Assembly (NCBI RefSeq): GCF_002001205.1
Contig: NZ_MUNZ01000188.1
Coordinates: forward strand, 1-64,000
Length of the DNA stretch: 64,000 nucleotides
Direction: 5' to 3'
DNA from: Hydrogenophaga sp. A37
Lineage (GTDB): Bacteria > Pseudomonadota > Gammaproteobacteria > Burkholderiales > Burkholderiaceae_C
The translations under genes and the position numbers were made by a program. The stretch's first letter is position 1; each line of letters opens with the position of its first letter. This document shows, piece after piece, positions 1-64,000 of the stretch. The notes beneath the pieces were generated by a model, which saw nothing but the letters and a program-made list of their open reading frames with translations, ran no database searches and was not told the DNA's origin.

Positions 1-121
1 GGGAAGACTGGATCAATGTCCTGCCAACAGGTGCCGACGACGCCGGCGTTTAACCCCTATCCCCGATCAGTTCAGGTGGGGGAGTTTGAGGTGGCCATAG
101 ACGGGGGAATTTGACTGGCCA
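1..121. mobile_element. Right end of a probable insertion sequence (IS21-like terminal repeats)
   Basis: Positions 3-53 on the + strand read as the last 16 codons and stop of a truncated ORF (ends ...LPTGADDAGV), which would be the tail of a transposase-operon gene. It is followed by two imperfect direct repeats of about 24 bp, near 77-101 and 101-124, sharing the core GGGGGA(G/A)TTTGA...TGGCCAT. Multiple terminal repeats of this kind are typical of IS21-family ends. The DUF364-type reading frame on the other strand is lost at this point. The family assignment is inference; most of the element lies outside the window. Confidence 0.5.
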
Positions 122-666
122 TCAGGGTCCGGAAAGCGTGCTCGCTGGCGCGCGACCATTTCAGCGTTCATCTCCACCACCGAGAGCCGCCCGCCGGCCT
201 CGGCGACGCGTTTCACCAGCGGCGGAAAGAAACCGATCATGCCCAGGTGGTCCTGTGCGTTCAGTTGCACGTCGCCGAGCGAATTGCCTGCCGGCGGGGG
301 CTCGTAGCCCACCCGGCGCCAGACCGAGTCGGTCAGGGCGTTGACGGCGGCCAGCGCGATGGCGCGTTCCACCGCACTGCCACCGGCCAGGCGCTGCGCG
401 AGGGCCAGCGGGTCTGCGCCCTGCAAGGGCCATTCGCCGCCACCGTGCGCGCGCAGCAGCGCGGCCAGCGTGTCGCCGAGCAGCACGTAAGACAGGCCAA
501 ACGCGCCGTCTTCCAGCTCGATGGCGCAGAACTCGGCATCGTGCTCACCTGCAGCGCCAAGCCTGCGCGGCAGGTGCAGACGGCGCACCCGTGGCGTGGG
601 GTGACGCTGCGCGATGGCCGCGAGTTGCGAGAGGATGGCCGAGGCGATGGAGGGGGATGGGTTCAT
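122..666 (-). pseudogene. Truncated DUF364/DUF4213-type protein, cut by the insertion sequence
   Basis: The reading frame starts at ATG 666 (MNPSPSIASAILSQL) and gives about 181 native residues. The N-terminal part resembles DUF4213, and the segment DSVWRRVGYEPP...DHLGMIGFFPPLV is typical of the DUF364 Rossmann-like putative metal-chelation domain. After ...ARFPDPDG the frame runs into the insertion-sequence terminal repeats and ends with about 16 foreign residues. The rest of the C-terminal Rossmann domain is missing, so the gene is probably inactive. Family members are usually around 250 residues. An upstream in-frame ATG at 777 exists but the extension is Arg/Pro-rich and unlike the family. 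Confidence 0.65.
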
Positions 667-815
667 GGCGGCTTGAGGACGGCGGGGCGGTGGCAGGCTC
701 TGCCAGGGGCGGCGGTGGCCAGATTCTGGCACCGGGCCGGCGTCGGAACGAGTCTCGCGACGCAGAAACGGGGCCACCCAAGGGCACCGGCGGGCCGGCT
801 CTGCCGGACGTCCAG

Positions 816-858
816 TGCCGCCCCCCTTTGGGGGTAGCGCGAAGCGCTGCGGGGGGCT
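816..858 (-). repeat. Partial copy of the 3'-end repeat (after the DUF1566 gene)
   Basis: Read on the minus strand, the sequence directly after the DUF1566 stop codon is GC-rich (CCCCCCGCAGCGCTTCGCGC) followed by a hairpin ACCCCC-AAA-GGGGGG. This matches the first half of the repeat family seen in full at about 19.15, 20.32, 31.10 and 62.86 kb. The 37-nt second hairpin is absent here. Confidence 0.6.
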
Positions 859-859
859 T

Positions 860-1450
860 TCAGTCGATCGGCCGCACCAGCCTCACCGTCAGCTTGCTGC
901 GTTTCAGCACGTCGCCGTGCGACTCGCCCGTGGCGGTGTTCACGGCCCAGCCGTGCAGAAACTTCAACTGTCTGGTGTTCTGCCCGTTCAGGCCACGTTG
1001 GACGTTGTTGTAGCTGTAGGCGTTGAAAGAAGGCGTGTTGATGGTGGTCGTGGCGGTCCAGCACCAGCCCTCACCGACCGTTGGCAACAGCGTCTGTCCC
1101 GCCGGGGTCGGCTGGGCGTTCTGGTTGGCCAGTTGCTGCAGCTCTTTCATGTGCGGCAGGCGCCAGGCGATGCCTTCGGCCTTCTCGCGCGCCTTGACGT
1201 GCGCGAGCGCTTCGGCGTGGTCGAGCTGCAAGGCCGTGCCGGTGCAGCGCTGACCGGTCCATTGCATGCCTTCCACGCAGCGGGGCCAGGCCACGCGGGC
1301 GCTGCTGTGGATGATGTGGCCGCCATCCTTCGTCAGCCCCCAGTCGGGCGGGGCCACCTCGTCGCTGGTGGCGGCGAAGGCCGCGGGCCACCCGGCGCAC
1401 AGGGCCCCGAGGAGCAGGAAACGGGCGGGGCGGGAGGTGGGTCTGTTCAT
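860..1450 (-). CDS. Secreted DUF1566 (Lcl-type) domain protein
   Basis: A 196-residue protein. The first 29 residues form a Sec signal peptide (basic MNRPTSRPAR, hydrophobic LLLGALCAGW, then AAFA before ATSD). The mature part contains the DUF1566 pattern: a WRLPHMKELQQL motif, a WCWTATT segment and a C-terminal RLVRP strand. Such domains are found in exported bacterial proteins, with no defined activity. The ATG at 1450 is chosen because it directly precedes the signal peptide. The gene lies 29 bp downstream of the MgtC-family gene on the same strand and may share its transcript. A 3'-end repeat copy follows the stop codon. Confidence 0.8.
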   Translation of the reverse strand: MNRPTSRPARFLLLGALCAGWPAAFAATSDEVAPPDWGLTKDGGHIIHSSARVAWPRCVEGMQWTGQRCTGTALQLDHAEALAHVKAREKAEGIAWRLPHMKELQQLANQNAQPTPAGQTLLPTVGEGWCWTATTTINTPSFNAYSYNNVQRGLNGQNTRQLKFLHGWAVNTATGESHGDVLKRSKLTVRLVRPID

Positions 1451-1479
1451 GGGGTTCACGGCAGGTGGTTTCAGTGGGT

Positions 1480-2226
1480 TCAGTTGCGGGCGTGGGCCAC
1501 GCCCACCACCTCGACTTCGGGCCGGGCGCCCAACTGCTCGGCCAGCCGGGGCAACGACCAGCAGCTGCACCGGTCGATGGCCACCGCCACGAAGTGCCAC
1601 TGGGCCAGCGCGTTTTCCACGTGGATGGCGATCGACCCGGGCGCGAGCTCGTAGCCGCAGTCCTTGAGCCAGCCGGCAAGTTCGGCCTCGGTTGGCGCGT
1701 GTGCGGCACCAAAGCGCAAGCTGATGCCGATGGCGTGGCGCGAGGGCAGATGAGATTCCAGGCGCGAGCCCCACACCATCAGCGCGGTGGACAAGGCGGT
1801 CAGCAAAATCGCCGCGCCGTACAGCCCGACACCGACCAGCACGCCGATGGCGGACGAGGCCCAGATGGAGGCCGCTGTGGTCAGGCCGCTGATGCTCAGC
1901 CCCTCTTTCATGATGACGCCGGCGCCGAGAAAACCGATGCCGGTGACGATGCCCTGCACCACCCGAGTGGGGTCGGTGATCACGCTGGTTTCCCCGCCGT
2001 GGCCGCCATACCAGTAAGCCGAGTAACCGACGAACACCGTCAACGCGGCAGAGGCCATGCACACGATGCCGTAGGTGCGCATGCCGGCGGCGCGGCCGTG
2101 GTACGAGCGTTCGTAACCCACCACCAGGCCCAGCAGCAGGGCGCCCAGCAGGTTCATGAACACGACCAGGTTCGCCTCGACGATGGGCGTCGACCAGAAC
2201 GAGGCCATCCACTCCCACGAAAGCAT
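1480..2226 (-). CDS. MgtC/SapB family membrane protein
   Basis: A 248-residue protein with about five N-terminal membrane segments. The MgtC signature is present: GLVVGYERSYHGRAAGMRTY near residues 34-53, then GIGFLGAGVIMKEG and TTAASIWASSAIG. The last 90 residues form a soluble domain of the ACT-like kind seen in longer family members. MgtC proteins affect Mg2+-limited growth, and in Salmonella MgtC inhibits the F1Fo ATP synthase; the role here is not shown by sequence. The start at ATG 2226 is preceded by a purine-rich AAGGG. No Mg2+-sensing leader was recognised in the short upstream region. Confidence 0.85.
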   Translation of the reverse strand: MLSWEWMASFWSTPIVEANLVVFMNLLGALLLGLVVGYERSYHGRAAGMRTYGIVCMASAALTVFVGYSAYWYGGHGGETSVITDPTRVVQGIVTGIGFLGAGVIMKEGLSISGLTTAASIWASSAIGVLVGVGLYGAAILLTALSTALMVWGSRLESHLPSRHAIGISLRFGAAHAPTEAELAGWLKDCGYELAPGSIAIHVENALAQWHFVAVAIDRCSCWSLPRLAEQLGARPEVEVVGVAHARN

Positions 2227-2401
2227 GATCCAACCCTTTTCAGTGATGCCTTGGCAGCCGCGTTGCGCGCGGCGGCCTTGATGCCTGTATCGGCCGGGTT
2301 GGGGGAAAGCTGAGCGCCGTGTGGAACGTGTTTGAGATCTCAGGAGGGGCCGTCGGAGTGGGTGGCTTCAGGGTCCGTGGCCGCCGGACCAGCAGCGGCC
2401 C

Positions 2402-3229
2402 TCAGCCAGCGTGGCCAGCGGCCATCGCGCGCAAGGCATCGGCGGTGGCCTCGTCACCTGGGAAGAAGGTCTCAAGCGCCAGTTCCTGCAGCGTGATGTC
2501 CACCGGCGAACCGAACACGGTGGTGGTGCTGATCAGGTGCAGGGTGCCACCCGGCGTCTCGAACAGGAAGGGCATGAGCACGCCAGGGTGTTCGCCATCC
2601 AGTCGCTGCGTGGCGTTGGCGGGCTGGGCCGGGTAGGCCATCAGCTCGGTCAGCAGGTCCGCCAGGCCCTCGTCGCCCGTCTGGTGGATCTGCTGGCGCA
2701 GGCGGCCAAACAGGTGCTCGCGCCACTGGTTGAGGTTGGCGATGCGCGGCGCCAGGCCGTCCGGGTGCAGGCTGATGCGCAGCAGGTTGACGGGCCCCTG
2801 CAGCAGTTCGGGCGCCACGCCGGCCAGCAGCGGCGCGACCATGCGGTTGGCCAACACCATGTTCCAGTGCCGGTCGAAGGCCACGGCGGGCCAGGGCTCG
2901 TGGCTGTCCAGGATGTGCTGCACGGCGCGGCGCGCGGCCAGCATGCTGGGGTCGTCCATGGCGTGCTCCCGGTACATGGGCGCGTAACCCGCCGCGACCA
3001 GCCAGGCGTTGCGCTCGCGCAGCGGTACCGCGAGCCGCTCGCACAGTCGCAGCACCAGCTCGCGGCTGGGGCTGGCCTTGCCGGTTTCCACGCAGCTCAG
3101 GTGGCGCGTGGAGAGTTCGGCGTCGGCTGCCAGATCAAGCTGGCTCAGGCGGCGCAGCTGGCGCCAGTGGCGCAGGTGGTCGCCGACGCTGGTGCGGCGT
3201 GTGGGTGTGGGGGCAAGGGCGGCGTGCAT
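2402..3229 (-). CDS. XRE-family regulator with MmyB-like C-terminal domain
   Basis: A 275-residue protein. Residues about 13-70 form a Cro/CI-type helix-turn-helix (HLRHWRQLRRLSQLDLAADA...STRHLSCVETGKASPSRE). The remaining 200 residues match the MmyB-like ligand-binding region common in actinobacterial and proteobacterial XRE regulators (HEPWPAVAFDRHWNMVLAN, then NLLRISLHPDGLAPRIAN). ATG 3229 is chosen over the ATG at 3307 because homology to the HTH begins just after it. It is divergent from the membrane-protein gene at 3352. A perfect 11-bp inverted repeat at 3258-3284 lies between them and is the obvious candidate operator. Confidence 0.85.
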   Translation of the reverse strand: MHAALAPTPTRRTSVGDHLRHWRQLRRLSQLDLAADAELSTRHLSCVETGKASPSRELVLRLCERLAVPLRERNAWLVAAGYAPMYREHAMDDPSMLAARRAVQHILDSHEPWPAVAFDRHWNMVLANRMVAPLLAGVAPELLQGPVNLLRISLHPDGLAPRIANLNQWREHLFGRLRQQIHQTGDEGLADLLTELMAYPAQPANATQRLDGEHPGVLMPFLFETPGGTLHLISTTTVFGSPVDITLQELALETFFPGDEATADALRAMAAGHAG

Positions 3230-3257
3230 GGGCGCATGGTAGATCGGTCGCGCCGAC

Positions 3258-3284
3258 GGTCCATGACCTGCGGGGTCATGGACC
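3258..3284. promoter_or_regulatory. Perfect palindrome between divergent genes, candidate XRE operator
   Basis: GGTCCATGACC, a 5-bp spacer TGCGG, then GGTCATGGACC: 11-bp arms with no mismatch. It sits 29 bp upstream of the XRE regulator start and 68 bp upstream of the membrane protein start. Its position and symmetry suit binding by a dimeric HTH protein that controls itself and its neighbour. No T-tract follows, so a terminator is unlikely. Confidence 0.6.
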
Positions 3285-3351
3285 CGGTGCGGGCGCTGGC
3301 CGAGCATGGTGGCTCCCGTTCCTTCTTTTCAACCCCTTCAAGGAGTTCACC

Positions 3352-3753
3352 ATGTTGAATCTGTCGGTTTCTGCGTTGCGTCGCGTGCTCTGGCTGGATG
3401 CCGCCAGTGGCCTGGGCATGGCCGTCGCGCATTTCGGGTTTTCAGACTTGTTGTCCGAGTGGCTGGGCCTGCCCTTGGCCTGGCTGCAGGTGTCGGGCGT
3501 GATTGTTTGCGGCGCGGCGCTGTTGTCAGGCGCGCTGGCTTCGCGAGCCCGGCCTCCGTCTGCGGGCGTGCGCCTGCTGGCGGCGGGCAATTTCCTGTGG
3601 GTGGCCGCCAGCGTGTGGGCGGTCTGGGGCGCCGGCCTGCCGCTCACCACGCTGGGCGCGGTGTGGGTGCTGCTGCAGGCGGCGTTCGTGTTCGGGCTGG
3701 CCGAGCTGGAGTGGGCGGGCAGCCGTCAGACGCAGGGCCTGGCGGTGGCCTGA
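3352..3753 (+). CDS. Four-helix integral membrane protein of unknown function
   Basis: A 133-residue, very hydrophobic protein with four predicted membrane helices, around residues 14-34, 42-60, 72-92 and 97-116. The start ATG 3352 has a good ribosome-binding site AAGGAG at 3340-3345. I do not recognise a family; the size and topology recall small DoxX-like or DUF-type membrane proteins. It is divergent from the XRE regulator with a palindrome between, so it is the likely regulated target. Confidence 0.75.
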   Translation: MLNLSVSALRRVLWLDAASGLGMAVAHFGFSDLLSEWLGLPLAWLQVSGVIVCGAALLSGALASRARPPSAGVRLLAAGNFLWVAASVWAVWGAGLPLTTLGAVWVLLQAAFVFGLAELEWAGSRQTQGLAVA

Positions 3754-3763
3754 ACGCGTTGGC

Positions 3764-5140
3764 TCAGATCAGCCGCGCAATCAGCGCACCCTCGGTGGGC
3801 GCACCCAGCGGCACCCAGACGCGGATCGGGCTGCCATGCGCGACCTCGATGGCGTTGCCGTCCTGGTTGCGCATGGCGTCGAGCTGCACGACGCGGTTGC
3901 CGCCGGGGTGAATCACCTCCAGCCGGTCGCCGACGGCGAAGCGGTTCTTGGCTTCGACCTCGGTCCAGCCGTCTTCGCGCACCTGCAGCACCTCGCCGAC
4001 GAACTGGCTGCGATGACTCTCGCTGTGGCCGGTGATGTAGTTCTGGTAGTCCTGCGCCGGGCGGCGCTCCATCAGGCCGCCGGTGTAGCCGCGGTTGGAC
4101 AGGCCTTCCAGCTCCAGCAGCAGCTCGGGGTTGAAGGGCTTGCCGGCCACGGCGTCGTCGATGGCGCGGCGGTAGACCTGCGCGGTGCGCGCCACGTAGT
4201 AGTGGCTCTTGGTGCGGCCTTCGATCTTGAGCGAGTCGATGCCCATGGCCGCCAACTTGCCCACGTGCTCCACCGCGCGCAGGTCCTTGCTGTTCATGAT
4301 GTAGGTGCCGTGCTCGTCTTCCATGATCGGCATGAGTTCGCCCGGGCGGCCGGCTTCTTCGATCAGCCAAACCTTGTTGGCTTCAGGGTGGCGCTGGCCG
4401 TTGCCCACGGTGGAGAACGCGCTGGCCGCTTCTTCGTCTTCCTGCGCGAAGTTGAAGCCGTCGAGCTGCGCCAGCGGCACCGCTTCACCCGTGTCGGTGT
4501 CGGTGCTCGCGGTCTGGGTCTTGTACTCCCAGCGGCAGGCGTTGGTGCAGGTGCCCTGATTGGGGTCGCGGCGGTTGAAGTAGCCGCTCAGCAGACAGCG
4601 GCCCGAGTAGGCGATGCACAGCGCCCCGTGCACGAACACTTCGAGCTCGATGTCCGGGCAGTCGTTGCGGATCGCCTGCACCTCGTCCAGGCTGAGCTCG
4701 CGGCTCAGGATGATGCGGCTCACCCCCTGCTTGTGCCAGAACTTCACCGCCGCGCTGTTGGTGGTGTTGGCCTGTACCGAGAGGTGGATCGGCACCTCGG
4801 GCCAGAGGCCTTTGTCCATCTGCTCGCGCACCAGCATGATCAGGCCGGCGTCGGCCATGATGAGCGCGTCGGGCTTCAACTCCACCACCGGCTGCAGGTC
4901 GCGGATGTAGGTGCGCAGCTTGTCGTTGTGCGCAATCAGGTTGCTGGTGACGAAGAATTTTTTGCCGCGTGCGTGGGCTTCTTCAATGCCCTGCGCGATC
5001 TGTTCCATGCGGAACTCGTTGTTGCGCGCGCGCAGGCTGTAGCGCGGTTGGCCGGCGTAGACGGCGTCGGCGCCGAAGTCGTAGGCGGCGCGCATGCGTT
5101 GCAGCGTGCCGGCGGGGAGCAGGAGTTCGGGGGCTTTCAT
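3764..5140 (-). CDS. trhP: tRNA 5-hydroxyuridine modification protein TrhP (YegQ), peptidase U32 family
   Basis: A 458-residue U32-family protein. The N-terminus APELLLPAGTLQRMRAAYDF and the later ELEVFVHGALCIAYSGRC are diagnostic. Following cysteines (GTCTNACRW) fit the Fe-S ligands reported in this family. In E. coli, TrhP (YegQ) takes part in prephenate-dependent hydroxylation of wobble uridine 34 in tRNA; the earlier name protease is not supported by a known activity. The length matches YegQ (453 residues). The start ATG 5140 directly precedes the conserved N-terminus. It is convergent with the membrane-protein gene ending at 3753. Confidence 0.9.
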   Translation of the reverse strand: MKAPELLLPAGTLQRMRAAYDFGADAVYAGQPRYSLRARNNEFRMEQIAQGIEEAHARGKKFFVTSNLIAHNDKLRTYIRDLQPVVELKPDALIMADAGLIMLVREQMDKGLWPEVPIHLSVQANTTNSAAVKFWHKQGVSRIILSRELSLDEVQAIRNDCPDIELEVFVHGALCIAYSGRCLLSGYFNRRDPNQGTCTNACRWEYKTQTASTDTDTGEAVPLAQLDGFNFAQEDEEAASAFSTVGNGQRHPEANKVWLIEEAGRPGELMPIMEDEHGTYIMNSKDLRAVEHVGKLAAMGIDSLKIEGRTKSHYYVARTAQVYRRAIDDAVAGKPFNPELLLELEGLSNRGYTGGLMERRPAQDYQNYITGHSESHRSQFVGEVLQVREDGWTEVEAKNRFAVGDRLEVIHPGGNRVVQLDAMRNQDGNAIEVAHGSPIRVWVPLGAPTEGALIARLI

Positions 5141-5335
5141 CACACCCGGGATTGTCCTGCAAAGCGGGTGTGCTTCCAGCCAAGGCGGCGTGTTCGCCAA
5201 CGCACAGACCGTTCCCAAACGCCCCACTACGCTGAGCCCACGCTGGTTGGACACATGTGCCTGACCAGCCACAAGGGTGATCAAGGCGAAGCAAGGCCTC
5301 ACCCGCCACAACCGTTTTCGAACAAGGATTTCTCC

Positions 5336-5659
5336 ATGAAAAAAATTGCCCTGCTTTTGACGCTGCTGTCCACCATCGGCCTGGCCGCCTGCGACCGGAC
5401 CCCGGTGGTCATCAACCCACCGCCCGTGGTGGTTCCAGGCCCCGCCGGCCCGGCCGGTGCCACGGGTGCCTCTGGTGCCGCCGGTGCACAAGGTGATACC
5501 GGCGGACAAGGCGTGCAAGGCAGCACGGGTGAACAGGGCTACACCGGCACCCAGGGTGCCACAGGGACCCAGGGCGAAGAGGGCAAGGCGGGCAAGACCG
5601 GTGGCAGCACCACCGTGATCATCGAGCCGGCACCGCCAGCCCCCGCACCCGCCAATTGA
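5336..5659 (+). CDS. Collagen-like (Gly-X-Y) lipoprotein
   Basis: A 107-residue protein. Residues 1-18 are a lipoprotein signal with lipobox LAAC, so Cys19 would be lipidated. A short Pro-rich linker (PPPVVVPGP) leads into about 19 uninterrupted Gly-X-Y triplets (GPA GPA GAT GAS ... GKT), then a Val/Ile strand and a Pro/Ala tail. Gly-X-Y stretches can form bacterial collagen-like triple helices; X and Y are mostly Thr, Gln, Ala and Pro. The ORF extends far upstream without stops, but the true start is ATG 5336, since translation from there gives a perfect signal peptide. Function is unknown; surface display or adhesion is inference. Confidence 0.8.
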   Translation: MKKIALLLTLLSTIGLAACDRTPVVINPPPVVVPGPAGPAGATGASGAAGAQGDTGGQGVQGSTGEQGYTGTQGATGTQGEEGKAGKTGGSTTVIIEPAPPAPAPAN

Positions 5660-5690
5660 TCGTCACACCCGCCACCCACAGGAGCCCATC

Positions 5691-5849
5691 ATGAGCCTTG
5701 GAACCATCTTGCTGATCGTGCTGATCCTGATGCTGATCGGCGTTTTCCCCACCTGGCCGCACAGCAAAAGCTGGGGCTATGGGCCCACCGGCGGTCTGGG
5801 CCTGGTGGTGGTCATCCTGGTGGTGCTGGTGCTGATGGGTCGCCTCTGA
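5691..5849 (+). CDS. DUF3309 small membrane peptide
   Basis: A 52-residue protein: MSLGTILLIVLILMLIGVFP, then WPHSKSWGYGPTGG and a second hydrophobic helix ending LVLMGRL. This is the DUF3309 pattern of two helices around a conserved W-x-x-S-x-x-WGY-x-P-x-G turn. The ribosome-binding site AGGAG lies at 5680-5684. It is 31 bp downstream of the collagen-like lipoprotein, so the two may be co-transcribed. Relatives are often linked to envelope stress, but no function is established. Confidence 0.85.
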   Translation: MSLGTILLIVLILMLIGVFPTWPHSKSWGYGPTGGLGLVVVILVVLVLMGRL

Positions 5850-5933
5850 CAGCGCATATCCACTACAGCCAGCGCGGTGATGGCCTGAGCGGCAAAAATG
5901 AGCCGTCCGGGAACCCTCCCGAAGGAGCCGTTC

Positions 5934-8837
<2,904 letters not shown>

Positions 8838-8918
8838 GCCACTCGCCTCAACGCGGCATGATGTGTCAAACGGACTTGTCCGTCACCCCCGCCGGCCCCC
8901 GGCGCACCAGGAGTCGCC

Positions 8919-9839
8919 ATGCGAAAGCCTGCCCTGTACAGCCGATCGGCACGAGCCGTCCCTCCACCGGGTCCCGGGGTTGAAAGCACGACGGCGGCCC
9001 AGCCTGTCATGAGCCAGGTTCCCCGGCGGGAGCGCTGGCGAGCCGGGCTGGCGACCGCTGCGGTGAGCCCGAGGGTGATGTGGGCGGCGCTGGTCCTCAT
9101 GGGTGCCCTGTTGCTGGCATCGGTGTGGCAACAGTCGACGCAAGGTCCCAAGGCACTCACGCAAAAAGACATCGACGCCGCCGTGCTGCGCACGCTCACC
9201 ACACAGAACCTGCCCTCGCGTGCGGCCCGCGCGGCCGAGAAAATCCGCCCCGCCGTGGTGCGGGTCGTGTCCTACGTGAAGAACAAGCAGGGCGAAGAGG
9301 TGGAGCACGGCGTGGGCACCGGCGTGGTCATCACCGACAAGGGCATCATCCTCACCAACCTGCATGTGGTGCAGTCGGCGCAGACCATCAAACTGGTGTT
9401 TGCCGACGGCTCCGAGTCGGGCGCCAACGTCGCGGGCGTGCAGGCCCAGCACGATCTGGCGGTGCTGCAGGCGCTGATCATTCCCGACGACTTTCACGCC
9501 GCCACATTGCGCACCACGGCCGACCTGGCGCCGGGCGACGAGGTGGTGGCGGTGGGCTTTCCCTTCGGCATCGGCCCTTCCACCTCGGCGGGCGTGATCT
9601 CCGGCCTGGGGCGCGCCTTCAAGTCGCCCGAAGGCGAGCAGGAAATCAACAACCTGATCCAGTTCGACGCCGCCGCCAACCCGGGCAATTCCGGCGGGCC
9701 GCTGGTCACCATGGACGGCGAGGTGGTCGGCATCGTCACCGGCATCCTTAACCCCACCAGCCACCGGACCTTTGTGGGCATTGGTTTTGCTGTGCCCATT
9801 GAAAGTGCCGCATCGGCCGCCGGTCTTCCCCCGTTTTGA
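8919..9839 (+). CDS. Membrane-anchored trypsin-like serine protease (S1C/DegP-like, no PDZ)
   Basis: A 306-residue protein. A hydrophobic segment at about residues 53-68 (MWAALVLMGALLLASV) anchors it in the inner membrane with the protease in the periplasm. The catalytic triad is visible: His149 in NLHVV, Asp179 in QHDLAVL and Ser258 in GNSGGPL. No PDZ domain follows, so it is shorter than DegP or DegS. It ends 16 bp before moxR, suggesting that this protease, MoxR, the DUF58 protein and the VWA protein form one operon. The first 30 residues are Pro-rich and the true start could be the internal Met at residue 31. Confidence 0.85.
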   Translation: MRKPALYSRSARAVPPPGPGVESTTAAQPVMSQVPRRERWRAGLATAAVSPRVMWAALVLMGALLLASVWQQSTQGPKALTQKDIDAAVLRTLTTQNLPSRAARAAEKIRPAVVRVVSYVKNKQGEEVEHGVGTGVVITDKGIILTNLHVVQSAQTIKLVFADGSESGANVAGVQAQHDLAVLQALIIPDDFHAATLRTTADLAPGDEVVAVGFPFGIGPSTSAGVISGLGRAFKSPEGEQEINNLIQFDAAANPGNSGGPLVTMDGEVVGIVTGILNPTSHRTFVGIGFAVPIESAASAAGLPPF

Positions 9840-9855
9840 TCCCAAGGAGCGTTTC

Positions 9856-10857
<1,002 letters not shown>

Positions 10858-10872
10858 ACGGGGATCGACGCC

Positions 10873-11958
10873 ATGTTGTTCGGCCTCTTCAAGTCCCGCG
10901 CGCCCGAGCCGCCACCGCCACCCGCAGCGGGTGCGGGTGAGAAAGCGGACGCGTTGTTGCGCCGCCTGGAGTGGACCGTGATCCGGCGGCTCGACGGCCT
11001 GCTGCAGGGCGACTACCGCACCCTCATGCGCGGCACCGGGCTCGACCTGGCCGACCTGCGCGAGTACCAGCACCACGACGACGTTCGCCACATCGACTGG
11101 AATGTCACCGCGCGGCTGCAGCAGCCGCACGTGCGCGTGTTCACCGAAGACCGCGAAATGGCGGCCTGGTTCCTGCTCGACCTCAGCCCCTCGGTGGACT
11201 TCGGTTCGGGTGAGCAGCGCAAGATCGAACTGCTGCAGGGCTTTGTCGGGGTGCTCGCGCGACTGATCAGCCGGCACGGCAACCGCGTGGGCGCGGTGCT
11301 CTATGGCGGGCGCGGCAAGGCGGTGGTGGACACGGTGCTGCCGCCGCGCGGTGGGCGGCTGCAGGTGTTGCGTCTACTGAACTTGTTGAAGACCCCCGCC
11401 GCGCAACGCGCGACCCCCTCAAGGGGGCGACACCAGCCGTCTCCAGCGGACAGCGGCGCCACCCGCCTGGCCGACCTGTTGCACATGGCCACCCACACCG
11501 TGCGCCAGCGCTGCACCGTGTTTGTGGTGTCCGACTTCATCAGCGAACCCGGCTGGGAAAGACCGTTGGGCGAGCTGGCGCGGCGCCACGATGTGGTGGC
11601 CGTGCGCCTGATGGACCCGCTGGAGCTGGAACTGCCGGACCTGGGCCTGATCCGCGTGCGCGACGCTGAAACCGGCGAGCAGTTGCTGGTGGACACGCAC
11701 GACAAGGGCTTTCGCCTGCGCTTCGCCCGCATCGCCGCGCAGCGTGAAGCGCAACTGCGCGAGAGCTTCACCCAGGCGGGCGTGGACACCCTGGAGCTGG
11801 CCACCGACGACGACCTGGCCGACGCAATCCTGCGTTTCGTGGACCTGCGCAAGCGCCGCCACGGGCTGCGCCAGGGCCTGCCTTCGCACCTGTCGACCCG
11901 TGCGTCTGCGGTCCACCCTTCTGCCGCCCGTTCAACCGCACCGGAAGGCACACCATGA
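10873..11958 (+). CDS. DUF58 domain protein, with an in-frame repeat insertion
   Basis: A 361-residue partner of MoxR. The DUF58 signature is seen in RGTGLDLADLREYQHHDDVRHIDWNVTAR, followed by a VWA-like fold (WFLLDLSPSVDFG). Between the strand ending LRLLNLLK and the helix TRLADLLHMA there is a Pro/Arg/Ser-rich segment of about 20 residues. It is encoded by positions 11391-11440, which match the first half of the window's dispersed 3'-end repeat. The frame stays open, so the protein is probably intact with an exposed loop. The C-terminal 35 residues after RKRRHG are low-complexity. The stop overlaps the next start (ATGA). Confidence 0.88.
   Translation: MLFGLFKSRAPEPPPPPAAGAGEKADALLRRLEWTVIRRLDGLLQGDYRTLMRGTGLDLADLREYQHHDDVRHIDWNVTARLQQPHVRVFTEDREMAAWFLLDLSPSVDFGSGEQRKIELLQGFVGVLARLISRHGNRVGAVLYGGRGKAVVDTVLPPRGGRLQVLRLLNLLKTPAAQRATPSRGRHQPSPADSGATRLADLLHMATHTVRQRCTVFVVSDFISEPGWERPLGELARRHDVVAVRLMDPLELELPDLGLIRVRDAETGEQLLVDTHDKGFRLRFARIAAQREAQLRESFTQAGVDTLELATDDDLADAILRFVDLRKRRHGLRQGLPSHLSTRASAVHPSAARSTAPEGTP
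11391..11440 (+). repeat. Half-copy of the dispersed 3'-end repeat inside the DUF58 gene
   Basis: The segment reads CCCCCGCCGCGCAACGCGCG, then ACCCCC-TCAA-GGGGGCGA. This matches the first 45-50 bp of the intergenic copies at 20.32 and 31.10 kb almost exactly. The 37-nt second hairpin is absent. The insertion leaves the DUF58 frame open. Confidence 0.75.
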
Positions 11959-13025
11959 AAGAACTGCCCATCACCTTCCTCTGGCCGCAGTTGCTGTGGC
12001 TGCTGCTGATCCTGCCGCTGCTGGTGCTGCTGTACTGGTGGTTGCTGCGACGGCGCAAGCAGGCCTCGCTGCGTTTTGCCAGCCTGTCCATCGTGCGCGA
12101 GGCCATGGGCAAGGGCCCGGGCTGGCGCCGCCATGTGCCACCCGTGCTGCTGTTGCTGGCCTTTGCCGCGATGCTGCTGGCCTCGGCGCGGCCGATGGCG
12201 ACCATCGTGTTGCCGTCGACCCAGCAGACCATCATCCTGGCCATGGACGTGTCGGGCAGCATGCGTGCCACCGACGTGTTGCCCAACCGGTTGGTCGCTT
12301 CGCAGAACGCGGCCAAGGCGTTTCTGAAAGAGCTGCCGCGCCATGTGCGCGTGGGCATCGTGGCCTTTGCCGGATCGGCCCAGGTGGTGCAGCCCATCAC
12401 GCTCAGCCGCGAAGACCTCAACGCCGCCATCGACAAGTTCCAGATGCAGCGCGCCACCGCCATCGGCAGCGCCATCGTGGTGGCGCTCTCGGAGCTGTTC
12501 CCCGGGCAGGTCGATCTGGCCAGCGTCACCTACGGCCGCAGCAACGACCCGTTTGCGCCGCAGGGCAGGGCGATCGACCAGCCCAAGACCGAGGCCGAGA
12601 AAAAGCCCTTTGAGCCCGTGCCTCCCGGCTCCTACAGCTCGGCCGCGATCATCCTGCTCACCGACGGCCAGCGCACCACCGGCGTTGACACGGCCGAGGC
12701 GGCCAAGATGGCGGCCGACCGCGGCGTGCGCGTCTACACAGTGGGCGTGGGCACGGTGGACGGCGAGGTGATCGGTTTCGAGGGCTGGTCCATGCGCGTG
12801 CGGCTGGACGAAGAGACACTCAAGTCGGTGGCCCGCGACACCAAGGGCGAGTATTTCTACGCCGGCACCGCCGAAAACCTTAAGCAGGTCTACGAGTCGC
12901 TGAGCACACGGCTCACGGTGGAGAAGAAGGAAACCGAGGTCTCGGGCCTGCTGGCGCTGGCCGCCGCACTGCTGGTGCTGATGTCGGCCGGGCTGTCGTT
13001 GTTCTGGTTCAACAGGGTGTTGTAG
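11955..13025 (+). CDS. VWA-domain inner-membrane protein (BatA-like)
   Basis: A 356-residue protein. An N-terminal double membrane segment (LLWLLLILPLLVLLYWWLL, then VLLLLAFAAMLLAS) precedes a von Willebrand A domain with MIDAS motif D98-V-S-G-S and later Thr and Asp positions (LTDGQRTTG). A C-terminal helix (LLALAAALLVLMSAGLSLFWF) places the VWA domain in the periplasm. It resembles BatA of Bacteroides and the VWA partners of MoxR systems. ATG 11955 overlaps the DUF58 stop by 4 bp, indicating translational coupling. No BatB, BatC or BatD gene follows, so the system is a reduced version. Confidence 0.88.
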   Translation: MKELPITFLWPQLLWLLLILPLLVLLYWWLLRRRKQASLRFASLSIVREAMGKGPGWRRHVPPVLLLLAFAAMLLASARPMATIVLPSTQQTIILAMDVSGSMRATDVLPNRLVASQNAAKAFLKELPRHVRVGIVAFAGSAQVVQPITLSREDLNAAIDKFQMQRATAIGSAIVVALSELFPGQVDLASVTYGRSNDPFAPQGRAIDQPKTEAEKKPFEPVPPGSYSSAAIILLTDGQRTTGVDTAEAAKMAADRGVRVYTVGVGTVDGEVIGFEGWSMRVRLDEETLKSVARDTKGEYFYAGTAENLKQVYESLSTRLTVEKKETEVSGLLALAAALLVLMSAGLSLFWFNRVL

Positions 13026-13196
13026 CGGTCAGTTCCAGCGATCACTTGGCGCGCTTGCCAGACTGCGCTGGCAGGCCCACAGCCAAGGACTGACATGGAC
13101 GTGCATCGAGCAGGGCATCACGGCGCGCTGAAGTCCCATTGATCGTCGTCGCTGTGGGCCTGCGCTAACATCCCGGTCGAAAGCAAAGGCCCCTTG

Positions 13197-13211
13197 GAGG
13201 TAGATCACCTC
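13197..13211 (+). promoter_or_regulatory. Possible hairpin around a GGAGG motif upstream of the AraC gene
   Basis: GAGGT-AGATC-ACCTC is a perfect 5-bp inverted repeat that includes the only Shine-Dalgarno-like GGAGG upstream of the AraC-family start. If transcribed it could hide the ribosome-binding site, but the motif is 19 nt from ATG 13220, so this is weak. Confidence 0.25.
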
Positions 13212-13219
13212 GTTGTTGA

Positions 13220-14143
13220 ATGCAAAACATGGCACTGAACCATCTCGATGTGGATGACGGGGCAATACACCCCGATACGCGCACATCGCTGTTCCTGCCT
13301 TCGCCCCAACTGGCAGATTGCGTGTGTGCGTATGTGGTGCGTGATACGTTGGATGCCCCACTGAGTCCCAAGCAGCGCTTGAGTCATTTGCCGGTGTCTC
13401 CTCTGGTCAGCATCGTTTGGTCGATTCACGGTGGCAGATCATCCATGCATATCGGAGAGGATGAATGGCCCCCGTCCTCCAGGCGTGTTGTCTTGCGTGG
13501 CCCCCGCACGCAGCCCAGCGTTTGGCAAAACCATGGCCCTGACGTTGGATTTTCCCTGACCTTTTTTCCGGATGCATTTCATGCGCTGACACATTTGAAT
13601 GTGGCCAGTTTGCTTGATCAGGCCAGAAACTTGCAAACCGTACTGGGCAAAGATTGGCAGCAGATGGCGATTGCCGTCCTGCGGGCCAGCGATGATCTGG
13701 CGCGCATTCAAATCATTGAAGCATTTTTAATGCCTCGTTGGGCACCAGTGCGTGCTCCACTGTCGGTGACAGTGCCGCCGGATGGTCTGTCCTTGTTCAA
13801 TGACTGGGTTGATGCGGTGGCGTTGCGCGCGTCAACTTCAACGCCTGGGCACAGCACGCGCCAACGCGAGCGGCGGACAAAAGGGCAATTGGGCCTCCCC
13901 ATGCGTGCACTGCGTGGACTGGTGCGCATGGAGTCAATGTTGACGCGAGGACATGCGTCCAACGCGTTTGGTGGCCAGTCTTTGGTGGATGTGGCCCACA
14001 CGATGGGATTCTCTGACCAGGCGCATTTCTCCAGAGAAGTGAAGCGTTTCTCAGGCTTGAGTCCTACTGAATTGCAGTGGGCCATTGAGACCCAAGAGTC
14101 CTATTGGCCTTACCGTTTGAGGCAGGCGCTGAAGGCGCGTTGA
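13220..14143 (+). CDS. AraC-family transcriptional regulator
   Basis: A 307-residue protein. The N-terminal 160 residues resemble the DUF6597-type sensor domain of AraC regulators (LADCVCAYVVRDT... RVVLRGPRTQP). The C-terminal HTH pair ends with SLVDVAHTMGFSDQAHFSREVKRFSGLSPTEL, the AraC signature. Codon third positions are visibly less GC-rich than in neighbouring housekeeping genes (for example GCA TTT TTA), suggesting acquisition by transfer. The likely target is itself or the beta-helix lipoprotein downstream. The start may be ATG 13220 or 13229; neither has a well-spaced Shine-Dalgarno. Confidence 0.8.
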   Translation: MQNMALNHLDVDDGAIHPDTRTSLFLPSPQLADCVCAYVVRDTLDAPLSPKQRLSHLPVSPLVSIVWSIHGGRSSMHIGEDEWPPSSRRVVLRGPRTQPSVWQNHGPDVGFSLTFFPDAFHALTHLNVASLLDQARNLQTVLGKDWQQMAIAVLRASDDLARIQIIEAFLMPRWAPVRAPLSVTVPPDGLSLFNDWVDAVALRASTSTPGHSTRQRERRTKGQLGLPMRALRGLVRMESMLTRGHASNAFGGQSLVDVAHTMGFSDQAHFSREVKRFSGLSPTELQWAIETQESYWPYRLRQALKAR

Positions 14144-14340
14144 ATCGCTCAGGGTCCTGCCCACAGGCGTGTGCATGCGCCGCAAATGTCGTTTCGATTC
14201 AAGACCGCATCCCCGCACTTCCGTAGCATCCGTGGCTTTTGTTTGCCCAGTGCACAAAGGTGTTCGGTCATGCTTCCAGGTTTGGCCTCGTGGGTTTTGA
14301 AGAGTTGGAAACTGCATTGCCGCTGCTCACCGAACAGACC

Positions 14341-16362
14341 ATGGCCATCGCCATGACGACTCCCCCTATGCACGAACTGAGGCGCCGCAGCGGCCGAGTG
14401 TTGTTGCTTGTGGCACTTGCGGCGACCCTGGCCTCGTGCGGCGGTGGTGGCGATGCGGCTGGCGATGCTGCAACGGCCGCTCCGGTTTCGAAGCAGCATC
14501 TTGCAGACACCGACCTCAGCATCCAGCCCAAAGCCTCGGTGCTCCATATCTTTCGCAAACCAGCGCGAGCGCCAGCACGACCCTCGGCGCCTGACACCAC
14601 GGCCCCGAGCGTCCCTGCTGGTTTGGCGGCAAGCAATGTCGCCAGCACCAGCCTGACGGTCAGCTGGACGGCCAGTACGGACAACGTAGGTGTAGTGGCT
14701 TACAAGGTATACCGCGACGGCACGCTGGTCGGCTCACCCAGTGCCACCCACTTCACCTTGACCGGTCTGACCGCCTCTACCAGTTATGCGATTACGGTGA
14801 AGGCGGTCGATGCGGCGGCCAATGCGTCTGCAGCAAGTGCTGCGCTCAACGCCAGCACCGCCTCGGCGGTAGTACCGGCCAGCGGCTATCCCGTGTCGGT
14901 GATTGGTCCGGTGGAGATCATCAGCTGGGCACCGGCCACCGCCTACCCTGGCGTGCCCTACCGCTACCGCGTCGGGGTCATCGGCGGGCAGGCACCGTAC
15001 ACCTATTCCGTCGTTACCGCACCTTCAGGCGTGACCATCGCAGCAGGCACCGGTGAGCTGTCGTGGACAGCACCCGCCAGTGCGGCAAGCCCTGTTTCCA
15101 TCACGCTGCGGGCAACCGATTCGCTGGGCTCGGCTGTCGACCAAACGCTCAGCGTGCAAGTCACCAGCAGCGGCTTTTACTTTGTATCGCCCTCCGGCAA
15201 TGACAGCACTGGCACCGGAACCCTGGCCTCCCCCTGGAAGACCATCGCCCATGCCCTCACAAAAGGTGCGACTGGCGACACCTTGTATGTGCGCGGCGGC
15301 AGCTATACCGGCGGCTTTGACTTTGTGGCCGGCAAGATCACGCGCCTTGTGGGCTACCCCGGCGATGCCATGCCAGCCATCAACTTGAACTTCACCAACA
15401 TCAACCCGCGCTCATCGCACACCTGGGTGGAGGGGCTGGAGATTTTCAACTTCAGCCACCACGGCTTCCATGTAGATGGCAGCCAGAGCGACCTTGTCTT
15501 TCGGCGCAACCACATGCACCACCTGTACGACCCCAGCCAATCCGAGAACCCATCGTTCATTTTCTTTGCGGACAACCAGTACTACGACCGTATCATCATC
15601 CAGGACAACATCTTCCACGACCTGTTTGACCGCGGATCGGGCCTTCACGGCGATACAACGGCCAACTTCCACGGTGGCGCGTCCATCATGTACAACGTGC
15701 GCAGTGCCTTGGTTGAAAACAACGAGGTCTGGGGGATTGACGGCCCCTGCTTCAAGGACAAGGACAACGGCCAGCGCAACACCTTCCGGGGCAACTACTT
15801 CCACGACTGCGCGTCGGGCGCGATCCATTTGGCCAGCCAATACACGCAGGACCGCATAGAAGTGTCCTGGAATGTGCTGATCGGCGGCATATCGATTGGA
15901 CAGCAGCCCGGCTACATACGCGACATCGACATACGCCACAACACCCTATTGGGGAGCATTGACTTCGGATGCGTGGTGGGCGATCCGGACAGCAAGAACT
16001 TCATCGTGCGGGACAATATTCTCATTCCCGACAATTCCTTTGCCTACGCATCCATCAACTGCAAGTTCCCTGACAACAGCCTGGATCTGTCGTCACAAAA
16101 CAAGACGCTGAGCGCGGAAGGCCGCTTTGACTACAACCTGATTGACTCGTCATACGCCTACGTTTTTGGCTATGGCTGGTATGCCACCAATCTGGACTGG
16201 TCTGCATGGCGCACCACCTACAGCAAGGACGCGCACTCCAAGAAGACCGCCGCGCAGCTCACCAATGTGAGCCTTAAAGACTATCGCCCCAAGGCCACTT
16301 CGGCAGCCTGCGGCGCCGCATCAGACGGACGGGCAATGGGTGCGTTGGCGTGCGCGCCTTGA
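14341..16362 (+). CDS. Large lipoprotein: FnIII domain, Ig-like domain and right-handed beta-helix
   Basis: A 673-residue exported protein. A basic stretch (HELRRRSGR) and a hydrophobic segment end in lipobox TLASC followed by Gly repeats. A fibronectin type III domain follows (DTTAPSVPAGLAAS ... YKVYRDGTLV), then an Ig-like domain (WAPATAYPGVPYRYRVGVIG). The last 390 residues start with a DUF1565-like motif (FYFVSPSGNDSTGTGTLASP) and form a parallel beta-helix of the pectate-lyase/polysaccharide-lyase kind. A role in binding or cutting a polysaccharide is inference; no catalytic residues can be assigned. The ORF is open upstream to 14239, but the lipoprotein signal supports a start at 14341 or 14353. 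Composition is more AT-rich than its surroundings. Confidence 0.8.
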   Translation: MAIAMTTPPMHELRRRSGRVLLLVALAATLASCGGGGDAAGDAATAAPVSKQHLADTDLSIQPKASVLHIFRKPARAPARPSAPDTTAPSVPAGLAASNVASTSLTVSWTASTDNVGVVAYKVYRDGTLVGSPSATHFTLTGLTASTSYAITVKAVDAAANASAASAALNASTASAVVPASGYPVSVIGPVEIISWAPATAYPGVPYRYRVGVIGGQAPYTYSVVTAPSGVTIAAGTGELSWTAPASAASPVSITLRATDSLGSAVDQTLSVQVTSSGFYFVSPSGNDSTGTGTLASPWKTIAHALTKGATGDTLYVRGGSYTGGFDFVAGKITRLVGYPGDAMPAINLNFTNINPRSSHTWVEGLEIFNFSHHGFHVDGSQSDLVFRRNHMHHLYDPSQSENPSFIFFADNQYYDRIIIQDNIFHDLFDRGSGLHGDTTANFHGGASIMYNVRSALVENNEVWGIDGPCFKDKDNGQRNTFRGNYFHDCASGAIHLASQYTQDRIEVSWNVLIGGISIGQQPGYIRDIDIRHNTLLGSIDFGCVVGDPDSKNFIVRDNILIPDNSFAYASINCKFPDNSLDLSSQNKTLSAEGRFDYNLIDSSYAYVFGYGWYATNLDWSAWRTTYSKDAHSKKTAAQLTNVSLKDYRPKATSAACGAASDGRAMGALACAP

Positions 16363-16696
16363 TGGGCCATGTTTTTGGGCATCCGTCTTCTGGTCACAGC
16401 CAGTGGCGGTGGTGACGACCCCGCGGCTACCCCAATCACTCGAGCGCCCACAGCCACCGCTGTGGTGCTTCCAAACCCTTGCGCAGCAGCCCGGCAGCCG
16501 TCGTTCCAGACACGACGGACACCACTGCTCCGAGAGCATTCACCGCAAGCAGCAACGCAAGCAGCAACGCAAGCAGCAACGCAAGCGACAGCATGTCCAT
16601 AAGGTCTGACACGTCCGCCGTGGTCACGGCCACTGCGTGCGACAGACCTGGGATGTTCACCCCTCAACGGCCCCCGTACCCAAACCCACCCGTTCC
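16363..16696. other. Degenerate region with lipoprotein-like remnant and 12-bp tandem repeat
   Basis: No convincing intact gene. On the + strand two frames carry pieces that resemble the start of the preceding lipoprotein: TASGGGDDPAATP in one, and VVPDTTDTTAPRAFTASSNAS in another. They need a frameshift to join, so this may be the decayed 5' part of a paralogue. The minus strand at 16436-16660 encodes a possible 74-residue peptide with a Leu/Ala-rich helix made by the tandem repeat; it has no clear ribosome-binding site and I do not call it a gene. Confidence 0.4.
16552..16591. repeat. 12-bp tandem repeat, just over three units
   Basis: The unit GCAAGCAGCAAC is repeated three times, followed by a partial GCAAGC. 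Because 12 is a multiple of 3, expansion or contraction would not change reading frame. The unit encodes SNAS on one strand and ALLL on the other. Confidence 0.85.
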
Positions 16697-17635
16697 ATGC
16701 AACGCACCACTGCCTTTACCACCACCGCGCTGACCTTGGTGTTCTTCACCACCGCCACCATGACCCCGCCTATCGAAGCAGCCACGCCGCTTGCCCCCGC
16801 CGAACGCGCCTTCGTGGGCGAATACGTGCAGTCAGGCAGCGAGACCATGGCCCAGATGGCCGTGCTCGATGACCGTACCTTCTGCTTCGCCTTCATGGGC
16901 GGTTCGATCGATTTGCTGCTGGCCGGGCACTGGAAGCTCGCGCCCAACGGCAAGGACATCCAGCTCAATGAAGTGAAAGTGCCGCGGCCACAGTTCCCCG
17001 CGCTGGCCCGCCCTGCCAAAGATGCGTCGAAAAGCGAGTTCGAAATCGACGGCTATTCGATGTCAAACGCCGTGAAGCCGGTGTTCGCCTATTCCGCCAC
17101 CAACGCCGAGCCGGCTGAGTTCCGCCGGCTGTTTGCAGACACACACAACAACTGGGCCGAGCGATACCCGCTGCCGCCCGTACCCGCGGCGCAGGCGCGC
17201 TACTTCTACATCGGCAGCTCTGAGAACGATCCCGACGCGCCCTACGGCTCAGCCACCCGAAACGGCCCGAAGCGCTACAAGGTTGTGCAGTACGAACTGC
17301 GCGGCGCGGCCAAGGTGCTGGTGGGCTTCAACGCCGAGCAAAACATCATCGACCTGAGCCAACCCGTGCGGCTGGTGGGCGAGACGCTGCACCTCGGGCC
17401 ACAGTCCTTTGCCAAGCGCCGACCGATCTCGGCCGAACGGGCCGAAGAAGCACGTGAAGGTTGCATCCGCCCGATGTTCGCGCAGGCCGCGGACAAGCCC
17501 CTGACGCGCAGCCAGGAAGTCGAGGAAACCAACCCCGATCTCAAGGGCCGCTCCGAGCTGGTGCCGATCAAGACCTTTTATGTCGACCCCGCGCGTGTCA
17601 AAGGCGCGCCGTGGGTCCCAGGCAAAAAGTTCTGA
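16697..17635 (+). CDS. Secreted protein of unknown function
   Basis: A 312-residue protein with a signal peptide (MQRTTAFTTTALTLVFFTTA ... IEAA before TPLAPAER). The mature part has no motif I recognise. It has a mixed composition with recurring aromatic strands (DRTFCFAFMGGSIDLLLAGHW, RYFYIGSSENDPDAPYGS) suggesting a beta-rich fold. It may belong to the accessory patch with the AraC regulator and beta-helix lipoprotein, though its codon use looks closer to the chromosomal average. ATG 16697 is chosen because the signal peptide begins there; the ORF is open to 16637. Confidence 0.7.
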   Translation: MQRTTAFTTTALTLVFFTTATMTPPIEAATPLAPAERAFVGEYVQSGSETMAQMAVLDDRTFCFAFMGGSIDLLLAGHWKLAPNGKDIQLNEVKVPRPQFPALARPAKDASKSEFEIDGYSMSNAVKPVFAYSATNAEPAEFRRLFADTHNNWAERYPLPPVPAAQARYFYIGSSENDPDAPYGSATRNGPKRYKVVQYELRGAAKVLVGFNAEQNIIDLSQPVRLVGETLHLGPQSFAKRRPISAERAEEAREGCIRPMFAQAADKPLTRSQEVEETNPDLKGRSELVPIKTFYVDPARVKGAPWVPGKKF

Positions 17636-17734
17636 ACACCCCCATAGGGCTCGTGGATGCCTTGCCTGCCGACCTCCCCATGGGACTCGTTCATGGCGTT
17701 GGTTTGGACCAGATACTCGGGCGGCCATGACTTG

Positions 17735-17870
17735 TCGCTGCCCCCCGAGGGGGCTGACCCGGCTTGGGGCGGCCCGGCGCCGGATCGATGTAGCCCCCAC
17801 ACTCCGCCGCTGCGCGGGTCGTTCCCCCCGAGGGGCTTGGTTCGCCGTGGGCTGGCCCGGCGGCGAATCG
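17735..17870 (+). repeat. Two degenerate relatives of the 3'-end repeat
   Basis: Two segments downstream of the stop at 17635 contain CCCCCC-GA-GGGGG cores followed by GGCCCGGCGCCGG or GGCCCGGCGGCG, in the same order as in the full repeat copies. The 37-nt hairpin is not preserved. Assignment is by similarity of layout and is weaker than for the full copies. Confidence 0.4.
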
Positions 17871-17927
17871 TCTCTGTCTCTGACTTTCGTCAAGTTGGTT
17901 CATGCTCGCGCGAGCACAATCCCCGCC

Positions 17928-19145
17928 ATGACAAACACGGTGGTGGTGGCTGGCGGCGGCATCGGGGGTCTGGCTTGTGCATTGGCGCTGTCCCGCGCTG
18001 GGGTGCAGGTCGACCTGCTGGAACAGGCGAGCGCGTTCGGTGAGGTGGGGGCGGGCATTCAGCTGGGGCCCAATGCGGTTCGGGTGCTGAACGACTGGGG
18101 CCTGATCAATGCTTTGCACGACTTTGCGGCCTTCCCCGAAGCCCTGGACGTGCGCGATGCCCACAGCGCCACGCACCTGGGCCATCTGCGGCTGGGTGCG
18201 CTGGCCCGTGCGCGTTACGGGCAGCCCTATGCCGCCATCCACCGAGCCGATCTGCACGGCCTGTTGTTGGATGCACTTCAGCACGAAAGCGGGGTGCGCC
18301 TGCACCTGGGCACCCGGCTGTCGAGCTACGAAGAATGCGCCACCGGTCTGAAAGTGACTTGCGAAAACGAGGCGGTGTTCGAGGCCGACGCGCTGATCGG
18401 CGCTGATGGTCTCTGGAGCCGCGTCCGCCTGGAGATGCAGGGCGTGCAGCCGGCGCGCGTGAGCGGACACCTGGCCTACCGTGGCATGGTGGATGCGCAA
18501 GACCTGCCTTCCGCGCTGAGCGAGCCTGTGGTGACGGCCTGGCTGGGGCCGCGCCTGCACGTGGTGCATTACCCGGTCCGGCGGGGCGAGCTGTTCAACG
18601 TGGTGGCGGTGGTCGAGGGGGTGTTGGGGCGCAACCATGGCGGCCCGCCCGGCAGCGACCCACAGAGCTGGAGCCACGAAGCGCGCCATGCCGATCTGCT
18701 GCGTGCGCTGGGGCCGGTGTGCCCCGATCTTGCGGCGATGCTGGAGCGGGTGCCCGAGTGGAAGCTCTGGGCGCTCAACGACCGCCCGCCGCTGTCCGCC
18801 GCTGCCGAACACGCGCGGGGCCGCGTGGCCCTGCTGGGCGACGCAGCGCATCCGCTGCGGCCTTACCTCGCACAAGGCGCGGCGATGGCGCTCGAAGACG
18901 CCTGGACCTTGGGGCGGCTGGCCGGTGCGGCGGGCGATGCGCCAGACTGGTCAGCGCTGTTTGCGCGGTATGCCGACACGCGTTGGCAGCGCAACGCGCG
19001 CGTGCAGCGCCGCTCGCAGCGCAACGGCACCATCTTTCACGCCAGCGGCCCGCTGCGTTGGGCGCGCAACGCCTCGATGGCGTTGCTGGGCGAGTCGCTG
19101 ATTGACAACCCCTGGCTGTACAACGGACCGCCGGAGCCGGTGTAA
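17928..19145 (+). CDS. FAD-dependent monooxygenase (salicylate hydroxylase/UbiH-like)
   Basis: A 405-residue group A flavoprotein monooxygenase. The FAD-binding GGGIGG is at residues 8-13, the DG motif is ADALIGADGLWSRVR, and the second FAD motif is ALLGDAAHPLRPYLAQGAAM. The family uses NAD(P)H and O2 to hydroxylate aromatic compounds, for example salicylate or 6-hydroxynicotinate. The substrate cannot be read from the sequence. The neighbouring Bug-type binding protein hints at uptake and catabolism of an organic acid, but this is inference. ATG 17928 directly precedes the FAD motif. A full 3'-end repeat copy follows the stop. Confidence 0.88.
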   Translation: MTNTVVVAGGGIGGLACALALSRAGVQVDLLEQASAFGEVGAGIQLGPNAVRVLNDWGLINALHDFAAFPEALDVRDAHSATHLGHLRLGALARARYGQPYAAIHRADLHGLLLDALQHESGVRLHLGTRLSSYEECATGLKVTCENEAVFEADALIGADGLWSRVRLEMQGVQPARVSGHLAYRGMVDAQDLPSALSEPVVTAWLGPRLHVVHYPVRRGELFNVVAVVEGVLGRNHGGPPGSDPQSWSHEARHADLLRALGPVCPDLAAMLERVPEWKLWALNDRPPLSAAAEHARGRVALLGDAAHPLRPYLAQGAAMALEDAWTLGRLAGAAGDAPDWSALFARYADTRWQRNARVQRRSQRNGTIFHASGPLRWARNASMALLGESLIDNPWLYNGPPEPV

Positions 19146-19146
19146 C

Positions 19147-19234
19147 CACCCCCCGCGCCGCCTGCGGCGTCACCCCCCAAGGGGGCGATGCGAGTGGCCC
19201 GGCGGAGCCGGTTCCACCGCATCCTGGGTGGGGA
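19147..19234 (+). repeat. Full copy of the dispersed 3'-end repeat
   Basis: The copy begins 1-2 bp after the monooxygenase stop. It has a GC-rich 5' part, the hairpin CCCCC-CAA-GGGGG, then a 37-nt hairpin at 19187-19223: GATGCG, A, GTGG, C, CCGGC, loop GGA, GCCGG, TT, CCAC, CGCATC. It differs from the copy at 20.32 kb mainly in the loop and the 5' part. Confidence 0.85.
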
Positions 19235-19339
19235 CATTTCGCGCCGGTGGGGAAGCAACGGCCGCTGTGAGTAGGCGTGCAGGTGCTGCACCTCGCCTGT
19301 TAGCCTGCTGGTCTGTTTTCATCCTCAAGAGGTCATCGC

Positions 19340-20314
19340 ATGTTCCGGCCCCAACGCCGCCACGCCATCGCCGCCGCCATCGCCATGGCCTGCAGCGCAT
19401 CTCCCGTGTTCGGCCAGACCCCTTGGCCCAGCCAACCGTTGAAGATCGTAGTGGGGTTCCCCGCTGGCTCCACGCCCGACCTGATGGCGCGGCTGCTCGC
19501 CGAGCCGCTGCAGCAGGCGCTGGGGCAGCCGGTGGTGGTGGAGAACAAGACCGGGGCCGGCGGCAACATCGCGGCCGACCAGGTGGCGCGTGCCACCGAC
19601 CACCACACCATCGGGCTGATGATCAACGGCAACTTGACCATCGCGAAGATCCTCAACCCGGCCACGACCTACGACCCGCTGAAAGACCTGACACCGGTGT
19701 CGCTGATCGCGACCTCGCCGCTGGTGCTCACCGTGCCGGCCAGCGTGAACACCTCGGGAGCAGCGTACTTCGCGGCCGCGCGCCAGTCGGGCGACAAATG
19801 GAACTACGGCACGCCGGGCGTCGGCACCGTGGCCCACCTGGGCATGGAGCTGCTCAAGGCCAAGGCCGGCATCGCGCCGGTGCACGTGCCTTACCCGGGC
19901 AACCCCCAGGTGATCACCGCGCTGCTGGGCGATCAGATCCAGATGTCGCTGCTGCCGCCGGGCCTGGCCATGGCCCAGGTGCGCGCGGGCAAGCTCAAGG
20001 CCATCGGCGTGACCTCGGCCGGGCGCAGCAGCGTGGTGCCCGAGGTGCCGAGCCTGGCCGAGGCGGGCGTGAAAGACCTGCAACTGGAAATCTGGAACGC
20101 GGTCGCCGCGCCCAACAGCCTGCCCAAGGCCCATGTGAACCGGCTGGCCACGCTGCTGACCGAGATCGTGCGCCGCCCCGAGATCCGCCAGAAGATCCTG
20201 GCCCAGGGCTGGCAGGTGGCGGGCACCTCGCCCGAAGGCTTGGCCAACCGCATCCGCGTGGACACGGCGGCGATGGCGGACGTGATTCAGAAGAACAACA
20301 TCAGGCCGAATTGA
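19340..20314 (+). CDS. Bug-family (TctC-like) periplasmic solute-binding protein
   Basis: A 324-residue protein with a signal peptide cleaved near VFGQ-TPWP. The Bug/TctC family is recognisable from WPSQPLKIVVGFPAGSTPD, the GAGGNIAAD loop, the YGTPGVGTVAHLGMELL segment and PEVPSLAEAG. The family binds carboxylated compounds and is greatly expanded in Burkholderiales, mostly without adjacent transporter genes, as here. The gene is flanked on both sides by repeat copies in the same orientation. The ligand is unknown. Confidence 0.9.
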   Translation: MFRPQRRHAIAAAIAMACSASPVFGQTPWPSQPLKIVVGFPAGSTPDLMARLLAEPLQQALGQPVVVENKTGAGGNIAADQVARATDHHTIGLMINGNLTIAKILNPATTYDPLKDLTPVSLIATSPLVLTVPASVNTSGAAYFAAARQSGDKWNYGTPGVGTVAHLGMELLKAKAGIAPVHVPYPGNPQVITALLGDQIQMSLLPPGLAMAQVRAGKLKAIGVTSAGRSSVVPEVPSLAEAGVKDLQLEIWNAVAAPNSLPKAHVNRLATLLTEIVRRPEIRQKILAQGWQVAGTSPEGLANRIRVDTAAMADVIQKNNIRPN

Positions 20315-20316
20315 CC

Positions 20317-20399
20317 CACCCCTGCGCCGCGCTGCGCGCGTCACCCCCTCAAGGGGGCGATGCGAGTGGCCCGGCGAAGCCGGTTCCACCGCATCCTGG
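20317..20399 (+). repeat. Full copy of the dispersed 3'-end repeat (reference copy)
   Basis: It starts 2-3 bp after the Bug gene stop. It contains GCGCCGCGCTGCGCGCG, the hairpin CCCCC-TCAA-GGGGG, and the 37-nt hairpin at 20359-20395: GATGCG, A, GTGG, C, CCGGC, loop GAA, GCCGG, TT, CCAC, CGCATC. There is no T-tract, so it is not a standard intrinsic terminator. Confidence 0.88.
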
Positions 20400-20441
20400 C
20401 CTCCGACATCTCGCTCCGGATCGGCTCACCCCCGCACCGGT

Positions 20442-21533
20442 TCAACTCCGCTCGGCGCCAAGGCAGGCGGCCATGGTCGACAGCTCGGTGTCCAGCGCCT
20501 GCTGGAACGTTTCATCCTTGGGCGGCTGTCCGTCCACGTAACCCAGGTCAGCACGCAGCCGCCCCTCCACCACCGACAGGTTGCCCCAACCGATGACCTG
20601 GTCGCGCCACAGCAGCGGCATGGCGTAGTAGCCGCGCACGCGTTGGGCTGGCGGTGTGTAGGCCTCGAAACGGTAGGCCCAACCCCACAGGCGTTCGAAG
20701 CGGTTGCGGTCCCAGACCACGGGGTCGAACGGTGCGAGCAGGCGAGCATCCTCGGGTGCCTTCCAGCGGCGTGAGCCGGGGTCTTCGTCCGCCGGCCAGT
20801 ACCACGCGACGCCGTCCACCTCGGCGTGGGGCAATCGCTGGACGGCGCGCTGCAGGGCGGCGCGCAACTGGTCCTGCCACTGCGGCACCGCGTGCTTGAG
20901 CATGGCCACCAGCTGACGCAGGCCGGGCTGCGGCAAGGGCGCGTACTTGTTCATCAGCACGTCGACCAACTGGTCCAGCACGGCGGGCACGTCGTCGGGC
21001 GCGGTCTGCGGCTGGTGCGCCGCGTAGAGGCGGATGCCGTTGTCGCGCCGCGCCACGCGCAGCAGGCCGCGGTAGTGCATGGCGTCGAGCAATTGGGTGC
21101 TGGCCTTGGACTGCCCACCCCACCAGTTGGTGGTGTGGCCATGGGCAAAGTGCGCGTCCACCTCGCGCGGGTGGGCTTCGCCCCGTTGTTGCACGTGGTG
21201 CCAGACTTCCTGCGCCTGCGCCCAGCGCTCGGGCGGCCATGCCTGGCGCGCGGTTCGCGGGTGCATGCGCGCGTGCAGTTCGGGTGTGACGAAGCCGTAG
21301 TTGACGAAGAAGTCTTCCTCCACCGCGAGCTTCGGGTATTGCCGCTCCAGGTCACCGGCCCGGTAGCCCTTCACCCGATGGCGCAGCGTCAGATCTTGCG
21401 CGCGGGCAGGCGAGCGGATCGGGTCGGCCTGCACGAAGCCCAGGCGGGCGATGGCTTTGGGCAGGGTGGTGGGCTTGAACAGGCTGCGGGCGACGGCGTA
21501 GCGGCGCAGGTCGGAGAGGGCGAGTGACGGCAT
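20442..21533 (-). CDS. YcaQ-family winged-helix protein (putative crosslink-repair DNA glycosylase)
   Basis: A 363-residue protein of the HTH_42/YcaQ family. The N-terminal region has the FVQADPIRSPARAQDL motif, which carries the QxD residues used by this glycosylase family, and a late WDRNRFERLWGWAYRFEAYTPP segment. E. coli YcaQ (now Nei3/AlkX-like) unhooks DNA interstrand crosslinks. The start MPSLALSDLRR at 21533 is chosen because the longer ORF start at 21662 would overlap kynA. Substrate in this organism is not shown. Confidence 0.85.
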   Translation of the reverse strand: MPSLALSDLRRYAVARSLFKPTTLPKAIARLGFVQADPIRSPARAQDLTLRHRVKGYRAGDLERQYPKLAVEEDFFVNYGFVTPELHARMHPRTARQAWPPERWAQAQEVWHHVQQRGEAHPREVDAHFAHGHTTNWWGGQSKASTQLLDAMHYRGLLRVARRDNGIRLYAAHQPQTAPDDVPAVLDQLVDVLMNKYAPLPQPGLRQLVAMLKHAVPQWQDQLRAALQRAVQRLPHAEVDGVAWYWPADEDPGSRRWKAPEDARLLAPFDPVVWDRNRFERLWGWAYRFEAYTPPAQRVRGYYAMPLLWRDQVIGWGNLSVVEGRLRADLGYVDGQPPKDETFQQALDTELSTMAACLGAERS

Positions 21534-21604
21534 CTCATGATCATGCCGCAGTGCGCTGTGCCAGCGCCCAGTCCGGCGCGAAATGCCCTGTCCAGCATGC
21601 GTTG

Positions 21605-21658
21605 GCATTGGCGCTCGCATCGCCCCCAGGAGGGTGACGCGCAGCACGACGCGGGGGG
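21605..21658 (-). repeat. Partial copy of the 3'-end repeat (after kynA)
   Basis: Read on the minus strand, immediately after the kynA stop: CCCCCCGCGTCGTGCTGCGC, then ACCCTCCTGGGGGCGATGCGAG. This matches the first half and the start of the second hairpin; the rest is lost. Confidence 0.6.
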
Positions 21659-22537
21659 TCACAACGCCGTGCGCAGTGTCCAGATTTCCGGGAAAAGGAC
21701 GACGTCCAGCATCTTGCGCAGGTAGCTGACGCCACCCGTACCGCCGGTGCCGCGCTTGAAGCCGATCACGCGCTCGACCGTGGTCACGTGGCGGAAGCGC
21801 CAGAGGCGGAAGGCGTCTTCCAGGTCGGTGAGTTCTTCGCCCAGCTGGTACAGGTCCCAGTGTTGTTTCGGATCGCGGTAGACGGTGAGCCAGGCCTGCT
21901 CAACCTCGGCGTGCGCCTCATAGGGCTGGGTCCAGTCACGCTGTGTGTGGCTTTCGGGCACGGCGATGCCGCGCCGCCCCAGCAGGCGCAGCGCTTCGTC
22001 GTACAGCGAGGGCGCCTCATACGCGGCCTGCACCATCGTCAGCCGTTCGGGGCTGTGCGCGTGGGGCTTGAGCATGGCGGCGTTCTTGTTGCCCATCGCG
22101 AACTCGATGCAGCGGTACTGAAAGCTCTGGAAGCCGCTGGACTGCGCGAGGTAGGGGCGCAGCGCGCTGTACTCGGGCGGTGTCATGGTGGCCAGCACGT
22201 CCCAGGCGTGCACCAGCTGCTCCATGATCTTGGAGACGCGCGCCAGCATCTTGAACGCGGTGTTGAGCTCGTCGTTGGCGATGTGTTTCACGGCAGCGTG
22301 CAGCTCGTGCAACATCAGCTTCATCCACAGCTCGCTGGTCTGGTGCTGCACGATGAACAGCATCTCGTCATGCGCGGGCGAGAGCGGTTTCTGCGCACTC
22401 AGGATGGCGTCGAGCTGCAGGTAGTCACCGTAGCTCATGTCCTGGCTGAAATCGAGCTGGGCTTTTTCTTCGGCCACGATGGCTTCGGTCCGGGACGCTG
22501 GTGTGCCGTCGGGTTCGGCGTGGAAGGGGCAGGACAT
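21659..22537 (-). CDS. kynA: Tryptophan 2,3-dioxygenase
   Basis: A 292-residue heme dioxygenase that opens the indole ring of L-tryptophan to N-formylkynurenine. Family motifs are [10 protein letters not shown] (near residue 35), the helix [20 protein letters not shown] with active-site residues, and the C-terminal [22 protein letters not shown] carrying the proximal heme histidine. The length matches the family. ATG 22537 ([11 protein letters not shown]) is chosen over the ATG at 22636 because it lies 11 bp after the kynU stop. It is the last gene of the kynB-kynU-kynA operon. Confidence 0.95.
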
Positions 22538-22548
22538 GGCGGGCTCCT

Positions 22549-23823
22549 TCAGGTCACGGCGTGTTTGCGGTTGAACTCGGGGCGTTGCCACTCGCCCGAT
22601 TCGAGCACCTGCTTCAGGTGCTCGACCGCGTTCCACACATCGACGAAGCCGATGTAGAGCGGGGTGAAACCGAAGCGCAGGATGTCCTTGTGGCGACCAC
22701 CGTCACCGGCGCGGTAGTCGCCGATCACGCCGCGCGCGATCAGCGCCTGCACGATGGCGTAGGCGCCTTCGTCCTTCGTGAGGCACACCTGAGAGCCGCG
22801 CTGCGCCTGCTCACGCGGTGTGGCCAGGCCCAGGCCGTGGCCGGCGCAGCGTTCTTCCACCAGCGCAATGAACAGGTCGGTCAGCGCCAGCGACTTGGCG
22901 CGCAGCGCGGCCATGCCACCCAGCGGCTCGGCGGTCAGCAGCGTGTCCACGCCGCAGTCCAGCGCGGCCAGGCTGATGATGGGTTGTGTGCCGCACTGGT
23001 AGCGCGTGATGCCCGGGGCGGGGCGGTAGTCGGGCGTGAATTCGAACGGCGTGGCGTGGCCCCACCAGCCCGCCAGCGGCTGCCAGAAGCGGTCGGCATG
23101 CTGTGGGTTCACCCACACGAAGGCCGGTGCGCCCGGGCCGCCGTTGAGGTACTTGTAGCCGCAGCCCACGGCGAAGTCCGCCTTTGCTTCTTTCAGGTCC
23201 ACCGGCACCGCGCCTGCGCTGTGCGCTAGGTCCCACACGGTCAGGATGCCCTCGGCGTGTGCAGCGGCCGTCACAGCGGCCATGTCGTGCATGGCGCCAG
23301 TGCGGTAGTTCACGTGCGTGAGCATGAGGATGGCGACCTCGGCGGTGAGCGACGCGGCGATGGCTTCGGGCTCGACCAGCACCAGCTCCATGCCGTGCTG
23401 TTGGCAGAGCGCTTCGGCGATGTAGAGGTCGGTCGGGAAGTTGCTGCGCTCGCTCACGATGCGTTGGCGCTGCGGCGCGTCGGCGGCCGCGATGTTCATG
23501 GCCGCGCTCAGCACCTTGAACAGGTTGACCGAGGTGCTGTCGGTCGCCACCACCTCGCCGGGGCCGGCGCCGATCAGGCGCGCGATCTTGTCGCCCACCT
23601 GCTGCGGCATGGCGAACCAGCCGTTTTTGTTCCAGCTTTGAATGAGGTCGGTGCCCCATTCGCGCGCCACCGTGTCGGCCACACGGGCCGGCGTGGCGGC
23701 CGGCATCACGCCCAGCGAGTTGCCGTCGAGGTAGATCGTGCCGGCGGGGATGTTGAAGGCCTTGCGCAGGTCGCGCAACGGGTCGGTGGCGTCGAGGGTG
23801 ATGCAGTCTTGCTGGGTGGTCAT
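22549..23823 (-). CDS. kynU: Kynureninase
   Basis: A 424-residue PLP enzyme that cleaves L-kynurenine to anthranilate and alanine. The PLP lysine lies in [19 protein letters not shown]; the upstream [10 protein letters not shown] gives the cofactor-binding aspartate region (VWDLAHSAG). The N-terminus [13 protein letters not shown] is typical. It lies between kynB (20 bp gap) and kynA, and the three genes together turn tryptophan into anthranilate. Confidence 0.95.
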
Positions 23824-23843
23824 GGGTTTTTGTCTCCTGGTGT

Positions 23844-24470
23844 TTACAGTTCTCTGAGTACCGCGCGCACCGGGCTCGCGTCGGCGGTGGTGAGCTTCAG
23901 GGGCAGTGCGATGAGTTCGTAGTCGCCCTCGGGCACGTCGTCGAGCAGCAGGTTTTCCAGCACGCGCAGGCCGCGCTGGCGGATGGTCTGGTGGCTGGTC
24001 AGCAGCTTGCTGTCGGCGGGGTCGATGCTCGCGCTGTCGATGCCGATGAGCTTCACGCCCTGGTCGGCCAGCAGGGTGACCGTCTCGGGTGCGAAGGCGG
24101 GCAGGGCGTGGTCGAAGCGGTCTTGCGGCATGCGCTCATAAACGCGGACCAGCACCCGCTGCGGGAGGTGATCCATGGCGTGGGCGATGTGCTCGGGCCG
24201 CACCAGCGGTCCGCAGCCGATGGCGTGGATCACGCGGCAGGGGCCGATGAAGGCCTGCAGGTCCACCGCGCCAATGGCCGAGCCCTCTGGGTCGTAGTGC
24301 AGCGGCGCGTCGGCGTGCGCACCCACGTGGGGCGAGAGCGTGATGGCGCTCACGTTGACCGGGCAACCCGGGCCTATGCTCGCCACCCACTGCTGCGAGT
24401 AGGCGGTGTCACCGGGGAAAACCGGGGTACCAGCGTGGACGGATGGGGAAATGTCCCAGAGCTTTTTCAT
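23844..24470 (-). CDS. kynB: Kynurenine formamidase
   Basis: A 208-residue metal-dependent cyclase-family enzyme that hydrolyses N-formylkynurenine. The metal site is visible as SPHVGAHADAPLHY near residues 47-60. DISPSVHAGTPVFPGD at the N-terminus is the KynB hallmark. It is the first gene of the operon; the 196-bp region to feoA holds both promoters. No divergent kynR (Lrp-type) gene is present at this locus. Confidence 0.95.
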   Translation of the reverse strand: MKKLWDISPSVHAGTPVFPGDTAYSQQWVASIGPGCPVNVSAITLSPHVGAHADAPLHYDPEGSAIGAVDLQAFIGPCRVIHAIGCGPLVRPEHIAHAMDHLPQRVLVRVYERMPQDRFDHALPAFAPETVTLLADQGVKLIGIDSASIDPADSKLLTSHQTIRQRGLRVLENLLLDDVPEGDYELIALPLKLTTADASPVRAVLREL

Positions 24471-24595
24471 AGTGCGGTGAAGGTAGCACCGGCAAAAAAA
24501 CCATGGTGTCGGTAATTTCCAACGACCTTCAAAAATACTTCAGGCCTAAACGAAATCAGTCAAAACAGCGCGGCTCAGCCAGATTTGACGGGGGC

Positions 24596-24628
24596 TTGAC
24601 TTAAAGCAAATGAGAAGCGTTGTCATCT
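24596..24628 (+). promoter_or_regulatory. feo promoter with Fur-like box
   Basis: ATGAGAA-GCG-TTGTCAT at 24610-24626 is an inverted repeat with one mismatched pair and fits the Fur consensus (AATGA-AA-N-TT-TCATT type). It lies 40 bp upstream of feoA. A TTGACT at 24596-24601 could be the -35 element, placing the box over the -10 region, where Fe-Fur would block transcription. The -10 itself is weak. Confidence 0.6.
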
Positions 24629-24666
24629 GAATACACTGAGCCCATCAACTTCTCACTTGCCCAGCC

Positions 24667-24981
24667 ATGTCCAACACCGCTCTGTGCCTTCCCCGTGTGT
24701 GCCCAGCCCCGAGCGATGCGGCGGTCGTCGGGCTGGACCGTTGGCCGCTGCACCAACCCGCCGAACTGGTGGGGCTGGCACCCGCCAGCGGCGACGAACA
24801 GGCACGCACCCTGCACCGGCTGGCCGAGGTGGGGTTTCTGCCGGGTGAAACCCTGCGGGTGATCTCGCGAGGCTGGCTGCGCGGGGGACCGATGGCGGTG
24901 CGGGTCGGGCAATCGACGTTTGCCTTGCGGTCGCACGAGGCCGCTTTGCTGCAGGTGCGTGCGCTGCGCGGGGCGGACTGA
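24667..24981 (+). CDS. feoA: Ferrous iron transport protein A
   Basis: A 104-residue protein with a FeoA SH3-like domain (LVGLAPASGDEQARTLHRLAEVGFLPGE ... VRVGQSTFALRSHEAALLQV). The first 30 residues are an extra N-terminal extension. FeoA is a small cytoplasmic partner needed for FeoB-dependent Fe2+ uptake. The gene sits 2 bp before feoB and behind a Fur-like box, so iron repression is likely. Confidence 0.9.
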   Translation: MSNTALCLPRVCPAPSDAAVVGLDRWPLHQPAELVGLAPASGDEQARTLHRLAEVGFLPGETLRVISRGWLRGGPMAVRVGQSTFALRSHEAALLQVRALRGAD

Positions 24982-24983
24982 GC

Positions 24984-26849
24984 ATGGACACCGCCGTGCC
25001 CCAAATGGCCCTGTTGGGCAACCCCAACTGCGGCAAGACCGCGCTGTTCAACCTGCTGACCGGTACGCACCAGAAAGTCGCGAACTACGCGGGGGTGACG
25101 GTCGAGCGCAAGGCAGGCTGGTTCGTCACCCCTCAGGGGCGGCGCGCCCAGTTGCAGGACCTGCCAGGCACCTACAGCCTCGTGCCGCTCAGCCACGATG
25201 AGGCGGTCACACGCGACGTGGTGATGGGCCGGCGAGAGGGTGAGGTGCGCCCCGACCTGTTGGTCTGTGTGGTCGATGCGACCCACCTGCAGCTGAACCT
25301 GCGTCTGGTGCTGGAAGCCCAGGCCCTGGGTTTGCCGATGGTGCTGGTGCTCAACATGTTCGATGTGGCGCGGTCACAGGGCATGCAGATTCACACCGAC
25401 CGCCTGGCGCGGCGTTTGAACATGCCGGTGGTCACCGCCGTGAGTGTGCACAAGGACGGCGCGCACGACCTGCTGCGCCAGCTCGACGAGCTGCTGTCGA
25501 AGGGGCTGAAGGCCGGGACGCCGGTGGCGCCGCCCGCCGGCGAAGCCGACCCTGCGGCGCTGAACCGCCGAGTGCGGGAGCTGCTTGTCGATGCACTGGA
25601 GGTGCCCGCGCAGCGGTGGGCGCTCAGCGACCGCATCGACCGATGGGCTATGCATCCGTTCTGGGGCTATGTGTTGCTGGCGGGCCTGCTGCTGCTCATG
25701 TTCCAGGCGGTGTTCGCCTGGGCGGCGTGGCCCATGGAGACCATCGAAGCCGGCATGGGCTGGGTGGGTCGGGAGGTGTCCAGCCACATGGCCGACGGAC
25801 CCTTGCGCAGCCTGCTGGTTGATGGGGTGATTGCCGGCGCCGGCGGGGTGCTGGTGTTCCTGCCGCAGATCCTGATCTTGTTCTTCTTCATCTTTTTGCT
25901 GGAAGACTCGGGCTACCTGCCACGTGCCGCCTTCCTGATGGACCGCGTGATGGGCACCGTGGGGTTGTCTGGGCGCTCTTTCATCCCCTTGCTGTCCAGT
26001 TTTGCCTGCGCCGTGCCGGGGATCATGGCCACGCGCACCATCAGCCACTGGCGCGACCGCTGGCTGACCATCCTGGTCGCACCGCTGATGACTTGCTCCG
26101 CACGGTTGCCGGTTTATGCGCTGCTGATCGCCGCCTTCATTCCCCAGCGCCAGGTGGCGGGGCTGTTCAACCTCCAGGGGCTGGTGCTGTTCGGGTTGTA
26201 CGTGGCTGGCATCTTGAGCGCCATGGCGGTGGCCTTCATCGTTTCGCGGCGCCATGGCGATCAACCCACGCCGCTGCTGATGGAGCTGCCGGCCTACCGC
26301 TGGCCCAGTGCGCGCAACGTGGCGCGCGGGCTTTGGGAGCGCGCCCACATTTTCGTGCGGCGGGTCGGCGGCATCATCCTGGCGCTGATGGTGCTGCTGT
26401 GGTTTCTCTCCAGTTACCCGGCGCCACCCGAAGGCTTTACCGGGGCGGCCGTCGAGGCCAGCGTGGCGGGGCGGTTGGGCCATTGGCTGGCACCGCTGTT
26501 TGCACCGCTCGGGTTCGACTGGCGCATCGTGGTCGCGCTGACCCCTGCCATGGCGGCCCGCGAGGTGGTGGTGGCGGCGCTCGGCACGGTGTACGCCCTG
26601 AGCGTGCCAGGAGATCAGGTGGCGGATGCGCTGGGCAGCGTGATCGCCGGGCAGTGGTCGATGGCCACCGCGCTCTCGCTGATGGTCTGGTTCATCTACG
26701 CGCCGCAGTGCGTCGCCATGTTGGCGGCCGTGCGCCGCGAGGCTGGTGGCATGCGCCACGTCGCCATCGTGGCCGGCTATCTGTTTGCATTGGCCTATGT
26801 CGCGGCCTGGTTCACTTACCGGCTGGCCTCTCAATGGGGGGCCGCATGA
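24984..26849 (+). CDS. feoB: Ferrous iron transport protein B
   Basis: A 621-residue protein. The N-terminal G domain has G1 GNPNCGKT at residues 12-19, G3 DLPGTYSL and G4 NMFD. The membrane domain contains the two Gate motifs (RSFIPLLSSFACAVPGIMATR, and later LTPAMAAREVVVAALGTVY) with the conserved cysteine in SFACAVPG. It moves Fe2+ across the inner membrane. It is shorter than E. coli FeoB (773) because of a reduced linker and C-terminus, as in many betaproteobacteria. Confidence 0.95.
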   Translation: MDTAVPQMALLGNPNCGKTALFNLLTGTHQKVANYAGVTVERKAGWFVTPQGRRAQLQDLPGTYSLVPLSHDEAVTRDVVMGRREGEVRPDLLVCVVDATHLQLNLRLVLEAQALGLPMVLVLNMFDVARSQGMQIHTDRLARRLNMPVVTAVSVHKDGAHDLLRQLDELLSKGLKAGTPVAPPAGEADPAALNRRVRELLVDALEVPAQRWALSDRIDRWAMHPFWGYVLLAGLLLLMFQAVFAWAAWPMETIEAGMGWVGREVSSHMADGPLRSLLVDGVIAGAGGVLVFLPQILILFFFIFLLEDSGYLPRAAFLMDRVMGTVGLSGRSFIPLLSSFACAVPGIMATRTISHWRDRWLTILVAPLMTCSARLPVYALLIAAFIPQRQVAGLFNLQGLVLFGLYVAGILSAMAVAFIVSRRHGDQPTPLLMELPAYRWPSARNVARGLWERAHIFVRRVGGIILALMVLLWFLSSYPAPPEGFTGAAVEASVAGRLGHWLAPLFAPLGFDWRIVVALTPAMAAREVVVAALGTVYALSVPGDQVADALGSVIAGQWSMATALSLMVWFIYAPQCVAMLAAVRREAGGMRHVAIVAGYLFALAYVAAWFTYRLASQWGAA

Positions 26850-26898
26850 ACCAGCGCCGGCCAGCGCCCCGCGCAGCCCTCAGGGCCAAGGCGTGTCT

Positions 26899-27081
26899 GT
26901 GAGTTTGCAGTCTTTCATCGTTGCACTGTGTGTGCTGGCGGCGCTGGTGTACCTGCTGCGGGCTGCGCTGCGGCGCTGGCGGGTGGGCCGATCGATGGCG
27001 GTGCCTGCGGATCGCAGTGGCGCCGGTGCGCCGGCTTGTGGCCGTTGCCAAGGTTGCAGCAGGTCCGGTGGCTGCCACTGA
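26899..27081 (+). CDS. Small Cys-rich membrane protein of the feo operon
   Basis: A 60-residue protein starting at GTG 26899, with AAGG seven bases upstream; GTG 26893 is an alternative. One membrane helix (FIVALCVLAALVYLLRAAL) is followed by a basic stretch and a C-terminal CGRCQGCSRSGGCH cluster. Small membrane proteins with such tails commonly follow feoB and are described as FeoB-associated Cys-rich proteins; this probably takes the place of FeoC. Metal or redox sensing is inference. Confidence 0.7.
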   Translation: MSLQSFIVALCVLAALVYLLRAALRRWRVGRSMAVPADRSGAGAPACGRCQGCSRSGGCH

Positions 27082-27082
27082 C

Positions 27083-27997
27083 TCAAAGCGGTGGCAGGCG
27101 CGCCAGCAGCACCTTCAGCGCGCGGTCGGGCGACACATCGGCGAACACCGCCGGGTTGGGCAGGCGCTGAACCAGTTCCAGCTCGGGCGCTTCTGCGGCC
27201 AGCAGGTCGTGCAGAAAACGCTCCGGGATTTGCGGCGCGTTCAGGCAGAGCAGGGCGTGGCCGCCAGGACGCAGCAGGTCGGGCAGGCGGCGCATCAGGC
27301 GTGGCCAGTCTTTGTTGGCCACGAAGCTACCCTTCTGGTGACTCGGCGGATCGGCGATCACCAGCCCGTAAGGCCCCATGCGCGTGACCTTGCCCCATGA
27401 GCTGAAGAGGTCGTGCGCGAGGAACTTGGCACCGCTGGTGATGCCGTTCAACTGGTGGTTCTGCTGGCCGGTGGTGAGCGCGCCCTGCGCCATGTCGATG
27501 TTCACCACCTCTTTCGCGCCACCCTGGAGTGCTGCCACCGAGAAAGCGCAGGTGTAGGCGAACAGGTTGAGCACCTTGTGGCCTTGTGCGTTCGTGCGCA
27601 CCCAGCGCCGGCCCTCGGCCATGTCGAGAAACAGGCCGTGGTTCTGGCCGCGCTGCAGGTTGATGCGGTACTTGGCGCCGTCTTCGGTGACCACGTGTGA
27701 CTCGGGCACGGTGCCGGCGAGCACGGTGGTTTCGCTGCGGCCCTCGAAGCGGGTTTGCAGCACGGCGTTGAGCGGTTCGCCGGGCGCGATCTGCGCTTGC
27801 CGCGCCTGCAGGGCAGCGGTCACCGCGGCCCGTTCTTCGGCCGTGGTTTCGCCGAATTTGGTCAGCACCCACACGGGCGGGAAGGCGTCCAGCGTCCAGG
27901 CCTCGTTGCCCGGGTGCAAGCCGCCGCGCCCGTGGAAGAAGCGTTGCGCGTCAGTGGGCATGGCCACCGTGGCGATGGCGTCGAGCAGGGCTTGCAT
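27083..27997 (-). CDS. Class I SAM-dependent RNA methyltransferase (RlmI/RlmK-like)
   Basis: A 304-residue protein. SAM motif I is VLNLFAYTCAFSVAALQGGA near residue 142 and motif IV is VIADPPSHQKGSF. The N-terminal part (GRGGLHPGNEAWTLDAFPPVW and PESHVVTEDGAKYRINL) is like the 23S rRNA methyltransferase group around RlmI, but there is no N-terminal PUA domain. The exact RNA target is not determined. It is convergent with the feo operon, whose last stop lies 1 bp away. Confidence 0.82.
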   Translation of the reverse strand: MQALLDAIATVAMPTDAQRFFHGRGGLHPGNEAWTLDAFPPVWVLTKFGETTAEERAAVTAALQARQAQIAPGEPLNAVLQTRFEGRSETTVLAGTVPESHVVTEDGAKYRINLQRGQNHGLFLDMAEGRRWVRTNAQGHKVLNLFAYTCAFSVAALQGGAKEVVNIDMAQGALTTGQQNHQLNGITSGAKFLAHDLFSSWGKVTRMGPYGLVIADPPSHQKGSFVANKDWPRLMRRLPDLLRPGGHALLCLNAPQIPERFLHDLLAAEAPELELVQRLPNPAVFADVSPDRALKVLLARLPPL

Positions 27998-28013
27998 GGA
28001 GTGGATGTGCGGG

Positions 28014-28334
28014 TCAGCCGCCGAAGGATGCGCTCAACGGTGAAAGCCCATGGCGGCGGCGCGCCTGGCCGCAGGCATCGCTGCCTTCTTCGAATTCGCG
28101 GCAGGGGTTGGGTCGCCACTCGTAGATGCCGCAGGTGGCTCTTTCACCGATGCGGCCCGAGAGCGCGGCGCAACGGGGTTGCCCGTGGTCGGTGCCGCGC
28201 ATGCGGGCGATGCTGTCTGTCACCGGCACCCACAGACCGTCGGGAACGCTGCCACCCTCAGACTGGGTTTCGTGCACCGAGAAGTCCACGCGAAAGCTGG
28301 CGCAGCAGGCGCCACAAGTGGTGCAGGCACTCAT
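28014..28334 (-). CDS. YkgJ-family CxxC cluster protein
   Basis: A 106-residue protein with the YkgJ cysteine pattern: CTTCGACCASF at residues 4-14, then QPRCAAL, ATCGIYEWRPNPCREF and a late Cys. Such proteins bind zinc or an iron-sulfur cluster; no enzyme activity is established. The start MSACTTCGACC at 28334 matches the family. It lies between the methyltransferase and argF, all on the minus strand. Confidence 0.85.
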   Translation of the reverse strand: MSACTTCGACCASFRVDFSVHETQSEGGSVPDGLWVPVTDSIARMRGTDHGQPRCAALSGRIGERATCGIYEWRPNPCREFEEGSDACGQARRRHGLSPLSASFGG

Positions 28335-28352
28335 GCGTTGGTTGGCGGCGGC

Positions 28353-29300
28353 TCAGCCCAGACGGCCCAGCAGCAGGTACTCCATCAGCGCCTTCTGCGC
28401 ATGCATGCGGTTCTCGGCCTCGTCCCAGACGACCGATTGTGGGCCGTCGATGACTTCGGCGCTCACCTCTTCACCGCGGTGCGCGGGCAGGCAGTGCATG
28501 AAGAGCGCGTCGGGTTTGGCCACGGCCATCATGGCTTCGTCCACGCACCACTGCGCGAACGCGGCGCGGCGCACCTCGTTTTCGGCCTCGTAGCCCATGC
28601 TGGTCCAGACGTCGGTGGTCACGAGGTCCGCGCCGGCGCAGGCGGCCTTTGGGTCCTTGAAGACCTTGTAGCAGCCTGGGTTGGAGATGCCGGCCAGCTT
28701 CGGGTCCACCTCGTAGCCGCTGGGCGTGCTCACGTGCACCGTGAAGTCCAGCAGTTCGGCAGCTTGCAGCCAGGTGTTGGCCATGTTGTTGCCGTCGCCC
28801 ACCCACGCCACCACTTTGCCCTTGAGCGCATCCAGCGGGTTGCCGCTGGCGGCCGGGCGGTGCTCGACCAGGGTGAACAGGTCGGCCAGGATCTGGCAGG
28901 GGTGGAACTCGTTGGTCAGGCCGTTGATGACCGGCACGCGCGAGTGCGCGGCGAAGCGCTCCAGCTTGCTCTGCTCGTAGGTGCGGATCATCACCATGTC
29001 CACCATGCGGCTGATGACCTTGGCGCTGTCTTCGATGGGCTCGGCGCGGCCGAGCTGGCTGTCGCCCGTGGTCAGGTGCACCACCGAGCCACCGAGCTGG
29101 TACATGCCGGCCTCGAAGCTCACGCGGGTGCGTGTGCTGGCCTTCTCGAAGATCATGGCCAGCGTGCGGTCCGGGTCGGCGAAGGGCTGGTGCTTTTCGA
29201 AGGCCTTGAACCTGGCCTTGATGAAGGCCGCGCGCGTGAGCAGGTAGGCGTACTCGTCGGCGCCGAGGTCCTTGAACTGGAGGTAGTGGCGGATGCTCAT
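28353..29300 (-). CDS. argF: Ornithine carbamoyltransferase
   Basis: A 315-residue enzyme that forms citrulline from ornithine and carbamoyl phosphate. The carbamoyl-phosphate motif FEKASTRTRVSFEA is near residue 50, the ornithine-binding MGYEAENE region follows, and the catalytic HCLPAHRGEEV is near residue 270. The start ATG 29300 overlaps the argD stop by 4 bp (ATGA), so argD and argF are translationally coupled. The length matches the family. Confidence 0.96.
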   Translation of the reverse strand: MSIRHYLQFKDLGADEYAYLLTRAAFIKARFKAFEKHQPFADPDRTLAMIFEKASTRTRVSFEAGMYQLGGSVVHLTTGDSQLGRAEPIEDSAKVISRMVDMVMIRTYEQSKLERFAAHSRVPVINGLTNEFHPCQILADLFTLVEHRPAASGNPLDALKGKVVAWVGDGNNMANTWLQAAELLDFTVHVSTPSGYEVDPKLAGISNPGCYKVFKDPKAACAGADLVTTDVWTSMGYEAENEVRRAAFAQWCVDEAMMAVAKPDALFMHCLPAHRGEEVSAEVIDGPQSVVWDEAENRMHAQKALMEYLLLGRLG

Positions 29301-30505
29301 GCGTTTTCCGTCAAGAAGGTGGTGATGAGGGGCAACAGGATGGCCGCGACTTCGTCGGCCTCGGCGGTGGTCATGATCAGCGGCGGCACCAGGCGGATCA
29401 CGCTGTCGGCCGTGACAGACAGCAGCAGGCCGGCGTCGGCCGCGCGCTGCGTGATCTCGCCGCAGGGCTTGTTCAGCTCGATGCCGATCATCAGGCCCTG
29501 GCCTCGGATTTCTTTCAAGCCCGGGTTGCCCGCCAGGCCTTTGGCCAGCGTGTCCCGCAGGTGAGCGCCCACCGTGGCGGCGTTTTCCAGCAGACCGTCT
29601 TCTTCCATGATGCGGATGGTTTCCACCCCGGCGCGCATGGCCAGCGGGTTGCCGCCGAAGGTGGTGCCGTGGTTGCCCGGTTGGAAGATGTGGGCGGCCT
29701 TGGGGCCGGCCACCACCGCGCCGATCGGCACGCCAGAGCCCAGACCCTTGGCCAGCGGCATCACGTCCGGCTTGATGCCCGCCCACTGGTGGGCAAACCA
29801 CTTGCCGGTGCGGCCCATGCCGCACTGCACCTCGTCGATCATGAGCAGCCAGTTCTTGGCGTCGCACAACGCGCGCACGTCCTGCAGGTACTGCACGCGC
29901 ATCGGGTTGATGCCGCCTTCGCCCTGAATCGTTTCAAAGAACACGGCCACCACGTTGGGGTTGCCTTCGGTGGCCTGTTTCAGCGCCTCAATGTCGTTCA
30001 CCGGCACGCGGATGAAACCCTCGACCAGCGGGCCGAACCCGGCCTGGATCTTGGGGTTGCCGGTGGCCGAGAGCGTGGCAATCGATCGGCCATGGAAGGC
30101 CTTTTCGTACACCACGATCTCCGGGCGCTCAATGCCTTTGTCGTGGCCGTACTTGCGCGCCAGCTTCAAGGCGGCTTCGTTGGCCTCCAGTCCGGTGCTG
30201 CAGAAGAACACGTTGGAGAGGCCCGAACGCTCCACCAGCAGCTGTGCCAGTTTTTCCTGGTCGGGCACGTGGTAGTAGTTGCAGCAATGCATCATCTTGG
30301 CCACCTGCTCCTGCAGCGCGGGCACCAGTTTGGGGTGGCCGTGGCCCAGGGTGTTGACGGCGATGCCGGCCAGCGCGTCCAGGTATTCCTTGCCGTTCAC
30401 GTCCCAGACGCGGCAGCCTTTGCCGTGCGACATGGCGATCGGCAGTCGGCCGTAGGTGTTCATCACGTGGGGCGACGACGGGGCGGCGGGGGCGGCGGCA
30501 TTCAT
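29297..30505 (-). CDS. argD: Acetylornithine aminotransferase (ArgD-type)
   Basis: A 402-residue class III PLP aminotransferase. The PLP lysine is in LAKGLGSGVPIGAVV, and DEVQCGMGRTGKWFAH carries the cofactor aspartate. In arginine synthesis it makes N-acetylornithine; family members can also act in lysine synthesis. ATG 30505 is chosen because GGAG lies eight bases upstream; an ATG at 30547 is less likely. A 7-bp hairpin and a TAAAAT -10 element lie in the leader. Confidence 0.94.
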   Translation of the reverse strand: MNAAAPAAPSSPHVMNTYGRLPIAMSHGKGCRVWDVNGKEYLDALAGIAVNTLGHGHPKLVPALQEQVAKMMHCCNYYHVPDQEKLAQLLVERSGLSNVFFCSTGLEANEAALKLARKYGHDKGIERPEIVVYEKAFHGRSIATLSATGNPKIQAGFGPLVEGFIRVPVNDIEALKQATEGNPNVVAVFFETIQGEGGINPMRVQYLQDVRALCDAKNWLLMIDEVQCGMGRTGKWFAHQWAGIKPDVMPLAKGLGSGVPIGAVVAGPKAAHIFQPGNHGTTFGGNPLAMRAGVETIRIMEEDGLLENAATVGAHLRDTLAKGLAGNPGLKEIRGQGLMIGIELNKPCGEITQRAADAGLLLSVTADSVIRLVPPLIMTTAEADEVAAILLPLITTFLTENA

Positions 30506-30540
30506 GCGGAACTCCGGGTTGGAAGGGGCCAAAAGAAAGC

Positions 30541-30577
30541 GGCTCAACGCAGGTTGAGCCGTTGAAAAGCGATTTTA
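30541..30577 (-). promoter_or_regulatory. argD promoter -10 and leader hairpin
   Basis: On the minus strand, TAAAAT at 30577-30572 is a plausible -10 element. About a dozen bases later the leader contains GGCTCAA-CCTGCG-TTGAGCC (30560-30541), a perfect 7-bp hairpin at the expected 5' end of the argD-argF transcript. It could stabilise the mRNA. No -35 element is clear. Confidence 0.4.
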
Positions 30578-30780
30578 GGCGCAGGCACCGGCATCATCTT
30601 TGCTTGTTGGGCATCAGAGCCATGCGGCACACCTCGGTCGGTTGGTCCGGGTTTTCCCTGAGCTTGAGTCTTATATAAGATAGAATACCCACCTCACCGA
30701 GAACGAGCGATCCTCGACACTTCGGTGGCTTTTTCACCCTCCCGCGCCCTCCATCCGAAGGCCTTTTCTGCACTCCACCG

Positions 30781-31098
30781 ATGGCTCAACCCGCTGCCAA
30801 GCAAGTGTTCATCCAGGGCGTCACCAGTACGGGGCGCGCCTTTCGCCCCAGTGACTGGGCCGAGCGGTTGGCGGGTGTGATGAGTCAGTTCCGCCCAGGT
30901 GGCGGCAAGGCCATGCAGGGCAGTCACATCGCCTACTCGTCCTGGTGCGTGCCCACGGTGATGAACGGGGTGAAAGTGGTGGTGGTGAGCACCGACCTGC
31001 GCGAAGCCGAACCCATGGCCTGGGATTTCGTCATGCATTTCGCGCGCGACAACGACCTGCAGGTGGTGGAAGCCTGCTTGATGCCGGACAAGATCTGA
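30781..31098 (+). CDS. DUF3579 family protein
   Basis: A 105-residue cytoplasmic protein matching DUF3579: FIQGVTSTGRAFRPSDWAERLAGVMSQF, then YSSWCVPTVMNGVKVVVV and AWDFVMHFARDNDLQVVEACL. The family is widespread next to argF-argD in Burkholderiales, with unknown function. It is divergent from argD. An AT-rich stretch TTATATAAGATAGAAT at 30671-30686 may hold its promoter. Confidence 0.85.
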   Translation: MAQPAAKQVFIQGVTSTGRAFRPSDWAERLAGVMSQFRPGGGKAMQGSHIAYSSWCVPTVMNGVKVVVVSTDLREAEPMAWDFVMHFARDNDLQVVEACLMPDKI

Positions 31099-31100
31099 AG

Positions 31101-31178
31101 TACCCCCGCCGCGCTGCGCGCGACCTCCTCAAAGGGGGCAACGCGAGCGGCCTGGCAAAGCCAGTTCCGCCGCGTTCC
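31101..31178 (+). repeat. Full copy of the 3'-end repeat with compensatory changes
   Basis: It begins right after the DUF3579 stop. The first hairpin is degraded (CCTCCTC-AAA-GGGGG). The 37-nt hairpin at 31140-31176 has the same layout as in the other full copies but different bases in its arms: AACGCG, A, GCGG, C, CTGGC, loop AAA, GCCAG, TT, CCGC, CGCGTT. Each changed base is matched by a change in the opposite arm. Confidence 0.85.
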
Positions 31179-31299
31179 GGGTTTGGGCACTTCGCTCCGG
31201 CGTGGTTTTTTGGCGCTGACTGCGGCGTCGCTCTGTCACGCATCGCATCCGCTATCCTCCGCTGATCGGGCATGTGCCCTGTTTCAGGAGTGATCCTTC

Positions 31300-32127
31300 A
31301 TGGCGATGGACGACGTTGACTACTTTTTGCACGGCGACGACATGCAGTGCGTCGAGATCGAGCTCGACCCCGGCGAGGCCGCGATCGGTGAGGCCGGCAG
31401 CATGATGTACATGGAAGATGGCATCCGGATGGACACCGTGTTCGGCGATGGTTCTGCCGCGTCGGGCTCGGCCGGCCTGTTCGGCAAGCTGCTCGGCGCG
31501 GGCAAGCGTCTGATCACGGGTGAATCGCTGTTCACCACGGTCTACACCAACGACGGCCGCGGCAAGAAGAAGGTGGCGTTTGCCGCGCCCTACGCCGGCA
31601 AGATCATGCCGTTCGACCTGAGCCGTTACGGCGGCACCCTGATCTGTCAGCGCGACGCGTTCCTCTGTGCAGCCAAGGGCGTGTCGCTCGGTATCGCGTT
31701 CCAGCGCAAGCTGGGCACCGGGTTCTTCGGCGGCGAAGGCTTCATCATGCAGAAGCTCGAAGGCGACGGCCTGGCCTTTGTGCACTCCGGCGGCACGGTG
31801 CTCGAGCGCCGGCTGCAGCCTGGCGAGGTGTTGCGTGTGGACACAGGCTGCGTGGTGGCCTATACGCCCGATGTGGACTTCGACATCCAGTTTGTCGGCG
31901 GCGTGAAGACGGCGCTGTTTGGTGGCGAGGGCCTGTTCTTTGCGGTGCTGCGCGGCCCGGGCACGGTGTGGATCCAGTCGCTGCCGTTCGCGCGCCTGGC
32001 CTCGCGCATCTTCGCGGCCGCGCCCAGGATGCAGGGCGGCGGTGGCCGTGGCGGCGAGCAAGGCGGTTTGACGAGTGGACTGGCTGGGGGTCTGCTTGGC
32101 GGCTTCATCGGTGGGGATGACGACTGA
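31300..32127 (+). CDS. AIM24/TIGR00266 family protein
   Basis: A 275-residue double-stranded beta-sandwich protein. Family features include [25 protein letters not shown] near the start, [20 protein letters not shown], and [24 protein letters not shown]. The last 35 residues are Gly-rich and may insert in or contact membranes ([20 protein letters not shown]). The yeast relative Aim24 is mitochondrial; bacterial roles are unknown. AGGAG lies 11 bases before ATG 31300. An intrinsic terminator follows. Confidence 0.88.
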
Positions 32128-32149
32128 CAGCGCTTTTGAGGCGCCCATG

Positions 32150-32175
32150 AAAAAACCGCCCGAAGGCGGTTTTTC
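32150..32175 (+). terminator. Intrinsic terminator after the AIM24-family gene
   Basis: AAAAACCGCC, loop CGAA, GGCGGTTTTT: a perfect 10-bp stem ending in a T-run, 23 bp after the stop. Confidence 0.92.
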
Positions 32176-32231
32176 ACTTTTTGCTGGCAGCGCACCGTTT
32201 CAAACGGCGGACCGGGATGGTCCGGGCTGAT

Positions 32232-32249
32232 GGCCTGACGGATCAGGCC
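32232..32249 (-). terminator. Hairpin downstream of rpsT
   Basis: GGCCTGA-CGGA-TCAGGCC is a perfect 7-bp stem starting 15 bp after the rpsT stop on the minus strand. There is no T-run, so it may be a mRNA 3'-end stabiliser or a weak terminator. Confidence 0.45.
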
Positions 32250-32263
32250 GGTGAATGCTGCAA

Positions 32264-32563
32264 TTAAGCGGCAGCGAGTGCCAGGGCCTTGACCTTGGTC
32301 GACAGGCGGCTCTTGTCGCGAGCGGCCTTGTTCTTGTGGAAGATGCCCTTGTCGGCAACGATGTCCACCACTTGTTGCATCTTGGCGAACAGTTCGGTCG
32401 CCTTGGTCTTGTCGCCAGCCAGAACGGCTTTTTCAACGTTCTTGACGGCGGTGCGGTATTTGGAACGCAGCGAGGTGTTCGCGGCGTTGATCTTGACGTC
32501 CTGGCGGACGCGTTTGCGGCCAGAGGCCAGGCGGGGGTTCTTTTTCTTCGGCTTGGTTGCCAT
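32264..32563 (-). CDS. rpsT: 30S ribosomal protein S20
   Basis: A 99-residue, Lys/Arg-rich helical protein. The N-terminus [20 protein letters not shown] and the region [16 protein letters not shown] are typical of betaproteobacterial S20, which binds 16S rRNA early in 30S assembly. It is divergent from murJ. The minus strand upstream holds an extended -10 TGCTAAAAT. Confidence 0.96.
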
Positions 32564-32610
32564 GGTGAAATTCCTTCAAATGTTTGGGGATGTTGCCAGC
32601 AAAGCCCGCG

Positions 32611-32619
32611 ATTTTAGCA
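32611..32619 (-). promoter_or_regulatory. Extended -10 promoter of rpsT
   Basis: On the minus strand TGC-TAAAAT lies about 48 bp upstream of the rpsT start and fits an extended -10 element. No clear -35 is seen. Confidence 0.5.
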
Positions 32620-32681
32620 CGGCCACAGCGTTCGACCAGTCCCAGGGCTTCACGGCGAGGGGGCGTGGTTAAACTTCGCCC

Positions 32682-34247
32682 GTGTCACTCTTCAAATCCG
32701 CCTCCCTGGTTTCCCTTCTGACGCTGGCGTCGCGCATCACCGGCCTCGTGCGTCAGTTGCTCCTGGCCTCCATGTTCGGCGCGAGTCCCCTGACTGACGC
32801 CTTCAATGTGGCGTTTCGCATCCCCAACATGTTCCGGCGGTTGTTCGCCGAGGGCGCCTTCAGCCAGGCTTTTGTGCCGGTGTTGGCGGGCGCGCGCGCC
32901 ACCCAAGGCGACGAGGCCACGCGCGAACTGGTGGACCAGATCGCCACGGTGCTGGTCTGGGCACTGCTGGTCACCTGTGTGCTGGGCGTGGCGGCCTCGC
33001 CGATCCTGGTCTGGGCCATGGCCAGCGGTTTGAAGCAGAGCGCACAGGGCTTTGAGGCGGCGGTGTTCATGACGCGCTGGATGTTTCCCTACATTGGCTT
33101 CATGTCGCTGGTGGCGCTCTCGGCCGGCGTGTTGAACACCTGGAAGCGTTTCGCCGTGCCGGCGGCCACGCCGGTGCTGCTCAACGTGGCCATGATCGGT
33201 GCGGCCTGGCTGGGGGCGCCCTGGTTCAAGACACTGGGCATCGAGCCCATCTACGCAATGGCCGGTGGCGTGATGCTGGGTGGCATGTTGCAGCTGGGGG
33301 TGCAGATTCCGGCGCTGCTTCGCATCGGCATGTTGCCGCGTGTGGGGCTGCGCTGGTCTTCGCTGAAAAAGGCCTGGACCCACCCGGGCACCCGCCGCGT
33401 CACCACGCTGATGCTGCCAGCGCTGCTGGGCGTGAGCGTGGCGCAGATCTCGCTGCTGATCAACACCCAGATTGCCTCGCACCTGACGCCGGGCAGCGTG
33501 AGCTGGCTGTCTTATGCCGACCTGTTGATGGAATTTCCCACCGCCATGCTGGGTGTGGCCCTGGGTGTCGTGCTGCTGCCGCAGCTCTCGGCCGCAAAGG
33601 CCCAGGAAGACGGCGCGCGCTACAGCCAGTTGCTGGACTGGGGCCTGCGCCTGATGGTGTTGCTGGCGGTGCCCTGTGCGCTGGCCTTGCTGACCTTTGC
33701 CAAACCCCTGGTGTCGGGGCTGTACCACTACGGTGCGTTCACCGAGCGCGACGTGCAACAGACCTCCCTCGCGTTGATGGGCTACGGCGCCGGATTGTTG
33801 GGGCTGGTGGCGATCAAGGTGCTGGCGCCGGGCTTTTACGCCCGACAGGACATTCGCACCCCGGCGCTGATTGCCGTGCTGGTGCTGGTGCTCACACAGG
33901 GCATGAACCTGTTGTTTGTGCCCCATCTCGCGCACGCGGGGCTGGCGCTGTCGATCGGTTTGGGTGCGGCGCTCAACGCGCTGTTGCTGCTGATCGGCCT
34001 GCGCCGTCGCGGCGCCTACCAGCCGTTGCCTGGCTGGGGCCGGTTTGCCTTGCAGGTGGTGGCGGCCAGTGCCTTGATGGCGGTGTTTCTGCTCTGGGCG
34101 GCAGGCGCCGAGAACTGGACCGATTTTGAGGGCCGGGCGCTGGAGCGTGTGGGCCTGCTGGCGCTGTGTGTGGTGGGTGCGGCAGCGATCTACTTTGTGG
34201 CCTTGTTGCTTTCAGGGTTAAAACTTCGGCAATTCGTCCGAAAATAG
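32682..34247 (+). CDS. murJ: Lipid II flippase MurJ (MviN)
   Basis: A 521-residue inner-membrane protein with about 14 membrane helices. Conserved segments are SRITGLVRQLLLASMFGASPLTDAF near the N-terminus (the Arg in the central cavity), AFRIPNMFRRLFAEGAFSQAFVP, and the lipid-facing NTQIASHLTPGSVSWLSYADLLMEFP. It flips lipid II across the membrane for peptidoglycan synthesis. Translation starts at GTG 32682, as no ATG fits the conserved N-terminus. The rpsT-murJ neighbourhood is conserved in proteobacteria. Confidence 0.95.
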   Translation: MSLFKSASLVSLLTLASRITGLVRQLLLASMFGASPLTDAFNVAFRIPNMFRRLFAEGAFSQAFVPVLAGARATQGDEATRELVDQIATVLVWALLVTCVLGVAASPILVWAMASGLKQSAQGFEAAVFMTRWMFPYIGFMSLVALSAGVLNTWKRFAVPAATPVLLNVAMIGAAWLGAPWFKTLGIEPIYAMAGGVMLGGMLQLGVQIPALLRIGMLPRVGLRWSSLKKAWTHPGTRRVTTLMLPALLGVSVAQISLLINTQIASHLTPGSVSWLSYADLLMEFPTAMLGVALGVVLLPQLSAAKAQEDGARYSQLLDWGLRLMVLLAVPCALALLTFAKPLVSGLYHYGAFTERDVQQTSLALMGYGAGLLGLVAIKVLAPGFYARQDIRTPALIAVLVLVLTQGMNLLFVPHLAHAGLALSIGLGAALNALLLLIGLRRRGAYQPLPGWGRFALQVVAASALMAVFLLWAAGAENWTDFEGRALERVGLLALCVVGAAAIYFVALLLSGLKLRQFVRK

Positions 34248-34286
34248 GGGATAGGGCGCGTGGGTCGCGCCTGTCGCCGCCATGCC

Positions 34287-35144
34287 ATGCCTTCTGCCTA
34301 CCAGCTTCCCCCGTCCACACCCCTGGCCTATTTCGCTTCGCTGGTGAGCGAGGACGACAGCCTGCCGCTGCTGGAGGCCGCGGCCTCGATCGCGCAGGAC
34401 GAGTACCCCGATCTGGACGTCCAGGAGGTGCTGGGCGATCTGGACCAGCTCCTGTCGAGGGTGCGCCGACGCTGCGCCGAAGACGCCGGGCCGCTGCAGC
34501 GGCTGCGCACGCTGAACCAGTTTTTCTTTCGCGACATGGGGTTTGGCGGCAACGTCAACCACTACCACGACCCCGACAACAGCCACCTCAACGTGCTGCT
34601 CAAGACGCGGCGCGGCATACCGATTTCGCTCGCCGTGCTCTGGCTGGAGCTGGCGCAAGGGCTGGGACTCAAGGCGCGTGGCGTCAACTTCCCCGGGCAC
34701 TTCCTGGTCAAGATCAACCTGCCCGAAGGCCAGGTGGTGATCGACCCGTTCACTGGCCAGTCGCTCAGTCGAGAAGACCTCTCCGAGCGACTGGAACCCT
34801 ACAAGCGGCGCAGAGGCCTGGTCGACGATTTCGACGTGCCGGTGGGCCTGTACCTGCAGGCCGCGCCCCCGCGCGACATCCTGGCGCGCATGTTGCGCAA
34901 CCTCAAGGAGATCCACCGCACCGCCGAAGACTGGCTGCGCCTGATCGCCGTGCTCGACCGCCTATTGATCCTGCTGCCCGACGCCTGGGTCGAGTACCGC
35001 GACCGGGGCCTTGCCTGGGCCGAGATGGGCGATGCCCGGCTCGCCGTCGCTGACCTGGAGGTGTACGTCGCCCACACCGACGACACGCTCGACCGCGACG
35101 CCATCGCCCAGCGCATGCAGGAACTGCGTCGGGCGCTGAATTGA
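34287..35144 (+). CDS. SirB1-family transglutaminase-like/TPR protein
   Basis: A 285-residue protein. The N-terminal SirB1 domain includes LRTLNQFFFRDMGFGGNVNHYHDPDNSHLN, RRGIPISLAVLWLELAQGLGL and GVNFPGHFLVKI, which belong to a transglutaminase-like fold. The C-terminal part (RNLKEIHRTAEDWLRLIAVLDRL...) is TPR-like. The catalytic cysteine of true transglutaminases is not visible. Function is unknown. ATG 34287 (MPSAYQLPP) is preferred to 34260 because the extra residues are Arg-rich and not conserved. Confidence 0.85.
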   Translation: MPSAYQLPPSTPLAYFASLVSEDDSLPLLEAAASIAQDEYPDLDVQEVLGDLDQLLSRVRRRCAEDAGPLQRLRTLNQFFFRDMGFGGNVNHYHDPDNSHLNVLLKTRRGIPISLAVLWLELAQGLGLKARGVNFPGHFLVKINLPEGQVVIDPFTGQSLSREDLSERLEPYKRRRGLVDDFDVPVGLYLQAAPPRDILARMLRNLKEIHRTAEDWLRLIAVLDRLLILLPDAWVEYRDRGLAWAEMGDARLAVADLEVYVAHTDDTLDRDAIAQRMQELRRALN

Positions 35145-35154
35145 GCTGCCTCCC

Positions 35155-35787
35155 ATGAGCACCATGTTGCTGGTGGGCGCCACCGGGTTGGTGGGCCAGG
35201 CCGTGTTGAAGCAGGCCTTGGCTGACCCGCGGTTGGCCTGGGTGATCACCCCCACCCGCCGAGCGCTGCCGCTCCACCCGAAGCTGTTCAACCCGCTGGT
35301 GAATTTTGACCACCTGCCCGAAGGGGCCGACTGGTGGGCGGTGGACGCGGTGATCTGCACCCTGGGCACGACCATCAAGGTGGCCGGCTCTCAGGCCGCT
35401 TTTTACCGGGTCGATCACGACCTCCCGCTGCAGGTGGGCAAGCTCGCGTTGCGTCACGGCGCCCGGGCCTACGCCCTCAACTCGGCGCTGGGTGCCGACC
35501 CCGCGTCGCGCGTCTTTTACTCGCGCACGAAAGGTGAACTTGAACGCGACCTGGAGGCGCTGGGGTTTGCCTCGCTGACCTTCGTGAGACCGGGCCTCAT
35601 CGGCGGGGATCGCAAGGTGGCACGGCCGGCCGAACAGGCGGCGGTCAGGGTGTCGCAGTGGCTGAGTCCGGTGCTGCCCCCGCGCTACCGCGTGGTGCCC
35701 GCCGAGCGCATCGCCCACCACCTGCTGTCGTCGGCGCTCGCCGGTGCGCCGGGCACCCATGTGTTGATGTCCGAACAGCTGCTGTGA
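35155..35787 (+). CDS. NAD(P)-binding Rossmann oxidoreductase (SDR-like, YwnB/TIP30 type)
   Basis: A 210-residue protein with nucleotide-binding GATGLVGQ at residues 8-15. AVICTLGTTIKVAGSQAAFYRVDHDL and YSRTKGELERDLEAL are typical of the atypical SDR group that includes TIP30 and YwnB; the last supplies the Tyr-x-x-x-Lys pair (YSRTK). The substrate is unknown. It follows the SirB1 gene by 10 bp. Confidence 0.85.
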   Translation: MSTMLLVGATGLVGQAVLKQALADPRLAWVITPTRRALPLHPKLFNPLVNFDHLPEGADWWAVDAVICTLGTTIKVAGSQAAFYRVDHDLPLQVGKLALRHGARAYALNSALGADPASRVFYSRTKGELERDLEALGFASLTFVRPGLIGGDRKVARPAEQAAVRVSQWLSPVLPPRYRVVPAERIAHHLLSSALAGAPGTHVLMSEQLL

Positions 35788-35790
35788 GCT

Positions 35791-36789
35791 TCAGGCTGCG
35801 GGCCGAGCCGGCGAGCCACTTTTCCCCAACTGGTGCCAGGTGCGGCGCAACTGCGTGTCGGAGCTGAACCCGGCCATCTCGGCGGCCTGTCCGACGCTGC
35901 GGCCGGCGTTCAGCGCGGCCTCGGCCAGATCGAGCCGGATGCTGCGCAAGTAGTGCATCGGCCCGATACCCGCGTGTTGAATGAAAAGCCGCGTCAGGTG
36001 GCGCGGCGACGTGCAGGCCACCTCGGCCATGGTTTGTGCGTCCCAGCCTTGTTGGGGGGCCTGGCTCACCGCGTCCTGCACCCGGTGCACGGCGGGGTGC
36101 ATGTGATCGCGGTGGCGCAGGAACGGCGACAGCTCCGGATCGCCGGGGCCGCGCCGCAGCGCCACCACCATGGTCTGGGCCACCCGGGCCGCCAGCGCCG
36201 GGCCGCAGACGGCGGCGATGCGATGCAGAAACAGGTCGATGCCGGTGGTCACGCCCGCACTGCTGCTCACCACGCCGTCGAGCACGAACACCCGGTTGGC
36301 CACCGTGTCGCAGCGCGGCGCCACCTGGCGCAACTCGTCCAGGTGCTGGTGGTGCGTGGTGGCACGGTGGCCGTCGAGCAGCCCGGCGTGCGCGGCCAGG
36401 ATGGCGCCGGCACACACCGTCACCAGCTCCAGCCGGTCCGGCCGCAGCCGCAGGCCCCGCAACCAATGCAGCAACTCGGGCACGCCCGGGGCGCGCACGT
36501 CGACGGTGTCGCCGGGCTGGCCCAGCAACACGATCCAGGTGGGCGCCGGTCGCGCGTCGGAAGCCGGGTCGGGCAGAGGCTGAATGCCGCTGACCTGGGC
36601 GCCGACCGAGCTGATGGCCTGCGCCAGTGGGCCGATGAACCGCAGCTCGAAGGCCTCCGGCTGGCCGATGGCGAGCAGGCACTGGTTGGCGATGCGCAGC
36701 GCCTCGGCCGGGCCCGCCCAGTCGAGGATCAGGCTGCCAGGAAGCAGCACGAAGTCGACCCGGATCGGTCCGCTCAATGGCGCGTCCAC
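35791..36789 (-). CDS. GlxA-family AraC regulator (DJ-1-like sensor plus AraC HTH)
   Basis: A 332-residue protein. The N-terminal 190 residues form a DJ-1/PfpI-like domain (VTVCAGAILAAHAGLLDGHRATTHH, VVSSSAGVTTGIDLFL) and the C-terminal 100 residues form an AraC DNA-binding domain (MAEVACTSPRHLTRLFIQHAG ... VGQAAEMAGFSSDTQLRRTW). The start overlaps the end of the DJ-1/PfpI gene by 16 bp, so the two are co-transcribed. Relatives regulate carnitine or other small-molecule catabolism. Confidence 0.9.
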   Translation of the reverse strand: MDAPLSGPIRVDFVLLPGSLILDWAGPAEALRIANQCLLAIGQPEAFELRFIGPLAQAISSVGAQVSGIQPLPDPASDARPAPTWIVLLGQPGDTVDVRAPGVPELLHWLRGLRLRPDRLELVTVCAGAILAAHAGLLDGHRATTHHQHLDELRQVAPRCDTVANRVFVLDGVVSSSAGVTTGIDLFLHRIAAVCGPALAARVAQTMVVALRRGPGDPELSPFLRHRDHMHPAVHRVQDAVSQAPQQGWDAQTMAEVACTSPRHLTRLFIQHAGIGPMHYLRSIRLDLAEAALNAGRSVGQAAEMAGFSSDTQLRRTWHQLGKSGSPARPAA

Positions 36790-37385
36790 TGGAACTCTAT
36801 CTGCCTGGCGGTGCGCAGCGCGAGCGCCTCGCCCGCGAGCCGCGCGACCAGGTGCAGGCTCATGTCGATCCCGGCGCTGATGCCGCCGGAGGTGACGATC
36901 CGGCCCTGATCGACCCAGCGCACACCGGACTTCACCGCCAGTGCGGGGAACGCGCGCGCGAGGTCGGCCTGGTCTTCCCAGTGGGTCGTGACCGGGCCGG
37001 CGGTGAGCACGCCGCTGGCCGCGAGCACGAAGGCGCCGGTACAGACCGAGGCCGTCAGCAGCGCCCGCTCGCTCGCCTGAGCCACCCAGCGCAGGGTCTC
37101 GGGGCAGCGCATCGCCTCGTCCACGACGCCGCCCGGCACGATCAGCACGTCCACCGGCGGTGCATCGGCAAAACCGTGGTCGGGCAGCAGCATCAAGCCG
37201 GCGCGGGCGCGCACCGGCTCGCGGGTGCGTGCCACGCTGACCACCTCGAACGGCGCGGGGTCTGAGGGGCGTTCGCGCAAGGCCATGCGGCTCGCGGTGG
37301 TGAACACCTCGTAGGGGCCGGCGAAGTCGAGTGCTTCGACCTCGTCGAAGGCCAGGATCGCCACGGTCAACGTCTCAGTGCTCAC
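36774..37385 (-). CDS. DJ-1/PfpI family protein (isonitrile hydratase-like)
   Basis: A 203-residue protein with the nucleophile elbow ASVCTGAFVLAASGVL carrying the conserved Cys, and VDVLIVPGGVVDE for the oxyanion strand. THWEDQADLARAFP and TSGGISAGIDMSLHLVARL resemble isonitrile hydratase InhA. GTG 37385 is chosen because GGAGAG lies about eight bases upstream; an ATG at 37409 would add residues absent from the family. Activity is inference. Confidence 0.82.
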   Translation of the reverse strand: MSTETLTVAILAFDEVEALDFAGPYEVFTTASRMALRERPSDPAPFEVVSVARTREPVRARAGLMLLPDHGFADAPPVDVLIVPGGVVDEAMRCPETLRWVAQASERALLTASVCTGAFVLAASGVLTAGPVTTHWEDQADLARAFPALAVKSGVRWVDQGRIVTSGGISAGIDMSLHLVARLAGEALALRTARQIEFQWTRH

Positions 37386-37448
37386 GGGACGACTCTCCGC
37401 GCTGCGCACTGCGGGGCTGAGCGACTCCGGGGCGGCCCGGCGCGGCGC

Positions 37449-38006
37449 TCACGACAGCTGCTCCAACGCCTCGGTCACGCTGCAGATGCGCGCAAAGCGG
37501 TCCTTGAGCACGGTGGCCGTGCGGCTTTGGATGTCGGCGGCGCTCAGTGGCCGACCGTCGGGCTGCACCATGTCGAAGGTCAGCGTCGCCTCGGTCACGA
37601 AATCGACCGACCAGCCCAGGTCTGAGGCGTGGCGGGTGGTGGTCTCGCAACATTGTTCGGTGCGGATCCCGCTGACGATCAGGCGGCCGATGCCATGGCG
37701 CGTCAGCCAGACCTCCAGCCCGGTGCCCACCAGTGCGCTGTGGCGGTGTTTGATGAACGTTGCCGAAGCATCAAAATCGGACAGACCCTGAAGTGGCCGA
37801 ACGTGCCCCGAGGCCAGCGAAAACGGGTTGTCCATCGTTTCCGGGCCGTCACTGTGAAAGATGCGAACCACCGGCACTGCTCGTGCCACGCAGCCGGCAA
37901 TCAGCGCATTCTGTGCAGCGAGGTAATTGGGCAGATCACGCTCTGAAAACGAGGGATGATGACGAAATGATTCCTGGACGTCGATGACCAGCAAGGCGGA
38001 AGGCAT
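37449..38006 (-). CDS. Isochorismatase-family cysteine hydrolase
   Basis: A 185-residue protein. The catalytic triad of the family is visible: Asp in LLVIDVQESF, Lys in TFIKHRHSAL and Cys in VSGIRTEQCCETTTRHA. Members hydrolyse isochorismate, nicotinamide, ureides or related amides; the substrate here is unknown. The start ATG 38006 directly precedes the catalytic strand. The gene precedes the DJ-1/PfpI and GlxA-type genes on the same strand with a 63-bp gap, so the three may form a unit. Confidence 0.87.
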   Translation of the reverse strand: MPSALLVIDVQESFRHHPSFSERDLPNYLAAQNALIAGCVARAVPVVRIFHSDGPETMDNPFSLASGHVRPLQGLSDFDASATFIKHRHSALVGTGLEVWLTRHGIGRLIVSGIRTEQCCETTTRHASDLGWSVDFVTEATLTFDMVQPDGRPLSAADIQSRTATVLKDRFARICSVTEALEQLS

Positions 38007-38135
38007 GTAGGGGCTCCTGATGGGAAGGGGAATGCCCATATTGTTCCGCTTCAAGGGCAACCCGTCCGCGCTCATGGCGACAATATTCGATCATTTTCGG
38101 ACACACATCGCCGTCCAGCGCCATTCAGAGGAGCC

Positions 38136-38867
38136 TCATGCTGCCAGTGGCATCGGGAGCGTGCGCTCGTATTGTTGCCTCGCCATGGCGTAACACTCGC
38201 AGGCGCCTTGTTCCAGACCCTGGCGGTCCAGCACGGTGATGTGGCCACGGTGGTAGCGAATCACGCCGCGGCCCTGCAGCTTGTGCGCGACTGCCGTCAC
38301 GCTCTCGCGCCGCACACCCAGCAGGTTGGAGAATTGTTGGTGCGTCAGTGCCACCTCGTTCTGCGGTGCCTGGTCCAGGCTGATCAGCAGGCGGCGGCAC
38401 ACCCGTTGTTCCACCGAGTGGAAGTGGTTGCACACGGCCGTCTGTGCCACCTTCGCGACCAGGCTGTGGGCGTAACGCAGCATGACGGGAAGGGCGGGGC
38501 CGGCCTGAGTGAGTTCCTGGCGCACGGCCTGCGAGGGCAAACGATAGCCTTGCCCGGCGCGTTGCACCACGGCCAGGGTTTGCGCGGTGTTTGCCCCCAT
38601 CAACGAATCGATGCCGACCACGCCATCACTTCCCACCGCACAGATTTCTGTGGATGCGCCGTCTTTCGTGAGATACAGCAACGAAACCATGGCGGTGGTG
38701 GGGAAGTGCAGATAGGCCAGGCTTGTAGCGCAGGCATGAAGCTGCTGGTCCGCAGAGAGGTCAACGGGTTCCAACTGGTGACGCCACCGAGCCCACACCG
38801 ACTCGGGCAACGACGCCAGGAAATGGTTGTCTCGTGGATCGCCATAGGGGGCAGAGACGGTGTGCAT
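38136..38867 (-). CDS. Crp/Fnr-family transcriptional regulator
   Basis: A 243-residue protein with an N-terminal cyclic-nucleotide-binding-like beta-roll (DNHFLASLPESVWARWRHQLEPVDL ... STEICAVGSDGVVGIDSLMG) and a C-terminal winged helix (LTHQQFSNLLGVRRESVTAVAHKLQGRGVIRY). No N-terminal Fnr-type cysteine cluster is present, and cAMP contact residues are not clear, so the signal is unknown. ATG 38867 has GGAG about ten bases upstream and is preferred to ATG 38900. Confidence 0.88.
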   Translation of the reverse strand: MHTVSAPYGDPRDNHFLASLPESVWARWRHQLEPVDLSADQQLHACATSLAYLHFPTTAMVSLLYLTKDGASTEICAVGSDGVVGIDSLMGANTAQTLAVVQRAGQGYRLPSQAVRQELTQAGPALPVMLRYAHSLVAKVAQTAVCNHFHSVEQRVCRRLLISLDQAPQNEVALTHQQFSNLLGVRRESVTAVAHKLQGRGVIRYHRGHITVLDRQGLEQGACECYAMARQQYERTLPMPLAA

Positions 38868-39004
38868 TGGCGCGCTCCTGATGGGGGAAGATGCGCTCAT
38901 CTTGTCCCGTGACACCTGTTCGAGCCATAGGAGGCCACGATCAATGGCCGTGGGCCTTGTCCTACAAGGTGCAGGCTGGTCCATGAGCGCCACGTGAAGC
39001 GACA

Positions 39005-39026
39005 AAGGCCCGCGAACGGGCCTTTG
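39005..39026 (-). terminator. Intrinsic terminator after purM
   Basis: AAAGGCCCG, loop TTCG on the minus strand, CGGGCCTTT: a perfect 9-bp stem 20 bp after the purM stop, with a short T-run. Confidence 0.85.
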
Positions 39027-39045
39027 AGTGTGGGGAAAAGGGGGC

Positions 39046-40083
39046 TCAGGCCACGGTGACCGAAGCACCTTCGCCCTTGACCGCGATCACGCCGATCTCA
39101 AACACCGTCTCACCCAGCCCGCGCAGCGTCGCGGCGCACGCGGCGGCCTCTTCAGCGGCGATCACCACCACCATGCCGATGCCGTTGTTGAAGGTGCGGT
39201 TCATCTCGATGTCGTCGATGCCGGCAGTGGTCTGCAGCCAGGCGAACAGTTCGGTCTGCGGCCAGCTGCCCTTCTTCAGGTGTGCGGCCGTGCCTTCGGG
39301 CAGCACGCGGGGGATGTTCTCCAGCAGGCCGCCGCCGGTGATGTGCGCCAGGGCCTTGATGGGGTGGGCGGCCAGCGCGGCCAGCACGTTCTTCACGTAG
39401 AGCCGGGTGGGTTTCATGATGGCCTGCTTGAAGGGCTGGCCGTCCAGCGTGGCGGGCAGTTCGCCGCCGGCGCGCTCGATGCACTTGCGCACCAGCGAGA
39501 AACCGTTGGAATGCACACCGTGCGAGGCCAGGCCCAGCACCACGTCGCCGGGCTTCACGCTCTGGCCGGTCAGGATCTTGGACTTTTCGACCGCGCCGAC
39601 GCAGAAGCCAGCCAGGTCGTATTCACCCGCCGGGTACATGCCGGGCATCTCGGCCGTTTCGCCGCCGATCAGCGCGCAACCGGAGAGTTCACAACCCAGG
39701 GCGATGCCGCCGACCACGGCTGCGGCCGTGTCCACGTCCAGCTTGCCGCAGGCGAAATAGTCGAGGAAGAACAGCGGCTCGGCGCCCTGCACCAGCACGT
39801 CGTTCACGCTCATGCCCACCAGGTCGATGCCGACCGTGTCGTGCATGTTCCATTCAAAAGCCAGCTTGAGCTTGGTGCCCACGCCGTCGGTGCCCGACAC
39901 CAGCACCGGTTCCTTGTAGCGCTTGGGCACTTCAAACAGCGCGCCGAAACCGCCGATGCCAGCCAGCACGCCTTCGCGCATGGTTTTCTTGGCCAGCGGC
40001 TTGATGCGTTCGACGAGCGCGTCGCCCGCGTCGATGTCAACGCCGGCGTCTTTGTAGGAGAGGGGGGTGGTGCTGGAGGTCAT
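39046..40083 (-). CDS. purM: Phosphoribosylformylglycinamidine cyclo-ligase
   Basis: A 345-residue AIR synthetase of purine synthesis, converting FGAM to AIR with ATP. Conserved segments are [20 protein letters not shown] at the N-terminus, [16 protein letters not shown], the glycine-rich [17 protein letters not shown] and [15 protein letters not shown]. The length matches the family. It is divergent from the AI-2E-type permease gene and is followed by an intrinsic terminator. Confidence 0.96.
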
Positions 40084-40273
40084 GGCAAGGGTGCTGCGGC
40101 GTGCCGCGAAGGGTTCCGGAGAGGGACGGGGAGGGCCAGGGCCCGGTGCGCCGGAGGCGCCGCACAGGATGGCGGGGGCCTTTGGGCGGTGGCTCAGAGG
40201 CGCGGACTAGAATTTGCCCCAGATTTTAAGGGTTCGCCCTTGCAGCCCGACCATTCACCCGACGCACCCCTCC

Positions 40274-41383
40274 ATGACCCTCACCCCCAACCAGATCCGC
40301 TTCTTGTCCTGGGCTGCCATTGGCCTGGCGATCTGGGCCGTTCTGGCGGTGCTCGCGCCGGTGCTCACGCCGTTTTTGCTGGCGGCGGTGCTGGCATATG
40401 CGCTGCACCCACTGGTGGAGAAGCTGCATGCCTACAAAATTCCGCGCGGGCTGGGCGCGGGGCTGGCGATCGCGATGCTGATGCTCGTGATGGCCGCTGT
40501 GGTGCTGTTGATCGTGCCGGTGATCACGAAGCAGGTGCCGCTGCTCAAGGAGCAGGTGCCGGCCCTGCTGGACCGGGTCAACGACTCCCTGACCCCGCTG
40601 GCCGCGCGGTTCGGCGTGGATCTGCAGGTGGACGTGTCGATGGTGCGCGGGTGGCTGCAGAAGCTCATCACCGGACACGAAGGTGAGCTGATCGACGGCC
40701 TGCTCTCTTCGTTGCGCATCGGCGGCAGCGCGCTTGCGGCGGTGTTCGGCAACCTGGTGCTCACGCCCATCGTGGCCTATTACCTGCTGCTGGACTGGGC
40801 CAACCTGGTCGAGCGCAGCAAAGGCCTGATCCCGCCGCGCTGGCGCGCGAACGTGCAGAGCTTTCTGGACGAGACCGACGATGTGCTGGGCCAGTACCTG
40901 CGCGGCCAGCTGCTGGTGATGGGCGTGCTCGCCGTGTTCTATACCGTGGCGCTGGCGCTGGTGGGGCTCAAGCTCGCGCTGCCGATCGGCGTGTTCACCG
41001 GTCTGGCGGTGTTCATCCCCTACCTGGGTTTTGGTCTGGGCTTGGTCATGGGCTTGCTCGCCGCGGTGCTGCAGTTCCAGTCCTTGCTGGGGGTGGCGCT
41101 GGTCGCAGCGGTCTACACCGTGGGCCAGGTGGTCGAGAGCATGTATGTGACACCTCGCCTGCTTGGCGAGCGCATCGGCCTGCACCCGATTGCCGTCATC
41201 TTCGCCTTGATGGCCTTCGGCCACCTCTTTGGCTTTGTGGGGGTGCTGATCGCTCTGCCCGCGAGTGCCATCCTGCTGGTGGCGATTCGCCGAGCCAAGA
41301 CGGGTTACCTGTCCAGCCGCTTGTACATGGATGCGCCGACGCAGACCGGCACCGCGCCGGCCCATCAGGACGTCACCGAATGA
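40274..41383 (+). CDS. AI-2E family (PerM-like) permease
   Basis: A 369-residue inner-membrane protein with about eight helices. Family motifs are LLAAVLAYALHPLVEKL near residues 36-52, ILTPIVAYYLLLDW-type segment, and VGQVVESMYVTPRLLGERIGLHPIAVIFALMAFGHLFGFVGVL. Substrates vary in this family (autoinducer-2, Na+/H+ or unknown). Synteny with purM and hda is conserved in Burkholderiales. ATG 40274 is chosen because the helices start directly after it. Confidence 0.9.
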   Translation: MTLTPNQIRFLSWAAIGLAIWAVLAVLAPVLTPFLLAAVLAYALHPLVEKLHAYKIPRGLGAGLAIAMLMLVMAAVVLLIVPVITKQVPLLKEQVPALLDRVNDSLTPLAARFGVDLQVDVSMVRGWLQKLITGHEGELIDGLLSSLRIGGSALAAVFGNLVLTPIVAYYLLLDWANLVERSKGLIPPRWRANVQSFLDETDDVLGQYLRGQLLVMGVLAVFYTVALALVGLKLALPIGVFTGLAVFIPYLGFGLGLVMGLLAAVLQFQSLLGVALVAAVYTVGQVVESMYVTPRLLGERIGLHPIAVIFALMAFGHLFGFVGVLIALPASAILLVAIRRAKTGYLSSRLYMDAPTQTGTAPAHQDVTE

Positions 41384-42087
41384 CGCCGGTTCAGCCCCCC
41401 ATGAAGCAGATGGCGCTCGACATTGGCCTGGCGCCCGTGCCGACCCTGGCCAATTTCGTGGCGGCGGGCAACGAGGCAGCGCTGCAGCATCTGAGCCTGT
41501 GGACCGGCAACCCCATGCGGTCGCCCGTGCCCACGTTTCTCTGGGGCGAATGCGGCAGTGGCAAGACCCATCTGCTGCGCGCGGCGCGCGAGGCGTTGCG
41601 AGACCATGGCAGCCATGTCGGCTGGATCGACGCATCGACCCTGCATCCTGCCGATTTCGACGAACGCTGGGACGCGGTGTTGCTGGACGACTGTCACCTC
41701 TACACCGCCGAGCAACAGGCCGCGGCCTTCAACTGGTTCGTCAACGCCCAGAGCCCGGCGCACGGACCGGCGCGCTGGGTGCTGGCGGCCGCCGACCGGC
41801 CGCCAGCCGACCTGCAGCTGCGCGAAGACCTGCGCACCCGCCTGGGCTGGGGCCATGTGTTTCAGGTCAAGGCGCTGGGCGAGGCCGAGCGCCGCGCGGT
41901 GCTGCGGCGCGCCGCCGACGAACGCGGCGTGTTCCTGAGCGACGAGGTCATGGACTTCATGCTCAACCGCTTCTCGCGCGACCTCTCCAGCCTCATGATG
42001 CTGCTCGACCAGCTCGACGCCTACGCTCTGCGCACCCAGCGCGCGATCACCATCCCGCTGATCAAATCCATGCTGGAAAACGAATAA
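41380..42087 (+). CDS. hda: DnaA regulatory inactivator Hda
   Basis: A 235-residue DnaA-like AAA+ protein. Walker A is GECGSGKT, Walker B is VLLDDCHLY, and RFSRDLSSLMMLLDQLDAYAL is the sensor 2/C-terminal region. The clamp-binding motif QMALDIG lies near the N-terminus, which lets Hda join the DNA-loaded beta clamp and promote hydrolysis of ATP on DnaA. There is no DnaA DNA-binding domain IV. The start ATG 41380 overlaps the permease stop by 4 bp; ATG 41401 (MKQMALDIG) is an equally plausible start. Confidence 0.93.
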   Translation: MTPVQPPMKQMALDIGLAPVPTLANFVAAGNEAALQHLSLWTGNPMRSPVPTFLWGECGSGKTHLLRAAREALRDHGSHVGWIDASTLHPADFDERWDAVLLDDCHLYTAEQQAAAFNWFVNAQSPAHGPARWVLAAADRPPADLQLREDLRTRLGWGHVFQVKALGEAERRAVLRRAADERGVFLSDEVMDFMLNRFSRDLSSLMMLLDQLDAYALRTQRAITIPLIKSMLENE

Positions 42088-42094
42088 AACTCTG

Positions 42095-42763
42095 ATGAGA
42101 CTTGCCCTTTTCGATCTTGATCACACTCTGATTCCCATCGATTCCGATTACTCCTGGGGACAGTTCACCGTCACGCTGGGGTGGCGCGACGCTGAAACCC
42201 ACACCCGTGCCAACGACGCCTTTTACGAGCAGTACAAGGCCGGCACGCTGGACATTCACGAATACATCCGCTTCTCTGTCGCTCCGCTGGCCGAACACGG
42301 CGTGGCCCTTTGCAACGCCGCGCACCGCCGGTTCATGGACGAGGTCATCCGCCCGGCCATGAAGCCGCAGGCCATGGAGCTGGTGCGCCGTCACCAGGCA
42401 GCGGGCGACACGGTGATCGTGGTCACCGCGACCAACGCCTTCGTGACCCGCCCGATCGCCGATGCGTTTGGTGTGCCGGAGTTGATCGCCATCGATCTGG
42501 AGCGAGATGCCCAGGGCAATCCCACCGGCGAAATTCTTGGCACGCCCTCGTTCCGGGAGGGCAAGGTCGCTCGTGTGGAACAATGGCTGTCCGAGCGTGG
42601 TCTGGACTGGTCGCGCGTCGAGCACAGCACCTTCTACAGCGACTCCATCAACGACTTGCCGCTGCTGGACAAGGTGCACGAGCCGGTGGCCACCAATCCC
42701 GATGCCCGGCTCAGCGCCATTGCCGCCGAACGGGGCTGGCGCATTCTGAACCTATTCGAATGA
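42095..42763 (+). CDS. HAD-IB family phosphatase
   Basis: A 222-residue HAD hydrolase. Motif I is FDLDHTLIPIDSD at residues 6-18, motif II is VIVVTATNAF, and the last motif is FYSDSINDLPLL. The IB subfamily includes SerB, histidinol-phosphatase-like and lipid phosphatases; the natural substrate is unclear. It is 7 bp after hda and overlaps pcnB by 4 bp. Confidence 0.9.
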   Translation: MRLALFDLDHTLIPIDSDYSWGQFTVTLGWRDAETHTRANDAFYEQYKAGTLDIHEYIRFSVAPLAEHGVALCNAAHRRFMDEVIRPAMKPQAMELVRRHQAAGDTVIVVTATNAFVTRPIADAFGVPELIAIDLERDAQGNPTGEILGTPSFREGKVARVEQWLSERGLDWSRVEHSTFYSDSINDLPLLDKVHEPVATNPDARLSAIAAERGWRILNLFE

Positions 42764-44427
42764 TCAAAAAATTCATCAACAAGCTGCTGGGCAAGTCCAA
42801 CGAGCCCAAGCCAGCCAAAACACCGAAGTTCGGCAAGCGGGACGATGTGCCGGCATCTGTGCACGGCATCGACCGCAAACTGGTGGACCAGCGCGCGCTG
42901 GACGTGGTGCACACCTTGAAAGCCGCGGGTTTCGAGGCCTACCTGGTGGGTGGCGCGGTCCGCGACCTGTTGCTCGGCCTGCGCCCGAAAGACTTCGACG
43001 TGGCCACCAGCGCCACGCCCGAGCAGGTGAAAGGGCTGTTCCGCCGCGCCTTCATCATCGGCCGGCGTTTTCGCATCGTGCACGTGGTCTATGGCCGCGG
43101 ACGCGAACACGAAATGATCGAGGTCTCGACCTTTCGCGCCTACCTCGACAGCGCCGACGCCGAGCAGGTGGCGGGCAACGAGCGCACCAGCAAGGGCGAG
43201 CTCGCCGGCATGAAACACGCGGTGGACGCGAGCGGCCGCGTGCTGCGCGACAACGTGTGGGGCCCGATCGAGCAGGACGCCGCACGCCGCGATTTCAGCA
43301 TCAACGCCATGTACTACGACCCCGAGTCGGAGATCGTGGTCGACTTCCACAACGGCATCCGTGACGCGAAAAAGAAGACCTTGCGCATGATCGGCGACGC
43401 CGCCACGCGCTACCGCGAAGACCCGGTGCGCATCATCCGGGCCGTGCGTTTCGCCGCCAAGCTCAGTGGCCTGGGTTTCAGTTTCGACGCCAAGACACTG
43501 GAGCCGCTGGCCTCGTCGCGCAAGCTGCTGGCCGATGTGCCGCAGAGCCGCCTGTTCGACGAAATGCTCAAGCTGCTGCAGACCGGGCACTCGCTCGCCA
43601 GCGTGGCCCAGCTCAAGGCCGTGGGGCTGAACACGGGCATCTACCCGCTGCTCGACGTGGTGGTGGAACGCGCCGACGACGAGTTTGTCAAGCTGGCGCT
43701 GCAGGACACCGACCGCCGTGTCGGTGAAAACAAGCCGGTGGCGCCGAGCTTCCTGCTGGCCTGCGTGTTGTGGGCCGACGTGCGCAAGGGCTGGAGCCAG
43801 CGCCTGCAGCCGCGTGGCAACCAGCGCCCGCCGCCGGCGTTCGGTGCCTTACAGGATGCGGTGGACGAGGTGTTTGAGTCCCGCATCGGCGACGTGTCGG
43901 GCCGCGGCAAACTCGGTGCCGACATGCGCGAGATCTGGATGATGCAGCCCCGTTTCGACAAGCGGGTCGGCACGTCGCCCTTCAGCCTGGTCGACCAGGC
44001 TCGGTTCCGCGCCGGCTTCGACTTCCTGCGCCTGCGCGCGCAGGTGGGCGAGGTGGAAGAAGAGCTGGCCCACTGGTGGGAAACCTTCAGCATGGCGAGC
44101 GACGAAGTGCGCGAAGACATGGTGGACGCGCAGCGCAAGGTCAACCAGCCCAAGGCGGGCCCGGGCGGCGCGCGGCGCGTGAAGCGCAGCGACACCGATC
44201 ATCCTGCCAACCAGGCGCAGGCAACGGCACCCGATCCCCGCTTCCGGGCGGCGGGTGACGAGGGCGATGCCGACGGGGACGACGATGGCGCCCAGCCGGG
44301 TCCGGCCGGCGCTGGTGGCGTCAGCACCGATGGCACGGCACCGGCCAAGAAACGCCGTCGCCGTCGCCGCAAGCCCGGCGGTGAAGGCGGTGCCGGTGGC
44401 CCAGCCGATGCCGGCGGCGCCGACTGA
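42760..44427 (+). CDS. pcnB: Poly(A) polymerase I
   Basis: A 555-residue nucleotidyltransferase that adds poly(A) tails to RNA 3' ends and speeds RNA decay. The family motif GGAVRDLLLGLRPKDFDVAT is near residue 65, with catalytic Asp residues, and the second motif is RRDFSINAMYYD. The basic C-terminal tail (AKKRRRRRRKP) follows a Gly/Ala/Asp-rich linker. CCA-adding enzyme is excluded by the PcnB-type N-terminus and tail. The start overlaps the HAD gene stop (ATGA). Confidence 0.94.
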   Translation: MIKKFINKLLGKSNEPKPAKTPKFGKRDDVPASVHGIDRKLVDQRALDVVHTLKAAGFEAYLVGGAVRDLLLGLRPKDFDVATSATPEQVKGLFRRAFIIGRRFRIVHVVYGRGREHEMIEVSTFRAYLDSADAEQVAGNERTSKGELAGMKHAVDASGRVLRDNVWGPIEQDAARRDFSINAMYYDPESEIVVDFHNGIRDAKKKTLRMIGDAATRYREDPVRIIRAVRFAAKLSGLGFSFDAKTLEPLASSRKLLADVPQSRLFDEMLKLLQTGHSLASVAQLKAVGLNTGIYPLLDVVVERADDEFVKLALQDTDRRVGENKPVAPSFLLACVLWADVRKGWSQRLQPRGNQRPPPAFGALQDAVDEVFESRIGDVSGRGKLGADMREIWMMQPRFDKRVGTSPFSLVDQARFRAGFDFLRLRAQVGEVEEELAHWWETFSMASDEVREDMVDAQRKVNQPKAGPGGARRVKRSDTDHPANQAQATAPDPRFRAAGDEGDADGDDDGAQPGPAGAGGVSTDGTAPAKKRRRRRRKPGGEGGAGGPADAGGAD

Positions 44428-44447
44428 ACTCCCTTCGGAGCCCTGCG

Positions 44448-44915
44448 TTGACGCGCGATGAGGTCACCGCCTTTGTGGCACTCGGCGCCAACCTCGGTGA
44501 CGCCGAGCGGACCCTGCGCGATGCGCTCGCCGCGCTCGGCGGCACACCCGGTGTCCGGCTGGTCCAGGCGTCCAGCCTCTACTGCACCGCGCCCATCGAA
44601 TCGGGTGGACCCGACTACATCAACGCCGTGGCCGAGGTTGCCACCACGCTCACGGCCCCCCGTCTGCTGCAAGCGCTGCAAGCCATCGAACAAGCTGCCG
44701 GTCGCGAGCGCCCCTACCGCAACGCACCGCGCACGCTGGACCTGGACCTGCTGCTGTACGGAAGCGCCAGCATCGATTCAGCAGAACTGACCGTGCCGCA
44801 CCCGCGCATGGGGGAGCGGGCGTTTGTGCTGGTGCCCTTGCATCAGATCGCGCCAGGGCTGGTGACCGAAGCGATGCTGAAAGCTGTGTCAAAGCAAGCG
44901 ATCCGGCGCTTGTAA
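44448..44915 (+). CDS. folK: 2-amino-4-hydroxy-6-hydroxymethyldihydropteridine pyrophosphokinase
   Basis: A 155-residue folate-pathway kinase that transfers pyrophosphate from ATP to the pterin. FVALGANLGD at the N-terminus and RPYRNAPRTLDLDLLLYG near residue 88-105 are the HPPK signatures, followed by PHPRMGERAFVLVPL. Translation starts at TTG 44448, with CGGAG eight bases upstream; no ATG is in frame at the conserved N-terminus. Confidence 0.94.
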   Translation: MTRDEVTAFVALGANLGDAERTLRDALAALGGTPGVRLVQASSLYCTAPIESGGPDYINAVAEVATTLTAPRLLQALQAIEQAAGRERPYRNAPRTLDLDLLLYGSASIDSAELTVPHPRMGERAFVLVPLHQIAPGLVTEAMLKAVSKQAIRRL

Positions 44916-44941
44916 ATCGCAACCGGAGCGCGTGCATTTAA

Positions 44942-45005
44942 CCCAGGTGGAACCGGCTTCGCTGGGCCACACGCATCGGGTGAAGCCGCAGGTGGCGCGG
45001 GGGGA
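44942..45005 (-). repeat. Degenerate copy of the 3'-end repeat (after pdxH)
   Basis: Read on the minus strand after the pdxH stop: CCCCCCGCGCCACCTGCGGC, then GATGCG, T, GTGG, CCCAGC, loop GAA, GCCGG, TT, CCAC, then CTGGG. The CCCCC/GGGGG hairpin and the closing CGCATC arm are missing. Confidence 0.65.
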
Positions 45006-45010
45006 TCCTG

Positions 45011-45646
45011 TCAAGGTGCCAACCGCTCCCTCAGCCACCCGCCGTCGGCTTGTAGCGTGTAGCGCAGCCGGTCGTGCAGACGGCTCTTGCGGCCCTGCCA
45101 GAACTGCCAGTGGTCGGGCTTCAAGCGATAACCTCCCCAATGCGGTGGGCGCGGTGGTTGCAGCAGGAATTGCGCGCCGTATTTCGCCGCGTTGGTCACC
45201 AGCACGGTGCGGCTGTCGATCACTTCGCTCTGCGGGCTGGCCCAGGCGCCGATGCGGCTGTCGAGCGGGCGGCTGTGGAAGTACGCGTCGCTCTCGGCGT
45301 CGCTCACTTTCTCCACCATGCCCTCAATGCGCACCACGCGCTCCATCTCGACCCAGTGAAACTGCAAGGCGGCGAAGGGGTTGCCGGCCAGCTCGCGGCC
45401 CTTGTGGCTCTGGTAGTTGGTGTACCAGACAATGCCGCTTTCATCGAACCCCTTGATGAGCACGATGCGGGTGCTCGGGCGCAGGTTGGACCCGACGGTG
45501 GCCAAGGTCATGGCGTTGGGCTCGGGCACTTCGCCGCTGATGGCTTCGTTGAGCCAGCGCTCAAATTGCTTCAACGGATCGGCGTGAGAGGCCGACTCGC
45601 TGAGTTCGGCTTTTTCGTAGCTTTTGCGCAGGTCGGCGATGTTCAT
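45011..45646 (-). CDS. pdxH: Pyridoxamine 5'-phosphate oxidase
   Basis: A 211-residue FMN enzyme that makes pyridoxal 5'-phosphate from PNP or PMP. Conserved parts are [33 protein letters not shown] (FMN binding), [15 protein letters not shown], and the C-terminal [19 protein letters not shown]. The last residues RLAP are the family terminus. ATG 45646 is chosen over upstream ATGs because [10 protein letters not shown] aligns with the family. Confidence 0.95.
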
Positions 45647-45698
45647 CCGGGCAGTATAGGAGCGGGCCTGTGGCCGGCCACTGCGACAGGTCAAGCTT

Positions 45699-46352
45699 TC
45701 AAGGCAGATCGTCCGCGAGGCGCAGCAGGTGCGCCAGCGCGCGGTCTTCGATGCCGTGTGCGCGCAGACCGTGCAGGGTCTGGCGGGCGTAGTCCAGCGT
45801 GCTGCCGTAGCGCCCACACGAATGGGCAAAGATTTCGCGATAGCGCTCGTCGCTCAGGGGGCCGGTGTGGTTGGGGCTGCGCGCCGAGAGCGTGAAGGCC
45901 AGCGCCCTGACGGGGCCTTGGTCGGTCTGGCACAGCAGCCACTTCGGGTCGTACACCGGATTGGGCATCTCGCGTGCCCACAAGGCCGGCATCTGAGCCT
46001 CCACTTGATCGTGGGGCAGGCGCAGGGCCATGCCAGTGCAACTGCCGCCACGCATCAACGCGAAGACCAGGCCCGGGCGCTCGGGCGTGCCGCGGTTCAC
46101 CCGGCTCCACATGTGTAGGCAGCGGTGGTGGCCATGCACCCGCGCGATGCGCTGCTCGGCCGCCTGGAATTCGGGGCGCCACACCAGCGATGCGTAGCCG
46201 AACACCCAGAGATCGGCCTGCGGTCCCAGGGAGCGCCATTGCGCCAGGGTGTGGGCCATCATCTGCGCGCCGTTGCGCTGAGCGGGGTCCCAGGTGCCGG
46301 GCTTTCGGGTGCGAGGAGCGGGAATGAGGGGGTGGACGGCGGATTCGGCCAT
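45699..46352 (-). CDS. ChaC-like gamma-glutamylcyclotransferase
   Basis: A 217-residue protein with the ChaC nucleotide-loop motif [14 protein letters not shown] near residue 50 and [23 protein letters not shown]. ChaC enzymes cleave glutathione to 5-oxoproline and Cys-Gly. The catalytic Glu is likely in the [14 protein letters not shown]...LWAREM region. It lies 52 bp upstream of pdxH on the same strand. Confidence 0.88.
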
Positions 46353-46456
46353 TTAGAATCTAAGGTTGGTTTCGGCCTCACCGGTTCGAACGCCGGGTGA
46401 GTCGCCAAGCGGTTTTCTTTCTCTTCCCCTCATTATTCTTCACGGAGTGTGCGCCC

Positions 46457-47044
46457 ATGTCTTCCCAAGATGACAACCCAGAAGACCGCGTTGTCGCGGT
46501 GGTGTTGATTGCAGCGGTGCTGTTGGCGGTGGGCCTCGCAGTGGGTGTGGGCATCCAGAAGGTTCGTTCCCATGGCGCCAAGGTGGCGGTGGCGGCCACC
46601 GCCGGTGCTGCAGGGGCGGCGTCTGCTTCCGCTGGCGCCGTGCCTGCACCAGTTGCCGCAGCTGCGTCCGGTGAAGCATCCGGTGCCACGCCGACCGCTG
46701 CCGCCGCAGGCGACGACGCCAGCGTGGTGGTGGAAAACGGTGTGGTGAAGTTCTACTTTGCACCCAGCAAGTTCGAGCTGGCACCCGGCGCGCTCGGTGC
46801 GTTGACCGATGCCATCGCTGCCGCCAAGGGTGGCAAACGGCTCGTGCTCTCTGGTTTCCATGACGCCACGGGCGATCCGGCAAAAAATGCCGAGATCGCC
46901 AAGAAGCGTGCGTTCGCCGTGCGCGATGCATTGATCGGCGCGGGTGTGACCGAGTCGAGCCTGGAACTCAAGAAGCCCGAGCAGACCACTGGCACAGGCA
47001 ACAATGCCGAAGCGCGTCGCGTGGAAGTGATGATCGCCCCGTAG
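46457..47044 (+). CDS. Membrane-anchored OmpA-like protein
   Basis: A 195-residue protein with an N-terminal membrane helix (VVAVVLIAAVLLAVGLAVGVGI), a long Ala-rich linker at residues 45-90, and an OmpA-like C-terminal domain (VKFYFAPSKFELAPGALGAL ... LSGFHDATGDPAKNAEIAKKRAFAVRDALI). The domain probably touches peptidoglycan from the inner-membrane side. ATG 46457 has GGAG about 12 bases upstream. A strong bidirectional terminator follows. Confidence 0.85.
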   Translation: MSSQDDNPEDRVVAVVLIAAVLLAVGLAVGVGIQKVRSHGAKVAVAATAGAAGAASASAGAVPAPVAAAASGEASGATPTAAAAGDDASVVVENGVVKFYFAPSKFELAPGALGALTDAIAAAKGGKRLVLSGFHDATGDPAKNAEIAKKRAFAVRDALIGAGVTESSLELKKPEQTTGTGNNAEARRVEVMIAP

Positions 47045-47060
47045 GTGCACACTTGCTTTC

Positions 47061-47099
47061 CCCACAAAAAAGCCCGGCAATACCGGGCTTTTTTGTGGG
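47061..47099. terminator. Bidirectional intrinsic terminator
   Basis: CCCACAAAAAAGCCCGG, loop CAATA, CCGGGCTTTTTTGTGGG: a perfect 17-bp stem with A- and T-runs on both strands. It serves the OmpA-like gene (+) and gloA (-). Confidence 0.95.
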
Positions 47100-47113
47100 C
47101 GGCAGGCCAGGTG

Positions 47114-47527
47114 TCAGCGCAGGCCCTGACCGGCCTCGTTCTCGGCGCGTTGGATCAACTCGATCTTGTAGCCATCGGGGTCCGTCACAAAGGCAATCAC
47201 CGTGGTGCCGCCCGCGACCGGCCCGGCTTCGCGCGTCACGTTGCCACCGGCGGCCTTGATCTTGTCGCAGGCCGCGTACGCATCGGGCACACCCAGGGCG
47301 ATGTGGCCGTAGGCGGTGCCGAGTTCGTAGTGCTCGGTGTCCCAGTTGTAGGTGAGTTCGATTTCGGCCTGGCCGGGGTTGCCGCCATCAAAGCCGAGGA
47401 AGGCCAGCGAGTACTTGTACTGCGGGTTCTCCGATGTGCGCAGCAGTTGCATGCCCAGCACCTGGGTGTAGAAATCGATGGAGCGCTGCAGGTTACCCAC
47501 GCGCAGCATGGTGTGGAGGAATCGCAT
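47114..47527 (-). CDS. gloA: Lactoylglutathione lyase (glyoxalase I)
   Basis: A 137-residue metalloenzyme that isomerises the methylglyoxal-glutathione hemithioacetal to S-lactoylglutathione. The four metal ligands are present: His5, Glu57, His75 and Glu123. The size fits the short Ni2+-type bacterial form. Confidence 0.95.
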
Positions 47528-47559
47528 CGGGGGGCCTTTCTGTACGGGGGAGGCGCCGA

Positions 47560-48123
47560 TTATGTGGTGGGCCCCCCCGCCGGCTTGTGGTGCATGTCGA
47601 AGACCAGGCAGGTTGTCGTGGCATGGGCATACAGCGTGCCGTCAGGACCAACCAGTTGCGCGTCGGCGGTGGCGAGCTGGCGCCCGCAGTGGATCACGCG
47701 GCCGATGGCGCGCACGCGCTGCACCTTGGGGGTGAGCGCGCGCACGATGTTCACGCTCAGCTCGGCCGTGGTGTAGGCACGGCCGGCGGGCATCCTGGTG
47801 TGCACGGCGCAGCCGAGCGCAGAGTCGAGCAGGGTGGCGAACCAGCCGCCGTGCACCGTGCCCATGGGGTTTAAGTGTTGTGGGCCGGGCGTGCCCTGGA
47901 ACACGGCGCTGCCTTCGCCCACCTCGACGATCAGGAAGTCCAGCGTCTGGGCGATGGCCGCAAAGGGAATGTCGCCGTTGAGCATGGCCTGCATCTGCTC
48001 CAGCCCACTTTTGCCGGCGATCTGCTCCGGCCGCGCCACGCCTGGACCCGGGCCGGTGGCCAGACGCTGCAGGATCTCGCGCTCCTGCGCCAGCCAGGTT
48101 TCCAGGGTGTGATTTGCGCTCAT
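47560..48123 (-). CDS. PaaI-family thioesterase
   Basis: A 187-residue hotdog-fold protein. The family motif [30 protein letters not shown] is near residues 88-117 and carries the active-site His-Gly-Gly. The substrate is probably an acyl- or aryl-CoA. ATG 48123 has GGAG six bases upstream and is preferred to ATG 48135. It is divergent from the MarR gene across a shared operator, which makes it a likely regulatory target. Confidence 0.88.
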
Positions 48124-48147
48124 GGGGTTCTCCATAACTGATGTATA

Positions 48148-48166
48148 TGCATCTATTGTAGATACA
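48148..48166. promoter_or_regulatory. MarR-type operator between divergent genes
   Basis: TGCATCTA-TTG-TAGATACA is an inverted repeat with one mismatch, AT-rich in otherwise GC-rich DNA. It ends one base before the first possible MarR start codon at 48167 and lies 25 bp upstream of the thioesterase start. Binding would cover both promoters. Confidence 0.6.
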
Positions 48167-48661
48167 ATGAAATGCATGAACCCTGTCGCCACCGCGTCAA
48201 CCCCCACAGCCTCTCCGGTCAAGCCCCAGGGCTGCACCAATCTCAAGCTGCGCCAGCTGATGCGCCGCATTGCCAGCCACTACGACGCCGAGCTCGGCAA
48301 GACCGGTCTCAAGACCACGCAGTACTCGCTGCTGTCCTATGTGGTGAAGCTTGGGCCGATCCGGGCGGTGGATCTCGCGGCGCAGATGAAGATGAGCACT
48401 TCCACGCTCTCGCGCAACCTGCAGCCGCTGGTGGCGGCCGGCTGGTTGTTGGTGAGCCCGGGTGCGGACGCGCGCAGCCGCCTCATCAGCGCCACACCCG
48501 CAGGTCTGGCCAAACGCACCGAGGCGCAGCGGCGCTGGCGCGTCGCGCAGGAGGGCATCAACCAGACGCTGGGTCTGGACCGGGTGCTGGCATTGCACGC
48601 GCTGATCGACGAATCCATGGACCTGCTCAACCCCGAAGGAGACACCCATGAAACGGCATGA
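48167..48661 (+). CDS. MarR-family transcriptional regulator
   Basis: A 164-residue winged-helix regulator. The HTH is LGPIRAVDLAAQMKMSTSTLSRNLQPLVAAGWL, followed by the wing PGADARSRLISATPAG. The start is ATG 48167 or 48176; both follow the operator so closely that the transcript may be nearly leaderless. The 3' end overlaps the MFS gene by 14 bp, which indicates an operon. Confidence 0.9.
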   Translation: MKCMNPVATASTPTASPVKPQGCTNLKLRQLMRRIASHYDAELGKTGLKTTQYSLLSYVVKLGPIRAVDLAAQMKMSTSTLSRNLQPLVAAGWLLVSPGADARSRLISATPAGLAKRTEAQRRWRVAQEGINQTLGLDRVLALHALIDESMDLLNPEGDTHETA

Positions 48662-49868
48662 CACCCCGGGCGTGGTCTGGTGGCTGGTGTTGCTGGCGGC
48701 GGCGGGCGCCTTTGCGCTCACCATGGGAACGCGCCAGACCATGGGCTTCTTTCTCTCCCCGCTGAACACCGCCACCGGTCTGGGCGTGGGCAGCATCAGC
48801 CTGGCCTTCGCCTTCGGGCAGCTCTGGTGGGGCCTCACGCAGCCGTTTGCCGGCGCGGTGGCCGACCGCGTGGGCGCGGGGCGTGTGCTGTTGGTCGGCG
48901 TGCTGCTGGTGGCCTTGGGCACATTTCTCACGCCGTTCATGACGACCACCTGGGGTCTCATTTTCGCCATCGGCGTGCTGGCCGCGGGGGGCGCGGGCAT
49001 GGCGGGGCCGTCGGTGTTGATGGCCGCGACCGCGCGACTGATCCCGGCCGAGCGGCGCGGCATGGCCACGGGTGTGGTCAACGCCGGCGGCTCGTTTGGC
49101 CAGTTCCTCATGGCACCGCTGGCTGCCGCACTCACCGCCAGCCTGGGCTGGATGGGGGCGCTGCAGGCGCTGGGCTTCATCGTGCTGCTGGCCTTGCCCG
49201 CCGCCTGGGTGCTGCGCGGGCCCGGCCCGGCCGCAGCGCCGGGTGCGGTGCCGGCCATTGCGCTGCCGGCGCGCGAGGCCATCCGCTGCGCGCTGCACAC
49301 GCCGAGCTACCTGCTGCTGTCGGCGGGGTTCTTCGTCTGCGGTTTTCACGTCGCGTTCCTCGCCACACACCTGCCGGGCGTTGTAGCGGCCTGCGGGCTG
49401 CCGGCGCCGGTGGGGGCCTGGGCGCTGGGCGTGATCGGTCTGTTCAACATCATCGGCAGCCTGACCATGGGCTGGGCCGTGGGCCGCTGGCGCATGAAGT
49501 CGCTGCTGTCTCTGGTGTACGCCTCGCGGGCAGTGGCGGTGCTGGTGTTCCTGCTGGCGCCTAAGACCGAGGCGGTGCTTTTGGTGTTCGCCGCCGTGAT
49601 GGGGCTCACGTTCCTGTCCACCGTGCCACCCACGGTGGGGTTGGTGGCCAAGTTCTTCGGCACCGGCAACATGGCCATGCTGTTCGGTCTGGTGATGCTG
49701 TCGCACCAGGCGGGCGGTTTCCTCGGCGCGTGGCTGGGTGGTCAGGTGTTCGAGGCCACCGGCAACTACGACTGGGTCTGGTACCTCGATATCGTGCTGG
49801 CGGTGGCCGCAGCCTTGGTCCATCTGCCGATCAAGGAGCAGGCGCCGGTGCGTTTGCAACCCGCCTGA
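48648..49868 (+). CDS. MFS transporter
   Basis: A 406-residue protein with 12 membrane helices. The MFS loop motif is seen as GAVADRVGAGRVLLVG near residue 74, with ATARLIPAERRGMATGVVNAGGSFGQFL and later GWAVGRWRMKSLLSL. It is likely an exporter or organic-acid carrier controlled by the overlapping MarR gene. The start ATG 48648 has GAAGGAG upstream. Confidence 0.9.
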   Translation: MKRHDTPGVVWWLVLLAAAGAFALTMGTRQTMGFFLSPLNTATGLGVGSISLAFAFGQLWWGLTQPFAGAVADRVGAGRVLLVGVLLVALGTFLTPFMTTTWGLIFAIGVLAAGGAGMAGPSVLMAATARLIPAERRGMATGVVNAGGSFGQFLMAPLAAALTASLGWMGALQALGFIVLLALPAAWVLRGPGPAAAPGAVPAIALPAREAIRCALHTPSYLLLSAGFFVCGFHVAFLATHLPGVVAACGLPAPVGAWALGVIGLFNIIGSLTMGWAVGRWRMKSLLSLVYASRAVAVLVFLLAPKTEAVLLVFAAVMGLTFLSTVPPTVGLVAKFFGTGNMAMLFGLVMLSHQAGGFLGAWLGGQVFEATGNYDWVWYLDIVLAVAAALVHLPIKEQAPVRLQPA

Positions 49869-49902
49869 GCGGACGAGGGCAGGGGGTTGCGGGCGGTGGG
49901 CG

Positions 49903-50508
49903 TCAGCCCTGCACGAGCTTCAGGTAGGCGTCCCGCGTGGCCGGAGAGACCGCGTCCAGGAGTTGCTCGTAGGTCGTCTGGTGGCGCACCAGCAGGCGCG
50001 CCGAGGCCACGCTGCGCGAGCGGCAATACCAGTGGCAGCTGTGCTGCATCAGGTAAAGCTCGGCCAGCAGCGTGCGGGCCTTTTTTCGGGGATCGGGTGA
50101 CGCGCTGTCCAGCGTCTGCGCGATGCCTCTGGCGTGCACGCGCATCACCTCCCTCAGGTCAAAACCCGGCGCAAGGAAGGCGGGCAGCCAGCGGTGGGCG
50201 TGGGGCAGGGGGTTGCGATTGACGCGGGTAGAGGCTTCATCGGCTTGCGACAGTTCGTCGCTGAAGCGTTGAAACTGTTGGGCCAGTTGCTGTTCGGTCG
50301 CTTCGTGCATGGACCAGATCTGCGCCTGTCGATCAGGGTCGCTCTCGCCCAGGGCCCGCATGTAGCCCTCGTTCAGGCGTTCCATCAGCTTCTCGATCTG
50401 GTGGCGCCCCAGGTGGTTCGCGAGCAGGGCGATGCGTTGGCGCTGTTCTCTGGATTTCAGGAGGTAGCCGCCAACGGCGAACAGGAGGAAAAGGGTCAGA
50501 GCGTCCAT
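49903..50508 (-). CDS. Conserved protein of unknown function with N-terminal membrane anchor
   Basis: A 201-residue protein starting with one membrane segment (MDALTLFLLFAVGGYLL), followed by a helical, Arg/Gln-rich region and a C-terminal part with His and Cys residues (LYLMQHSCHWYCRSRSVASARLL). No known domain is recognised. Codon use is like that of neighbouring genes. It is convergent with the MFS gene. Confidence 0.7.
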   Translation of the reverse strand: MDALTLFLLFAVGGYLLKSREQRQRIALLANHLGRHQIEKLMERLNEGYMRALGESDPDRQAQIWSMHEATEQQLAQQFQRFSDELSQADEASTRVNRNPLPHAHRWLPAFLAPGFDLREVMRVHARGIAQTLDSASPDPRKKARTLLAELYLMQHSCHWYCRSRSVASARLLVRHQTTYEQLLDAVSPATRDAYLKLVQG

Positions 50509-50612
50509 GGGTGGGCAGGCATTCGACGGGCAGCCAGTGTGTGGTCACACGGGCTCAAGATGATGGACGCTGTGCCAAGCCCCTACGGGTCATGGCAGGA
50601 GGCTTGCGGGAC

Positions 50613-50894
50613 TCAAGCCTCAACCTTGACGCCTTTCCAGAATGCCACACGCCCCCGGATGTTCTCTGCCTCGGGTTTCGGGTCCGGGTAGTACCAGACG
50701 GCATCCGGGTTCAGCTCGCCGTTGACCAGCAGCGAGTGGTAATGGGCCTGGCCCTTCCAGGCGCAGGCCGTGCGGTGGTTGCTGAAGGTCACAAAGGCGC
50801 GGTTGAGCGCACTTTCGGGAAAGTAGTGGTTGCCCTCGACCAGGACCGTGTCGTCGCTCTCGGCGATCATGGCGCCGTTCCAGGTGGCCTTCAC
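50613..50894 (-). CDS. DUF427 family protein
   Basis: A 93-residue protein matching DUF427: ATWNGAMIAESDDTVLVEGNHYFP, then TACAWKGQAHYHSLLVNGE and AVWYYPDPKPEAENIRGRVAFW. The fold is a small beta-barrel; function is unknown. It is 13 bp downstream of the small basic-protein gene. Confidence 0.92.
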   Translation of the reverse strand: MKATWNGAMIAESDDTVLVEGNHYFPESALNRAFVTFSNHRTACAWKGQAHYHSLLVNGELNPDAVWYYPDPKPEAENIRGRVAFWKGVKVEA

Positions 50895-50907
50895 GCCAGC
50901 GCCCTCG

Positions 50908-51048
50908 TCACTTGTTCTTCTCTTTGCCGCGCGGGATGACCGAGGTCATCGGGGGCATCGGACGGTCCGAGGTGCCCGGTCCTTTGGGAGCGGAGGTGTC
51001 CTTTTTCGGTTTTTTCGACATTTTTTCGTTGCGTTGTTCTTTGCCCAT
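50908..51048 (-). CDS. Small basic conserved protein
   Basis: A 46-residue peptide, MGKEQRNEKMSKKPKKD at its N-terminus and ending VIPRGKEKNK, very rich in Lys and Pro. The start ATG 51048 has a strong Shine-Dalgarno AAAGGAG seven bases upstream, which supports a real gene despite its size. It lies between the DUF427 gene and the DsbG-like gene on the same strand. It may bind nucleic acid, but this is inference from charge alone. Confidence 0.75.
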   Translation of the reverse strand: MGKEQRNEKMSKKPKKDTSAPKGPGTSDRPMPPMTSVIPRGKEKNK

Positions 51049-51113
51049 GGTGTGCTCCTTTGCGGGCCGCGAGTTGCGGCAGAAGGTTGAATGTTAATGC
51101 CGACAGGGCCGGT

Positions 51114-51701
51114 TCAAGGCCGCGCAAGACCCAGAAATTCGGCGAGGGCCGGCGTGTCCATCGATCCGGCCTTGGCCACGATCTGGCCGCTGGTCGCGTT
51201 GCGCGCCACGATGTAGGGCACCGACTCGGCGCCGAGGCGGTCGAGCAGCAGGGTGTTGGCTTTGATCGCCGCTTCGATGTCGGCAGGGATGCTGGCCGAT
51301 GCGGCGGTGCCTCCTTGTCCGGCGAGCAGGGATTTTTCATGCGCGCCCATGGCCTCGACCGGGTTGGCAGCCTGCATCAGGGCCGCGCCCTGGGGCAGGC
51401 TCTTGGGGCCGAGCAGGGCCACGGGCGCCCAGACGAACTTGATCTTGGTGTGCAGTGGCAGGGAGGCTTCCCACAGGTGGCTGCAGTGGGGGCACTGTGG
51501 ATCGAACAGCACATAGACGGTCTGCGCGCTCATCAAGGCACCGGCGGTGAAGCCTTTCGCCTCGGCGGCCAAGGTGTCGAAAGCCTGCGCGGTCTCGATG
51601 CGGCTGGCGGTGGGAACGCTGCTGGCCTCTTCTTTCGAACAAGCGGTGAGCCAGAGCGGGGTGGTCGCCAGAAAGGTCAGAGCAAAACGTCGTGTGGTCA
51701 T
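51114..51701 (-). CDS. DsbG/DsbC-like thioredoxin-fold lipoprotein
   Basis: A 195-residue exported protein. The signal peptide ends in lipobox LTAC (Cys21). The thioredoxin fold has active site CPHC at residues 70-73 (VLFDPQCPHCSHLW) and the cis-Pro region SVPYIVAR. A DsbG-like C-terminal layout without the dimerisation domain suggests a monomeric periplasmic thiol oxidoreductase. ATG 51701 is preferred to ATG 51740. Confidence 0.87.
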   Translation of the reverse strand: MTTRRFALTFLATTPLWLTACSKEEASSVPTASRIETAQAFDTLAAEAKGFTAGALMSAQTVYVLFDPQCPHCSHLWEASLPLHTKIKFVWAPVALLGPKSLPQGAALMQAANPVEAMGAHEKSLLAGQGGTAASASIPADIEAAIKANTLLLDRLGAESVPYIVARNATSGQIVAKAGSMDTPALAEFLGLARP

Positions 51702-51762
51702 GGAGTGGAATCGGGGAGAGGAATGACGGGTTGAGATCATCGCAGGGCGTCGCGGTTCCGGC

Positions 51763-51923
51763 AGAGGCTGAGAGTTTTTCGGCCGGGCCTGAAAGGCGCG
51801 CCAAAACGGCCCGGGTCTAGGCGCAAAACACAGCCGTAGCTCGGGCTACGGCGAGCATTTGCAACGACGAACTGGGTCGTTTTGGCGTGCAAGGCGGGCA
51901 TGGACGAAAGACTCTCAGCCTCT
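51763..51923. repeat. Triple-nested 161-bp inverted repeat
   Basis: Outer arms 51763-51781 and 51905-51923 match at 18 of 19 positions (AGAGGCTGAGAGTTTTTCG on the left). Middle arms 51796-51812 and 51874-51890 match at 15 of 17 (GCGCGCCAAAACGGCCC on the left). The centre is a perfect GCCGTAGC-TCGG-GCTACGGC at 51833-51852. The structure starts at the yeeE-like stop codon and fills the gap before the DsbG-like gene. Long nested symmetry of this kind suits a structured RNA, a miniature transposable element or a chromosomal extragenic palindrome. No T-run is present. Confidence 0.8.
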
Positions 51924-52348
51924 CAGGCCTTGGCCCGCAATCCCTGCGCCAGCGCACCCAGGGCGATGCCGCCCAGTGCCCAGAGCAGGTCCACGTTGCC
52001 GGTGCCCAGGCCCGCGATGGCTGCCCCCGGGCACACGCCGCACAGGCCCCAGCCCACGCCAAACAGCGCCGCACCGACCAGGGTGTCGCGGTTCCAGTGA
52101 CTCACGTGCCGATGGAAATGGCCACCGAGCAGCGGCTGCCGCATGAGACGCGGCCCGAAGCGGTAGGCCAGCAAGGTGACCACTACCCCACCGCCCATCA
52201 CCAGCATCAGCCCGAAGTCCTGAAAGCGCAGAAAACCCAGCACCACCTCGGGCTTGACCATGGAGGACAGCGAAAGGCCGAAACCGAACAGCGCACCGCT
52301 GGCCAGCACGGCCAGGGCTTTGAGTGGGGTGACCACGAAGCCACTCAT
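51923..52348 (-). CDS. YeeE/YedE-type membrane protein, second half (DUF6691)
   Basis: A 141-residue membrane protein with four helices. Conserved parts are ASGALFGFGLSLSSMVKPEVVLGFL and GWGLCGVCPGAAIAGLG, with the family cysteines. It forms a pair with the next gene upstream; together they equal one full-length YeeE/YedE transporter, a family that includes thiosulfate transporters (TsuA). ATG 52348 overlaps the partner stop by 4 bp. Confidence 0.88.
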   Translation of the reverse strand: MSGFVVTPLKALAVLASGALFGFGLSLSSMVKPEVVLGFLRFQDFGLMLVMGGGVVVTLLAYRFGPRLMRQPLLGGHFHRHVSHWNRDTLVGAALFGVGWGLCGVCPGAAIAGLGTGNVDLLWALGGIALGALAQGLRAKA

Positions 52349-52830
52349 GCGAACCACCTACCGACGAGGTTGGCGGTCAGAAACGCCGTGGCCATGAAGG
52401 TCAGCACCGCCGCCAGCGAGGGCCACTGCAGCGAGCCCAGGCCGCAGATGCCGTGACCGGAGGTGCAACCGTTGCCGAGCCGTGCACCATAGCCCACGAG
52501 CAGTCCGCCCATGAGCAGTTGCCAGGCGGGAACATCGGTGGAACCGGGTGTGCCATCGGAGAACCCCAGCCACCAGACCAGCGCCCCCAGGATCAGCCCC
52601 AGCGCATAGACGAGGCGCCAGGCGCGCGAGTCCGTGAAACGCGCCTGCTGGAAGAACGGACGCTGGACGACAAACGACCAGGACGATGAAAACACCGTGC
52701 TCATGCCGCCAATCAGGCCGGTGCTCACGAAGAGCAGCGCGACACCGGCGCCGATGAGCGCGCCGCCGAGCAGGTAGTGTTGCCAGCCGAAGGGAAAAAG
52801 GGAGGCAGGAATCAGGGTGTCCATGGGCAT
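52345..52830 (-). CDS. YeeE/YedE-type membrane protein, first half
   Basis: A 161-residue membrane protein with about four helices and the family signature GYGARLGNGCTSGHGICGLG near residue 116-135. The conserved Cys are proposed to handle thiosulfate or other sulfur species in YeeE homologues. The start is ATG 52830 or 52824; no clear Shine-Dalgarno is visible. It is coupled to the second half. Confidence 0.88.
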   Translation of the reverse strand: MPMDTLIPASLFPFGWQHYLLGGALIGAGVALLFVSTGLIGGMSTVFSSSWSFVVQRPFFQQARFTDSRAWRLVYALGLILGALVWWLGFSDGTPGSTDVPAWQLLMGGLLVGYGARLGNGCTSGHGICGLGSLQWPSLAAVLTFMATAFLTANLVGRWFA

Positions 52831-52863
52831 CCAAGGAGGTCGTGCTGCGCACGGGCCGAGAAT

Positions 52864-52895
52864 GAAAAAGCCCGCTGTCCAGGAGACAGCGGGCT
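52864..52895 (-). terminator. Intrinsic terminator after tRNA-Thr
   Basis: On the minus strand AGCCCGCTGTC, loop TCCTG, GACAGCGGGCT followed by TTTT: an 11-bp perfect stem 12 bp after the tRNA 3' end. Confidence 0.92.
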
Positions 52896-52907
52896 GATCA
52901 AATTGTG

Positions 52908-52983
52908 TGGTGCCGGAGAGATGAATCGAACACCCGACCTTCTCATTACGAATGAGCTGCTCTACCGACTGAGCTACACCGGC
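52908..52983 (-). tRNA. tRNA-Thr (anticodon CGT)
   Basis: A 76-nt cloverleaf with encoded CCA. The acceptor arms are GCCGGTG and the matching 3' arm ending CCGGCA-CCA. The D arm has GTAGCTCAGTCGGTAGAGC, the anticodon arm GCTCA-TTCGTAA-TGAGA with anticodon CGT, and the T arm GTTCGATTC. The gene starts 11 bp after the fbp stop on the same strand. Confidence 0.95.
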
Positions 52984-52994
52984 AACGCCCGCGA

Positions 52995-54002
52995 TTATAG
53001 CGTGCCGTGGTAGCTGGTGATGCGCTCGACTTCGTTCTTCGAGCCCAGGATCACGCTCACGCGCTCGTGCAGTTTGGTCGGTTGGATGTCGAGGATGCGC
53101 TGCTGGCCGTTGGTGGCCGCGCCGCCCGCTTGCTCCACCAGCCAGCTCATGGGGTTGGCTTCGTACATCAGGCGCAGCTTGCCGGCTTTCTGGGGTTCAC
53201 GCTTGTCCCAGGGGTACAGGAACACGCCGCCGCGCGTGAGGATGCGGTGCACGTCGGCCACCATGGAGGCGACCCAGCGCATGTTGAAGTCTTTGCCGCG
53301 TGGGCCTTCCTTGCCGGCCAGGCACTCGTCGACATAGCGCTTCACCGGCTCGTCCCAGTGCCGCATGTTGCTCATGTTGATCGCAAATTCCTTGGTGTCG
53401 GCGGGGATCTCGACGTTCTCCTTGATCAGCACGAAGGAACCCTGTTCCCGGTCCAGCGAGAACATGACCACGCCGTCGCCCACCGTCAGGACCAGCGTGG
53501 TCTGTGGGCCGTAGACGCAATAGCCGGCGGCCACCTGCTGGCTACCGGGCTGCAGGAAGTCGGCCTCGCTCACCCCCGGGCTGCCTTCGGGCTTCTTGAG
53601 CACGCTGAAGATGGTGCCGATGGACACATTCACGTCGATGTTCGAGGAGCCGTCGAGCGGGTCGAACATGAGCAGGTATTCGCCCTGCGGGTAGCGGTTG
53701 GGCACCACGTAGATGCTGTCCATCTCTTCGCTGGCCATGGCCGCCAGGTGGCCGCCCCATTCGTTGGCTTCGATCAGCACCTCGTTGGCGATGATGTCGA
53801 GCTGCTTCTGCATCTCGCCTTGCACGTTCTCGGTGTCGGCGGCGCCGAGGATGCCCCCGAGGTCACCCTTGTTGACGGCCTGGCTGATGCTCTTGCACGA
53901 GCGCGCCACCACTTCCAGCAGCAGGCGCAGGTCGCCCGGGATGTGGCCATCGACGCGCTGTTGTTCGACGAGGTAGCGGGTGAGGGAGATTTTTTTGGTC
54001 AT
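52995..54002 (-). CDS. fbp: Fructose-1,6-bisphosphatase class 1
   Basis: A 335-residue gluconeogenic enzyme. The metal-binding motif [20 protein letters not shown] is near residue 110 and the C-terminal [22 protein letters not shown] is also diagnostic. It hydrolyses fructose 1,6-bisphosphate to fructose 6-phosphate. The length matches the family. It follows pepN by 9 bp and may be co-transcribed with it and with tRNA-Thr. Confidence 0.96.
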
Positions 54003-54011
54003 GGGTCTTCC

Positions 54012-56714
54012 TTATTCGGCAAGAGCGCGAGTCACAACCTCACGCACATCGTTGCTCAGATCGGCCTTCGCGGCCACGCGTGCAATCGCCTCGCGCGCCG
54101 CACCGCGGTAGGGCTCGGCGAGCTTTTTCCAGCGGTCGAGCGCGCGCGCCAGGCGGGCGGCGACCTGCGGATTGATGGCGTCGAGTTCCAGCACGCGATC
54201 GCTCCAGAACACGTAGCCCGCCGCGTCGCCGCGGTGGAAGGCGCCGGGGTTGGCGCTGCAGTAGCTGAACACCACGCTGCGCGCCCGGTTGGGGTTCTTG
54301 AGGTTGAAGTCCGGGTGGGTCATGAGCTGGCGCACGGCCGGCAGCACGTTGCCACCGCGGTCGGGCGCGCCGGCCTGCAGCGCGAACCACTTGTCAATGA
54401 CCAGGGCCTCGTTCTTGAACATCGCGTGAAAGCGCACCAGCGCGTCCTGCGCCAGTGGCTGGCCGCTCACCACCAGGGCCGACAGCGCGTTGAAGCGGTC
54501 GGTCATGTTGCCGGCGTCCTTGAAGCGCTGGTAGGCCTTGCCGGGCCAGACCGTGTCGCCACTCTCACGCGCGGCCAGGCAGAGCATGGTCAATGCCAGA
54601 CCAGCGAGCGCGCGGCGGCCGGTGCTCACCGGGTCGGGGCGGTAGGCGCCGTTGTCCTTGTGCTGCTCGTAGGCCCAGGCCCAGTCGGCCTGCAGGGCTT
54701 CGGCCAACTGTTCGCGCATGGTTTCGCGCACAGCGTGGATGCGCTGCGGGTCGACCACGTCGAGCTGCTCGGCGATGTAGGTTTCGCTGGGCAGTGTGAG
54801 CACCAGTTCCTTGAACGCCGCGTCCAGTGTGGGGTGGCGCAGCACCTCGCGCATGGCGTTCAGGTAGGCGGCATCGAGCGGCTCGCGTGGCAGCGGACCG
54901 TCGGCGCGGATGGCCGCCAGCGCCAGGCGCAAGGCCAGCCGCTGGCCGGCTTCCCAGCGGTTGAAGGCATCGGTGTCGTGCGCCAGCAGGCTCAGCAGCT
55001 GGGGGTCGGTGTACTCGGCGTCCAGCACCACCGGGGCCGAAAAGCCGCGCAGCATGGAGGGCACCGGTTCGGCGTCGAGGTTGACGAAGGTGAAGCTCTC
55101 GCTGGCCTGCGTCAGCACGAAGGTGCGCGTACCGCTTTCAGCCTGGTTCCAGTGCGCCAGCTGCAGCGGCAGCTCGGTGCCGCTGGCATCCAGCAGACCG
55201 ATGGCGACCGGAATCACGAACGGCTCTTTCATCGACTGCCCCGGCGTGGGCGCACAGCTCTGGGTGAGCGTGAGCGTGTAGCTGAGGGACGCGGCGTCGT
55301 ACACGCCCCGCGCCCGCACCACAGGTGTGCCGGCCTGGCTGTACCAGCGCTTGAACTGCGGCAGCAGGCGGGCGAGGTCGCTGTGGGGGTTGGCGTCGGC
55401 GATGGCCTGGGCGAAATCGTCGCAGGTCACGGCCTGCCCATCGTGGCGCTCGAAATAGAGCTTCATGCCCGCAGCGAAGCCGGCGCGTCCCACCAGGGTC
55501 TGCATCATGCGCACGACCTCTGCGCCTTTTTCGTAGACCGTGACGGTGTAGAAATTGTTGATCTCGACGTACTGGTCGGGGCGCACCGGGTGCGCCATCG
55601 GGCCGGCGTCTTCGGGGAACTGCATGGTGCGCAGCACGCGCACGTCTTCAATGCGTTTGACCGCGCGCGCCGAGGGCTCAGCGCACAGGTCCATGCTGAA
55701 CTCCTGGTCGCGGAAGACGGTCAGGCCTTCCTTGAGCGAGAGCTGGAACCAGTCGCGGCAGGTGACGCGGTTGCCGGTCCAGTTGTGGAAGTACTCGTGG
55801 CCCACGACCGACTCGATGTTGGAGAAGTCGGTGTCGGTGGCGGTCGCGCTGTTGGCCAGCACGTACTTCGTGTTGAAGATGTTCAGGCCCTTGTTTTCCA
55901 TGGCGCCCATGTTGAAGTCGCTGGTGGCGACGATCATGAAACGCTCCAGATCGAGTGGCAGGCCGAAGCGCGCTTCGTCCCAGATCACGCTGTTGACCAG
56001 CGAGTTCATCGCGTGTTCGGTCTTGTCCATGTCGCCGGGGCGCACATAGACTTGCAGCAGGTGCTGGTTGCCACTGCGCGAGGTGATGCGCTGCTCGCGC
56101 GCCACCAGCTTGCCGGCCACGAGCGCGAAGAGGTAACAAGGCTTCTTGTGCGGATCGACCCACTTCGCGAAGTGGCGGCCATCGGGCAGCCGTCCTTCTT
56201 CCACCAGGTTGCCGTTGGACAGCAGCACCGGGTATTTGGCCTTGTCGGCGCGCAGCGTCACCGTGTAGCTCGCCATCACGTCGGAGCGGTCGAGGAAGTA
56301 GGTGATGCGGCGGAAGCCCTCGGCCTCGCACTGCGTGAAGAAGGTGTCCTGGCTCACGTACAGACCCATGAGCTGGGTGTTCTTTTCGGGCGCGCAGGTG
56401 GTGAAGATTTCCAGATCGAAGGGCTCGGGGCCTTCGGGCAGGTTGGCCAGCACCAGGGCCTGGCCGTCCATCTTGAACGAGCAGCCGCCGCCGTTGAGCA
56501 TCACGCGCGCCAGGTTCAGGTCTTCGCCGTCCAGGCGCAGCGCCTGCTCGGGCACGTCGGGATTGCGGCGCAGGCGCATCTTGTTGAGCACCCGCGTCTT
56601 GAGCGGATCGAGGTCGAAGCTCAGATCGACGGTGTCGATCCAGAAAGCCGGAGGGGCGTAGTCTTCTCGGCGGACCACAGTGGTTGGGCCGCCGGCCTCA
56701 CGCGATGGGTTCAT
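54012..56714 (-). CDS. pepN: Aminopeptidase N
   Basis: A 900-residue M1 zinc metallopeptidase. The exopeptidase motif GAMENKG and the zinc site HEYFHNWTGNRVTCRDWFQL with the third ligand Glu in LKEGLTVFRDQEF lie near residues 260-320. The C-terminal helical domain is complete. It trims N-terminal residues from peptides in the cytoplasm. The start overlaps the HAD gene stop by 4 bp. The length is typical. Confidence 0.96.
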   Translation of the reverse strand: MNPSREAGGPTTVVRREDYAPPAFWIDTVDLSFDLDPLKTRVLNKMRLRRNPDVPEQALRLDGEDLNLARVMLNGGGCSFKMDGQALVLANLPEGPEPFDLEIFTTCAPEKNTQLMGLYVSQDTFFTQCEAEGFRRITYFLDRSDVMASYTVTLRADKAKYPVLLSNGNLVEEGRLPDGRHFAKWVDPHKKPCYLFALVAGKLVAREQRITSRSGNQHLLQVYVRPGDMDKTEHAMNSLVNSVIWDEARFGLPLDLERFMIVATSDFNMGAMENKGLNIFNTKYVLANSATATDTDFSNIESVVGHEYFHNWTGNRVTCRDWFQLSLKEGLTVFRDQEFSMDLCAEPSARAVKRIEDVRVLRTMQFPEDAGPMAHPVRPDQYVEINNFYTVTVYEKGAEVVRMMQTLVGRAGFAAGMKLYFERHDGQAVTCDDFAQAIADANPHSDLARLLPQFKRWYSQAGTPVVRARGVYDAASLSYTLTLTQSCAPTPGQSMKEPFVIPVAIGLLDASGTELPLQLAHWNQAESGTRTFVLTQASESFTFVNLDAEPVPSMLRGFSAPVVLDAEYTDPQLLSLLAHDTDAFNRWEAGQRLALRLALAAIRADGPLPREPLDAAYLNAMREVLRHPTLDAAFKELVLTLPSETYIAEQLDVVDPQRIHAVRETMREQLAEALQADWAWAYEQHKDNGAYRPDPVSTGRRALAGLALTMLCLAARESGDTVWPGKAYQRFKDAGNMTDRFNALSALVVSGQPLAQDALVRFHAMFKNEALVIDKWFALQAGAPDRGGNVLPAVRQLMTHPDFNLKNPNRARSVVFSYCSANPGAFHRGDAAGYVFWSDRVLELDAINPQVAARLARALDRWKKLAEPYRGAAREAIARVAAKADLSNDVREVVTRALAE

Positions 56715-57361
56715 AGTGTCTCCAGGAAACGGGATGTGATCAGGGCGTGGTAGTCGGGAACATGCGCCAGCACGTGCGGCCCGCCCAGTTCCTCGGCCGG
56801 GTGGGAGCTGCAGATGGCCACGGCGCGCATACCGGCGCGGCGCGCGGCCTCGATGCCCAAGGGCGCGTCTTCAAACACGATGCAGCGCTCGGGCGCCACA
56901 CCGAGGCGGCGCGCGATCTCCAAAAAAATGGCGGGCTCGGGCTTGCCGGGCAGGCCCTCGTCGCCACCCACCGTGGGTAGCGGCTGGCTCAGTGCGAGAT
57001 GCTGATAGGCGAACGCCTGGTTGTGGCGGTCGCCCGCCGTGCCCACGCCGACCGCGAGCCCACGCTGTTGCGCAGCCCCCAGGAAAGCCTTGAAGCCCGC
57101 GACCTCGCTGAAGATCGGGGCAAACAGCTCGCGGTACACGGTTTCCTTTTCATTGACATGGGTCTGGGCCAGTTCGTCGGAAATGTCGCCGAACAGCGCC
57201 CGCATGCACTCCACGCCGGTGCGCCCGGTGGTGCGGCGCATCAGCTCGGCCACGTCGATCTCCAGGCCGCGCCGGCGCGCGAACTCCACCCAACTGCGCT
57301 GGTGCGAGGGCATGGAATCGATCATGGTGCCGTCCATGTCGAAGATCAGGGCCTGGACCAT
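56711..57361 (-). CDS. HAD-superfamily phosphatase (beta-phosphoglucomutase-like)
   Basis: A 216-residue HAD-IA protein. Motif I is IFDMDGTMIDS at residues 6-16, motif II GVGTAGDRH, motif III near KPEPAIFLE and motif IV VFEDAPLGIEAARRAGM. Members are sugar phosphatases or phosphomutases. It starts directly at the prfB stop codon and overlaps pepN, so prfB, this gene and pepN form a compact transcription unit. Confidence 0.9.
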   Translation of the reverse strand: MVQALIFDMDGTMIDSMPSHQRSWVEFARRRGLEIDVAELMRRTTGRTGVECMRALFGDISDELAQTHVNEKETVYRELFAPIFSEVAGFKAFLGAAQQRGLAVGVGTAGDRHNQAFAYQHLALSQPLPTVGGDEGLPGKPEPAIFLEIARRLGVAPERCIVFEDAPLGIEAARRAGMRAVAICSSHPAEELGGPHVLAHVPDYHALITSRFLETL

Positions 57362-58466
57362 TTACACGCCTTGCTTGAGCGAGGCTTCGATGAAGGCATC
57401 GAGATCGCCGTCGAGCACCTTCTGCGTGGCGGAGATTTCAACGTTGGTGCGCAGGTCCTTGATGCGGCTGTTGTCCAGCACGTAGCTGCGGATCTGGTGA
57501 CCCCAGCCCACATCGGTCTTGGTGTCTTCGAGCTTCTGCTGCTCTTCCTGTTGTTTGCGCAGCTCGTGGTCGTACAGACGCGAGCGCAGGCGTTTCCAGG
57601 CCACGTCGCGGTTGCTGTGCTGGCTGCGGCCGTCCTGGCACTGCACCACGATGCCGGTGGGGATGTGCGTCAGACGCACGGCCGAGTCGGTCTTGTTGAT
57701 GTGCTGACCGCCCGCGCCGGATGCGCGGAAGGTGTCGGTGCGCACGTCGGCCGGGTTGATGTTGATCTCGATCGAGTCGTCGACCTCGGGGTAGACGAAC
57801 ACCGAGGCGAACGAGGTGTGGCGCCCGCCCGACGAGTCGAAGGGGCTCTTGCGCACCAGGCGGTGCACACCGGTTTCGGTGCGCAGCAGGCCGAAGGCGT
57901 AGTCGCCCTCGATCTTGATGGTGGCGCCCTTGATGCCGGCGGTGTCGCCCGCGGTCTCGTCTTCGATCGTGGTCGTGAAGCCCTTGCGCTCGCAGTACTT
58001 GAGGTACTGGCGCAGCAGCATGCTGGCCCAGTCGCAGGCCTCGGTGCCGCCGGCGCCGGCCTGGATGTCCAGGAAGCAGTTCAGCGGATCGGCCGGGTTG
58101 TTGAACATGCGGCGGAATTCGAGCTTCTCCACCTCGACCGCGACCTTGGCGGCTTCGCCTTCGATGGTGATCAGGCCGGCGTCGTCGCCGTCTTCGCTCG
58201 ACATCTCGAACAGCTCGCTGTTGTCCGAGAGCTCACCGGTGAGGCGGTCGAGCACCAGCACCACGTCTTCGAGCGATTTTTTCTCACGTCCCAGGTCCTG
58301 GGCGCGTTTGGGGTCGTTCCAGACCGTCGGGTCTTCCAGCGCGGACTCGACTTCTTTCAGTTTGGATGCTTTGGCATCGTAGTCAAAGATACCTCCGTAA
58401 CTCGACCACGCGGGTGGTCAGGTCTGCGAGCTGGCTACGGATGGTGTTGACGCGTTCTGCTTCCAT
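57362..58466 (-). CDS. prfB: Peptide chain release factor 2, with programmed +1 frameshift
   Basis: The product has 367 residues and recognises UGA and UAA stop codons. The first 27 codons start at ATG 58466 and end ...VVELRRYL followed by an in-frame TGA at 58385-58383. The site AGGTAT-CTT-TGA-C is the canonical shift site: an internal Shine-Dalgarno-like AGG, slippery CTT and the UGA. A +1 shift gives GAC (Asp) at 58384 and the open frame to 57362. Low RF2 favours the shift, giving autoregulation. The GGQ motif ([16 protein letters not shown]) and SPF motif (KSPFDSSGG) are present. Confidence 0.95.
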
Positions 58467-58604
58467 GATGGGACCTTGATTCGTTGTGTGGGGGAGGGCG
58501 CGCCCTTGGACACCGGGGTGTCAATGGGCGTGGAAACCGCGATTTTCTCACGCGAACGCTGAGAGACCGCAAGCGGTTGGTGATCCCAACGGGCGGTCGC
58601 GTGT

Positions 58605-59111
58605 TCAGAAGCGAAAAGCGGTGCCGAACATGATGCCGGCGGAGCCCAGCAGCTGCAGCTCCACGCTCACCGCGGGGGTCAAACGGTAGCCCAGGGCGGG
58701 GATCAATCCGGGTGAAAAACCGTGGTTGTTGGCGGGGACTTTGCCCTCGTAACGGTCCACGTAGCCAAACAGCACGCCCGCGCTGACCGAGCCATACAGC
58801 TTGGGCAGGCTGGGCACCAGCGCCTCCCAGGTCTTGCCCAGATAGACATAGCCCGAAGGTTGCCCGAACGAGTTGCGGAACAGGCTGAAACCGCAGAACC
58901 GGTCGTCGGGCAGCCGCTGCGTGAAACCCAGCGCATACACGGGCTTGTGCTCGTCGGAGCGTGTCCAGTGGCGTGTGAAGGGTGAGATGAACAGCTCGAG
59001 GTGCCGGTCCTTGGCGTCAGGCGGGTTCCAGCCAGGGCACGGCGAATGGTCTTGAGCGACCGCACTGGCTGCGAGCATGGAGACCAGGAGAAAAGCAACA
59101 AAGGCTCGCAT
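58605..59111 (-). CDS. Outer-membrane beta-barrel-like protein (PagP-like size and pattern)
   Basis: A 168-residue protein with a signal peptide cleaved near ASAVAQ-DHSP. Alternating hydrophobic strands continue to a C-terminal phenylalanine (GIMFGTAFRF), the usual BAM recognition end. Size and strand layout recall PagP lipid A palmitoyltransferase, with His and Asp near the N-terminus (FISPFTRHWTRSDEH), but the catalytic residues cannot be confirmed. ATG 59111 is chosen for the signal peptide. Confidence 0.6.
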   Translation of the reverse strand: MRAFVAFLLVSMLAASAVAQDHSPCPGWNPPDAKDRHLELFISPFTRHWTRSDEHKPVYALGFTQRLPDDRFCGFSLFRNSFGQPSGYVYLGKTWEALVPSLPKLYGSVSAGVLFGYVDRYEGKVPANNHGFSPGLIPALGYRLTPAVSVELQLLGSAGIMFGTAFRF

Positions 59112-59174
59112 GCCGCGCCAAGGAAAGGGTGATGGGTACTGCAAAATTGTGCCATTGATGCTTCGACTGACCCC

Positions 59175-60080
59175 ATGACCGTTTCCAGCGCCCCCGTGTC
59201 CCCCGCCCTGGGCCGACGCATTCTCCTGACCCTGTGGGTGATGGGGCTGGTTGTTTTGTTCTCGGGTTGTGCTGCGGTGGACACCTGGCAGCGCGAAAAG
59301 ATCTACCGTCCCAGCGCGCTGCAGAACGACGCCGAGAAGCAGGCCCTTCGGGCGACGAATCCCGACGTCAGCGTGTTGCGCGTCCCGTCTGGCGCGGCCG
59401 GGGAGTGGGTGGAGGTGTTGCACGTGCCCGCCCTCGGTACCCCGGCACGGGACATCCGGGTGTTGTACCTGCACGGCACCTTTCGCCATGCGTACCAGAA
59501 CCTGCCCAAGACCCTGCCCATGCGGCGCGCGGGCATGGCCGTGTGGGTGCCTGACTACCGGGGCTGGGGCGGCTCCAGCCCGCGCTTGCCCGATGAGCAG
59601 GGCATCCACGACGATGCCTGGGCGGTCTGGCAGTTTCTGCAAGCGCAAGGGCCGCAGGACCCGTCGGTGCGTTGGGTGATCTACGGGCATTCCATGGGCA
59701 CCGCCGTCGCCACCCGGTTGGCGGCACGGCTGAAGGCCTCAGGCGGTGGCTACTGCGCCCTGGTGCTGGAAAGCTCGTTCACCAGCTTCTCCGATCTGGC
59801 GCAGGCCAGTGTGGGCTGGGTGGGGCGGGCGCTGGTGGGCTTGGGCTCGCAACGCATGGCGGCCAGTGAGGACATTGCTGGCGTTGCCGGGCCCGTCTGG
59901 TTTCTGCACGGATCGCAGGACACCACGGTGCCGATGGCCCAAGGGCGGCGCCTGTACGACATGGCGCCGACGCCGAAGTTCTGGCGCGACTGGCCGCTGG
60001 GTCACAGCAACCTGCACACTGACACGACCGGTTCCTACGACCGGACCTGGCAAGACATCGCGAACGCTTGCGCCCACTGA
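59175..60080 (+). CDS. Alpha/beta-hydrolase lipoprotein
   Basis: A 301-residue protein. The signal ends in lipobox LFSGC (about Cys32). Nucleophile elbow IYGHSMGTAVATRLA gives the Ser; WFLHGSQDTTVPMAQG gives the Asp and PLGHSNLHTD the His. The DYRGWGGSSPRLPDEQG loop is like BEM46/ABHD-type hydrolases. The substrate is not known. It is divergent from the barrel-protein gene. Confidence 0.87.
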   Translation: MTVSSAPVSPALGRRILLTLWVMGLVVLFSGCAAVDTWQREKIYRPSALQNDAEKQALRATNPDVSVLRVPSGAAGEWVEVLHVPALGTPARDIRVLYLHGTFRHAYQNLPKTLPMRRAGMAVWVPDYRGWGGSSPRLPDEQGIHDDAWAVWQFLQAQGPQDPSVRWVIYGHSMGTAVATRLAARLKASGGGYCALVLESSFTSFSDLAQASVGWVGRALVGLGSQRMAASEDIAGVAGPVWFLHGSQDTTVPMAQGRRLYDMAPTPKFWRDWPLGHSNLHTDTTGSYDRTWQDIANACAH

Positions 60081-61007
60081 TCAGGCGTCGGCGAGAAAGC
60101 CCTCGATCAATCGGGCCAGCCGCTCCGGCTGGTCGTGGTGCAGCATGTGGGCCGCGTCTTCGATCACGGCGTTGTGCAGGTTCGGCACGGCCTTCAGGCG
60201 CTCGTGGTACTGCGCCAGCGTGAAGCGGCCCTTCCACCACTGTGACAGGCTGTCGTCGCTCGCGGTGACGCTGAGCACCGGCGCCGCGATGCGCTCGTAG
60301 ATCGCCAGCGTCTCGGGCAACTGGTAGAGGTGGGCGTTGACCACCTTGTGCGCCGCGTCGCCGAGGATGGCCCAGCGCCCTTCGGCGTTGGGCGCGGCCC
60401 ACTGGCGCGCCAGCCAGTCGGCCTTGTCGACCCCCAGGCGCGGGTTGGTCTTCATCAGGCGGCGCGCCACGCCCTCGGCCGAGTCGTAGGTCTTGAGGTC
60501 CATTTCGCCCCGGCGCAGGGCCTTGAGTTCGTCCAGCCACTGCGCGTAGCGACCGGGCGCTTGCGCGGGCCGCGTCTCGGGCATGCCGAAGCCTTCGAGG
60601 TTGACCAGGCGTCGGATGCGCTCGGGCCGCACACCCGCGTACGTCATGGCCACGTTGCCGCCCATGCTGTGGCCCACCAGGTTCACTGGCTCGTCGGGCG
60701 AGAAGTGATCGAGCAGGGCGTCGAGGTCGGCCAGGTAGTCGGCGAACCAGAAGTTGTCGGAAACCTGCTCGGACACTTTCGTCAGCCCGTAGCCGCGCCA
60801 GTCGGGCGCGATGATCCAGCGGTCTTCCGTCAGCGCGTCCACCATGAACTGCCACGACGCGGCCACGTCCATCCAGCCGTGCACCAGCACCAGTGGTGCC
60901 TGGCCAGCTTGCGGTTCACCCCACTGTCGAACGTGGTACGGGATGTGGCGGATGGGCACAAACGTGCTGCGCGAGGCTTGAAGTGCTTGGTACATTCGAT
61001 TCATCAT
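60081..61007 (-). CDS. Alpha/beta hydrolase
   Basis: A protein of about 308 residues. The oxyanion loop is VLVHGWMDVAASW, the nucleophile elbow NLVGHSMGGNVAMTYA, the acid TASDDSLSQW and the base EDAAHMLHHDQPERLA. Substrate is unknown. Start choice is uncertain between 61007, 61004 and 60995, as none has a clear Shine-Dalgarno; the ATG at 61031 would overlap the start of the divergent synthetase. Confidence 0.85.
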   Translation of the reverse strand: MMNRMYQALQASRSTFVPIRHIPYHVRQWGEPQAGQAPLVLVHGWMDVAASWQFMVDALTEDRWIIAPDWRGYGLTKVSEQVSDNFWFADYLADLDALLDHFSPDEPVNLVGHSMGGNVAMTYAGVRPERIRRLVNLEGFGMPETRPAQAPGRYAQWLDELKALRRGEMDLKTYDSAEGVARRLMKTNPRLGVDKADWLARQWAAPNAEGRWAILGDAAHKVVNAHLYQLPETLAIYERIAAPVLSVTASDDSLSQWWKGRFTLAQYHERLKAVPNLHNAVIEDAAHMLHHDQPERLARLIEGFLADA

Positions 61008-61029
61008 AAAGACGAGCAGGAGACCGCGC

Positions 61030-62823
61030 ATGCCCCAGCGTCAAGGCCGTGACACCCCACCGTCCGCCGTGGACCACCACGACCAGTTGCACCGCCGTTT
61101 TGGCTGGCAGGTGCCGCAGCACTTCAACATGGCCGAGGTCTGCTCGCGCCGCTGGGCGGCCGATCCCGAAGTTGCGACGCGCACGGCGGTGATCGCCTGC
61201 GCCGCCGACGGCCCCGACCAGCACCACAGCTACGCCGAACTGCAACTGCAGGCCAATCGCCTGTCCAACGCGCTGGCAGCGCTCGGTGTGGAGCGCGGCG
61301 ACCGCGTGGCCATCGTGATGCCGCAGCGCTTCGAGACCGCCGTGGCCTACATGGCGGTGTTGCAGATGGGCGCGGTCGGCATGCCGCTGTCGCAACTCTT
61401 CGGCCCCGAGGCGCTGGCGTTTCGCCTGCACGACAGCGAGGCCGTGGTGGCGATCTGCGACGCAAGCACGCTGGCGGCCGTTCAGTCGGTCAGCGCGATG
61501 TGCCCGCAGCTGCGCAGCGTGATCGCGGTGCATGCGCCGGAGGCGAGCGCGCTGCACTGGGCGCCCGTGTTGGCCCAGGAGCCGGCGGTGTTCGAGGCGG
61601 TGCACACCCTGGCCGACGAAGCGGCGGTCTTGATCTACACCAGCGGCACCACCGGCAACCCCAAGGGCGCGCTGATCCCCCACCGCGCCCTGATCGGCAA
61701 CCTCAGCGGTTTCGTCTGCAGCCAGAACTGGTTTGGTTTCGACCCCTTTGACAGCACCGCGAAGTCGACGGCGGTGTTCTGGTCGCCGGCCGATTGGGCC
61801 TGGACCGGCGGCCTGATGGACGCGCTGCTGCCCACGCTGTATTTCGGCCGCACCATCGTCGGCTTCAACGGCCGCTTCAGCCCGCAGACCGCGTTTGAGC
61901 TGATGCAGCGCCACGGCGTGACCCACACCTTCCTGTTCCCGACCGCGCTCAAGGCCATGATGAAAGCCTTCCCCGCGCCGCGCCGGCAGTTCACGCTCCA
62001 GTTGCAAGCCATCATGAGCGCGGGTGAGGCCGTGGGCGACGCGGTGTTCGCCTACTGCCGCGAGCAACTGGGCGTGACCGTCAACGAGATGTTCGGCCAG
62101 ACCGAGATCAACTACATCGTGGGCAACTGCGCCATGGAATGGGGCGCCGCAGCGCCGGGGCGAACAGGCTGGCCCGCGAAGCCCGGGAGCATGGGCAAAG
62201 GCTATCCCGGCCACCGAGTCGCGGTGATCGACGACGACGGCAACGAATGCCCGGTCGGAGTGCACGGTGACGTCGCGGTGCACCGGCTCGACGTGCACGG
62301 CGAGCCCGATCCGATCTTCTTCCTGGGCTACTGGAAAAACGAGGCATCCACCCGCGCCAAGTTCACCGGCGACATGGCCAACAGCTGGTGCCGCACCGGC
62401 GACATGGCCATCCGCGACGCCGACGGCTACCTCTGGTACCAGGGCCGCAGCGACGACGTGTTCAAGGCCGCGGGCTACCGCATCGGGCCGAGCGAGATCG
62501 AGAACTGCCTGGTCAAGCACCCGGCGGTCGCCAACGCCGCCGTGGTGCCCAAGCCCGACGCCGAACGCGGCGCCGTGGTCAAGGCCTATGTGGTGCTCGC
62601 TCTGGAGTACCTGGCGGCAGCGCCAGGGCGGCGTGTGGGTGACGCGGGTTTCGAGGCGCGGCTCGTGAAAGAGCTGCAGGCGCACGTCAAAGGCAAGCTC
62701 GCACCCTACGAATACCCCAAGGACATCGAGTTCGTCGATTCGCTGCCCATGACCACCACCGGCAAGGTGCAGCGGCGCGTGCTGCGGCTGCAGGAAGAGG
62801 CGAGGGCGCGCTCACGCGACTGA
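61030..62823 (+). CDS. Acyl-CoA synthetase (AMP-binding, ANL superfamily)
   Basis: A 597-residue adenylate-forming enzyme. The P-loop is IYTSGTTGNPKGALIPH near residues 201-217, followed by NEMFGQTEINY, WCRTGDMAIRDADGYLWYQGRSDDVFKAAGYR and the C-terminal lysine in TTTGKVQRR. It activates a fatty or organic acid as the acyl-AMP and then the CoA ester. Two short Ala/Pro/Gly-rich segments (GAAAPGRTG and AAAPGRRVG) interrupt otherwise normal family sequence. AGGAG lies eight bases before ATG 61030. Confidence 0.9.
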   Translation: MPQRQGRDTPPSAVDHHDQLHRRFGWQVPQHFNMAEVCSRRWAADPEVATRTAVIACAADGPDQHHSYAELQLQANRLSNALAALGVERGDRVAIVMPQRFETAVAYMAVLQMGAVGMPLSQLFGPEALAFRLHDSEAVVAICDASTLAAVQSVSAMCPQLRSVIAVHAPEASALHWAPVLAQEPAVFEAVHTLADEAAVLIYTSGTTGNPKGALIPHRALIGNLSGFVCSQNWFGFDPFDSTAKSTAVFWSPADWAWTGGLMDALLPTLYFGRTIVGFNGRFSPQTAFELMQRHGVTHTFLFPTALKAMMKAFPAPRRQFTLQLQAIMSAGEAVGDAVFAYCREQLGVTVNEMFGQTEINYIVGNCAMEWGAAAPGRTGWPAKPGSMGKGYPGHRVAVIDDDGNECPVGVHGDVAVHRLDVHGEPDPIFFLGYWKNEASTRAKFTGDMANSWCRTGDMAIRDADGYLWYQGRSDDVFKAAGYRIGPSEIENCLVKHPAVANAAVVPKPDAERGAVVKAYVVLALEYLAAAPGRRVGDAGFEARLVKELQAHVKGKLAPYEYPKDIEFVDSLPMTTTGKVQRRVLRLQEEARARSRD

Positions 62824-62854
62824 TGCGCGGCGGCCCCCGGAGCGAAATCCCTCA

Positions 62855-62936
62855 ACCCAGGATGCGGTGGAACCGGCTTTGCCGGGCCACTCGCATCGCC
62901 CCCTGGAGGGGGTAGCGCGCAGCGCTGCGGGGGTGT
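62855..62936 (-). repeat. Full copy of the 3'-end repeat (after the OmpA-like lipoprotein)
   Basis: Read on the minus strand, the copy begins at the lipoprotein stop codon. It has CCCCCGCAGCGCTGCGCGC, the hairpin CCCCC-TCCA-GGGGG, and the 37-nt hairpin at 62897-62861: GATGCG, A, GTGG, C, CCGGC, loop AAA, GCCGG, TT, CCAC, CGCATC. Confidence 0.87.
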
Positions 62937-63355
62937 TACTTCTCCACCCGCAGTTCCAGCACGCGGCTGCCAGCCTTGCCCTCGGTGGTGAGGCGGGTGA
63001 TGTCGGCGCCACGCGCGAGCAGGTAGTCGCGCACGCTCATGGCGCGGTCTTGCGCGAGCAGGCGGTTGGCCGCGTCGCTGCGGCCCTCATCACCGTTGCC
63101 CACAATGTGCACACGAAACGTGGGCCGGCTTTCGAGCCGTTTGCCGAGGTCGTTGAGTTGGCGCGCCAGACCCGGCGTGACCGCCGAACGGCCTTTGTCG
63201 AAAGCAGATGTGCCGGGCACATCCATGGACGAAGGAGGGGCGGAGGCGCGTGGCGCGGCCGGTGCGCCGCTGCCACGGGGGCTTGAAGCGCAAGCGGCGA
63301 GTGCCAGGAGCAACACGGGCGGAATGGCGCGGAGGGCGGGCGACAAGTGGGGCAT
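62936..63355 (-). CDS. Small OmpA-like lipoprotein
   Basis: A 139-residue protein. The lipobox is ALAAC at about residue 20, followed by a Ser/Pro/Ala linker and an OmpA-like peptidoglycan-binding region (VHIVGNGDEGRSDAANRLLAQDRAMSVRDYLLARGADITRL). The domain is short and lacks a clear first strand. AGGAG lies about six bases upstream of ATG 63355, which is preferred to ATG 63406. Confidence 0.8.
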   Translation of the reverse strand: MPHLSPALRAIPPVLLLALAACASSPRGSGAPAAPRASAPPSSMDVPGTSAFDKGRSAVTPGLARQLNDLGKRLESRPTFRVHIVGNGDEGRSDAANRLLAQDRAMSVRDYLLARGADITRLTTEGKAGSRVLELRVEK

Positions 63356-63473
63356 ACCTGAACTCCTGGTGGGGGTGGCGCCAGCGGCGACAGGGCCGTT
63401 GCGCACGTGGCCCTAAACTTATAGATCAGTTCCTCTCCCGATGGTCTTTTCATACGCATTTGCTCACCCCTCC

Positions 63474-64000
63474 ATGAACACTGTTGCACTCGGCGCCAGC
63501 GGCCTGCACGTCACCCCCATCTGTCTCGGCACCATGACCTTCGGCGAACAGGTCAATGAGGCCAACGCCCACGCCATCCTTGACCGCTCGCTCGAACGCG
63601 GCGTCAACTTCATTGACACCGCCGAGATGTACGCGGTGCCCGCCAAGGCCGAAACCTGCGGAGCCACCGAAACCATCGTCGGCAACTGGTTCGCGAAACA
63701 CCCCGGTGTGCGCGAGAAGCTGGTAGTCGCCACCAAGGTCGCCGGCCCTGCGCGCGGCATGCCCTGGGTACGGGGCGAGGTCAGCAAGGCCGGCATCATC
63801 GAAGCCTGCGAAGGCAGCCTCCGGCGCCTGCAAACCGAGGTCATCGACCTCTACCAGATCCACTGGCCCGCACGCAACGTGCCGGCCTTTGGTGCGGTCT
63901 ATTTCGACCCCAGCAAAGACAAGCCCATGCCCTCGGTGCTGGAGCAGCTCGAAGCGCTGTCCGGGCTGGTGCAGGCCGGCAAGGTGCGCGCGGTGGGTCT
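63474..64000 (+). CDS. Aldo/keto reductase (Tas-like), truncated by the window end
   Basis: The first 175 residues of an aldo/keto reductase. The N-terminus GLHVTPICLGTMTFGEQVNE is typical of the Tas/YajO group. Active-site Asp48 and Tyr53 (FIDTAEMY), the lysine in VVATKVAG and the histidine in DLYQIHWP are present. It uses NAD(P)H to reduce aldehydes or ketones. The 3' end lies beyond position 64000. Confidence 0.9.
   Translation, partial: MNTVALGASGLHVTPICLGTMTFGEQVNEANAHAILDRSLERGVNFIDTAEMYAVPAKAETCGATETIVGNWFAKHPGVREKLVVATKVAGPARGMPWVRGEVSKAGIIEACEGSLRRLQTEVIDLYQIHWPARNVPAFGAVYFDPSKDKPMPSVLEQLEALSGLVQAGKVRAVG

Follow-up and report, generated by a model that had tools for sequence, protein, structure and literature searches.

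A three-hairpin repeat in the window

The DNA analysed here, called the window in the following, is a stretch of 64 kb in which full, decayed and partial copies of a GC-rich palindromic repeat occur on both strands (Table 1). A covariance model of 82 positions, R1, was built from 30 aligned copies found by blast. With this model, the four full copies listed in the initial annotation of the window were all recovered, at 88.7-106.8 bits. Among the partial copies listed there, those at 21605-21658 and 44942-45005 turned out to be decayed elements (37.2 and 30.6 bits), and the one at 816-858 is part of a full-length copy at 776-857 in which hairpin C is of another type. Weaker copies had been proposed at 17735-17870, a region that R1 matches at an E value of 2.2 and that is occupied by two units of a second family, F2. 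A copy at 11391-11448, absent from the earlier list, was found by R1. The seven other copies start -1 to 7 nt past a stop codon and run in the direction of the gene that it ends; none of them is followed by a T-tract, as had been stated from the outset. A search of the whole window with Rfam gave only a tRNA above the gathering score, with two sub-threshold matches in 19100-20450.

Table 1. Copies of the repeat and of family F2 in the window, and sites at which the stop codon differs between empty and filled alleles.
Feature	Position	Strand	Position relative to gene	R1 score (bits)	Folding	Hairpins or element
Full copy	19150-19230	+	4 nt past stop ending at 19145	88.7	-51.8 kcal/mol, z -2.7	A ~19155-19170, B 19173-19185, C 19187-19223
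Full copy	20319-20402	+	4 nt past TGA 20312-20314	95.1		C ~20359-20395
Full copy	31101-31183	+	2 nt past TGA 31096-31098	95.0	z -2.7	A 31110-31122, B 31124-31138, C 31140-31176
Full copy	62854-62935	-	directly past stop of minus-strand gene ending at 62936	106.8	z -3.2	A 62914-62926, B 62899-62912, C 62861-62897
Full copy, other hairpin C	776-857	-	2 nt past stop of minus-strand gene ending at 860	63.3	z -1.9	C of GGCACTGG...CCGGTGCC type
Decayed copy	21589-21659	-	one-base overlap with minus-strand gene ending at 21659	37.2
Decayed copy	44940-45003	-	7 nt past stop of minus-strand gene ending at 45011	30.6
Partial copy	11391-11448	+	inside called gene 10873-11958	35.1
Two tandem F2 units	17741-17870	+				CCCCC..GGGGG hairpin and variable stem closing on TTGGGGCGGCCCGGC or a variant
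Stop-change site	window 9837					R1 element
Stop-change site	window 32125					R1 element
Stop-change site	C125 43909		flgI			R1 element
Stop-change site	C125 49404					F2 element

In the alignment of the 30 copies, the element reads from 5' to 3' as a C-run (CACCCCC), hairpin A, hairpin B, the 37-nt hairpin C, CTGGG and a loosely kept tail; the unit comprises about 82 nt and the loose tail extends to about 110 nt. Hairpin A is found as CGCGC-TGC-GCGCG, as AGCGC..GCGCT or as GCGCCGC..GCGGCGTC, and hairpin B is CCCCC-TCAA-GGGGG. Hairpin C consists of a variable 6-bp base, a bulged base, GTGG/CCAC, a C/TT internal loop and CCGGC-RRA-GCCGG. The earlier description of the layout thus holds for the CCCCC/GGGGG hairpin and the 37-nt hairpin, whereas the GC-rich block that it placed in front of them is a hairpin itself. 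Folding is better than for shuffled sequences in four of the five full-length copies of the window (z -2.4 to -3.2), and the fifth, at 776-857, has the z value given in Table 1. For the copy at 20317 the predicted minimum-energy structure is another fold.

Covariation was assessed in 66 distinct sequences taken from 60 stretches, 56 of other genera and four of the genus. In this alignment, which was fitted to R1 and therefore leans towards its structure, pairing is kept in 99.1% of cells for the 15 pairs of hairpin C, 11 of which have changed on both sides. For the whole structure, 14 of 23 pairs change on both sides, with 173 double-change cells as compared to 42.6 in shuffles, and the signal is lost when the pairing partners are slid. 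The third hairpin has a hypervariable stem with strong covariation: its basal stem occurs in 61 distinct forms among 217 aligned rows, 169 of which are fully paired. Thirty-four of these forms are fully Watson-Crick, ten depart from this only by G.T next to the bulge, and 17 show another departure. Exchange of whole hairpins among copies may explain the scarcity of intermediate stems. A wobble asymmetry favouring selection at the RNA level was looked for in the variable stems and not found. Away from the bulge-adjacent pair (pairs 1-5 of the 61 distinct stems) there are five G.T and seven A.C mismatches, and as these numbers are about equal, they give no sign of selection on the sense RNA alone.

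Placement relative to stop codons

The position of the copies relative to genes was analyzed with uncurated gene calls from a codon-usage gene finder trained on 99 stretches around copies of the own genome. Among 150 own-genome copies, five lie inside called genes, three at contig edges and 142 in intergenic regions. The gene upstream of these 142 points in the same direction as the repeat in 135 cases (81 tandem, 54 convergent) and in the opposite direction in seven. Copies that are in sense and start -3 to 14 nt from the stop number 121 of the 142, against 26.2 +/- 4.0 expected when placement and strand are randomized in the same gaps; the highest value in 20,000 simulations was 44. When distances are taken from the first C of the C-run, a stop of the same direction is found no farther than 40 nt away for 132 of 145 copies; in 126 of the 132 the copy begins 0-14 nt past that stop. 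The initial observation thus holds, and the case for it is stronger than first assumed.

The analysis was extended beyond the own genome. In the 60 stretches mentioned above, 53 of 67 matches follow a same-direction gene, all 53 at 0-22 nt, while ten follow an opposite gene, two lie inside genes and two have no called upstream gene. In the independently annotated sequence of Diaphorobacter sp. HDW4B, a stop ends at 1486 and the match, which begins with query base 12, starts at 1501, leaving about 3 nt between stop and element. In another family of the order, f4, copies at 20 loci carry a different apex (GGACCGGCGGAGCCGGATCC); here the first copy starts 2-10 nt past a same-direction stop at eight loci, lies at 23-100 nt at another eight (some behind partial units) and follows an opposite gene at four. 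The view of the initial annotation, that the repeat is palindromic, dispersed and tied to stop codons in the orientation of the gene, is therefore supported both by the own genome and by stretches from other genera.

We also considered the stop codon as a part of the repeat unit and rejected this on the basis of 58 near-identical pairs of copies. Identity upstream of the unit amounts to 0.3-0.5 for about four bases and to background beyond, and the stop is shared in 27 of 55 cases as compared to 41% by chance, which is no clear excess. Since the homology of near-identical copies ends near the C-run, the stop belongs to the host gene.

Copy number and distribution

The own genome (5.55 Mb in 195 contigs, placed in Hydrogenophaga by its nearest named relatives) contains at least 150 R1 matches, 150 being the number of candidates scored. 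In 715 kb of it, consisting of the window and the 99 stretches, 187 matches were obtained at E 0.01, one of them counted twice. Extrapolation from the five matches above 60 bits in the 64-kb window suggests a total of about 430 copies. R1 matches were found in 35 of 60 relatives; they are present in 35 of the 36 genomes of the genus, the own genome included, and in none of 24 genomes of other families. A family-wide search, in which 15 candidates per genome were scored, gave matches in 184 of 299 genomes, which represent 93 of the 126 genera sampled, and an order-wide one in six of 200 genomes, two of the six belonging to f4. Named carriers are Hydrogenophaga, Variovorax, Acidovorax and Diaphorobacter. 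One f4 genome (G434), in which 112 of the 150 candidates scored are matches, contains a tandem array of four units, 3 nt apart, at 3180377-3180717, as well as further direct arrays. Three tandem units about 30 nt apart are found at one further locus (L148); most copies of the own genome are single. Carriage by plasmids or phages was considered and set aside: at E 1e-4, matches were present in three of 72,556 plasmid records, all of them replicons larger than 0.7 Mb, and in no phage record.

Gain, loss and exchange of copies in related genomes

For comparison we used Hydrogenophaga sp. MAG_7 (G360), which is about 91% identical over the roughly 94 kb of aligned length compared. Copies present in only one of the two genomes are common. 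Fifteen own copies were tested against G360, of which 12 could be mapped; ten have a partner and two are absent, namely the one at C125 12188 and the window copy at 11391-11448, which is missing from the orthologous gene. In four of the ten orthologous pairs the elements are 94-99% identical with flanks of 81-90%, which indicates some constraint, although gene conversion could have the same effect. Two of the ten copies have decayed by deletions (21589 and 44940), and the remaining ones resemble their flanks or are of another type. The ortholog of the 21589 copy has decayed as well, through different deletions. In the 44940 copy, hairpin B has been lost together with the 3' arm of the hairpin C base, and this copy folds no better than shuffled sequences (z 0.6); its ortholog is more complete. 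The hairpin C of the 20319 copy differs from that of its G360 partner at four pairs, each compensated on the other arm, and the partner has the hairpin C of the window copy at 31101. Thus, orthologous copies may carry a hairpin C or A of another type.

A series of filled and empty sites was found behind the stop codon of flgI (protein fragment P0003), within the flgI-flgJ operon, where the own genome is empty. Nine of 31 Hydrogenophaga genomes have an element of varied subtype directly behind this stop, six detected by R1 (L376, L378, L384, L388 with two units, L396 and G360) and three by eye only (L379, L382 at E 0.29, and L386). The base before the stop is A in six of the nine filled and in one of the 22 empty genomes, counts that are uncorrected for relatedness. 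At the same flgI stop, three Hydrogenophaga genomes (L383, L387 and L395) have a different inverted repeat, CTTCGACAGGCTCAGCCCGAACGG or a close variant.

In 80 named argB loci, R1 gives 11 matches anywhere in the loci. The element lies right behind argB in Variovorax sp. PCZ-1, Acidovorax soli and one Acidovorax MAG, and a reversed copy is found behind argB in four Hydrogenophaga, one recognized by eye (L251) and three by R1 (L253, L259 and L266). These reversed copies are evidence against a strict orientation rule. In L251, L253 and L259 the reversed copy runs up to a CTAG just ahead of the ATG of the next gene. At window positions ~32125-32128, a copy has been added between a stop codon and an intrinsic terminator in G360 and in a second genome, G025 (L403, 60.9 bits); the same terminator is kept in these two and in the empty own genome. 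The initial annotation had considered a mobile relic. Its mobility is borne out, but since related genomes gain, lose and replace copies, the repeat is more than a relic.

Stop codon usage differs between genes with and without a copy. TAA and TAG together make up 44% in the 128 copy-bearing genes (TGA 72, TAA 29, TAG 27) and 16% in 485 other genes of the same stretches (TGA 407, TAA 46, TAG 32; chi-square p 8e-11), and the shift persists with p 5e-4 when only gaps of at least 100 nt are considered. TAG is not known to be favoured by high expression. At four sites (Table 1), the empty own allele has TGA and the filled G360 allele TAG or TAA, the gene end being nearly kept. Filled and empty alleles have the same stop elsewhere, e.g. 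at C125 12162, 20435 and 3116, several of the sites compared have TGA in both states, and seven of the nine filled flgI sites retain TGA. The shift is in line with insertions that at some sites take over the end of the stop; there the insert would supply or alter the stop codon.

Further repeats

Units of F2 consist of a C-run, hairpin A, hairpin B and a variable paired stem with the loop TTGGGGCGGCCCGGC. Among 24 matches to the F2 core in the own stretches, 13 lie behind a same-direction gene, eight inside called genes and three behind opposite genes. The core is located 54-62 nt past the stop in 11 of the 13 sense copies, one exception being the window unit at 128 nt, and F2 thus follows a rule similar to the stop anchoring of the main repeat. 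A further family, F3, which corresponds to the reverse strand of a related core, was seen by eye to start at stops and to end in GGAGGT, resembling a ribosome-binding site, before the next start; it occurs near C125 48080-48164 of the own genome and on contig C90 of G360, also in tandem. At 51760-51922 the window contains a 163-nt insert with imperfect terminal inverted repeats of 55 nt (AGAGGCTGAGAGTTTTTCGGCC...), which is absent from the orthologous place in G360 and looks like a MITE. Convergent genes are separated at 47061-47099 by a perfect inverted repeat of 17 bp that has a T-tract on either side and looks like an ordinary bidirectional intrinsic terminator.

Discussion

In our work presented here we describe a repeat that is placed in sense mostly 0-14 nt past stop codons, that covaries strongly in its third hairpin, turns over at single stops and swaps hairpin types. 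Judged from the sequences, and leaving the enzyme aside, we give about an even chance to the reading that it is a non-autonomous mobile REP-like palindromic element which is kept as an RNA border behind the last ribosome. New copies would arise by DNA duplication, possibly through single-stranded hairpin DNA as in REPs and with gene conversion between copies. They would persist almost only where the translated region ends and so form the first structure of the 3' UTR. The hairpins would most likely act in the RNA, where such a border could block 3'-5' exonucleases and hold the 3' ends of transcripts after termination further downstream; strong terminators they are probably not. Of the roles named in the initial annotation, protection of the upstream transcript and pausing of RNA polymerase may likewise apply. 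Several aspects of the data fit less well. As the hairpins are nearly palindromic, a function of the hairpins only leaves the rarity of the reverse orientation unexplained, and this rarity speaks for oriented insertion or for sequence-specific recognition. Furthermore, the similar numbers of G.T and A.C mismatches count against a purely RNA-level constraint, which should favour G.U. Further points against this reading are the decay of two of the ten orthologous copies and the absence of two own copies from G360, the TGA retained at most filled flgI sites, and the copies that depart from the placement rule: seven intergenic ones in the own genome, ten of 67 matches in the 60 stretches, the reversed copies behind argB, and the f4 loci at which the copy follows an opposite gene or lies at 23-100 nt.

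The rarity of reverse copies (135 of 142 in sense) is accounted for if the repeat is a mobile element without host function that inserts one-way at, or a few bases around, in-frame stops and then decays. The gain of different subtypes at a single flgI stop inside an operon, the altered stops at four filled sites together with the shifted stop usage across the genomic stretches, the A preceding the stop in most filled flgI genomes, the decayed orthologs and the homology that ends near the C-run, leaving the stop to the host gene, all agree with this. In tight operons, however, an insert can be tolerated only at the gene junction, and flgI alone is therefore no proof of targeting. Moreover, no inserting enzyme was found, no target-site duplication was seen by eye at the filled-empty junctions between the own genome and G360, and in four of the ten orthologous pairs the element is better conserved than its flanks. 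Reading the frame of a stop would in addition require coupling to translation, and we know of no precedent for a frame-reading, translation-coupled insertion process. We regard insertion that chooses stops as possible but doubtful, about half as likely as retention as an RNA border. Its more specific form, in which the repeat enters in one orientation at in-frame stops, operons included, sometimes rewrites the stop and the preceding base, and has its spread tied either to the termination of translation or to the place where the translated RNA ends, appears improbable to us.

A terminator, either intrinsic without a U-tract or assisting Rho, could have spread because it ends transcripts, and the initial annotation had mentioned this role. 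The GC-rich hairpin cluster adjoins the stop, 54 of the 135 sense copies lie between convergent genes, and at least seven facing pairs exist among the 150 own-genome copies analysed. A published study predicts termination by hairpin clusters near stops even where a U-tract is lacking, the more so when genomic GC is high (PMC8355165). Genes that bear a copy have T-tract-like sites behind them less often than other genes (17 of 136 as compared to 45 of 162), a difference that is confounded by facing genes. On the other hand, TTTT is found within 25 nt behind only four of 142 copies (background for TTTT or AAAA: 279 of 2507 intergenic tiles). Where the downstream gene has the same direction (85 copies), 16 copies end within 40 nt of its start, and one facing pair, identified by eye, lies between two overlapping genes. 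Copies inside flgI-flgJ and the one inserted upstream of the canonical terminator at window 32128, which filled and empty genomes alike have preserved, weaken the proposed role further. Few T-tracts, operon-internal copies and a copy before an intact terminator thus argue that the repeat is not primarily a terminator, and we consider this explanation unlikely.

Least probable in our view, with a rather small chance, is a classical REP of a REPtron that is moved by a TnpA-REP (RAYT) and has to be read antisense, as CCAG followed by hairpin C with an AA/G bulge. This bulge resembles the AA-GC bulge known from E. coli REPs (PMC8266576), and a Y1_Tnp gene is present in 34 of 40 Hydrogenophaga genomes, in nearly all of them as a single copy. 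By inspection, however, neither a GTAG nor a CGTC tag is found on either strand of the 30-copy consensus, and the 31 of 36 Y1_Tnp places that were searched, with about 1.5 kb on each side, gave no R1 match below E 3 (best E 3.2). One genome (G016) has a Y1_Tnp gene and no R1 match, whereas two others (G021 and G031; 84 and 64% complete) have no Y1_Tnp gene although 56 and 70 of 75 scored candidates match. With no linkage of R1 copies to Y1_Tnp genes at these places, the connection to a REP transposase was set aside. The surroundings of the own-genome Y1_Tnp gene, downstream of which lies a gene that we take to be gltB, contain two weak palindromes and no R1 copy. An inverted repeat similar to TTAATTGGGGTCAGA was observed near a Y1_Tnp (RAYT-like) gene at locus L242, and such genes occur at L031 and in other genomes of the genus. 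Integron attC sites, which also follow stops, were considered and set aside by inspection.

Should the repeat indeed be retained as an RNA border, a single family would define where the 3' UTR begins for hundreds of genes in one genome, without classical terminators. Insertion that reads translation, if true, would instead represent a way of choosing targets that is new for mobile elements. The empty, filled, reversed and swapped sites of close relatives offer a natural series on which retention for an RNA function and targeting of stops can be tested against each other. To our knowledge, REPs pose the same choice between retention for an RNA function and selection of stops.

Comparison with known elements

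E. coli REP/BIME elements form hairpins in 3' UTRs, for which roles in RNA stability, in attenuation and in translation near the stop have been proposed; their sequence and layout differ from those of the repeat described here. The likeness to REP/BIME in position that had been noted initially is confirmed, as the repeat is extragenic, palindromic and close to gene 3' ends. Published GTAG and CGTC REPs are for the most part found no more than 20 bp from the 3' ends of genes, convergent and unidirectional REPs are close to 3' ends, and REP ends may supply a TAG stop (PMC3733652). As far as these REPs (PMC3733652) and REPINs (PMC3116915) are described there, they share with our repeat that they are palindromic, dispersed and mostly located behind genes. 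They differ from it in that here three hairpins follow in fixed order and in sense, the C-run and the CCCCC-loop-GGGGG hairpin are conserved, and there is neither a tag nor a linked RAYT. Canonical intrinsic terminators are likewise GC-rich hairpins behind stops; the present repeat has no U-tract, occurs inside an operon and can be added upstream of a real terminator.

The closest resemblance is to the Beta-proteobacterial repeat element (BRE) named in 2011 in Bordetella. In the sections of Hot et al. that define it, BRE is a GC-rich, intergenic element of about 75-91 bp with partial copies and tandem arrays, with few bases between units, present in Bordetella and Comamonadaceae, with 29 copies in Polaromonas JS666; none of the contexts in its Table 3 is between divergent genes, and mobility is suspected there while no function is assigned (PMC3110155). 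Compared with this description, our repeat agrees in length and place (a model of 82 positions, 142 of 150 copies intergenic, partial copies), in GC richness, in tandem arrays with units 3 nt (G434) or about 30 nt (L148) apart and in the lack of divergent contexts, and, as far as its named carriers Hydrogenophaga, Variovorax, Acidovorax and Diaphorobacter go, probably in hosts. Since these features match BRE and REPs near 3' ends are known, the kind of element is known and the family is probably BRE. A search of the open-access literature for the five core oligonucleotides gave no paper, nor did one for such repeats in Hydrogenophaga, and no description of oriented stop anchoring, of the stop shift or of a series of filled and empty sites came to light there. 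In those sections of the BRE study nothing is said on how the copies are oriented towards genes or on anchoring at stops, and copy numbers reach at most 29 by its own thresholds, as compared to at least 150 here (PMC3110155). Thus, what is new about this repeat are its sense orientation, its anchoring at stop codons and its turnover.
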